Of a stretch of 35,518 nucleotides of DNA, positions 1 through 35,518 are shown in pieces. Origin of the DNA: Xanthobacteraceae bacterium (GTDB taxonomy: Bacteria; Pseudomonadota; Alphaproteobacteria; Rhizobiales; Xanthobacteraceae). Both the position numbers and the translations under genes were made by a program. Positions within the stretch are counted from its first letter, which is position 1; each line of letters begins with the position of its first letter. The notes below the pieces were generated by a model. The model did no database searches. It was not told where the DNA came from and saw nothing but the letters and a program-made list of their open reading frames with translations. Location of the stretch: contig JASHOR010000171.1 of assembly GCA_030041005.1 (NCBI GenBank), forward strand, positions 1 to 35,518. The letters are read 5' to 3'.

Positions 1-1
1 C

Positions 2-328
2 TTGGACGTTCTCAAAATCACCAAGCAGTCGCTTGGCCGCGTGCTCAAGCAGCTCATTGACGACGGCTACATCGTGCAGCGCGAGGGCGCCAACGATCGG
101 CGCCAGCGGCTGCTCTACGTGACGCGGGCGGGCGAAGAATTGGCGATGCAGCTTGCCGCTCTGCAGACCGCGCGTATTGGCCGCGTGCTGGATGAAATCG
201 GCCCCCAGGGGCGCGAGGCGGCGCGGCGCTTTCTTGCCGGCATGATCGACGCGCGGGACCGCGAACGCGTCCTGCGCATGATCGCCCGCGCCGACCACGC
301 AAGTTTGCGACGCAACAGGGTTTCATGA
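2..328 (+). CDS. MarR-family transcriptional regulator, C-terminal part (5' end outside window)
   Basis: The visible 108 residues are the recognition helix, wing and C-terminal dimerisation helix of a MarR winged-helix regulator. The signature is a KQSLGRVLKQL helix followed by the wing segment DRRQRLLYVTRAGEE. The N-terminus and true start lie before base 1. The stop TGA overlaps the ATG of the next gene (ATGA at 325-328), so the two are translationally coupled. A MarR gene directly before an OmpR-type response regulator resembles the petP-petR pair described in Rhodobacter. That comparison is family knowledge and not proof of the same targets. Confidence 0.85.
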   Translation: MDVLKITKQSLGRVLKQLIDDGYIVQREGANDRRQRLLYVTRAGEELAMQLAALQTARIGRVLDEIGPQGREAARRFLAGMIDARDRERVLRMIARADHASLRRNRVS

Positions 329-1035
329 CCCCCGCACCGCCGGCAAACCCCGCCGACGACGCGCCGCACCTGCTCGTCGTCGATGACGACCGCCGCATCC
401 GAGCGCTGTTGTTGCGCTTTCTGCTCGCCGAAGGCTACCGCGTCTCGACCGCAGAGACCGCAGCCGAAGCGCGTGCCAAACTGCAAGGGTTGCGGTTCGA
501 CCTTCTCATTCTCGATGTGATGATGCCGGAAGAAAGCGGGTTCGATTTCGCGCGGTCGCTGCGCACGACGTCCATGGTGCCGATCCTGATGCTGACGGCC
601 CGAGACGAGAAGGAGAGCCGGATCAAGGGGCTCGAAATCGGGGCCGACGATTATCTGGCCAAGCCCTTCGAGCCGCGGGAATTGTCGCTCCGGGTTGCCA
701 GCATCCTCCGGCGTGCGCGTCCGCCGCGCGCTGCCGCGGTGGAATCGGTGCGCTTCGGCCCCTTCCTGTTTCACGTCGGGACCGGCGAATTGCGGCGCGG
801 CGAGGAGTCGATTCGCCTCACCGAGCGCGAATGCGAGATGCTCCGCGTGCTGGCCATCAACATCGGCGAGACGGTGCCGCGCCAAGCGCTGGCGGGCAAC
901 GGCGATGCGGTCAGCGAGCGCGCCGTCGATGTGCAGGTGAACCGGCTGCGGCGGAAGATCGAAAGCGATCCGGCCAATCCGCTCATCGTGCAGACCGTGC
1001 GCGGGATCGGCTACCGGCTGGTGGCAGTCGGGTGA
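325..1035 (+). CDS. OmpR/PhoB-family response regulator
   Basis: A 236-residue two-component response regulator. The receiver domain spans about residues 14-130, with the acidic cluster D20-D22, the phospho-acceptor D64 (in LLILDVMMPEESG), T91 and K113 (in LAKPFEPRE). A winged-helix DNA-binding domain fills about 140-235, ending in the motif VRGIGYRLV. The ATG overlaps the stop of the MarR gene, and the kinase gene starts 7 bases after the stop, so all three are probably one transcript. The presumed role is phosphorylation by the downstream kinase followed by DNA binding. The order resembles petP-petR of Rhodobacter; the regulated genes cannot be seen here. Confidence 0.93.
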   Translation: MTPAPPANPADDAPHLLVVDDDRRIRALLLRFLLAEGYRVSTAETAAEARAKLQGLRFDLLILDVMMPEESGFDFARSLRTTSMVPILMLTARDEKESRIKGLEIGADDYLAKPFEPRELSLRVASILRRARPPRAAAVESVRFGPFLFHVGTGELRRGEESIRLTERECEMLRVLAINIGETVPRQALAGNGDAVSERAVDVQVNRLRRKIESDPANPLIVQTVRGIGYRLVAVG

Positions 1036-1042
1036 ACGGACG

Positions 1043-2485
1043 ATGACCAGCTTCGACCAGGGCATCGGCCACTTGCGCAGCGCCGCCGGACACGTGGCGG
1101 CCGCGGCGAACGCCGGGCAGCGCGCCTTGAGCCACATCGCCGGTCCGCTGGCGGGGCCCTGGCTCCGCTTCACCCGCCGTGTCAAATCGCTTACTCCGAC
1201 CGGCCTGTATGCCCGCTCGCTGCTGATCATCATTCTGCCGATGGTGATCGTGCAGTCGGTCGTGGCCTTCATGTTCATGGAGCGGCACTGGGATCTGGTC
1301 ACCAAATATCTGGCTTCGGCGGTGACGCAGGAAATCGCCACGCTCATCGACGTTTACAAAACCTATCCGCAGGGGACAGACCGCGCCCAGTTGCGACGCA
1401 TAGCGCAGGACAGGCTTGGCCTGGTCGTCGATTTTCTGCCGGATACGCAACTGCCGCCGCCGGGACCAAAACCTTTCTTCTCCCAGCTCGACGAAGCGCT
1501 GTCGGATCAGATTCGCAAGCAGATCGGCCTGCCGTTCTGGATCGACACGCTGGGGCGCTCTTCGATCGTGGAAATCCGCATCAAGCTGCCCGACACGATC
1601 ATGCGCGTATTTGCCCGACGCGCCGACGTTTACGATCCCAATTCCTGGATCTTCCTCGCCTGGATGCTGGCGACCACGCTGGTGGTGCTCGGCGTCGCCA
1701 TCCTGTTTCTGCGCAATCAGATCCGGCCGATCGTGCGGCTTGCCGATGCCGCCCAGGCGTTCGGCACGGGCCGCGAGGCGCCGAATTTCCGCCCGCGCGG
1801 CGCGCGCGAAGTGCGCCGGGCCGCGGCGGCGTTCCTGGAAATGAAGACCCGCATCGAACGGGCGATCGAGCAGCGCACCACGATGCTGGCCGGCGTATCG
1901 CACGATCTGCGCACCATCCTCACCCGCTTCAAGCTCGAGCTTGCACTGTTGGGCGAGGGACCCGAGATCGAGGCCATCAAGAAGGACGTCGATGAGATGG
2001 CCGGGATGCTGGAGGCCTATCTGTCGTTCGCCCGCGGCGATACCGGCGAACTATCGGCGCCAACGGACGTCGCCGCGCTGCTGGAGGAACTCAAGACCGA
2101 CACCGGTCGCAACGGGCGAAACCTCAGTGTCGCCTATTACGGCCAGCCGCTGGTGACGGTGCGGCCGGCCGCGTTCAAGCGGTGTCTTGGCAATCTCGTC
2201 TCCAACGCCGTGCGTTTTGCGGCGAATGTCTCGATCACCGGACATCGGGATCATCGCTGGCTGACGGTGACGGTCGACGACGACGGTCCCGGGATACCGG
2301 CCAAGCTGCGAGAGGACGTATTCAAGCCGTTTCTGCGCCTCGACGATGCGCGCAACCAGGACCAGGGCGGCACCGGCTTGGGTCTCGCCATAGCCCGCGA
2401 TATCGCCCGCTCCCACGGCGGCGACATTTCGCTCGGCGATTCGCCGCTTGGCGGCTTGCGGGCGACGGTGAGAGTCCCGGTCTGA
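1043..2485 (+). CDS. EnvZ-type membrane sensor histidine kinase
   Basis: A 480-residue inner-membrane histidine kinase. An unusually long N-terminal cytoplasmic stretch (about 58 residues) precedes TM1 at about 60-80. A periplasmic sensor region of about 120 residues follows, then TM2 at about 205-225 and a HAMP linker. The H-box is VSHDLRTILTRFKLEL with the phosphorylated H287. Ile replaces the usual Pro after LRT, which is uncommon in EnvZ relatives (they usually have LRTPLTR). The ATP-binding domain shows an N-box (CLGNLVSNAVRFA), a G1 box (DDDGPGIP) and a G2 box (GGTGLGLAIA). It lies 7 bases after the response regulator and is its likely partner. The signal sensed is unknown. Confidence 0.93.
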   Translation: MTSFDQGIGHLRSAAGHVAAAANAGQRALSHIAGPLAGPWLRFTRRVKSLTPTGLYARSLLIIILPMVIVQSVVAFMFMERHWDLVTKYLASAVTQEIATLIDVYKTYPQGTDRAQLRRIAQDRLGLVVDFLPDTQLPPPGPKPFFSQLDEALSDQIRKQIGLPFWIDTLGRSSIVEIRIKLPDTIMRVFARRADVYDPNSWIFLAWMLATTLVVLGVAILFLRNQIRPIVRLADAAQAFGTGREAPNFRPRGAREVRRAAAAFLEMKTRIERAIEQRTTMLAGVSHDLRTILTRFKLELALLGEGPEIEAIKKDVDEMAGMLEAYLSFARGDTGELSAPTDVAALLEELKTDTGRNGRNLSVAYYGQPLVTVRPAAFKRCLGNLVSNAVRFAANVSITGHRDHRWLTVTVDDDGPGIPAKLREDVFKPFLRLDDARNQDQGGTGLGLAIARDIARSHGGDISLGDSPLGGLRATVRVPV

Positions 2486-2570
2486 TGATGGCGTTCGTTG
2501 CTGCGGCCTTGAATCGGGGCAGGCTTCTATCCATCTCCGGGCCGGGAAAGGCGTGCCCGGGGAGCCGTTC

Positions 2571-4472
2571 ATGACGATGACCGAGGAGAGCCGATCGGAA
2601 AGCCGTCCATTTGAGGCCGACGTCGCCAAGCTGCTGCAGCTCATGGTGCACTCGGTCTATTCCGATAAGTCGGTCTTCCTGCGCGAACTGATCGCGAATG
2701 CCGCGGATGCCTGCGAACGACTGCGCTACGAGGCCATCGCCAGTCCCTCACTGCTCGCCGACGATCTAAAGCCGCGCATCACGCTCGGCGTCGATGCCGA
2801 GAACAAGCGGCTGACCATCGAAGACAACGGCATCGGCATGTCGCGCGAGGAGATGGTGGAGGCTCTGGGCACCATTGCGCGCTCGGGCACGAAGGCTTTT
2901 CTCGATCGGGTGGCGGCGGATGCCGCGGGATTGGGCGAAGAGAGCGCACTGATCGGCCGCTTCGGCGTGGGTTTCTATTCGGCCTTCATGGTAGCTGAAC
3001 GTGTCGATGTGCTGTCGCACCGGGCGGGGACGGATGCGTCATGGCTTTGGTCGTCCGACGGACAGGGTACGTTCTCCGTCACCGCGGTGCCGGCCGAGAC
3101 GATGCGCCGCGGCACGCGCGTGATCCTGCATTTGCTCGATGACGCCAAGTCCTACACCGAGCGTTCGACGATCGAGCGGCTGGTAAAGGCGCATTCCGGC
3201 CACGTGCCGGTGCCGATCTTTCTCGTGGAGAAGCCCGGCGCCGAAGCGGTCGAGATCAGTGACGGAGCCGCGCTTTGGGCAAAGCCGAAGGCCGAAATCA
3301 CGCAGGGGGATTACACCGATTTCTACCGCAGCATCGCCGGGCAATTCGACGAACCGGTGCTGACCGTGCATTTCCGGGCCGAAGGCCGGCAGGACTACAC
3401 CACGCTGTTCTTCGTGCCCGGCTCGCGGCCGTTCGATCTGTTCGATCCGGACCGCAAAGGACGCATCAAGCTCTATGTCAAGCGCGTGTTCATCACCGAC
3501 GCCGCCGATATCCTGCCGCGATACCTTCGGTTCGTGCGCGGGCTTGTCGACAGTGCCGATCTGCCGCTGAACGTCTCGCGCGAGAAGATCCAGGAGTCTC
3601 CGCTGCTCGCGGCGATCAGGAAGGGAGCGACCAACCGCGTCATTTCCGAACTGGAACGCCTCTCCGAAAAGGAGCCGGTGGCTTACACCCGGATCTGGGA
3701 AACCTTCGGACCTGTGCTGAAGGAGGGAATATACGAGGACTTCGAGCGGCGCGACGCGCTGCTGGCGCTGGCGCGCTTCAAGACGACGGCGTCGGCGGAG
3801 GCGTGGCGGAGCCTGAAGGATTACGTCGCCGCGCTCAAGACCAAACAGACGGCGATCTACTACCTCGCGGGCGATGACATCGAGCGCCTCAAGTCATCGC
3901 CGCAGCTTGAGGGATTCCGCGCCCGCGGCATCGAAGTGCTGTTGCTGCCGGATCCGGTCGATTCGTTCTGGGTCATGTCCGGCGGCTCGTTCGAGGGCAA
4001 GCCGTTCAAGTCGGTGACGCAGGGCGCAGCAGATCTGGCGCTCATTCCGCCGCTCGATGCGCAAGCGGCAGAGCAATCGGAGGCGGCACCGGCCGTCAAG
4101 ATCTTCGTGGCTTTTCTGAAATCCATGCTCGGCGGGGCGGTTGCCGATGTGCGCGTCTCGGATCGGCTGACCGACAGCGCGGTGTGCCTGGTCGCCGCCG
4201 ACGGCGGACCCGATCGGGCGCTGGAGAAGATACTGGCCAGCGCCGGACGGCTGCCGTCGGCGGCCAAGCCGATCCTCGAAGTGAATCCGCGCCATGAACT
4301 CATCGTCGCGCTGGCGACGCTTGGCGACGGCGAGCGCGCGTTCAGGGAGGATGCCGCGCATCTGTTGTTCGATGAGGCGCGGTTGCTCGATGGCGAACAG
4401 CCGGCAGACACGCGAGCTTTTTCCGATCGGCTGGCGCGCGTGCTCAAGCGCGGCCTGCGCCCAGGCGCCTGA
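2571..4472 (+). CDS. htpG: Molecular chaperone HtpG (bacterial Hsp90)
   Basis: ATP-dependent cytosolic chaperone of the Hsp90 family, 633 residues from this start, the usual length. The N-terminal GHKL ATPase motifs are present: ELIANAADACERLRY, DNGIGMSREE, IGRFGVGFYSAF and GTRVILHL. The middle domain carries YVKRVFITD and LPLNVSREKIQES, and the C-terminal dimerisation domain completes it. The ATG at 2571 is preferred over an in-frame GTG at 2553 because GGGGAG sits 6 bases before it. The gene stands alone, with an 85-base gap from the kinase gene and a convergent transporter operon downstream. No heat-shock promoter could be assigned with confidence. Confidence 0.97.
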   Translation: MTMTEESRSESRPFEADVAKLLQLMVHSVYSDKSVFLRELIANAADACERLRYEAIASPSLLADDLKPRITLGVDAENKRLTIEDNGIGMSREEMVEALGTIARSGTKAFLDRVAADAAGLGEESALIGRFGVGFYSAFMVAERVDVLSHRAGTDASWLWSSDGQGTFSVTAVPAETMRRGTRVILHLLDDAKSYTERSTIERLVKAHSGHVPVPIFLVEKPGAEAVEISDGAALWAKPKAEITQGDYTDFYRSIAGQFDEPVLTVHFRAEGRQDYTTLFFVPGSRPFDLFDPDRKGRIKLYVKRVFITDAADILPRYLRFVRGLVDSADLPLNVSREKIQESPLLAAIRKGATNRVISELERLSEKEPVAYTRIWETFGPVLKEGIYEDFERRDALLALARFKTTASAEAWRSLKDYVAALKTKQTAIYYLAGDDIERLKSSPQLEGFRARGIEVLLLPDPVDSFWVMSGGSFEGKPFKSVTQGAADLALIPPLDAQAAEQSEAAPAVKIFVAFLKSMLGGAVADVRVSDRLTDSAVCLVAADGGPDRALEKILASAGRLPSAAKPILEVNPRHELIVALATLGDGERAFREDAAHLLFDEARLLDGEQPADTRAFSDRLARVLKRGLRPGA

Positions 4473-4510
4473 CGCGGGGCAGCGACAGCCGGGGCTTGCA
4501 ACGGCCAGGG

Positions 4511-6112
4511 CTATTCGGCGGGGGTAACCGGAATTCGCTGCGGCGCCATTTGCGGCGCAATGGGTGCCGCTTCGCCTGGCGGAGCGCCGCGCTTACTCTT
4601 CGCGCTGCGCAGCCGCACATAGAGCTGGGTGCCGATCAGGATCACGCACATGGCGACAAAGAAGGCGCTGATCGGCCGCTCGACGAAGACGCCGATATCG
4701 CCGCGCGCGATCAGCATCGCGCGGCGGAAATTCTCCTCGAAGCGCGGTCCCAGCACGAAGCCAAGCAGGATCGGCGCTGGATGGAAGCCAAGCCGCAGCA
4801 GGACGTAACCGAAGGCGCCGATGGCGACGACTTCGCCGACCTGGAAGAAATCGTTGTTGGCGGCATAGACGCCGATACAGACGAAGAACAGCGCGCTCGG
4901 GTAAAGGAAGCGGTAGGGGATTGCCAGCATCTTGCACCAGATGCCGATCAGCGGCACGTTCAACACCACCAGAATGACGTTGCCGATCCAGAAGCTTGCC
5001 ACCAGGCCCCAGAAAATGTCCGGGTGCTGGGAAATGAGCTGCGGGCCGGGGACGATGCCCTGGATCATCAGCGCGCCGAGCAGCAGCGCCATGACCGCGT
5101 CGCCCGGGATGCCGAGGCTCATGGTCGGAATGAAGTCGCCTTGAATCGACGAATGAGTGGCCGCCTCCGGGCAAACCACGCCTTCAAGCATGCCGGTGCC
5201 GAATTTCTCCGGCGTTTTCGACACCTTCTTTTCCGCCGCATAGGCGACGAAGGACGCAATGGTTGGTCCAGTCCCGGGAATGAGCGAGCACAGCGAGCCG
5301 CAGATCGTGCCCCGCCACATCGGGAAGAACGCCCGCTTCAAGTCATCCCAGCTCGGCCGCAAGTCTCGCAGCCTGACGTTGGTATAGCGCATATTGATCG
5401 GCGCGACCTGGTTGACGCTGTTCATGAACTCGGCGATGCCGAATACGCCGAGCGCCAGCGCGATCAGTTCTATGCCGTCGTCAAGTTCGGTCAGTCCAAA
5501 GGTGAAGCGTTCGGAGCCGGTTTCGAGATCGGTGCCGATCGAGCCCAGGAACAGGCCAAGGAGCGTCATCGCCACGCCCTTGAGCGGCGAGCCTCGCGCC
5601 AATGTCGAACCCGCCAACAGGCCGAGCAGCATCAGCGTGCAGACTTCGGCGGGGCCGAACTGCAGCGCTGCCTTGACCAGCAACGGCGACAGAAAGATCA
5701 TTTCGGTAATGCCCCACGACGCGCCGATAAACGAGGCAATGACCGTGACGCCGAGGGCGACCCCGCCGCGCCCCTGCTTGGTCATGGGGAAGCCGTCGAG
5801 ACAGGTCACCGCATGCGGCGGGTGGCACGGCAGATTGAGCAGCACCGAACAGATCGCGCCACCGTACTGGCCGCCATAGAGGATGCCGGCGAGCATCAGG
5901 ATGGCCGGTACCGCCTTCATGCCGAAGGTGAGCGGCAGCAGGATCGAAATCGTGGCCAGCGGTCCCATGCCGGGCAAGACGCCGACCATGTTGCCGACAA
6001 GCACGCCAACAAAGCACCAGGTCAAATTGTACGGGATGAAGCCCAATAGGAAAGGCGGGCCAAACGCGACGGAGAAGCCGTATCCGAGACCCGACAGGGC
6101 GGTTTCGATCAC
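4511..6112 (-). CDS. tctA: Tripartite tricarboxylate transporter, large membrane subunit TctA
   Basis: Large polytopic permease (about 12 hydrophobic segments) of the TTT family. These carriers import carboxylates using a periplasmic binding protein (TctC) and a cation gradient. Family hallmarks are the N-terminal GVLPGMGPLATISILLP and the repeat-like PGTGPTIASFVAYAAEKK in the middle. I chose the GTG at 6112 because it overlaps the tctB stop as GTGA and the protein then starts (V)IETALSGLGYGF, close to other TctA proteins. An in-frame ATG at 6127 would add five residues. No tctC gene is in the window, so the substrate cannot be inferred. Confidence 0.93.
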   Translation of the reverse strand: MIETALSGLGYGFSVAFGPPFLLGFIPYNLTWCFVGVLVGNMVGVLPGMGPLATISILLPLTFGMKAVPAILMLAGILYGGQYGGAICSVLLNLPCHPPHAVTCLDGFPMTKQGRGGVALGVTVIASFIGASWGITEMIFLSPLLVKAALQFGPAEVCTLMLLGLLAGSTLARGSPLKGVAMTLLGLFLGSIGTDLETGSERFTFGLTELDDGIELIALALGVFGIAEFMNSVNQVAPINMRYTNVRLRDLRPSWDDLKRAFFPMWRGTICGSLCSLIPGTGPTIASFVAYAAEKKVSKTPEKFGTGMLEGVVCPEAATHSSIQGDFIPTMSLGIPGDAVMALLLGALMIQGIVPGPQLISQHPDIFWGLVASFWIGNVILVVLNVPLIGIWCKMLAIPYRFLYPSALFFVCIGVYAANNDFFQVGEVVAIGAFGYVLLRLGFHPAPILLGFVLGPRFEENFRRAMLIARGDIGVFVERPISAFFVAMCVILIGTQLYVRLRSAKSKRGAPPGEAAPIAPQMAPQRIPVTPAE

Positions 6113-6612
6113 AGGCCGCCCCCCCATGTGAGGATCGGCATCGGGACCTGCAGGAAGTAGGAGAACAGGATGACGCCGAATACGGTCACAACGGTTGACA
6201 GGATCAAAGTGCCTTTCCAGGTCGCGGTGCGGTCACCGAGCGCCGAGATGAACACGCAGGCAAACGTCCCCGGAATCATCCCGAAATAGCTCCCAAGAGC
6301 GATGAAGAGCACCGGGCCCATCAGGATGCAGAACCAGGCCCACCATTGCGGATTCTCCGGCAACAGGCTCTGGTCTTCCTCGCTGCCGTCTTCCGACGTC
6401 GATTTGGCGACGCCGGCAATGGCGATGCCAATGAGGACGAGAAGGACCCCCAAGCTCGTCGGAAAGAATCCCGGACCCATGTGCATCAAGGTCCCGAGGT
6501 GGTAGGTCGCTCCCTTGAGCGTGATCCCGAGCCCGAGCAGGACCATCAGCCCGCCGGCGTAGAAGTCGCGTCTGCTCGCAAAATCGCGGAGGAGACTGGT
6601 GGGGGACCGCAC
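6109..6612 (-). CDS. tctB: Tripartite tricarboxylate transporter, small membrane subunit TctB
   Basis: Small membrane subunit of about 167 residues with four hydrophobic segments, first of a tctB-tctA operon. The frame is open further upstream to an ATG at 6729. The GTG at 6612 is preferred because an excellent ribosome binding site (GGGAGGAAATT) ends directly before it, while the longer version would add a polar, non-conserved 39-residue leader. The 3' end overlaps tctA by four bases. Identity rests on the hydrophobic pattern (about 20 residues per segment, GPGFFPTSLGVLLVLIGI typical of TctB) and on the neighbour. Confidence 0.88.
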   Translation of the reverse strand: MRSPTSLLRDFASRRDFYAGGLMVLLGLGITLKGATYHLGTLMHMGPGFFPTSLGVLLVLIGIAIAGVAKSTSEDGSEEDQSLLPENPQWWAWFCILMGPVLFIALGSYFGMIPGTFACVFISALGDRTATWKGTLILSTVVTVFGVILFSYFLQVPMPILTWGGGL

Positions 6613-6880
6613 AATTTCCTCCCGGCCATCATTGGGCCGTTTTCGTTCAAACGTCCTCGTCCGCGTTACCGATTTGCAACTACCAAACTTGCCAATCGTT
6701 TCCGCAGATGCCAGTTCCGTATTTGCCAACGTTTCGGCGGTGACGCTGGTCCAGGGCGTTCCCCTTCAAATCCTTGCGCCGCGGAGAACCCTGCTTTCCA
6801 CCGGTGGGTCACGATATAGATCGGTGGCAACCGACGCAACCGCCATGTAGCCGGCGCGATAGGTCAGGCCGGTGCGGCGT

Positions 6881-7585
6881 TTAGCCGTTAACGCGGTTGT
6901 CAAGGGGCTGGTTTGCCGGAGCGAATAAATCCGGGCTGTCGTTACGGACATCACCGACGCGTCGGTCAACCGGCCAAACGGCCATGGCGAGTTCCGAATA
7001 TGGCTTGAGCATGGCCTTGGCTTCCGCATCGTTCACGGCGACTTCGCCGAGCCAGGCGGGCCAGCGCCGGGGAGGCAGCAGTGCCGGCATGCGCTCGTGC
7101 AGCGGCCGCAGCAATTCGTTGGCCGCGGTGGTGATGATGGCGAACGATGCGAGCGGCGCGCTTGCGGGGCTGTCGGGACGCCGCCACAGGTCCCAAACGC
7201 CGGCGAAGGTCATCGGGCCGCGATTGGCCAGCGCCACAGCGAACGGTTGCTTGTCGGCGGCGCGCCACTCGTAATAGCCGTCGGCGACGACGAGACAGCG
7301 GCGGCGCGCTTTCCAGGCGTCGCGGAACGCCGGACGCGTGTCGATGCTTTCGGCGCGGGCATTGAAGGTTGAGTAGCCGACCTTGATGGTCTTGGCCCAG
7401 GAGGGGACGAGCCCCCAGCGCATGAGGGTGAGCGTGCGCCGGCCGTTACGGGAGACGACCACGGGAAGGCGCGAACCCGGCGCCGCGTTCCAGCGCGGCC
7501 GATAATCGGCAGTTTCGTCGAAGTCGATTTTCAGATCGAGCTTGATCTCGGATACGTCCTCGGGAAGTTTGGCGCGGCCGCACAT
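6881..7585 (-). CDS. yedK: SRAP-domain abasic-site-processing protein (YedK/HMCES family)
   Basis: A 234-residue SRAP-family protein. Known members crosslink through Cys2 to abasic sites in single-stranded DNA, shielding them. The sequence begins MCGR, so Cys2 is exposed once Met is removed. The other active-site residues are at N75 (in FNARAES), E106 (in DGYYEW) and H163 (in LHERMPALL), matching the E. coli YedK set almost position for position. The start is the ATG at 7585, with AAGGGAG upstream. The frame stays open far into dnaE2 but that part is antisense-like noise. It lies 113 bases downstream of dnaE2 on the same strand; SRAP genes are known to accompany imuA-imuB-dnaE2, so it may be read through from the SOS promoter. 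Confidence 0.94.
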   Translation of the reverse strand: MCGRAKLPEDVSEIKLDLKIDFDETADYRPRWNAAPGSRLPVVVSRNGRRTLTLMRWGLVPSWAKTIKVGYSTFNARAESIDTRPAFRDAWKARRRCLVVADGYYEWRAADKQPFAVALANRGPMTFAGVWDLWRRPDSPASAPLASFAIITTAANELLRPLHERMPALLPPRRWPAWLGEVAVNDAEAKAMLKPYSELAMAVWPVDRRVGDVRNDSPDLFAPANQPLDNRVNG

Positions 7586-7698
7586 GCTGGAACTCCCTTG
7601 TTCGTCGAAAGCGTCAGTCCGGAATCCATAACTCCTTCGTCGGATCGATGAATTTGCGGGCCTCTCAGGTCCGTAATGACGAGCGCGGACCATTGCAT

Positions 7699-10600
7699 TC
7701 AATGAAAGTCGCGGCTCTTGACCAGCGGAGGGGTTTCTGCCGGCGGCGTACCGCCGGAAAATTTCGGTGAAAAAAGATCGCCGCCCTCGCGCAGCCACGG
7801 CAGTTGCGCGGAGAGATTGATAAAGCTTTCTGCAACGACGTGGATGACCAGTCCGACGCGTTGCAGGCGCCCGCGCACCGCAAGAAATCGGGCTGTCATC
7901 ACGGTGCGGCGGTTTTTTTCGAAAGCTTTCGGCCAGACGATGATATTGGCAATGCCGGTTTCGTCTTCGAGTGTCAGGAACACGACGCCCTTCGCCGTAC
8001 CGGGCCGTTGCCGTATCAGCACGAGTCCGGCGACGGTGACGATCGAGTCCTGGGTCAGCTCTTCGCTGCGCAGCGTCGTGTTGCGGACGGCGCCGAGCGC
8101 GGTAAGACGATCGCGGAAGAAATGCACCGGATGCCCTTTCAGCGACAGCCCGGTCGTCACGTAATCCTCCACGACGTGCTCGCAGAGCGGCATGGCGGGA
8201 AGCGCGACCGGCTGTTCCGGAAAAAGCTCGTCGCTCAAGTGCGGCGCGAGCAGCGACAGCGCGCCGCACTCCCTCCCTGACCCCGCGGGGGAGGGAAGGG
8301 TGGGGACGGCGGAACGCCGCGGCGTTCGCGCACCGATCGCGTCGAGCCGCTTTGCCGCCCACAGCGCGGCGCGCCGGTCCAGCGGCGCGCGATCAGCAAA
8401 AGTGGTCTCCGGTTTTGCGTCCGATCGCGCGCCAACTTTAAGATTTGACGCATGATCTTGTCGGCGAACCGGTTCCCACTTCGCCGGATCATGCGTCAGC
8501 GAGCGGAACGCATCGGCTTCCGCCAGCCGTTCGATGGTGAAGCGCGAGACGCCGGCCGTCGCCGCCAGCCGCTCGATCGAGGAAAAACCGTTGCCGCGGG
8601 CGGCGATCAATTTCTTCAGTTCGTCCTGATTAAGCCCGTGAATCAGACGGAAACCGAGGCGGACGGCGTACGTCATTGCGGATCGCCGCGAAGCGGAATG
8701 ACAATCGGATGAGCGAGGCTCGAGCGTGGAATCCCAATCGCTGTAGTTGACGTCGACCGCGCGAATTTCGACGCCGTGCGCGCGCGCGTCGCGCACGAGC
8801 TGCGCCGGCTGATAGAAGCCCATCGGCTGGCTGTTGAGGATCGCGGCGCAGAATACGTCGGGGTAATGGCATTTGATGAAGGCCGAGGCGTAGACGAGAA
8901 GGGCAAAGCTCGCGGCGTGACTTTCCGGAAAGCCGTATTCGCCGAAGCCTTTGATCTGGTCGAAACACCGCTCGGCAAAGGCTCGATCATAGCCGCGACG
9001 GACCATGCCGTTGATGAACTGATCCTCGAAAAGATGGACGGTTCCGTTATGCCGGAAAGTCGCCATGGCGCGGCGGAGACCATCGGCCTCATCCGCAGTG
9101 AATTTTGCTGCGTTGATGGCGATTTGCATCGCCTGCTCCTGAAAGAGCGGGACGCCAAGCGTTCGCTTGAGAACGTCTTTCAATTCATCCTTGTCGCCCT
9201 GCGTCGGATGCGGGGACGGATAATCGGGCTCCTTGCCCTTTTTCTGATCTTCACGCCGGCGCAAATAAGGATGCACCATGTCGCCCTGGATCGGCCCCGG
9301 CCGCACGATCGCGACCTCGATGACCAGATCGTAGAAGCATTGCGGCTGCAATCGCGGCAGCATCGACATCTGCGCGCGGCTTTCGACCTGAAATACGCCG
9401 ATCGAGTCGGCGCGCGACAGCATCTTGTAAATTTGCGCCGCATCCTCCGTGCCATCCTTCGGAATGCCGGCGAGCGAATAATCCTTGCCATAGTGCATCT
9501 TCAGGAGATCGAGCCCGCGGCGCAGTGCGCTCAGCATGCCGAGCGCAAGCACATCGACTTTCATCAGGCCGAGCGTGTCGATGTCGTCCTTGTCCCATTC
9601 GATGAAAGTGCGTTCGTCCATGGCGGCATTGCCGATCGGCACCGTCTCGTCGAGCCGCTGCCGCGTGAGCACGAAGCCGCCGACATGCTGGGAAAGATGA
9701 CGGGGGAATCCGATCAGCTCGGCGGCAAGCGTGACCGCCTGGCGGATCGCAGGGTTGTTCGGATCGAGCCCGACCTGACGGATGTGATCGTCCGCCAGGC
9801 CGTCGCCATAGCCCCACACCGTCTTGGCGAGCGCGGCCGTCACGTCCTCGGTCAATCCCAAAACCTTGCCGATTTCGCGGATGGCGCGGCGCGAGCGGTA
9901 ATGCACCACCGTGGCGCAGATCGCGGCGCGATCGCGGCCGTAACGCTTGTAGATGTATTGGATCACTTCCTCGCGTCGCTCGTGCTCGAAATCGACATCG
10001 ATATCGGGCGGCTCGTTACGGTTCGCCGAAATGAACCGGGCGAAGAGAAGCTTGCTCTCGTTCGGGTTGACCTCGGTGATGCCGAGGCAATAGCAGACGG
10101 CGCTGTTTGCCGCGGAACCGCGGCCCTGACAGAGGATTTTCAGTTTCTTGCGCGCGTAGGCGACGATGTCATGAACTGTGAGAAAATAACGCGCGTAATC
10201 GAGCGTGGCGATCAATGCCAGTTCTTCATTCAGTCGTTTCTTGACCTCGTCTGGAATACCGTTCGGAAATTGATCCTTGGGGTAACGTTCTGCGGCGCCG
10301 GCCCATGTCAAATCCTCGAGATGGGCTTGCGCGGTCTTGCCCGGCGGCACCGGTTCGTCGGGATATTCGTAATGCAATTGGCCGAGCGAGAAGGTGCAGG
10401 CATCGGCGATCTCGATGGTGCGGCTGATGGCCTCGGGAAATTTAGCGAACAATCGCGCCATATCCTCGGGCGATTTCAGATGGCGTTCGGCGTTGACGGA
10501 AAGACGGAAGCCCGCCTCGGCGATCGTGCATTTCTCGCGCACGCAGGTGAGCGCGTCGGCGAGCGGCCGGCGCTCCGGCGCGTGGTAGCAGACGTCATTG

Positions 10601-11259
10601 ACGGCGACGAGCGGCGCGCCGAGCCGCTCGCCGAGTTCGGCCAAGAGCCCGAGCCGGCGCGGCTCGTCGCCGCGATGATGATGCACGCCGGCAATGAAGC
10701 TGCGGCCGGGGGCGGCGCAGGCGAGGGCGGCGAGGCGGGCGGCGAAATTTCCGTCATCCTGAGGTGCCCGCGCGTAACGCGGGCCTCGAAGGATGCCGGC
10801 CGAGGTGCCCTGGCCGTCGTCCTTCGAGGCTCGTTTCGCTCGCACCTCAGGATGACGGTGAACATTTAGCGGCGGGATCGCGATAAAAACCTGCCCTTCG
10901 CTGGCGGCGAGAATCTCCTCGAAAGTGAGATGGCAGGCCCCCTTCTTGGCTTTCAGGTTGCCGGCCGAGATGAGGCGGCAGAGCCGGCCATAGGCCGCGC
11001 GGTCGATCGGGTAGGCGAGCGTTTCGAAACCGTCGATGGTGACAAGCCGCACGCCGACGAGGAATTTGATATTGCGCTTGTTCGCTTCGTCGTAGGCGCG
11101 CACCACGCCGGCAAAAGAATTGCGGTCGGCGATGCCGATGGCGGCAAGGCCGAGCGCGGCGGCAGCGGCGACCATTTCGTCGGGATGCGAGGTGCCGCGC
11201 AGAAAAGAAAAATTCGTCGTAACGGCGAGTTCGGCATAGGCGCTCATGTTTTTTCTCAC
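7699..11259 (-). CDS. dnaE2: Error-prone DNA polymerase DnaE2 (SOS mutasome), with in-frame repeat insertions
   Basis: C-family DNA polymerase that performs translesion synthesis with ImuA and ImuB. An N-terminal PHP domain ([14 protein letters not shown]) is followed by the polymerase palm with catalytic-type acids D419, D421 and D423 in [16 protein letters not shown], and by a C-terminal OB-fold ([18 protein letters not shown]). At 1186 residues it is about 100 longer than usual DnaE2. The surplus is accounted for by palindromic repeats inside the frame at 10751-10858, 8672-8702, 8384-8497 and 8267-8305. No frameshift or stop results. The GTG start at 11259 overlaps the imuB stop (GTGA); an ATG at 11247 is an alternative. 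Whether the enzyme still works is not shown by sequence. Confidence 0.96.
8267..8305. repeat. GC-rich palindromic repeat inside dnaE2 (CCCTCCC...GGGAGGG family)
   Basis: The segment begins CACTCCCTCCCTGACCCC and ends GGGGGAGGGAAGGGTGGGG, with pyrimidine and purine arms forming an imperfect hairpin. It is translated as [14 protein letters not shown] related copy is inside imuB at 11757-11803. The family resembles the CCCTCCCCGC...GCGGGGAGGG elements common between Rhizobiales genes. Confidence 0.7.
8384..8497. repeat. Double palindromic repeat (50 + 51 bp) inside dnaE2
   Basis: Two palindromes lie side by side. The first, at 8384-8433, has exact 11-bp arms GGCGCGCGATC and GATCGCGCGCC. The second, at 8447-8497, has exact 11-bp arms GACGCATGATC and GATCATGCGTC with an ACCGGTTCCCACTT-type centre known from Rhizobiales intergenic repeats. 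Together they span 114 bp (38 codons). They add the segment from [10 protein letters not shown] to ADRAPL between AFRSL and DRRAALWA, which are contiguous or nearly so in ordinary DnaE2 proteins (recalled, not aligned here). Confidence 0.88.
8672..8702. repeat. Short palindromic repeat inside dnaE2
   Basis: GTCATTGCG at the left and CGGAATGAC at the right are inverted with one mismatch around GATCGCCGCGAAG. It is translated as part of [11 protein letters not shown], about residues 853-863 of DnaE2, in a spot where the family normally has a short loop before the [10 protein letters not shown] motif. The surrounding residues (EPRSSD) may belong to the same insertion. Confidence 0.7.
10751..10858. 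repeat. 108-bp nested palindromic repeat inside dnaE2
   Basis: The outer 17-bp arms CCGTCATCCTGAGGTGC and GCACCTCAGGATGACGG are exact inverted repeats. Inner arms of 18 bp at 10784-10801 and 10812-10829 (CCTCGAAGGATGCCGGCC and its near complement) match at 16 of 18. The element is of the CATCCTGAGG...CCTTCGAGG kind that is abundant between genes in Bradyrhizobium relatives. Here it sits within the dnaE2 frame, is 36 codons long and adds about residues 134-170 ([15 protein letters not shown] to RAPQDDG). Confidence 0.92.
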
Positions 11260-12941
11260 GCAAACAAGCCGTGCACGAACCAGCGTGCATCTGCCGTTTC
11301 GCGCCCATAAATGCCCTCGCGGAAAAGCCAGAAGCGGTGCCCTCCCAGATCCTCGACGAGGTAATAGTCACGCGTGAGGGATTGCCGGTCGCTTTCGCGA
11401 CACTGAGCGGAGAAAGGCGGCAAACGCCACCATTCCGCGCCGATGCGTTCGGGACCCTGTGCGCCGGCGACCTCGTAGCTCACCCCGCGCCAAGAGAAAC
11501 GTCGCGGCGGACCGTCAGGAACGAGTGCGGTGACCTCGGTCGGCTCGGCATGCGGCAGGAGCAGGAGAGGGCGCGGTTTTTCTGCTTTTTGTTCCGGCGC
11601 CAGACCGGTGAGAGCTTCACCGGTTACGGGCGCCAGCACCTCCGCCCGTTCAGGAATATGGCTGTCGACGGCTTTGAACCGGCGCACGCTCGACGGGCCA
11701 AGACGTTGGCGCAGCGCGTCGATCAAGACCGCGCACCGTTCCGTCTTGTCTGCATGCCCCCACTCCGACCCTCCTCCGCTTGCAGGGGAGGGATGGGAGG
11801 GGGCGGCGAGTTCCGTCTGCCGTGCCGGCATCGCCTCGGCGCGGATGACGGCAAGGCCGATTGCCTCAAAACCGAAGCCGGCATCGTCGGCGGTTGCCGC
11901 GGCGTCGAGTTTCAGCGCAATCATGCGTGCCACATGGGTGGCGCTGCGGGTCGGCAGCGTCAGCGCGATATCGAGCGTCTTGACGTCGCCATCGACGCGA
12001 TAGAGCGAAAGTCTCAGCACCCGCGCGCCGACATCGTCGCGCGTGAGCACGTGAGCAAGCGTCGCCATGAGCCGGTGGGAGAGCGCAACGACAGCCTCCT
12101 GGGTAGCTATCGGCTCGAGCAAATAACGCAGCGTGTGATAGACCGGCGGCGGCCTGATCGGTACGAGCGGTTCGTCGAGGCGGCCAAACGCCTGGTCGAG
12201 ACGGCGCATGAGTTGTGCCGAAAACCGCGCGGCAAACGGCGCGCGCGGTTGATCCATCAGCGCGCCGATTGATTTGAAGCCGAGCCGGCGCAGCGGGACG
12301 CAGATTTCCGGCGTAAGCCGCAGCGCTTCGATGGGCAAAGGCGAGAGCGCGGTGGCTTCTTCGCCAGAAGACAGGATCACATAGGAGCTGCGACAATCTT
12401 CATCCTCCCCCGTTTCACGGCGGAGGATGGGAGAAAGCTTGGGATGGAACCGTGCGGCCGCCCAGGCCGCGCCGGGCGTGTCGGCAACGGCAAGCCGCGC
12501 CGGCAGGCCGAAACATTCCAGCCGGTGGGCAAGATCGGCGATGAGATTTCGTTCACCGCCGAACAGATGCGCGGCACCTTCGATATCGAGAAAAAAACCG
12601 TCGGCGCCATTCTCTTCGTCGTATGGCGAGGCAGTCGGCGTATAGCGGGTCGCCCATAGCGCCAAACGGCGCAGCGCCGCATCGTCGGCGGCTGGATCGA
12701 TCCCGCGCACCTGCAAAAATCCCGCTTTCGCCCGCGCGTCCGCCACGGGCTCGCCGCGCGAAAGGCCGCAAGCTTCGGCCGCCTCGTTCAAGGCGGCGAT
12801 GCGCGATCCTCCGGCTCCTGCAACGGCAAGGACGAACGGCCGGTCAGGCGCAATGGGCTTGTCTGTCGGCCTTTTTGCTTGTGCCGCGAGCGCACGCAGG
12901 ATCGGCCAGCGCGGCAGCCAAACTGAAACGATGCGCGACAT
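11256..12941 (-). CDS. imuB: ImuB, Y-family polymerase-like mutasome subunit
   Basis: A 561-residue protein of the DinB/ImuB group that bridges DnaE2 to the sliding clamp and is thought to lack polymerase activity. The opening [17 protein letters not shown] and the later [17 protein letters not shown] are typical ImuB segments. A QTELAA hexapeptide near residue 375 lies where ImuB proteins carry a clamp-binding motif, but it is a weak match. Two short palindromic repeats are translated within the gene, at 12401-12430 (about residues 171-181) and at 11757-11803 (about 380-395, just after QTELAA). Its start lies 98 bases inside the imuA 3' end and its stop overlaps the dnaE2 start, so translation is coupled throughout. 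Confidence 0.94.
11757..11803. repeat. GC-rich palindromic repeat inside imuB (same family as 8267-8305)
   Basis: It starts CCCCACTCCGACCCTCC and ends GGGAGGGATGGGAGGGGG around CGCTTGCA, forming an imperfect hairpin. It is translated as [17 protein letters not shown] directly after the QTELAA hexapeptide of ImuB. It is similar in sequence and orientation to the copy in dnaE2. Confidence 0.75.
12401..12430. repeat. Short palindromic repeat inside imuB
   Basis: CATCCTCCC and CGGAGGATG are near-perfect inverted arms around CCGTTTCACGG. The segment encodes about residues 171-181 of ImuB ([10 protein letters not shown]), in a stretch not expected in the family between the Y-polymerase core and the [15 protein letters not shown] motif. 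Confidence 0.65.
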
Positions 12942-13623
12942 GATCGTACTCCACTACCCATTCGCCCGGCCGTCCGTTGCGAGCCCGTTCAAGTTGCAGT
13001 TGCCAGCGGGGGCGCGTGATGAGGCCGAAGCGGTCGCGCGCGGCTTCTGCCGTGCCGACGCGCCAGCGCGTCGCCGCCGCGCTCGATTCCAGATTTTGCG
13101 CCGGCCGCAGCAGAAAGAGCGGCAGGGCGGCCTCGGCGGCGAAAAGATGCAGCCTTTGGCTTGATTTCAGATCGAGCTTGTCGATGAAGCCGGCGACGGC
13201 AGCCGGTGCGCCGGAGCGCACTGTCTCGGCGATCGCCCACAAGGCGTCTCGCCGGTGCGCCGTTTCGACCAGAATGAGCCGTGCCGGATCGAGGCCCAGC
13301 GCATGCAGCCCATGGCCGTGAAGCCGGCCGCTGGGGCTAAACCCGCAGGCGGGCAGGACAAAGACAATTGGCGCTACAGATGAAAAATGGCGCGCTAAAA
13401 TTGCGGCGATGAAGCCGAAGGCGGCTGGAATTGCATTCGGGGCGGGAACGATTTCATGCAGGGCGCCGCAGGCAAGTCCGCCCTTCGGCAGACGGGAATC
13501 GATCGCGGGGAGCCCGAACGGCAGCGTTTTATGGAAATCCGCTATTCCCGGCAGCAGGCGGCGCAATTGCTCCACGAGGACAGCGCGATTATGCGCTACG
13601 GAAAGAGCGGCATGCTGGGTCAT
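12844..13623 (-). CDS. imuA: ImuA, RecA-like SOS mutasome accessory protein
   Basis: A 259-residue ImuA protein, a distant RecA/SulA relative that supports induced mutagenesis with ImuB and DnaE2. The stretch LPFGLPAIDSRLPKGGLACGALHEI is characteristic, and FGFIAAILARHFSS occupies the place of a degenerate P-loop region. It is the first gene of the operon. A perfect GTTC-N7-GTTC LexA box ends the promoter region 14 bases before the ATG, so SOS induction is expected. No strong ribosome binding site precedes the ATG; the 5' leader may be very short. Confidence 0.92.
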   Translation of the reverse strand: MTQHAALSVAHNRAVLVEQLRRLLPGIADFHKTLPFGLPAIDSRLPKGGLACGALHEIVPAPNAIPAAFGFIAAILARHFSSVAPIVFVLPACGFSPSGRLHGHGLHALGLDPARLILVETAHRRDALWAIAETVRSGAPAAVAGFIDKLDLKSSQRLHLFAAEAALPLFLLRPAQNLESSAAATRWRVGTAEAARDRFGLITRPRWQLQLERARNGRPGEWVVEYDHVAHRFSLAAALADPACARGTSKKADRQAHCA

Positions 13624-13637
13624 GGCTATGCACGCAT

Positions 13638-13652
13638 GTTCACTTTATGTTC
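13638..13652 (-). promoter_or_regulatory. LexA (SOS) box upstream of imuA
   Basis: The + strand reads GTTCACTTTATGTTC, a perfect match to the alphaproteobacterial LexA consensus GTTC-N7-GTTC. On the minus strand it is GAAC-N7-GAAC, 14 bases before the imuA ATG. This is the expected operator for imuA-imuB-dnaE2. A GAAC followed after seven bases by AAAC at 13667-13681 is a weak second half-match. Confidence 0.9.
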
Positions 13653-13672
13653 TCAGGCGAAGATTAGAACAA
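13644..13672 (-). promoter_or_regulatory. Candidate sigma-70-type promoter of imuA
   Basis: On the minus strand a TTGTTC (13672-13667) and a CATAAA (13649-13644) are separated by 17 bases, a reasonable -35/-10 pair. The -10 lies inside the LexA box, so bound LexA would block RNA polymerase. Transcription would start only about 14 bases before the ATG, which fits the absence of a clear ribosome binding site. This is inference from spacing and similarity only. Confidence 0.45.
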
Positions 13673-13730
13673 AAGAGAAACATTGCAAGCCGCTATAAAT
13701 AAGGGATGGCGCGCAGCCTCCCCCCAACAA

Positions 13731-13893
13731 CTAGTGTCCCGATTCCGAAGTTCGCATCATTATGCGGCCCCTCGTTTGCGAACTTCGGAATCGAAGGACA
13801 CTGGCAACTTATTGATCTCGTGTGGCTTTGGTTCAGAAATCCGCATGACGAGGTCGCGGCAGAAATGATGCGAACTTCAGAACCGCCACACTA
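13731..13893. repeat. Dispersed palindromic repeat, copy A
   Basis: It consists of two palindromic modules. The first, at 13732-13802, has arms from AGTGTCCCGATTCCGAAGTT and its inverse ending GGACACT. The second, at about 13819-13893, has GTGTGGC...GTTC and GAAC...GCCACAC arms. Bases 13731-13847 match 30702-30819 in reverse complement with two substitutions and one single-base gap. It fills the space between imuA and the ClpX-zinc-finger gene. Short frames through it are repeat translation and not genes. Confidence 0.92.
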
Positions 13894-13917
13894 CCCCATT
13901 TTGACCGCCGGAAAAAT

Positions 13918-13946
13918 TTGACACCGACGACGTCAGGGTTTACCTG
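13918..13946 (+). promoter_or_regulatory. Candidate promoter of the ClpX-zinc-finger/HTH gene
   Basis: A consensus -35 TTGACA (13918-13923) is followed after 17 bases by TACCTG (13941-13946), a weak -10. The -10 lies inside the first of two tandem palindromes, so a protein bound there would compete with RNA polymerase. The call rests on similarity and spacing only. Confidence 0.4.
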
Positions 13947-13966
13947 ACAGTCAGGGTTGACCTGAC
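13932..13966. promoter_or_regulatory. Two tandem 17-bp palindromes (putative operators)
   Basis: GTCAGGGTTTACCTGAC (13932-13948) and GTCAGGGTTGACCTGAC (13950-13966) differ at one base. Each has GTCAGG/CCTGAC arms of six bases around five. Their centres are 18 bp apart, nearly two helical turns, so two dimers would bind on nearly the same face. They end 19 bases before the ATG of the zinc-finger/HTH gene. I saw no other copy in the window. Confidence 0.75.
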
Positions 13967-13985
13967 ATCAGAAAACGAGGTCGTC

Positions 13986-14384
13986 ATGGCCGAGCCAGCA
14001 GCACATGAAACAGAGGCGACGCCAACGAAAGACAGCGCCGGGCGAACAAAAACCCTTTACTGTTCCTTCTGCTTCAAATCGCAGCACCAGGTGAAAATGC
14101 TGATCTCCGGCCCAGCAAGCCTCTTCATCTGTGATGAGTGCGTCGATTTGTGCAATGAATGCATTGCCGGCCGCTTTCCAGACAAATCGAAATTCCGCTC
14201 TCCCGAGGAATTGCCGACCGAACGGCTGCTCGAGCGGCTTCAACCCATTGAAGAGACGGTCCAGGGCAAGGGCAATCAACTCCAGTCGGTTGTCGATCTT
14301 CTTCGATCGCGCCAAGTGAGTTGGGCGCAAATTGGAACCGCGTTGGGTATCTCGCGCCAATCCGCATGGGAGCGGTTCAGCTAA
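13986..14384 (+). CDS. Small ClpX-type C4 zinc-finger protein with C-terminal helix-turn-helix
   Basis: A 132-residue soluble protein. Residues 24-62 form a ClpX N-terminal C4 zinc-binding domain, with C26-x2-C29 and C49-x2-C52 and the hallmark [12 protein letters not shown]. There is no AAA+ ATPase module. A helical linker (about 72-105) leads to a compact helix-turn-helix at about 109-131, [20 protein letters not shown]. In ClpX this zinc domain dimerises and binds adaptors and substrates, so a DNA-binding protein that docks to ClpXP partners or simply dimerises through zinc is conceivable; this is inference. ACGAGG lies 5 bases before the ATG. Two tandem palindromes upstream suggest autoregulation. 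It is divergent from imuA. Confidence 0.85.
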
Positions 14385-14454
14385 GCAGCCATTTGAAGCC
14401 AGCCGCATAATTCCGTATTGCTCTTGCGCATAAACTATAGAGACGAGGTGCATC

Positions 14455-15372
14455 ATGCCGGAAGCCGACAGGGAAGGGGAACGCTACGCCGTCGACCAGC
14501 CGCAGCAGACTCCCGGATTTTTCCTCAAGGGGACACACCAGCTCGACTGGGGCATGAAAAACCGCATGGCGCGGGTGTTCGATCCGCGGTCCGGCCGCAC
14601 CGTCATGCTGGCCATCGATCACGGCTATATCCAGGGCCCCACCACAGGCCTTGAACGCATCGATCTCTCTATCGTCCCCCTGCTGCCCTACTGCGACGCC
14701 TTGTTCTGCACGCGGGGCATATTGCGCACGCTCATCCCGGCCGAGTGTCAAAAGCCGATGGTCCTGCGCGCCAGCGGCGGTCCCAGCATCCTGCGCGAAG
14801 AACTGTCCGACGAGCAGATCGCGCTCGACATGGACGATGCGGTGCGCCTCAACGCCGCCGGCGTCGGCATTCAGGTGTTCATCGGCGGCGAGCACGAGAC
14901 GCGCTCGGTGCACAACATGACCAGGCTGGTCGATGCCGGCTTGCGCGCCGGCGTACCGGTCATGGGCATTACGGCCGTCGGCAAGGCCATGGCACGCGAC
15001 GCCAAATATTTCCGTCTCGCCTGCCGCATCATCGCCGAACTCGGCGCTCAATACGTCAAAACCTATTACGTCGACGACGGCTTTGAGACGGTCGCCGCTT
15101 CATGCCCGGTGCCGATCGTCATGGCCGGCGGCAAGAAGCTGCCGGAACTCGACGCACTGACCATGGCCTACAACGCCGTGCAGCAGGGCGCCTCCGGCGT
15201 CGACATGGGCCGCAATATTTTCCAGTGCGAGGCGCCGCGCGCGATGATTCAGGCAGTCGCCGCGGTCGTGCACAAGAACATGAAGCCGAAGGAAGCGTTC
15301 GATTTGTTCAGGTCGCTGAAGGCGAAGGAAGAAAATGCCGGAGCAATGGCGTTTCGCGGCGCGGCCGAATGA
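14455..15372 (+). CDS. lsrF: LsrF-like class I aldolase/thiolase
   Basis: A 305-residue TIM-barrel enzyme of the DeoC/FbaB aldolase group, closest by eye to LsrF, which cleaves the phosphorylated product of autoinducer-2 with CoA. Long segments agree with what I recall of LsrF, including [38 protein letters not shown] and [13 protein letters not shown]. The Schiff-base lysine is K202 in [10 protein letters not shown]. None of the other lsr genes (kinase, transporter, LsrG, LsrR) is near, so the substrate may differ. GAGGTG precedes the ATG by four bases. Confidence 0.85.
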
Positions 15373-15404
15373 CAAGCGCGGGCAAACCGGAAAGGATGCA
15401 CATG

Positions 15405-15420
15405 ACGGTCCGCGACCGTT
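15405..15420. terminator. Weak hairpin between convergent genes
   Basis: ACGGTC and GACCGT form a 6-bp stem with a CGC loop, followed by two T residues. It lies between the convergent lsrF-like and DUF6894-like genes. The T-tract is too short for a confident terminator. Confidence 0.25.
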
Positions 15421-15452
15421 GACGGGAAATCCAAGCGCGCGTGCACCGCGGT

Positions 15453-15674
15453 CTAGGCTGCGAGCGGCGCGTCGATCGGCAGGCTGAAATACTTTTGGCC
15501 CTCGGCGCTGCGCACTTCGACCGACCAGCCTTTCCACAGCCCGCCGAGATGGTTCTGCAACGTCTGTGCGGTGGCTTGGGCAAAGTCCAACGCATCGTCG
15601 GAGCTTAGGAATTCCTCTCCCTGATAGTCGTAGAGCGATTGACCCTCCGCCGTATAGTCGATGAAGAAGCGCAT
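15453..15674 (-). CDS. DUF6894-like small protein
   Basis: A 73-residue protein starting MRFFIDYTAEGQ, with a DALDFAQATAQTL helix and a VEVRSAEGQKYFSLPID strand. This is the pattern of the many small DUF6894 proteins of rhizobial genomes, where a short beta hairpin reads F-F-D-x-x-D/E. No function is known. AAAGGTGA lies about six bases before the ATG. It is transcribed toward the lsrF-like gene. Confidence 0.65.
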   Translation of the reverse strand: MRFFIDYTAEGQSLYDYQGEEFLSSDDALDFAQATAQTLQNHLGGLWKGWSVEVRSAEGQKYFSLPIDAPLAA

Positions 15675-15979
15675 GAAGCGTCACCTTTCGTGGCCGTCTC
15701 CAACGGCACGCATAGCAACGGCCCGCTATGGTTTCCTTAAATTAATGCGTAGAGATGTCTGCGTATAAGGGGTTTCCCGAATGCGTGCGCGCTGGGTTTT
15801 TTCTTCCTCACCGCCGCATCCGGATTCGACGATTTTTCCGGCGGTGCCGTTAGCGACTTGAAAACCAAAAGCGCTCGTTCCGCGGACGCTGCTGCGGCCC
15901 GACATCCTCGAGCGGGCGTCTGCTGCTCGATGTGAATCGATTGACGCTCCAAAGGACAATCAGACCGCCGCCGTAGCCA
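15675..15979. other. Non-coding stretch of about 305 bases
   Basis: I see no convincing gene, RNA or terminator. A TCGAGC/GCTCGA inverted pair (15908-15930) is the only structure. Short open frames lack ribosome binding sites and recognisable protein character. It must hold the promoter of the DUF6894-like gene and the 3' end of the binding-protein transcript. Confidence 0.5.
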
Positions 15980-16954
15980 TCACTTCGGAATGAACCGTTC
16001 GGTATAGAGCTTGGACATGTCGGGCGTCGTCGGCAGGAGTTTGAGATCGGCGAACGACCGCTTGAGCGTGGCGAGAGATTCCGCGTCGAAGCGGCAGTCC
16101 TTGGTAAACATGCCGATAGTCAGATCGTAGTCCTTCCCCATCACACTCTCGGGAAATCCGGTGATGCCGCTTTCGATCTTCACGGTTTGCGCTTTGTGCA
16201 TGCGCATGTAGTTCACCGTCTCGATCCAGCCGGCAACGAAGGCGCGCACCGCGGCGGGATTCTCCTTGATCAGCTTGTCCGACGCATAGACCGTCCCGGC
16301 GGCCAAATTGCCCTCATACTTGGTGACGGGGAACAGCAGACGGCCGGTCTTCTTCTCGTCCATCGCCAGGAACAGCGAGGTGACGCCGATATCGGCGTCG
16401 ACCAGGTGCGCGCGGAACGCGGAGATGATGTTTGAGGCGCCGTTGCCCAGCGCGACCCCGGTCACCCCCTGCGGCCCCCATCCTTCCTTGCGCTCGAGCT
16501 CTTTCGTGAGCCAATCGGTCAGCGAGCCGGCGCTTGAGAAGCCGATCTTCGTGCCCTTGAGCTGCTCGATCGTGTGGATCGGCGAATCGTAGGGCACGCC
16601 GATGCCGATGAACGGGATCGGTCCGGCGGATTCGCAGACGGCGGTCATCGGCACGCCCTTGGCGACGAGCGCCATCTCGGTGCCGGCGCCGTCCCCGATG
16701 TCGATGCTGCCGGCCGCCATGGCGGTCGCCATTTTGCTGCCGCCGGTGAAATCGACGATCTTGAGGTCAAGCCCGTGCTTTTTGAAAATACCGAGCTGTT
16801 CGCCGACATTGACTGGAATGATCGGGTCGGCGTTGGGTGCCGCCTTGCCGACAATCAGCGTTGTGGCCGCCGACGCGATCGAGGGCAGGGCGAGCGATCC
16901 CAGCGTCACGGCCAGTGCGGCGGCAAAAGAACCGCCGAGACGATTCCTCATCAT
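15980..16954 (-). CDS. NMT1/SsuA-type ABC transporter periplasmic substrate-binding protein
   Basis: A 324-residue secreted binding protein. The signal peptide runs to about residue 28 and ends SIASAA. The mature part has the two-lobed NMT1/SsuA pattern: IPVNVGEQLGIFKKHGLDLK, AAGSIDIGDGAGTEMALVAKG, LKGTKIGFSSAGSLTDWL and the late AVRAFVAGWIETVNYMR. Such proteins feed nitrate-, sulfonate- or thiamine-precursor-type ABC importers. No ATPase or permease gene lies next to it, so it is an orphan here and its ligand is unknown. The ATG at 16954 is preferred over an upstream in-frame ATG (17053) because GGGAGGAC lies about seven bases before it and the signal peptide then starts at the N-terminus. 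Confidence 0.88.
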   Translation of the reverse strand: MMRNRLGGSFAAALAVTLGSLALPSIASAATTLIVGKAAPNADPIIPVNVGEQLGIFKKHGLDLKIVDFTGGSKMATAMAAGSIDIGDGAGTEMALVAKGVPMTAVCESAGPIPFIGIGVPYDSPIHTIEQLKGTKIGFSSAGSLTDWLTKELERKEGWGPQGVTGVALGNGASNIISAFRAHLVDADIGVTSLFLAMDEKKTGRLLFPVTKYEGNLAAGTVYASDKLIKENPAAVRAFVAGWIETVNYMRMHKAQTVKIESGITGFPESVMGKDYDLTIGMFTKDCRFDAESLATLKRSFADLKLLPTTPDMSKLYTERFIPK

Positions 16955-17173
16955 TTTGTTGTCCTCCCTGATTTTCAGCTTACGCGCTTTTTTTGACAGA
17001 AAATCATCAAGTTCCCGGGGTGCCAATGCGGTGAAGGGCCGCGTGCAGGTCATTCTGACAGCAGCGGCGCACCAGGGGAATGGGCAGGACGCGAACGCGT
17101 CCCGGTCGCCATCGGGACGCTCAGGACGCCTCCGCTGCAGCCGTGGGTGGCGGCAACGAAACCGGTTCGTCGG

Positions 17174-18016
17174 CTAACCGTAGCGACGTTCTGGTGCCGG
17201 CCTGATCAAGAACCAGGCAATCACGCCGGCAGCGACCGCGCCGCCAAGCGCGGCGAGAATGTGCATGATCCATGGTGTGCTGCCGATCGGGCTCGGGCTG
17301 ACGCTTTGCTTGGCGACCATGGCGTGCACAACCGGCATCGGGGCGGGATGGCTGGGCGTGGTCGCGGCGGCAATGACGGACGTCTTGGCCGGAACCACCT
17401 TTGGCGACGGCGTCGAGGTTGCTGCCTGCGGGGCAGCCGCGCTTACGGGTTTGGTGAGGTCAGGCCCGACGGGCTGTACTGACTGACCGTTGGGGACGAG
17501 CTGGTTGGGGTCGGTATCGACCACCGCTTCCGTCTTGATTGTAGGGCCGGCTTGGGACGGCGCCGCAGGCGCGAACGCATTGAACTCGCCGGCAGCGCTG
17601 CTGTTGGCCGCCGGCCACGCATTGGCGGACATCGCTACGGGCGTTGCCGCAGCCATGGGCGTAGCCGCCGCGAGCGGCGGAGAGGCGCGCTGCGCCTCCA
17701 CGACGGCGTGATGCGTTATGACGTTGTGATGTGCCGCAACGGCGTGTTTGGCCAATCGGTCATGATGGTGGTGCCTTGCAACGGCGAGCGTCCGTTTCCG
17801 CCAAGCTCTCTTGGCCACCTCGCGCTTATGGGACCTTGCCGCCGCAATGCGGTGATGGGTGTGCAGCTTCGCTCCGCTCTTTTGCCCGGCAATCTGCAAC
17901 AGCGGCAGCGGCTGTCCCGTGGAGCCGGTCGCCGTTTGCGCCGCCGCTCCGGCCGGCGCCAATGCCAGAACAATCAGACAAAATGCGCCAGCGTTGACAA
18001 TGCGGATACGCGCCAT
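17174..18016 (-). CDS. His-rich, low-complexity exported protein with C-terminal membrane anchor
   Basis: A protein of 280 residues without a family I recognise. An N-terminal signal sequence (AFCLIVLALAPAGAAAQ) is followed by a basic, His-rich segment (HTHHRIAAARSHKRE, ARHHHHDRLAKHA, AAHHNVITHHA). A long Ala/Pro/Thr-rich linker follows, then one hydrophobic helix near the end (HILAALGGAVAAGVIAWFLI) with a short charged tail. It would lie mostly in the periplasm, tethered at the C-terminus. The histidines could bind metal, but there is no ordered metal motif. GGAGGGA precedes the ATG at 18016; an in-frame ATG at 18061 is less likely. Confidence 0.7.
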   Translation of the reverse strand: MARIRIVNAGAFCLIVLALAPAGAAAQTATGSTGQPLPLLQIAGQKSGAKLHTHHRIAAARSHKREVAKRAWRKRTLAVARHHHHDRLAKHAVAAHHNVITHHAVVEAQRASPPLAAATPMAAATPVAMSANAWPAANSSAAGEFNAFAPAAPSQAGPTIKTEAVVDTDPNQLVPNGQSVQPVGPDLTKPVSAAAPQAATSTPSPKVVPAKTSVIAAATTPSHPAPMPVVHAMVAKQSVSPSPIGSTPWIMHILAALGGAVAAGVIAWFLIRPAPERRYG

Positions 18017-18168
18017 GGCGTCCCTCCATAGCAAAGGTCCGTTCGTCCGCGCATAGCGCAAGCCTGCATGACTTGAGCGTGGCTCAATTGCGGATTTTTT
18101 CGCGCAAAGCGGCGACCAAAAGCGGCACGGTTAACCAAATCCTGCCGACGCGGCGGATGCGCAGGACG

Positions 18169-19122
18169 TCAGTGCGGCACGACGTTGACCATGCCGTCGA
18201 TGTCGCCGTCGAGGAAGCAGCGCATGTTGGTCACCACTGTCGGCCAGGCGTGGTCGATATAGACGTCGCAAAAACCGCCCTGGTGCGTGGTGATGATGAC
18301 ATTGTTCATCGACCAGAACGGGTGCCCGGCGGGCAGCGGTTCCTCGCTAAAGACATCGAGCGCCGCGCCGGCGATGCGGCCGCTGCGCAAGGCCTCCAGT
18401 AAAGCGTCCTCGTCGACCACGCCGCCACGGGCCAGATTGATGAAGTAGCTGGTCGGCTTCATGGCCGCGAATACTTCGGCGCCGATGCAATTGCGGGTTT
18501 TCTCCGTCAACGGGGTGAGCAGCACGAAGAAATCGAATTCGCCCACAACTTCGCCGAGGTCGGCGCTGGCATGAACGCGGTCGAAGCCGGGCAGGGGCCG
18601 CGGCGTCGAGCTGACGCCGATTACGCGCATGCCTAACGCCTTGCATTTGGGCGCCAGCGTTTCGGCGATGGTGCCGATGCCGAAAATGCCGACCGTCTTA
18701 TCGTGCAGGAGCCGAGCCGGGAAACGCTGCCATTGCTGTTTTTCCTGCAAGCGAATGGCGCGTGGAAGGTCGCGTGCGAGCGCCAGCATCGCGCCGATGG
18801 CGGCTTCCGAGACCGGCGGACCGTGGATGCCGCGCACGTTGGTGACGATCACGTCCTTTCGCAGACTTGGCAGGTCTATCAGGTTGTCGAGTCCGGTCCC
18901 GAGCGCCTGCAGCCATTTAAGACGCGTCGCCGACTGCAAGACCCGGTCGGACAACATCGGCGCGAAGGTGAGAAGCACGTCGGCCGTGCCGATATGGGGA
19001 TCGACCTTGGAGTGGTGATCGACGAGGGTGACATTGAGTGCGGGGAAGCGCTGTCGCACGCGGTCGCGATACTGATTGCGAACCGTCTCGGGCATCGCCA
19101 ACAGGATGAGCAGGTTGGTCAT
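18169..19122 (-). CDS. D-isomer-specific 2-hydroxyacid dehydrogenase
   Basis: A 317-residue cytosolic NAD(P)-dependent oxidoreductase interconverting 2-oxoacids and D-2-hydroxyacids. The nucleotide-binding motif GIFGIGTIAETL is at 145-156. The catalytic triad is R232 (NLARGGVVDE), E261 (DVFSEEPLP) and H280 (ITTHQGG). After the second strand of the Rossmann fold the sequence is GVSSTPRP without an acidic residue, which favours NADPH over NADH (inference from the family). It stands alone. The precise substrate is unknown. Confidence 0.9.
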   Translation of the reverse strand: MTNLLILLAMPETVRNQYRDRVRQRFPALNVTLVDHHSKVDPHIGTADVLLTFAPMLSDRVLQSATRLKWLQALGTGLDNLIDLPSLRKDVIVTNVRGIHGPPVSEAAIGAMLALARDLPRAIRLQEKQQWQRFPARLLHDKTVGIFGIGTIAETLAPKCKALGMRVIGVSSTPRPLPGFDRVHASADLGEVVGEFDFFVLLTPLTEKTRNCIGAEVFAAMKPTSYFINLARGGVVDEDALLEALRSGRIAGAALDVFSEEPLPAGHPFWSMNNVIITTHQGGFCDVYIDHAWPTVVTNMRCFLDGDIDGMVNVVPH

Positions 19123-19272
19123 GTAAAGTGCAAAGATTGGTCATGCGGGGCGTATTGGCTTATATCGGCCGCAGCCTGTGCCGCCAACCTATCGCGTGGG
19201 CCGCATATCTCGGCTAAGCTGACCCAGGGCAACTGATTTCCTTCGCCATCGCGTGACGACCGGGAGCACACA

Positions 19273-19665
19273 ATGGGCATCGATCTTTCAAGCGTGGACT
19301 GGACTTTTGTCGGGCTGATGACGGGGCTGGCCTTCGTCACCGCGCTGCTTGGCAGCCTTATTGCCTTCCGCAACCGCTTTGCCGGCGCCATCATCGGCGC
19401 CATTCTGTTCGGCATCGGGTTTGTCTTCTGGAACTATTGGCCGCACCAATTCGGTCTGCCGATCCTCAAGAGCACGGGGCTGGACGGCGCTGCCGCGCCG
19501 GCTGCAACGGCTGCGCCGCAGTCCACCGCACAGCCGGCGACGCCTGCCGCTCCTGCGCCGCCGAGCAACCCGGTGACGACCGTGCCGCCGTCGTCGGCTC
19601 CGCCAGCAGGCGGCACCATGGCTCCGCCCGCGGGCGGCACCATGGCGCCGAACGCGTCGCATTAG
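19273..19665 (+). CDS. Small membrane protein with Ala/Pro-rich tail
   Basis: A 130-residue protein of unknown function. Two hydrophobic helices (about 12-32 and 37-55) form a hairpin in the inner membrane, followed by an Ala/Pro/Thr-rich tail of some 60 residues. The tail ends with a duplicated APPAGGTM unit, encoded by a near-perfect direct repeat at about 19600-19650. The tail resembles cell-envelope linkers. It is divergent from the dehydrogenase gene. Confidence 0.6.
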   Translation: MGIDLSSVDWTFVGLMTGLAFVTALLGSLIAFRNRFAGAIIGAILFGIGFVFWNYWPHQFGLPILKSTGLDGAAAPAATAAPQSTAQPATPAAPAPPSNPVTTVPPSSAPPAGGTMAPPAGGTMAPNASH

Positions 19666-19742
19666 CACGCCGCCGAGCGATTGACGTTTGCGCCGGCGAC
19701 GCTATGCGTAGGTAAAGCCTCGCCGGTGAGAGTGGAGATAAC

Positions 19743-20444
19743 ATGAACAAGGTGTATCCGGAGGCGCGCGCTGCGCTGGCCGGATTGCTCAAGGACGGCA
19801 TGACCATCATGGCCGGCGGTTTCGGGCTGTGCGGCATTCCCGAGACCCTCATCCTGGCGATCCGCGACTCCGGCGCCAAAAACCTGACCGTCATCTCCAA
19901 CAATGCGGGCGTGGACGGCAAAGGCCTCGGCATTCTGCTCGACACCAAGCAGGTCAAGAAAATGATCTCCTCCTATGTCGGGGAGAACAAGACGTTCATG
20001 AACCAATTTCTCGCCGGCGAGCTGGAGATCGAGTTCAACCCCCAGGGCACGTTGGCCGAGCGCATTCGCGCCGGCGGCGCCGGCATTCCGGCGTTCTTCA
20101 CCAAGACCGGCGTCGGCACACAGATCGCCGAGGGCAAGGAGGTGCGCGAATTCGACGGCCAGCGATACGTGATGGAGCGCGGGCTGATCGCCGATCTCTC
20201 GATCGTCCACGCTTATCGCGGCGACACCGAAGGCAACCTGGCCTATCGCAAAACCGCGCGCAATTTTAATCCGCCGATGGCGACCGCCGGCAAGGTCACG
20301 GTCGCCGAGGTCGAGAATCTGGTCAAACCCGGCGAGATTGATCCCGATCACATCGTCACGCCCGGCGTCTATGTGCAACGGATCATTCACGTGCCGAACG
20401 CGGTCAAGCACATCGAGCAGCGCACGCTGCGCAAGCGGCAGTAA
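19743..20444 (+). CDS. scoA: 3-oxoacid CoA-transferase subunit A
   Basis: A 233-residue alpha subunit of a family I CoA-transferase (succinyl-CoA:3-ketoacid or acetoacetyl-CoA type). Such enzymes move CoA between succinate and acetoacetate in ketone-body and PHB turnover. The N-terminal MAGGFGLCGIPETLI and NNAGVDGKGLGILL are characteristic, as are GAGIPAFFTKTGVGT and GDTEGNLAYRKTARNFN. A GGAG precedes the ATG. The beta-subunit gene follows after 47 bases, and both chains are needed for activity. Confidence 0.94.
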   Translation: MNKVYPEARAALAGLLKDGMTIMAGGFGLCGIPETLILAIRDSGAKNLTVISNNAGVDGKGLGILLDTKQVKKMISSYVGENKTFMNQFLAGELEIEFNPQGTLAERIRAGGAGIPAFFTKTGVGTQIAEGKEVREFDGQRYVMERGLIADLSIVHAYRGDTEGNLAYRKTARNFNPPMATAGKVTVAEVENLVKPGEIDPDHIVTPGVYVQRIIHVPNAVKHIEQRTLRKRQ

Positions 20445-20491
20445 AGCGAACGCCGGCCGCAATCGGGCCTGACGTCTAACGGAGCAACACC

Positions 20492-21145
20492 ATGCCTTGG
20501 ACCCGCGAGCAAATGGCCGAGCGCGCCGCCAAGGAGCTGCGCGACGGCTTCTACGTCAATCTCGGCATCGGCATTCCCACGCTGGTGTCAAACTACATTC
20601 CCGCCGGCATGAGCGTGCAGTTGCAGAGCGAGAACGGCATGCTCGGCACCGGGCCGTTCCCGTTCGAGGGCGAGGAGGATGCCGACCTGATCAACGCCGG
20701 CAAGCAGACCGTCACCGAGCTGCCGACCACGAGCTTTTTCAATTCGGCGGATTCCTTCGCCATGATCCGCGGCGGTCACATCGACATTGCCATTCTCGGC
20801 GCCATGCAGGTGGCGGAGAACGGCGACATCGCCAACTGGATGATCCCGGGCAAGCTCGTCAAGGGCATGGGCGGCGCGATGGATCTGGTCGGGGGCGTGA
20901 AGAAAGTCGTGGTTGTGATGGAGCACTCGGCCAAAGGCGAGCCGAAGCTGCTGCACCGCTGCAATCTGCCGCTCACCGGCGCCGGCGTCGTGGACATGGT
21001 GATTACCGATCTCGGCGTGTTCGTCGTGGACCGCAAGGACGGCTCCGGCATGACGCTGATCGAGCTCGCCCCCGAGGTCACGCTCGACGAAATCAAATCG
21101 AAGACGCAGGCGAGCTTCAAGGTCGCCAATACGCTCAGGCAATAA
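20492..21145 (+). CDS. scoB: 3-oxoacid CoA-transferase subunit B
   Basis: A 217-residue beta subunit of the same CoA-transferase. The catalytic glutamate that forms the glutamyl-CoA thioester is E47 in [14 protein letters not shown]. Other hallmarks are [29 protein letters not shown] and [18 protein letters not shown]. It probably shares the scoA transcript. The 3' side has no obvious terminator before the next gene at 21346. Confidence 0.94.
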
Positions 21146-21345
21146 GCTGGCGCATTCTACGCCGAGGCAATGCGCTTCGGTCGAAACAGCCGACCTATAG
21201 CCGGCGGCTCCGCTATGCGCCCGCGCCTGACCGCATTGCCTTTGGCGCAAAGGACATCAGCCGGATTTGCCGCTAATGACAACAAGAGAGCCAAGGATCG
21301 TGCCGGGGCATTAGGTGCCGCCCGCGCAGCGGAAGCGCCTTTTTG

Positions 21346-22896
21346 ATGGATGACCGATCGAATGGCCGAGGAGCTGGGCCGGTTCGGGCACAGGGCGCGA
21401 TCTATGGCTCTGTCGATCCGCGTGCCCAGGCCGGCGTCGCGGCGGCGCCTGCGGCAGAGCCTTATGCCGAACCAAAAGCGCTGACCCATCCGGAACGGCG
21501 CATCATCGTGATGACCATGATGATGCCGGTGTTCATGGGGTCGATCGATCAGTCGATCCTGGCAAGCGCGTTGCCGACCATCGGTCGGGTGTTCGGCGAC
21601 GTGCACGATCTGCCTTGGGTGATCACATCGTATCTGATCGCCGCCACCGCGCTGACGCCGCTTTACGGCAAATTCGCCGACATTTACGGCCGCCGCGCCT
21701 CGCTCATGGTGGCGCTCGGCATCTACATGACCGGCTCGCTCATCAGCGCGACCTCGACCAGCATTCTGATGCTGATCGGCGGGAGAATCGTTCAGGGTTG
21801 CGGCGGCGGCGGCCTGGTCAGCACATCGCAGATGGTGCTCGGCGACATTGCGCCGCCGAAGGATCGGGCGAAATACTACGCCTACTTTTCCATCGCCTTC
21901 ACGACTGCCGGCGCTCTGGGCCCAACGCTCGGCGGGTGGATTTGCCAGCATCTGCATTGGTCTTTGATCTTCCTGTGGAAGTTTCCATTCTGCCTGATCG
22001 CCGGGACACTCGTCTGGAACGTGCTGCGCCGGCTGCCGCGCTACGAGCGGCCGCATCGGCTCGACGTCATCGGCGCCATTTTGATCATGTGCGCGAGTTC
22101 ATTGTTCATGCTGGCGCTCAATCTCGGCGGCGTGCGCTTTCCATGGTTCTCCGCGCCTGTTCTGGGCCTGCTGGCCTGCGCCTTGGTGCTCGGCGCGGCT
22201 TTTGTCATGCGCCTGCTCACCGCGGTCGAACCGCTTATTCCCATTGCCATTCTCGCCGATCCGACGGTGCGGCTCGCCGCCATGGCACACTGCTTCGGCT
22301 GGGGTTCGCTGATCGGGCTCAACATCTTCTTGCCGATCTATCTGCAGATCGCGCTCGGCTGGTCGCCGACGGATGCCGGGCTGAGCCTTATCATCCTGAT
22401 GGGGACATTGAACATGAGCGCCGGGCTTTCCAGCCAGCTCATCGGCCGGGTCCGGCATTACAAGGCGCTGCCGACCGCCTTCCTTTTCCTCGGCGCCGGC
22501 GCGGTCATGGCATTGGCGTACTCGACCTCGACAATGACGCCGCTGAAATTCGAAATCCTGCTGTTTCTGATCGGGCTCGGCGTCGGCCCGACGCCACCGC
22601 TCACGCAAGTGGCGCTGCAAAATGCAGTGGCCAGCCATCATCTCGGCACGGCCATCGGTACGATGAATTTCTGCCGCATGCTTTTCGGCACCATTGTGGT
22701 CGCCATATTCGGTGCCATCGTGCTGACCGGCGCCGGACAGCACGCGCTCACCGCGGCAGCCGGCCATTACGTACCGCCCGCAGGTTCAACGACAGCCTTC
22801 TCGGTGGTCTTTTTTATCACGGCGGGAACGCTCACGATTGGGCTTGTGGCGCTCTTGCTGCTCGAGGAAAAGCCGCTGAAGGAGACGATGCCTTAG
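21346..22896 (+). CDS. MFS transporter, DHA2/EmrB-QacA-like
   Basis: A 516-residue inner-membrane exporter of the 14-helix drug:H+ antiporter group. It has the DHA2 opening FMGSIDQSILASALPTIGRV, the motif-A loop GKFADIYGRRASLM between helices 2 and 3, and the antiporter motif-C region GALGPTLGGWI. The ATG at 21346 is preferred over the adjacent TTG. The first 45 residues are a cytoplasmic Ala/Pro-rich leader. There is no adjacent regulator or EmrA-like adaptor gene, so the substrate is open. Confidence 0.9.
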   Translation: MDDRSNGRGAGPVRAQGAIYGSVDPRAQAGVAAAPAAEPYAEPKALTHPERRIIVMTMMMPVFMGSIDQSILASALPTIGRVFGDVHDLPWVITSYLIAATALTPLYGKFADIYGRRASLMVALGIYMTGSLISATSTSILMLIGGRIVQGCGGGGLVSTSQMVLGDIAPPKDRAKYYAYFSIAFTTAGALGPTLGGWICQHLHWSLIFLWKFPFCLIAGTLVWNVLRRLPRYERPHRLDVIGAILIMCASSLFMLALNLGGVRFPWFSAPVLGLLACALVLGAAFVMRLLTAVEPLIPIAILADPTVRLAAMAHCFGWGSLIGLNIFLPIYLQIALGWSPTDAGLSLIILMGTLNMSAGLSSQLIGRVRHYKALPTAFLFLGAGAVMALAYSTSTMTPLKFEILLFLIGLGVGPTPPLTQVALQNAVASHHLGTAIGTMNFCRMLFGTIVVAIFGAIVLTGAGQHALTAAAGHYVPPAGSTTAFSVVFFITAGTLTIGLVALLLLEEKPLKETMP

Positions 22897-23020
22897 CACC
22901 AAGGACCCGTCCGATTTGCCGCCGGCAGGGTCCGCATTCTTGGCCATGATGGGGCTCAAGCCAGTCCGCTCTTTACGGTTCGGCCGAATGTGCCGAGAAT
23001 GCGTTCGTGGGGGAAGGCTT

Positions 23021-23776
23021 GTGTCTGGCGAAACGGTCCTCGAAACGGAAGACTTGACCAGGGATTTTGCCGGCTTTGTTGCGGTGCGCTCGGTCAACCT
23101 GCGCGTCGCGCGCGGCACGATTCACGCCATGATCGGTCCGAACGGCGCCGGCAAGACCACGTGCTTCAATCTTTTGAGCAAGTTTCTCAACCCCACGCGC
23201 GGCCGGATCATCTTCGACGGCCGTGACATTACGTCGCTTCAACCGGCCGATGTGGCCCGGCTCGGGTTGGTGCGCTCGTTCCAGATCTCGGCCGTGTTCC
23301 CCCACCTCACCGCCCTTGAGAACGTCCGTATCGCGCTGCAGCGCCGCCGGGGCGGATCGTTCGATTTCTGGCGCAGCAAGAGCGTGCTGCGCGCGCTCGA
23401 CGAGCGGGCACGGGCGTTGATCACCGATGTTGACCTTGCCCCCTATGCCGACATGCTGGCGGTGGAACTGCCTTATGGCCGTAAGCGCGCGCTGGAGATC
23501 GCAACCACCATGGCGCTCGATCCGAAAATGCTGCTGCTTGACGAGCCGATGGCGGGCATGGCGCGCGAGGATATCGACCGCATCAGCGCGCTGATCAAGT
23601 CGCTTGCTGCAGATCGCACGATCCTCATGGTCGAGCATAATCTGAGCGTCGTCGCCAACCTGTGCGACCGTGTCACAGTGCTCAGCCGCGGCGAGATCCT
23701 GGCCGAGGGCGACTACCGGACAGTGTCGTCCAATCCCGCGGTGCGCGAGGCCTATCTCGGGACCGGCCATGGCTGA
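23021..23776 (+). CDS. livG: Branched-chain amino acid-type ABC transporter ATP-binding protein LivG
   Basis: A 251-residue ATPase. Walker A is GPNGAGKTT (39-47) and Walker B is MLLLDEPMAG, followed by the H-loop VEHN. The signature is the LivG-type degenerate LPYGRKRALEIA instead of LSGGQ. The start is the GTG at 23021 with GGGGGAAGG just before it; in-frame upstream codons would add an unrelated Arg-rich leader. The stop overlaps the livF start. It heads a livG-livF-binding protein-livH-livM operon. Confidence 0.93.
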   Translation: MSGETVLETEDLTRDFAGFVAVRSVNLRVARGTIHAMIGPNGAGKTTCFNLLSKFLNPTRGRIIFDGRDITSLQPADVARLGLVRSFQISAVFPHLTALENVRIALQRRRGGSFDFWRSKSVLRALDERARALITDVDLAPYADMLAVELPYGRKRALEIATTMALDPKMLLLDEPMAGMAREDIDRISALIKSLAADRTILMVEHNLSVVANLCDRVTVLSRGEILAEGDYRTVSSNPAVREAYLGTGHG

Positions 23777-24479
23777 AACGCCGGCGCTGCTCACCGTGAA
23801 CGAGCTGCAGGCCTGGTACGGCGAATCGCACGTCCTGCACGGCGTCACGTTCGAGGTGCGCGCGGGCGAAGTGGTGACGCTGCTCGGACGCAACGGCGTC
23901 GGCAAGACCACGACCTTGAAATCGATCATGGGCATTGTCGAGCAGCGAACCGGCTCCGTGCGATTCGGAGGCCGCGAGCTGATCCGGTCACCGTCCGACG
24001 CCATCGCGCGGGCCGGCATCGCCATCTGCCCGGAGGAGCGCGGCATCTTCTCCAGTCTGGACGTGCGCGAAAATCTGCTGCTGCCGCCGCAAGTGCGCGC
24101 GGGCGGGCTCGATCTTGACCGCATCTTTGCGCTGTTTCCCAACCTGCACGAACGCCTCTCCAGCCAGGGCACCAAGCTCTCCGGCGGCGAGCAGCAGATG
24201 CTGGCAATCGCGCGCATCCTGCGCACCGGCGCGCGGCTATTGCTGCTTGACGAGCCGACAGAGGGTCTCGCCCCGGTGATCGTGCAGCAGATCGGACGTA
24301 CCATCGGCGCGCTGAAGGAGCAGGGGTTCACTATTCTGCTGGTCGAGCAGAATTTCCAGTTCGCCGCGACTATCGCCGATCGCTATTATGTCATAGAGCA
24401 CGGGCGGGTCGTGGATCAGCTTTCGAATACCGAACTCAAGAGCAACATGAACAAGCTCCACGATTATCTCGGAGTTTGA
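23769..24479 (+). CDS. livF: Branched-chain amino acid-type ABC transporter ATP-binding protein LivF
   Basis: A 236-residue second ATPase of the HAAT-type importer. Walker A is GRNGVGKTT (40-48), the signature is LSGGEQQMLAIAR, Walker B is LLLLDEPTEGLAP, and the H-loop is LVEQN. The ATG at 23769 lies within the last codons of livG (8-base overlap), so translation is coupled. An in-frame ATG at 23670 lies deep inside livG and is rejected. Confidence 0.93.
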   Translation: MAETPALLTVNELQAWYGESHVLHGVTFEVRAGEVVTLLGRNGVGKTTTLKSIMGIVEQRTGSVRFGGRELIRSPSDAIARAGIAICPEERGIFSSLDVRENLLLPPQVRAGGLDLDRIFALFPNLHERLSSQGTKLSGGEQQMLAIARILRTGARLLLLDEPTEGLAPVIVQQIGRTIGALKEQGFTILLVEQNFQFAATIADRYYVIEHGRVVDQLSNTELKSNMNKLHDYLGV

Positions 24480-24489
24480 TATAAAGACC

Positions 24490-24505
24490 GGGGGCTCACG
24501 CCCCC
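24490..24505. other. Hairpin before the binding-protein gene
   Basis: GGGGGC and GCCCCC form a perfect 6-bp GC stem with a TCAC loop, a few bases before the strong GGGAGG ribosome binding site of the binding-protein gene. There is no T-tract. It may protect or process the mRNA so the binding protein is made in excess; this is inference. Confidence 0.45.
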
Positions 24506-24523
24506 ACAGAGGGAGGAAATCCA

Positions 24524-25738
24524 ATGAGAGCAGCAGCAAGCTTGGCCTTTGCACTTGCCGCACTGATGACGACCGTGGCGCACGCGCAAAATCCGATCCC
24601 GGTCAAGATCGGAGTGCTGACCGATATGTCAAGCCTTTATGCCGCAGATACCGGGCCCGGCTCGGTATCCGCCGCCGAGTTGGCGATTCACGATTTTGAT
24701 CCGGCCGCGCACAACATGAAGGTCGATCTTGTCAGCGCCGATCATCAGAACAAGCCCGATGTTGGCGTCAGCATCGCCCGCCAATGGTACGACGTTGACC
24801 ATGTCGACATGATCGTCGACGTACCGAATTCCGCCGTGGCGCTCGCGGTGAGCGACGTGACGCGCGAGAAGAACAAGGTCTTCCTCGTGTCCGGCGCGGC
24901 GTCCTCCGACCTCACCGGGCCGAAATGCACGCCCAACACCATCCACTGGACGTACGATACCTGGATGCTCGCGCACGGCACCGGCAGGTCGATCGTCAAG
25001 ACCGGCGGCAAGACCTGGTTCTTCATCACCGCCGATTACGCCTTCGGTCACGCGCTCGAGCGCGACACCACGGCTGTGGTCGAGGCCAATGGAGGCAAGG
25101 TCCTCGGTCATGTGTTCGTGCCGCTGAACACCCAGGATTTTTCCTCCTTTCTGCTGCAGGCACAGGCTTCGAAGGCGCAGATCATCGGTCTCGCCAACGC
25201 CGGCGGAGACACCATCAACTCGATCAAGCAGGGCGCCGAGTTCGGCATCACAAAGGGCGGGCAGCACTTCGCCGGGCTCTTGGTCTTCATCCCCGACGTC
25301 CAGGCGCTGGGCTTGCAGGCCGCGCAGGGCCTGATCGACACTGAGCCCTTTTATTGGGATATGAACGCCGGGACCCGCGCCTGGACCAAGCGCTGGCAGG
25401 TCAAACAGCCGGGAAAATTCCCGAGCGAGATCCAGGCCGGCGTCTATTCGGCGACCTTGCACTACTTGAAGGCGGTCGCTGCGCTCAAGAGCGCCGCCGA
25501 CGGCAAGGCCGTCGTCGCCGAGATGAAGAAGATTCCAACCGACGATCCGCTATTCGGCAAGGGTTACGTGCGCGCGGACGGCCGCACTATCCACCCCGCC
25601 TACCTGTTCCAGGTGAAGTCGCCCGCGGAATCGAAATATCCCGGTGACGATTACATCCTCAAAGCCACCATTCCGGCGAACGAAGCGTTCCGGCCGATGA
25701 GCCAGGATAATTGCCCGCTGGTGAACGCATCGAAGTGA
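24524..25738 (+). CDS. Branched-chain amino acid-type ABC transporter substrate-binding protein
   Basis: A 404-residue periplasmic binding protein of the Peripla_BP_6 (LivK-like) group. The signal peptide is MRAAASLAFALAALMTTVAHA. The mature protein begins with IPVKIGVLTDMSSLYAADTG and has the ligand-cleft region VSGAASSDLTGPKCTPNTIHW and the hinge segment FFITADYAFGHALERD. The family binds amino acids, amides, urea or aromatic acids. The RidA and ene-reductase genes at the end of the operon hint at a nitrogen-containing or unsaturated compound, but the ligand cannot be deduced. A GGGAGGAAAT ribosome site precedes the ATG. Confidence 0.92.
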   Translation: MRAAASLAFALAALMTTVAHAQNPIPVKIGVLTDMSSLYAADTGPGSVSAAELAIHDFDPAAHNMKVDLVSADHQNKPDVGVSIARQWYDVDHVDMIVDVPNSAVALAVSDVTREKNKVFLVSGAASSDLTGPKCTPNTIHWTYDTWMLAHGTGRSIVKTGGKTWFFITADYAFGHALERDTTAVVEANGGKVLGHVFVPLNTQDFSSFLLQAQASKAQIIGLANAGGDTINSIKQGAEFGITKGGQHFAGLLVFIPDVQALGLQAAQGLIDTEPFYWDMNAGTRAWTKRWQVKQPGKFPSEIQAGVYSATLHYLKAVAALKSAADGKAVVAEMKKIPTDDPLFGKGYVRADGRTIHPAYLFQVKSPAESKYPGDDYILKATIPANEAFRPMSQDNCPLVNASK

Positions 25739-25761
25739 ATAAGGCTGCCGCGGCGAGCTCT

Positions 25762-25777
25762 CTCTCCGTACGGAGAG
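25762..25777. repeat. Perfect 16-bp palindrome between the binding-protein and livH genes
   Basis: CTCTCCGTACGGAGAG is perfectly symmetrical and lies in the 91-base gap. It can form a hairpin but lacks a T-tract. Similar CTCTCC...GGAGAG elements are spread in Rhizobiales genomes. It could stabilise the upstream mRNA end or be a simple intergenic repeat. Confidence 0.6.
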
Positions 25778-25829
25778 GGAACTCGATCGCGGGTGCCGGT
25801 CGGCGAGCGCGGATTCTGAGCGCGGCTTC

Positions 25830-26717
25830 ATGTTCGACATTTTCGGCATTCCGTCGCAGGCCCTGTTCGGGCAACTGCTGATCGGGCTGATCAACGGCTC
25901 TTTCTATGCGCTGTTGAGTCTCGGCCTTGCCGTGATTTTCGGCATGCTCAACGTCATCAATTTCACTCATGGCGCGCAGTATATGATGGGCGCGTTCGCG
26001 GCCTATCTGCTGCTGCAATATCTCGGACTGAACTATTGGGAGGCGCTCGTTATTGTGCCGCTGCTGGTCGGTGCCAGCGGCATTCTGGTGGAACGGCTGT
26101 TTCTGCAATACGTCCGCAAGCTCGACCATGTCTACGGGCTGATCCTCACGTTCGGTCTGGCGCTCGTCATCGAGGGTCTGTTCCGCAACTATTTCGGTTC
26201 TTCCGGAGAGCCCTACCAGGTGCCCGATGCGCTGCAGGGCGGACACAATCTCGGCTTCATGTTCCTGCCCAACTATCGCGCCTGGGTGATCGGGTTCTCG
26301 CTGGTGGTGTGCTTGGTCACCTGGTTCGCCATCGAGCGCACCCGCTTCGGTTCGTACCTGCGCGCTGCGACCGAGAACCCGACGCTGGTTCGCGCCTTCG
26401 GCATCAATGTGCCGCGCATGGTCACGCTGACCTATGGTTTCGGCGTCGGCTTGGCGGCGCTGGCGGGCGTCATGGCGGCGCCGATTTATAATGTCTCGCC
26501 GCAGATGGGCTCCGAGGTCATCATCGTCGTGTTTGCCGTCGTGGTGATCGGCGGCATGGGTTCGATTCTCGGCGCCATCGTCACGGGCTTTGGCCTGGGC
26601 ATCATCGAGGGCCTCACCAAGGTGTTCTTTCCGGAAGCCTCCAGCACGGTGATATTCGTCGTCATGGCCATTGTACTGCTGATACGGCCGGCCGGCCTGT
26701 TCGGCCGGCTTGGGTGA
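25830..26717 (+). CDS. livH: Branched-chain amino acid-type ABC transporter permease LivH
   Basis: A 295-residue inner-membrane permease with about eight helices. It opens with LLIGLINGSFYALLSLGLAVIFGMLNVINFTHG, the classic LivH start. The cytoplasmic loop ATENPTLVRAFGINVPRM and the C-terminal GGMGSILGAIVTGFGLGIIE contain the EAA-like coupling region. The stop overlaps the livM start (TGATG). Confidence 0.94.
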   Translation: MFDIFGIPSQALFGQLLIGLINGSFYALLSLGLAVIFGMLNVINFTHGAQYMMGAFAAYLLLQYLGLNYWEALVIVPLLVGASGILVERLFLQYVRKLDHVYGLILTFGLALVIEGLFRNYFGSSGEPYQVPDALQGGHNLGFMFLPNYRAWVIGFSLVVCLVTWFAIERTRFGSYLRAATENPTLVRAFGINVPRMVTLTYGFGVGLAALAGVMAAPIYNVSPQMGSEVIIVVFAVVVIGGMGSILGAIVTGFGLGIIEGLTKVFFPEASSTVIFVVMAIVLLIRPAGLFGRLG

Positions 26718-27685
26718 TGGCGGCGATCGCCGACCCTCCGGCGCTGCCGGCGCGCGCTGACGACGCTCGCAGCCTCACCGTGGCTTTCATTGTCATGGTG
26801 GCGCTGCTCGTGGTGGCGCCGTTTGTCGTCTATCCAGTGTTCCTCATGCAGGCGTTGTGCTTTGCGCTGTTCGCCTGCGCGTTTAATTTGCTGGTCGGTT
26901 ATGTCGGTCTGCTGTCATTCGGTCACGCGCTGTTCTTCGGCTGGGCGAGCTATCTGTGCGCCCACGCCGCCAAACGCTGGGGTTTGCCGCCGGAGGCGGC
27001 AGTGTTGTTCGGCACCGCCGGCGGCGCGGTGCTCGGGCTTGCTGCCGGCTTCCTGGCCATCCGCCGCCAGGGCATCTACTTCGCCATGATCACGCTGGCG
27101 CTGGCGCAGATGATGTATTTCGTCGCCTTGCGCGCGCCGTTCACCGGCGGCGAAGATGGCATCCAGGATGTGCCGCGCGGGCGCCTGTTCGGGATTTTCG
27201 ATCTGTCGCACGAGATGACGATGTACGTCTTCATCCTCATCATGGTGCTCGCCGGTTTCCTGTTCACCTACCGCGTCATCAACTCGCCGTTTGGCGAAGT
27301 GCTCAAGGCGATCCGCGAGAACGAGCCGCGCGCCGTCTCGCTCGGCTATCGCACCGACCGCTACAAGCTCGTGGCCTTTGTGCTGTCGGCAACCCTGGCG
27401 GGGCTCGCCGGCGCGTTGAAGGCGCTGGTTTTCCAGCTCGCTTCGCTCACCGACGTCTATTGGACCATGTCGGGCGAAGTGGTGTTGATGACGCTTGTCG
27501 GCGGGCTCGGCACTATCTTCGGACCGGTCGTCGGCGCCTTCCTGATTGTCGCCATGGAGACCTATCTGGCGCAGCTCGGCCAATGGGTTCTGGTCATCCA
27601 GGGCGCGATTTTTGTCTTTTGCGTATTGGCTTTTCGCCGCGGCATCGTCGGCGAACTGGCCGCCCTGTTGCGCGTGAAGCTATAA
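26717..27685 (+). CDS. livM: Branched-chain amino acid-type ABC transporter permease LivM
   Basis: A 322-residue second permease with about nine helices. Typical segments are FNLLVGYVGLLSFGHALFFGWASY, FAMITLALAQMMYF, the loop VLKAIRENEPRAVSLGYRTDRYK that contacts the ATPase, and LVGGLGTIFGPVVGAFLI. The ATG at 26717 overlaps the livH stop; a GTG one codon earlier is also possible. It pairs with LivH to form the channel. Confidence 0.94.
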   Translation: MAAIADPPALPARADDARSLTVAFIVMVALLVVAPFVVYPVFLMQALCFALFACAFNLLVGYVGLLSFGHALFFGWASYLCAHAAKRWGLPPEAAVLFGTAGGAVLGLAAGFLAIRRQGIYFAMITLALAQMMYFVALRAPFTGGEDGIQDVPRGRLFGIFDLSHEMTMYVFILIMVLAGFLFTYRVINSPFGEVLKAIRENEPRAVSLGYRTDRYKLVAFVLSATLAGLAGALKALVFQLASLTDVYWTMSGEVVLMTLVGGLGTIFGPVVGAFLIVAMETYLAQLGQWVLVIQGAIFVFCVLAFRRGIVGELAALLRVKL

Positions 27686-27755
27686 GCCGATGGCATATGC
27701 AGGTTGACGGTGGGCGCATGGAGCGCGACAGATCCACCGGAAAAGGGAGAGCTTT

Positions 27756-28214
27756 ATGAGTGCGGAAGCGCGATTGAAGGAACTGGGACTGGTATTGCCG
27801 GCGCTGCCCAAACCGGTGGCCAATTATATTCCGTATCGGCTCGCGGGGAATTTGCTGTTCCTCTCCGGCCAAGGGCCACGCGAGAACGGCGTCTCGCTCG
27901 TCGGCAAGCTCGGCGCCGACGTCAGCCTCGAGGAAGGTTATCGGCGTGCCCGGCTCGTGGGCCTGGGACTGCTCGCCACCATGCGCGAGGCGCTGGGCTC
28001 GCTCGACCGCGTCGATTTCGTCGTCAAGCTCCTGGGCATGGTCAACGCCGTGCCGAATTTCAACGACTCGCCGAAGGTGATCAACGGCTGTTCCGACCTG
28101 TTCGTCGAGGTGTTCGGCGAGGCCGGCCGCCACGCCCGCTCGGCGGTGGGCAACGTCATGCTGCCTCATCAGATATCGGTCGAGATCGAGGGCATCGTGG
28201 CGGTGAAGCCCTAA
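27756..28214 (+). CDS. RidA/YjgF-family protein
   Basis: A 152-residue protein of the RidA superfamily, longer than canonical RidA (about 128). Canonical members hydrolyse reactive enamine/imine intermediates. Conserved features are NLLFLSGQGPRENG, LGSLDRVDFVVKLLGMVN and HARSAVGNVMLP, in which R128 occupies the place of the substrate-binding Arg of RidA. The sequence fits the longer subgroup of about 150 residues whose substrate is unknown. It follows livM by 70 bases with a good GGGAG ribosome site, so it is probably in the transporter operon and may act on a nitrogenous product of the imported compound. Confidence 0.88.
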   Translation: MSAEARLKELGLVLPALPKPVANYIPYRLAGNLLFLSGQGPRENGVSLVGKLGADVSLEEGYRRARLVGLGLLATMREALGSLDRVDFVVKLLGMVNAVPNFNDSPKVINGCSDLFVEVFGEAGRHARSAVGNVMLPHQISVEIEGIVAVKP

Positions 28215-28300
28215 CCGCGACGCGCGCGCTCCGCGCCAGGCGCGACCTTGGCCGAACTGCGCAGCCGCCGATTACCCAACCACCTGTCGAGCCACAATCC

Positions 28301-29401
28301 ATGACGAGCGTCCTGTTTTCGCCGATCCGCCTCGGCGACCTTGAACTTGCCAACCGCATCGTTGTCGCGCCGATGTGCCAGTACAGCGCGAACGATGGCG
28401 CCGCCAGCGATTGGCATATGACTCATCTCGGCATGCTGGCGAATTCCGGCGCGGGTTTGGTGGTGGTCGAGGCAACCCACGTGGAACGGCGCGGCCGCAT
28501 CACCCATGGCTGCCTCGGGCTTTATTCCGACGCCTGCGAGGCGGCGCTGGAGCGCGTAGTCAATCATTGCCGGCGCATCGGCACGGCCAAGCTTGGCATT
28601 CAGCTCGCCCATGCCGGACGCAAGGCCTCGACGCAGCGCCCGTGGGAAGGGGCCAAGGCGCTGGGGCCGAACGAAGACCCGTGGCCGACCATTGCGCCGT
28701 CGGCGCTCCCGTTCAGTCCCGGCTGGCATACGCCGGCGGCGATGACCGCGGATGACTTCGCCCGCGTGCGCGCATCCTTCACGCAGGCGGCGAGGCGCGC
28801 CGTGCGGCTCGGTTTCGACGCGATCGAGTTGCATCTCGCCCACGGCTATTTGCTGCACAGTTTCGTTTCGCCGCTGTCCAACACGCGCAACGACGAATGG
28901 GGCGGATCGCTCGAAGGTCGCATGCGCTTTCCGCTGCAAGTCGTCGGCGCGGTGCGCGAGGTGGTGCCGCCAGGCACGCCGCTCGGCGCCCGCATCACCG
29001 GCACCGATTGGGTCGCGGGCGGGCTCACCGTCGACGATGCGGTGGCGATGGCAAAGGGGTTGAAAGCGGCAGGGCTCGACTATGTCGATATTTCCTCCGG
29101 CAATATCACGCCGGACAGCCGGGCACCGAGCGAGCCGGCATACAACGTGCCGATCGCCGAACGTGTGCGCCGCGAATGCGGATTGCCGGTCCGCGTCGTC
29201 GGACTGATCGCCAACGCCGGGCAAGCCGAAGCGATCGTCGCCGAGGGCAAGGCCGACATGGTGGCGATGGCGCGCGCCTTCCTCGACAATCCGCACTGGG
29301 GCTGGCACGCGGCGCAGGCGCTCGCCGCGGACGTGGCGCGCCCGCTGCAATATGCGCGCGCCGCGCCGGGACTGTGGCCGGGCGCCGCGCTGGTCCGCTG
29401 A
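28301..29401 (+). CDS. Old Yellow Enzyme-family NADH:flavin oxidoreductase (YqjM-like)
   Basis: A 366-residue FMN-dependent ene-reductase, class YqjM. C26 and Y28 (in APMCQYSAND) match the redox-tuning Cys and Tyr of YqjM in both position and spacing. H178 and H181 (in LHLAHGYLL) form the substrate-binding pair. QLAHAGRKAS and the C-terminal GLIANAGQAEAIVAEGKADMVAMAR complete the FMN site. The start is the ATG at 28301; the frame is open upstream but would overlap the whole RidA gene. It lies 86 bases after the RidA gene and is likely the last gene of the operon. The natural substrate is unknown. Confidence 0.93.
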   Translation: MTSVLFSPIRLGDLELANRIVVAPMCQYSANDGAASDWHMTHLGMLANSGAGLVVVEATHVERRGRITHGCLGLYSDACEAALERVVNHCRRIGTAKLGIQLAHAGRKASTQRPWEGAKALGPNEDPWPTIAPSALPFSPGWHTPAAMTADDFARVRASFTQAARRAVRLGFDAIELHLAHGYLLHSFVSPLSNTRNDEWGGSLEGRMRFPLQVVGAVREVVPPGTPLGARITGTDWVAGGLTVDDAVAMAKGLKAAGLDYVDISSGNITPDSRAPSEPAYNVPIAERVRRECGLPVRVVGLIANAGQAEAIVAEGKADMVAMARAFLDNPHWGWHAAQALAADVARPLQYARAAPGLWPGAALVR

Positions 29402-29434
29402 TGCGACTTCATGGGGGAGGCGGGCGCCGCGGTC

Positions 29435-30373
29435 TCACGGTTGCGCCGTTACGTATGCGTCGGTTGTGTCGCATTCGGCGGGCAGAAAATATTGCTTGAG
29501 GCGCTTGCGCGCGGTCACGCCGCTGGCGAGATCGAAGCAGTTGACGATGGCGAGCCGAAAACCTCCGGGCGGCATGGCGTGCCGCTCCGGCGGCCATTGC
29601 TCATGGAACGTGATCTGCACGCTGCTCACCTGCGGCGCGTGCTGGATCTCTTCGACCAGACTTTGCGGCGGATGCCGGTAAGTCCGTCCGCTCGGGCCGA
29701 ACAGCACGACGCTATAGCCGTCGCGCCGATCGTTGTCGGCGAAAGCCCACTCGCCCCGTTCATAGAGCCGCACCAGCGCTTCGATCCAGCCGGCGCCGTA
29801 GAGGTCCGGCCATTGGTCGGCAAAGCGCAGATGCACCTCGATGATGATGCCGCCGATCGTTTCAACGTTGAGCATGCCGGTATAGCCGGCAAGATGCGCC
29901 CGCACCCATCGGCCGCAGTTCGCTTCCAGCTCGGGATCGGGCCCGGCGTGTATCCACCAATAGTCGAATGTGCCTTCGCCGGTCGGCTTCCCGCTCGTAT
30001 GCCGCCACCACCGCGGCTCGCCGTCAACGACGGCGATATCGGACGACACGTGCGGGCCGTCGAGCAGCGTCGCCCACATGTGTCCCGGCGCGTAATGCTT
30101 CCGGTATTCGGCCGCCGAACGCAGCACCCGACTGCCCGCCGCCATGCCCTTCAGATTGACGATCGGCTTGGAAAACACCGGGTAGTGCGGCGGCACCGTG
30201 CCGTGCGGGCCGGCCTCGATGCCCTGGCTGAGTGCCACTGCGAGCTTGTCGTAGATCCAGCGGTGCGCCGGGTTCCATTGCCAGGCATCGGAGTCCTCCG
30301 TCGGAATATCGGCGGCGGTCTCAACGTCGGCGAAATATTGCAGCCGCCACGGATCGGCTTCGCAGATTGGCAT
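29435..30373 (-). CDS. Unknown protein with ATP-grasp-like features
   Basis: A 312-residue soluble protein I cannot assign to a named family. The order of motifs suggests an ATP-grasp-like fold: a lysine strand PVFSKPIVNLKGMAAGSRV (K69, K75), a middle strand HVSSDIAVVDGEPRWWRHTSG, and a late acidic segment MLNVETIGGIIIEVHLRFADQ. In that segment E171, E179 and R183 would be the metal and nucleotide ligands, with His in place of the usual Asn. The C-terminal third (after about 210) is different and ends RKRLKQYFLPAECDTTDAYV. The gene is convergent with the OYE gene and lacks a strong ribosome binding site. The ATP-grasp idea is inference from motif order. Confidence 0.6.
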   Translation of the reverse strand: MPICEADPWRLQYFADVETAADIPTEDSDAWQWNPAHRWIYDKLAVALSQGIEAGPHGTVPPHYPVFSKPIVNLKGMAAGSRVLRSAAEYRKHYAPGHMWATLLDGPHVSSDIAVVDGEPRWWRHTSGKPTGEGTFDYWWIHAGPDPELEANCGRWVRAHLAGYTGMLNVETIGGIIIEVHLRFADQWPDLYGAGWIEALVRLYERGEWAFADNDRRDGYSVVLFGPSGRTYRHPPQSLVEEIQHAPQVSSVQITFHEQWPPERHAMPPGGFRLAIVNCFDLASGVTARKRLKQYFLPAECDTTDAYVTAQP

Positions 30374-30554
30374 GGACAGGCGGGAAAGCGGAAAACGATC
30401 GCCCGACGATAGGCGACAATTCGGCTCTCGTCATCCATCCAATGGCGGTGCCGAAGCCAGACGCGCGCAGCGTCTTCCGCCTATCGGAACGGCCGCCTGC
30501 GCACTCAGACTGGGAGGCTGAAAACACCGTCGATCGCAACGGTAGTCAAAGTCG

Positions 30555-30624
30555 CCGAGAAAATCGTGATGCCGGGGGCGCGAAGCGCCCTTCGGGTGAA
30601 CCCTTGACATCGCGATTTTCTCGG
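30555..30624. repeat. 70-bp nested palindrome upstream of the asparaginase gene
   Basis: The outer arms CCGAGAAAATCGTGATG and CATCGCGATTTTCTCGG match at 16 of 17. Inside is a perfect GGGCGC-GAA-GCGCCC hairpin (30576-30590). It is a different family from the repeat at 30702-30819, which lies 80 bases further on. The non-coding stretch 30374-30822 holds these two repeats and no gene that I can support. Confidence 0.8.
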
Positions 30625-30701
30625 AAAAGAGCAACCGGTGTGATCGAGGGCGTAAGGCATCGGACGGTTAAGGTCTGCTCTGTATGCGATGCGGCCTCGC
30701 C

Positions 30702-30819
30702 CATGCGGATTTCTGAACCAAAGCCGCACGAGATCAATAAGTTGCTAGTGTCCTTCGATTCCGAAGTTCGCAAACGAGGGTGCCGCATAATGATGCGAAC
30801 TTCGGAATCGGGACACTAG
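30702..30819. repeat. Dispersed palindromic repeat, copy B
   Basis: Reverse-complement copy of 13731-13847, differing by two substitutions and one inserted base over 118 positions. The palindromic module GTGTCCTTCGATTCCGAAGTT...CTTCGGAATCGGGACAC lies at the right end, only 3 bases before the asparaginase ATG. Copy B ends inside the second module, whose right arm, present in copy A, is missing here. Confidence 0.92.
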
Positions 30820-30822
30820 GCG

Positions 30823-31824
30823 ATGAGCGATCCGGTCTTGGTCGAAGCATGGCGTGGTCCGTTGGTCGAGAGCCGTCACCGCGGCGCAGTCGCGGTGGCC
30901 GACGCCGATGGCGCCGCCGTGCTTGCCCTCGGCGATGTCGCAACGCCGATCTTCCCGCGCTCGGCAGTCAAGGCGCTGCAGGCTTTGGCGCTGGTCGAAT
31001 CCGGCGCCGCCGACCATTACCGGCTCAGCGATCAGGAGCTTGCGCTCGCCTGCTCTTCGCATAACGGCGAGGCCGCGCACGTCGAAGGGGTTTCGGGCAT
31101 GCTGGCGAAGGCGGGCCTCGATGCCTCGGCGCTGTCGTGCGGTGTCCATTGGCCGATATATCAACCCGCGACGCATGCGCTGGCCAAGAGCGGCGGGCCC
31201 TCGGCTTTGCACAACAATTGCTCTGGCAAGCATGCCGGATTTCTGTGCCTGGCTTGCGCGCTCGGGATCGATCACGCCGGCTACTGGCGGCCCGATCACG
31301 CGATCCAGCGCGAGGTGCGGGGCGTGCTCGAAGATATGACCGGCACGACCTTGGGGCCCGACCGTTGTGCTGTCGACGGCTGCTCGGTGCCGACCTGGGC
31401 CATTCCGCTTGCCCGCCTCGCGCGCGCATTCGCCCGGTTCGGCACCGGTCACGGGCTTTCGCGCCAGCGTGCCGCCGCCGCCGGACGATTGCGCGCTGCC
31501 TGCGCCAAGAACCCCTGGCACGTTGCCGGCACCGCCCGCTTCTGCACCGAGATCATGACGCTGTTCGGCTCCAGGGTCTTTGTCAAAACCGGCGCCGAAG
31601 GCGTGTTCTGCGGCGCGCTGCCGGAGCAGGGGCTCGGCCTTGCGGTCAAATGCGACGATGGTGCCGGGCGCGCGGCGGAAGTCGTCACCGCGGCGCTGAT
31701 CGCGCGTTTTCTTCCGCTCGAGCCCACGGAGCGCGTTGCGCTGTCCCGCTTTGTACGTCCGAGCTTGCGCAACTGGAATGGAATCGAGGTCGGCGCGCTA
31801 CGGGCAACCGAAGCGCTGGCTTAG
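30823..31824 (+). CDS. Asparaginase II family (thermolabile R. etli type)
   Basis: A 333-residue cytosolic enzyme of the asparaginase family found in Rhizobium etli, unrelated to E. coli AnsA/AnsB. It hydrolyses L-asparagine to aspartate and ammonia. Putative active-site residues are S47 and K50 (in FPRSAVKALQ), C133 and K136 (in NNCSGKHAGF), and the DGCSVP loop. The ATG lies 3 bases after a palindromic repeat, so there is no native leader and no clear ribosome site; a later start was considered, but VEAWRGPLVESRHRG is conserved in the family as I recall it. The stop is 2 bases from the convergent beta-helix gene. Confidence 0.9.
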   Translation: MSDPVLVEAWRGPLVESRHRGAVAVADADGAAVLALGDVATPIFPRSAVKALQALALVESGAADHYRLSDQELALACSSHNGEAAHVEGVSGMLAKAGLDASALSCGVHWPIYQPATHALAKSGGPSALHNNCSGKHAGFLCLACALGIDHAGYWRPDHAIQREVRGVLEDMTGTTLGPDRCAVDGCSVPTWAIPLARLARAFARFGTGHGLSRQRAAAAGRLRAACAKNPWHVAGTARFCTEIMTLFGSRVFVKTGAEGVFCGALPEQGLGLAVKCDDGAGRAAEVVTAALIARFLPLEPTERVALSRFVRPSLRNWNGIEVGALRATEALA

Positions 31825-31826
31825 CA

Positions 31827-33269
31827 TCATCGCACCCGGTTGCCATTGATTGACAACTGCGCGTAGCGGCCGGCGCCGTCTTTGGCGAGGTCGCCGGTCA
31901 CCGGTTTCTTCCATTCCATGCCGACGATGGCGCCGAGGCGGGCGCCACTGATCAGATTGTCGGCGATCAGGCTCGTGCCGGCTCCGGGGACGACCGAAAC
32001 GGTGATGCCGTAATCGGCGCCGCGCACGATATTCGCGCTGATGGCAACATCGCGCAGATAGGCGCCCCAGCCGGCGGCGACGCCGGCGTGTGCGGCATTC
32101 TCCACCACATTGCCGGTCACCAGCGTATCGGCCTCGACGCCGATGCCGATGCCGGAATCGTCGTTCGGATCGGTGCCGGCGGGCCGCTGCGCCACGACGT
32201 TGCGAATGAGGTTGCCCTGCACCACGGCGAGCCGGCCGCCCTGATTGAAATTGGTGACCGAGACGCCGATGGCTGCGCCGTCAATGATGTTGTTGGCGAT
32301 TATTGCGCCCTGGAAGCCGAATTCGGCGTAAAGGGCGACTTCGCCCAGGCCGGTGCAGGTATTGCCGGCGATTTGCAGGTTGGAAGCCGCGTTGCCACGC
32401 ACCGCCGAAAAGGCGGCGTTGCGAATCCGATTGCCGCGCACGATCACGTTGTCGGCGCGGAATACGTTGATGGCGTTCCCGTACTGGCCGGAGCCGCCGG
32501 CCCTGTTCATGATATTTTCGATGCGGTTCTCGGCGACCAGCGTGCCGTCGTCGCCCGGCACGCTGCGCCAGACCAGAATGCCGTTGTTGCCTGCGGTGCG
32601 GACATGATTGCCGGAGATTTCGAGCGCCAGCGCATCGAGCGAAAAGATCGCGGCATCGGCGGCGCTGATCGCGTTGCCGGTGATCTCGCCCGCGACCCCC
32701 TGCAAGCTGATGCCGTTGCCCCCGGCATCGACGACTTCACAATCGGCAACGCGCACAGCGCGCGCCTGCGCGATATGGATCAATCCGTGCTGCTGCGGCA
32801 GCGCGACGTTGCCGCCGTCGAGGATGAGGCCGCTGAGACTGACATGGTCGCTGCCGGTCGCCGTCATTAGATTTGGCCCGCCGTTAAAGACGATGCGGGT
32901 CGATCCTGAGACGCCGGCGATCGCCGCGTGCGGCGGCAACGTCAGTCCTCCGGCGCGATAAGATCCGGGCGTCAACTGCAGTACGGCACCCGCTGCAGCC
33001 ACGTGGTCGATGGCGCGCTGGAATATCTTCGATTGATCCTCGGCCGCATTGGCTCGCAGTCCGAGCGAGACGCCCTCGATCGCCGCGCGGGAAGCAATGT
33101 CGCTTCTTGCTGGAGCATTGGTGGCCGTTACCGCTTCGGCATAGACCCCGCGCCCCGATTCATCGTCTGGCATGCGCCGGGCGGCAACGCGCCGCGCGAG
33201 CGCCGGCGTTGCCGCAGTGGCGGACACCATGCCCAGCGCAGCGAATAGACGGCGGCGATCGAATGTCAT
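31827..33269 (-). CDS. Tat-exported parallel beta-helix protein (TIGR03808-like)
   Basis: A 480-residue protein. It begins with a twin-arginine signal (MTFDRRRLFAALGMVSATAATPALA), so it is exported folded. The rest is a right-handed parallel beta-helix with repeated short turns such as GNRIRNAAFSAVRGNAASNLQIAGN, IIANNIIDGAAIGVSV and NLIRNVV, in the style of pectate-lyase or NosD repeats. No pectinase catalytic residues are evident. It resembles the Tat-translocated repeat family TIGR03808 of alphaproteobacteria, whose function is unknown. The ATG at 33269 is chosen because the Tat motif should be near the N-terminus; an in-frame ATG at 33311 adds 14 residues. Confidence 0.85.
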   Translation of the reverse strand: MTFDRRRLFAALGMVSATAATPALARRVAARRMPDDESGRGVYAEAVTATNAPARSDIASRAAIEGVSLGLRANAAEDQSKIFQRAIDHVAAAGAVLQLTPGSYRAGGLTLPPHAAIAGVSGSTRIVFNGGPNLMTATGSDHVSLSGLILDGGNVALPQQHGLIHIAQARAVRVADCEVVDAGGNGISLQGVAGEITGNAISAADAAIFSLDALALEISGNHVRTAGNNGILVWRSVPGDDGTLVAENRIENIMNRAGGSGQYGNAINVFRADNVIVRGNRIRNAAFSAVRGNAASNLQIAGNTCTGLGEVALYAEFGFQGAIIANNIIDGAAIGVSVTNFNQGGRLAVVQGNLIRNVVAQRPAGTDPNDDSGIGIGVEADTLVTGNVVENAAHAGVAAGWGAYLRDVAISANIVRGADYGITVSVVPGAGTSLIADNLISGARLGAIVGMEWKKPVTGDLAKDGAGRYAQLSINGNRVR

Positions 33270-33367
33270 CGGCGAGCCTTCGGGGCAGGATAATGCGCCG
33301 GCGGCTATCAAATGGTGTGCCGCGAAGGTGTATCTCTCCGGGATCGGCAGGCTATCGGCTGTTAGCG

Positions 33368-34093
33368 TTAATGCTTGCTAGCAAGTTGTTGACCCAGTGT
33401 GGCTTTGGTTCCGAACTCCGCATAACGGGCTTGCCGCGAAAATGATGCGGAGTTCTGCACTGCCACCCTGGCCGCGACTGCCGCAATGAGCAGTCTTTCC
33501 GCGGCCGCCACGAGTTGGTCGAGCGACGGCCGGCGATGGTGGGCTTGCCCTCCGTTGCGGCGCTGCGGTTTGCGAGTGACGGCCACCGGAGGGATGTGCA
33601 CGAATTGAACGAGCGGATCGCCTGCGATGGCCCATTGCAGTGCGCGCCAATAGGCGTAGTTGCACAAATACCGTCCGGCATCGCGCGACAACCGTGCCGG
33701 CACGTTGGCCGCTCGCAGCGCACCAACAAGCCTCGCGAATGGCGCGCGACCGGCCCGGGCGGCCATTGCGCCGGATTCGATGACGCCGCTCGTTGGGCGA
33801 TGTCCGCTCGCATCCGGAAACAGCACGGATAGGGCATTGCGCGCGCGGGTTTCTATACAAACCTCACGTCTGCGGCCGGCCAATCCGAACATGAGCACGA
33901 TATCCGGTTTCGCGGCGAACAGGGCCGGCAGTTCGCGATCGACGCAGGCATATTCGGTTGCAAACACGTGAGCGCTGCGCGTCAGCCGGGCGAGAGCCGG
34001 TCGGCGCCTGTTGGCAAGCTTGTGCACCAGCAGTGCGCTCGGATTGAACGGAGCGCCCGGGAAGCGGCCGAAGCCGGCAAGCAGGACGCGCAT
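33368..34093 (-). CDS. pcp: Pyroglutamyl-peptidase I-like cysteine peptidase (family C15)
   Basis: A 241-residue protein with the C15 scheme: N-terminal VLLAGFGRFPGAPFNPS, catalytic-type E81 (in VCIETRARN), C144 (in GRYLCNYAYW) and H166 (in VQFVHIPP). These match the Glu-Cys-His triad of pyroglutamyl peptidase in both position and context. It would remove N-terminal pyroglutamate from peptides. The last 30 or so residues (from VQNSASFSRQ to the end) are encoded by a diverged copy of the dispersed repeat, so the native C-terminus has been replaced or extended. The start is 3 bases after the meaB stop, so the two are co-transcribed. Confidence 0.85.
   Translation of the reverse strand: MRVLLAGFGRFPGAPFNPSALLVHKLANRRRPALARLTRSAHVFATEYACVDRELPALFAAKPDIVLMFGLAGRRREVCIETRARNALSVLFPDASGHRPTSGVIESGAMAARAGRAPFARLVGALRAANVPARLSRDAGRYLCNYAYWRALQWAIAGDPLVQFVHIPPVAVTRKPQRRNGGQAHHRRPSLDQLVAAAERLLIAAVAARVAVQNSASFSRQARYAEFGTKATLGQQLASKH
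33378..33470. repeat. Dispersed palindromic repeat, copy C (diverged), overlapping the pcp 3' end
   Basis: The stretch CTAGCAAGTTGTTGACCC then GTGTGGCTTTGGTTC and later AAATGATGCGGAGTTC aligns with 13801-13891 of copy A at roughly three-quarters of positions by eye. Only the second module is present. It lies within the 3' end of the pcp-like frame and continues to its stop. Confidence 0.75.
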
Positions 34094-34096
34094 CTG

Positions 34097-35089
34097 TCAG
34101 CGTCCAAGCATCGCAGCAATCCGCTCCGCCGCTGCGGCCGGAGCCAACCGGCCGCCTGCGACCTCCGCTTCGATCGCCGGCAACGCGGCTTTGACGGCAC
34201 GATCGGACCGTAGCGGAGCGAACAGCCGCTCCTCCACCATGGTCCACATCCATTTGACCTGCTGCTCGCCGCGGCGGGCGTTGAGTTCGCCGGATCGCGT
34301 CAACCGCTCGCGATGCTCGATGATCCTGGTCCACAATGCGTCGATGCCGTCTCCGCTCAATGCCGAGCACGTGAGCACCGGCGGGGACCAGTTCGGCGAG
34401 GCGCTGGAAAGAATATGCAGGGCCGCGCGGTACTCGGCGGCGGCGGCTTTGGCGCGGGGAATATTATCGCCGTCGGCCTTGTTGACTGCGATCATGTCGG
34501 CGAGTTCGACAACGCCCTTCTTGAGCGCCTGTAATTCGTCGCCAGCGCCCGGCATGACCACCACGAGGAAAAAGTCAGTCATGTCGGCGACCGCAAGTTC
34601 CGACTGGCCGACGCCGACGGTTTCGACCAATACGACGTCATATCGGGCGGCCTCGCACAACAGCAGGGTCTCGCGTGTTTTCGCAGCGACGCCGCCCAGC
34701 GTCCCGGACGATGGCGAGGGTCGGATAAACGCATTGGCATCGTTGGCTAGCCGCGACATGCGCGTTTTATCGGCCAGGATCGAACCGCCGGTGCGGCGCG
34801 ACGACGGATCGACCGCCAGCACCGCGACCTTGCGGCCCCGGTCCGTGAGCATAGAGCCGAGCGCGTCGATCAATGTCGACTTGCCAACGCCCGGTGCGCC
34901 GGTGATGCCGACACGCACCGCCTTGCCAGTCGCCGGCAACAGCGCTTGCGTCAGCGCGGCGGCGGTACGGGTGTGATCGGCGCGCTTGCTCTCGATCAGC
35001 GTGATCGCCCGTGACAACATCGCGCGATCGCCGGTGCGGATCGCCTGCGCCATGCGCTCGATATCGGGCGGGGGAGAAAGGGCGGCCAT
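34097..35089 (-). CDS. meaB: Methylmalonyl-CoA mutase-associated GTPase MeaB
   Basis: A 330-residue G3E-family P-loop GTPase that guards and reactivates B12-dependent methylmalonyl-CoA mutase. GTP-binding motifs are GAPGVGKS (64-71), the metal-binding VDPSSRRTGGSILADKTRM, VETVGVGQSE and NKADGDN. The C-terminal dimerisation helices end the protein. No mutase gene is in the window, so meaB is separated from its client here. It is the first gene of a pair with the pyroglutamyl-peptidase-like gene. Confidence 0.95.
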   Translation of the reverse strand: MAALSPPPDIERMAQAIRTGDRAMLSRAITLIESKRADHTRTAAALTQALLPATGKAVRVGITGAPGVGKSTLIDALGSMLTDRGRKVAVLAVDPSSRRTGGSILADKTRMSRLANDANAFIRPSPSSGTLGGVAAKTRETLLLCEAARYDVVLVETVGVGQSELAVADMTDFFLVVVMPGAGDELQALKKGVVELADMIAVNKADGDNIPRAKAAAAEYRAALHILSSASPNWSPPVLTCSALSGDGIDALWTRIIEHRERLTRSGELNARRGEQQVKWMWTMVEERLFAPLRSDRAVKAALPAIEAEVAGGRLAPAAAAERIAAMLGR

Positions 35090-35316
35090 GTCATGTCATC
35101 GGTGAGGACGCCGCGTCCGTCAAGGCGGACGCGCGGCCGACGCAAGTTCGTTCGTAACCAAATTGAAGGGTTGAATTCGTCCGATCCGGGCCAAAATTTT
35201 TCGCCGAATGACCGCGATATCGTCGAATTGAGGCCGCATCAGCGCGCTCTCATCCATGCGCCCACAACGTGGCGAAGGGCATCGCTTGTCCGTCCTCAAG
35301 CTTAAGGGAGACGACG

Positions 35317-35518
35317 ATGAACTGGAATCGTATTCAGCTCGATTGGATGCATTTTAAGGATAAGGTCCGCAATAACTGGGTCAAGCTGACGGACGAGGAT
35401 GTAACCCGCATCGGCGGTCGCCGCGAGCAATTGATCGGCCGGCTGCAGGCGCGGTACGGCTTTGCCAAGGCCGAAGCCGCGCGCGAGGTCGAGGCCTGGA
35501 TGCGGTCGCAAAAACGCG
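35317..35518 (+). CDS. CsbD-like stress protein, 5' part (runs off window end)
   Basis: The visible 67 codons start MNWNRIQLDWMHFKDKVRNNW, a YjbJ/CsbD-type opening (NWxxxxGxWxxxKGxVKxxW) with LTDEDVTRIGGRREQLIGRLQ. CsbD proteins are small, hydrophilic and induced by general stress; function is unclear. AAGGGAG lies 6 bases before the ATG. The stop lies beyond the window. It is divergent from meaB with a 227-base intergenic gap in which I could not assign a promoter. Confidence 0.85.
   Translation, partial: MNWNRIQLDWMHFKDKVRNNWVKLTDEDVTRIGGRREQLIGRLQARYGFAKAEAAREVEAWMRSQKR

Follow-up and report, generated by a model that had tools for sequence, protein, structure and literature searches.

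Mycobacterial ClpC2 (Rv2667) is the described case of Clp decoy sensing combined with the soaking up of an antibiotic (PMC10030653 and PMC12913811, in the parts available to us). According to the available portion of PMC10030653, ClpC2 is an autorepressor that acts through the sequence CGTCAAC-N5-GTTGACG, which in many species occurs twice over the promoter; cyclomarin releases ClpC2, and ClpC2 then sponges cyclomarin off ClpC1. The autorepression and the cyclomarin sponging are also treated in the available portion of PMC12913811. The same portion of PMC10030653 describes structures of residues 4–72 (a proteolysis product) and 94–252, reports that the R57A variant is monomeric, and places the contact with DNA at R185/R189 in the Clp_N part, the double mutant having bound less well; the results with R57A and with the C-terminal domain alone pointed its authors to a need for dimerisation in high-affinity binding.

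RelI (Rv2664) is the antitoxin of RelS, and PMC13284704, in the part available to us, links RelI to ClpC2, states that short RelI homologues mostly adjoin RelS toxins, and doubts any DNA binding by RelI. The N-terminal zinc-binding domain (ZBD) of ClpX (PF06689; 1ovx, 2ds5) can dimerise in isolation and is essential for substrate recognition and for adaptors (PMC9035409, available portion). Here we analyse a protein that joins the ClpX ZBD to the helix-turn-helix (HTH) module of ClpC2 and RelI.

Domain architecture of the ZBD-HTH protein

The window, by which we mean the whole 35,518-nucleotide stretch of Xanthobacteraceae DNA that was analysed, contains an open reading frame at 13986–14384 (+ strand) that encodes a 132-residue protein and whose ATG start is preceded by no other start codon in the open frame. 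Residues 25–61 (14058–14168, + strand) match the ClpX-type C4 zinc-binding domain of Pfam (PF06689, zf-C4_ClpX; E = 1.2e-15). The same residues match ClpX chains in the PDB (E = 5.6e-16) and, in Foldseek, the ClpX ZBD crystal structures 2ds5 and 2ds6, the Foldseek list being headed by five ClpX structures with 42–67% identity. The domain is the same as that of ClpX, but, unlike in ClpX, it is fused to an HTH and has no AAA+ ATPase: Pfam finds no such module after the ZBD in the 132-residue protein, and the NCBIfam clpX models match residues 21–75 only, far below cut-off. At the 37 aligned ZBD positions, compared over sequences having the same spacing (78 of 89 from the family, 7 of 8 from ClpX), the family majority residue is the ClpX majority residue at 26, and 22 of those 26 are not zinc ligands.

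AlphaFold predicts helices at residues 78–108, 113–120 and 124–131 (pLDDT 86.7 for the full-length protein and 97.5 for the HTH alone). The first, a long helix (14217–14309, + strand), is a predicted dimerisation helix with invariant R107. Residues 113–131 (14322–14378, + strand) are assigned to an HTH from the AlphaFold model, from conservation, and from profile matches to solved structures, the best being RelI 9sdc (E = 6e-13), followed by the ClpC2 N-terminal fragment 8ada (E = 5e-4), for which the match ends at residue 72, directly before the recognition helix. The recognition helix of the window protein is RQSAWERF (14355–14378, + strand). Pfam alone gives a sub-cut-off HTH match (HTH_23, E = 0.022), and a fold search with the HTH alone returned no match with E < 1. 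The results bear out the original prediction of a ClpX-type C4 zinc domain and an HTH with no ATPase, by Pfam, by the RelI and ClpC2 profile matches and by AlphaFold, and they argue against an ordinary helical hairpin in place of the HTH: the helices model as an HTH, and the best Foldseek matches, albeit with weak E-values, are mostly DNA-binding proteins. Among the matches listed from the open-licence PMC literature we recognised no paper on a protein that combines a ClpX ZBD with an HTH, and a search of a defence-system library with three family members gave no matches.

The HTH module can be placed in register with that of ClpC2, a group that comprises Rv2667 and its relatives in Streptomyces and Mycobacterium. 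ClpC2-type proteins and the ZBD-HTH family have the same spacing between the tryptophan of helix 2 and the recognition helix; R57 of ClpC2 aligns without gaps to R107, which is invariant in 90 of 90 sequences, and D46, the partner of R57, aligns without gaps to position 96, which is acidic in 68 of 90 and glycine in the window protein. ZBD-HTH proteins resemble ClpC2 in having the same HTH module, in gap-free register and with the dimer arginine conserved, in having paired GTCA-N9-TGAC palindromes over their own promoter, and in carrying a Clp unfoldase N-terminal domain that is detached from any ATPase. They differ from ClpC2 in that the putative sensor is a ClpX ZBD located N-terminal to the HTH, whereas in ClpC2 it is a ClpC1-type Clp_N located C-terminal to the HTH; in that the half-site is GTCAGG rather than GTCAAC, within the same 17-bp geometry; and in that they occur in Alphaproteobacteria as well as in Actinomycetota. 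RelI has the same HTH module, but it has no ZBD and is paired with the RelS toxin, whereas ZBD-HTH proteins have no family-wide partner; moreover, the authors of RelI found no inverted repeats upstream (PMC13284704, available portion), whereas the ZBD-HTH operator is conserved.

The HTH profile was run against the genomes of ten relatives, and of the 20 non-ZBD loci examined eight are of ClpC2 type, all with two GTCAAC-N5-GTTGAC sites; Clp_N was confirmed by Pfam in both of the ClpC2-type proteins, among the eight, that were tested. Paired sites of GTCAA type are present at 9 of the 20 loci, namely the eight of ClpC2 type and L119, which has the same HTH joined to DUF3887, a third kind of partner domain on the module, and two upstream GTCA-N9-TGAC sites of GTCAAG type. 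The other 11 of the 20, which are more distant, have no such pair, and the rule breaks outside the ClpC2 and ZBD types. We infer, by analogy, that the ZBD-HTH protein works like ClpC2 without being a ClpC2, because two of the features of ClpC2 that were tested for, the Clp_N domain and the GTCAAC operator, are absent: Pfam finds zf-C4_ClpX in the window protein in place of Clp_N (PF02861), and the operator has GTCAGG half-sites.

The comparison bears also on where ClpC2 reads DNA. The recognition helix in ClpC2 relatives is (T/S)(K/R)QAA(Q/H)KRF, and its position suggests that the recognition helix of ClpC2 lies in the N-terminal module at about residues 73–82, in the gap between the two crystal structures (M. 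tuberculosis residues 73–93 being placed by alignment). The HTH is the likelier reader of DNA because the HTH and the geometry of the operator are common to ZBD-HTH proteins and ClpC2 and the Clp domain is not, and the dimer requirement of ClpC2 fits the HTH as reader. The result with R185A/R189A speaks against contact through the N-terminal module alone, and would have to be an indirect effect.

Paired candidate operators over the putative ZBD-HTH promoter

Upstream of the gene lie two exact GTCAGG-N5-CCTGAC palindromes, neither assigned to a strand: operator 1 (13932–13948, GTCAGGGTTTACCTGAC) and operator 2 (13950–13966, GTCAGGGTTGACCTGAC), the latter over the expected transcription start. 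The two operators differ at a single spacer base and are spaced 18 bp start to start, exactly as predicted from the window for a pair of 17-bp palindromes; start-to-start spacing of 18 bp is found at 7 of 91 ZBD-HTH loci including the window, every one of them proteobacterial. The candidate promoter (13918–13946) consists of a −35 element TTGACA (13918–13923, + strand), a 17-bp spacer, and a putative −10 element TACCTG (13941–13946, + strand). The candidate −10 element sits in the right arm of operator 1, in agreement with the overlap that had been predicted, although it is weak and was missed by a consensus promoter scan, which called no promoter-like site and so made no call for this promoter. 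The arrangement TTGACN-N17-TACCTG recurs, among the 91 loci examined, at L008, L009, L010, L014 and L015, with 18-bp spacing at L012. Considered by itself, the number of palindromes in the window is not striking: a scan that allows up to two mismatches gives three matches, as compared to 0.94 in shuffled sequences, and 10 of 100 shuffles reach that number.

To define conservation of the operator we used a set of 70 ZBD-HTH loci spanning proteobacterial and actinobacterial members, made up of the window, three loci from its family, and 66 loci from the best 80 of 571 candidates in a genome-collection search (the other 14 of the 80 being ClpX). A site that matches at least 10 of 12 positions lies within 200 bp upstream at 67 of these 70 loci, mostly drawn from the best 80 of 571 candidates, so the palindromes do precede the homologues; the upstream operator is exact at 60 loci, and two or more sites are present at 62. 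The rest of these 70 loci, 493 kb in all, contains 45 operator matches, and no operator is present upstream of any of 16 clpX genes (two from the window's own genome; mostly gammaproteobacterial by title; 156–200 bp of upstream sequence each). The three loci that have no such site are L005, the sole ZBD-HTH row with GTCAAC half-sites, present upstream as the variant GTCAAC-N5-GTTGAC; L033, for which just 3 bp of upstream sequence is available; and L053.

Addition of loci from further searches and removal of duplicates gives a set of 91 distinct proteins, for which a GTCA-N9-TGAC palindrome is present within 260 bp upstream in 83, with two or more sites in 61. The eight that have no site are L033, L048, L053, L054, L065, L177, L178 and L179, all but L033 having full upstream sequence; L048, L054 and L065 have near-matches at 11 of 12 positions, and L053 has none. 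L178 and L179 have a degenerate ZBD and no upstream operator, and have one GTCA-N9-TGAC just 3' of the gene. Near-identical repeats that were removed as duplicates (such as L161–L163 and L166–L168) have sites. Three proteins missed by the motif filter fall outside the count of 91: L157 (recognition helix RQTAWERF) has two sites; L176 lacks both the first CxxC and an upstream site; and L141 is divergent (recognition helix HQIAQERF) and lacks a palindrome, its upstream frame resembling, by eye, the end of a small membrane protein of multidrug-transporter type. Copies on viral contigs, also outside the count, have two sites each (L191 and L192), and the viral-contig matches L193 and L194 have the HTH and lack both the ZBD and the site.

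Searches of whole genomes indicate that the operator is nearly confined to the ZBD-HTH gene. In the 4.9-Mb genome that contains the window, the only two occurrences of the exact pattern, even when R/Y is accepted at position 5, are those at the window promoter, and a backward control occurs 0 times. Allowing one mismatch gives 8 sites, as compared to 7 for the backward control; one-mismatch sites being at control level, a wider regulon in this genome was dropped. In 14 chosen relatives' genomes there are 31 exact operators, 23 of them at a ZBD-HTH gene (assigned by position and sequence), which leaves 8 elsewhere, below the 22 matches of the backward control. Five of these 8 sites were inspected (L092, L098, L100, L102 and L107), and all overlap open frames longer than 450 nt, a property that is not discriminating, since sites at the genes' own promoters overlap such frames too. 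Because the exact pattern is unique to this promoter in a 4.9-Mb genome and is conserved upstream in two phyla, we conclude that the presence of the operator at ZBD-HTH genes is more than chance.

The best-supported interpretation is an autorepressor that has itself as its only clear target. DNA binding by the protein would follow from its likeness to ClpC2, and autorepression, which the original prediction had proposed, is very probable, being strongly supported by conservation of the operator across phyla, by the near absence of other sites, and by HTH homology to ClpC2. For a repressor that acts on itself alone, its own product is suggested as the response.

Variation in the recognition helix is associated with variation in the half-site. 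Proteins of S type (RQSAWERF or KQSAWERF) have GG at half-site positions 5–6 in 230 of 240 half-sites; proteins of A type have AG in 31, GG in 16 and other sequences in 7 of 54 half-sites; and ClpC2 types have AC in 24 of 24 half-sites (half-sites GTCAAC throughout, from the six of the eight ClpC2-type proteins that passed the filter). At least one half-site with A at position 5 is found for 8 of 70 S-type proteins versus 13 of 13 A-type proteins (Fisher p = 4e-10). The pattern is suggestive of a residue-to-base code S126-G5, A126-A5 and K129-C6, the K129 part being based on L005 and the ClpC2 types; the association is large but mostly inherited, with only 2 supported independent pairs on the tree (and 5 unsupported, with a mean of 1.3 in the expected direction and 0 in the opposite direction).

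Distribution and genomic context

ZBD-HTH proteins are sparse in Alphaproteobacteria and commoner in one class of Actinomycetota. In the class Alphaproteobacteria, 15 of 385 genomes passed the threshold, which we read, on the basis of frame length and query coverage, as at least 4 with ZBD-HTH (window included) and 11 with ClpX. The window's own family has ZBD-HTH in 4 of 198 genomes, and a different query at the level of the order gives 6 of 397, the window's genome being counted in both. In the actinobacterial class the number is at least 21 of 197 genomes, seed genome included. One member, L065, from a metagenome bin, is labelled Bacillota. In a tree of 90 members, for which few columns were available, the named phyla are largely separate.

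The window's own genome has two ClpX matches (L002 and L003, on contigs C175 and C186), with nearly identical N-termini and with one in a shorter frame, which may represent a duplicate, a contig-edge effect or contamination. Small genes that match the ZBD also occur in phages and phage-like plasmids of E. coli, P88 and D6 among them (records H15–H17, H26–H40 (plasmids) and H42–H49 (phages)). Their annotations are ClpX C4-type zinc finger protein, carboxylate-amine ligase or hypothetical protein, and they may encode phage-side ClpX decoys. At L153 and L192 the ZBD-HTH gene lies antisense inside a cluster of phage-tail type. The neighbours at L153 match GTA-gp10 (PF11836) and two tail proteins, one of the tube and one of the completion type, the flanks of L192 are those of L153 by BLAST, and the arrangement looks like that of an accessory gene inserted into a gene transfer agent.

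In the window the divergent neighbours are genes for ImuB (IMS domain) and a DnaE2-type polymerase; the frame taken for ImuA has no Pfam match at 1e-5. Between imuA and the ZBD-HTH promoter lies an imperfectly palindromic, MITE-like repeat of 162 bp (13732–13893), which is present in 44 near-full-length copies in the window's genome (94–100% identity, window copy counted), some of them in tandem. A link to SOS mutagenesis, implied by the original prediction, was rejected because this repeat intervenes and because the imuB-dnaE2 neighbourhood is not shared in the family. Indeed, clustering of neighbour frames gave no gene common across the ZBD-HTH family. The two largest clusters (53 and 48 loci) read as antisense frames of the ZBD-HTH gene itself; the next clusters are mostly confined to Nonomuraea, including a Nonomuraea block; and ORFs of short-chain-dehydrogenase type, recognised by eye, occur at 10 loci (8 in a second clustering) in scattered places and on both strands. 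With no partner gene common to the family, the product itself is the likely effector.

Proposed function of the ZBD-HTH protein

We propose, by analogy, that the ZBD-HTH protein is a sensor and decoy for ligands of the ClpX ZBD, and is thus the ClpX-side counterpart of mycobacterial ClpC2; we assign this proposal a probability of about 0.58. According to this proposal, a ZBD-HTH dimer would use its C-terminal HTH to bind both palindromes over its own promoter, with half-site GTCAGG, and binding over the −10 element and the start site would keep expression low. The ZBD would be a detached copy of the docking platform of ClpX, such that a binder of the ClpX ZBD that becomes abundant (an adaptor, a substrate, a phage protein, or an inhibitor, for example a natural product) would bind the ZBD-HTH protein as well. 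The ligand-bound protein would loosen from DNA, the gene would be derepressed, and fresh ZBD-HTH protein would soak up the ligand, sparing ClpX. Ligand sensing and sponge action would have their precedent in ClpC2, and the analogy has a limit in that Clp_N and the ZBD are unrelated domains. Given the retained ZBD and the parallel with ClpC2, it is plausible that the protein may talk to ClpXP or its adaptors.

The invariance of the C4 site among aligned family members, and a regulation confined to the gene itself, would fit also a simple buffer or a sensor of metal or redox state, in which loss of zinc or oxidation of cysteines unfolds the ZBD and frees the DNA, the resemblance to ClpX being mere ancestry. 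We consider this unlikely. The 22 non-ligand positions that keep the ClpX majority residue exceed what a bare zinc site would appear to require; the exact operator occurs nowhere else in the window's genome, so that no metal- or oxidant-response gene there carries it; and ClpC2 carries the same HTH with Clp_N. We know of no zinc site in Clp_N, which would place zinc outside the shared design.

It is improbable to the same degree that the protein acts on ClpX itself, with its ZBD pairing with that of ClpX and blocking adaptor docking, or recruiting ClpXP, or with its own degradation reporting free ClpX capacity. That isolated ClpX ZBDs can dimerise (PMC9035409, available portion) and that the fold of this ZBD matches 2ds5/2ds6 speak for such an action; it overlaps, however, with the sponge proposed above, and sequence cannot separate the two.

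The gene that follows in the window offers a further explanation, to which we give little credence: that the ZBD is a structural dimerisation domain only, and that the protein represses a downstream operon in the ordinary way. A gene for an aldolase of the DeoC/LacD family (14455–15372) begins 70 bp past the ZBD-HTH stop and is possibly read through from the ZBD-HTH promoter, and an acyl-CoA-synthetase-like gene, recognised by eye, lies downstream at four other, alphaproteobacterial loci (L009, L011, L012 and L014), which makes co-regulated genes possible in a subgroup. However, no downstream gene is family-wide, and the HTH module has a dimerisation signature of its own, R107, so that the ZBD would not be needed for dimerisation. 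Least probable is a RelI-like antitoxin that neutralises a linked toxin: among relatives of the HTH with a solved structure RelI is the best match, but short RelI homologues mostly adjoin RelS toxins (PMC13284704, available portion), and here the clustering of frames gave no ORF of at least 40 residues within 700 bp that is common to the 93 loci examined.

Returning to the proposed sensor and decoy for ClpX-ZBD ligands, its broadest form is that two phyla keep a ClpX-specific sensor-sponge, in which the detached docking domain of ClpX rides on an autorepressor that is its own sole target; this we hold tentatively, at slightly short of even odds. The operator motif allows members of the family to be recognised, and the comparison with ClpC2 gives a testable correction to the site at which ClpC2 contacts DNA. 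If the broad form is true, the ZBD-HTH protein would be usable as bait for ligands of the ClpX ZBD, and natural ligands that attack the ClpX zinc domain would be implied (antibiotics, proteins of phages or rivals, or overflowing adaptors). Together with ClpC2, ZBD-HTH proteins would then represent a general plan of defence in which a common autorepressor module carries decoy N-domains of Clp unfoldases, and the use of decoys to sense agents that target proteases would be a general strategy, Gram-negative bacteria included.
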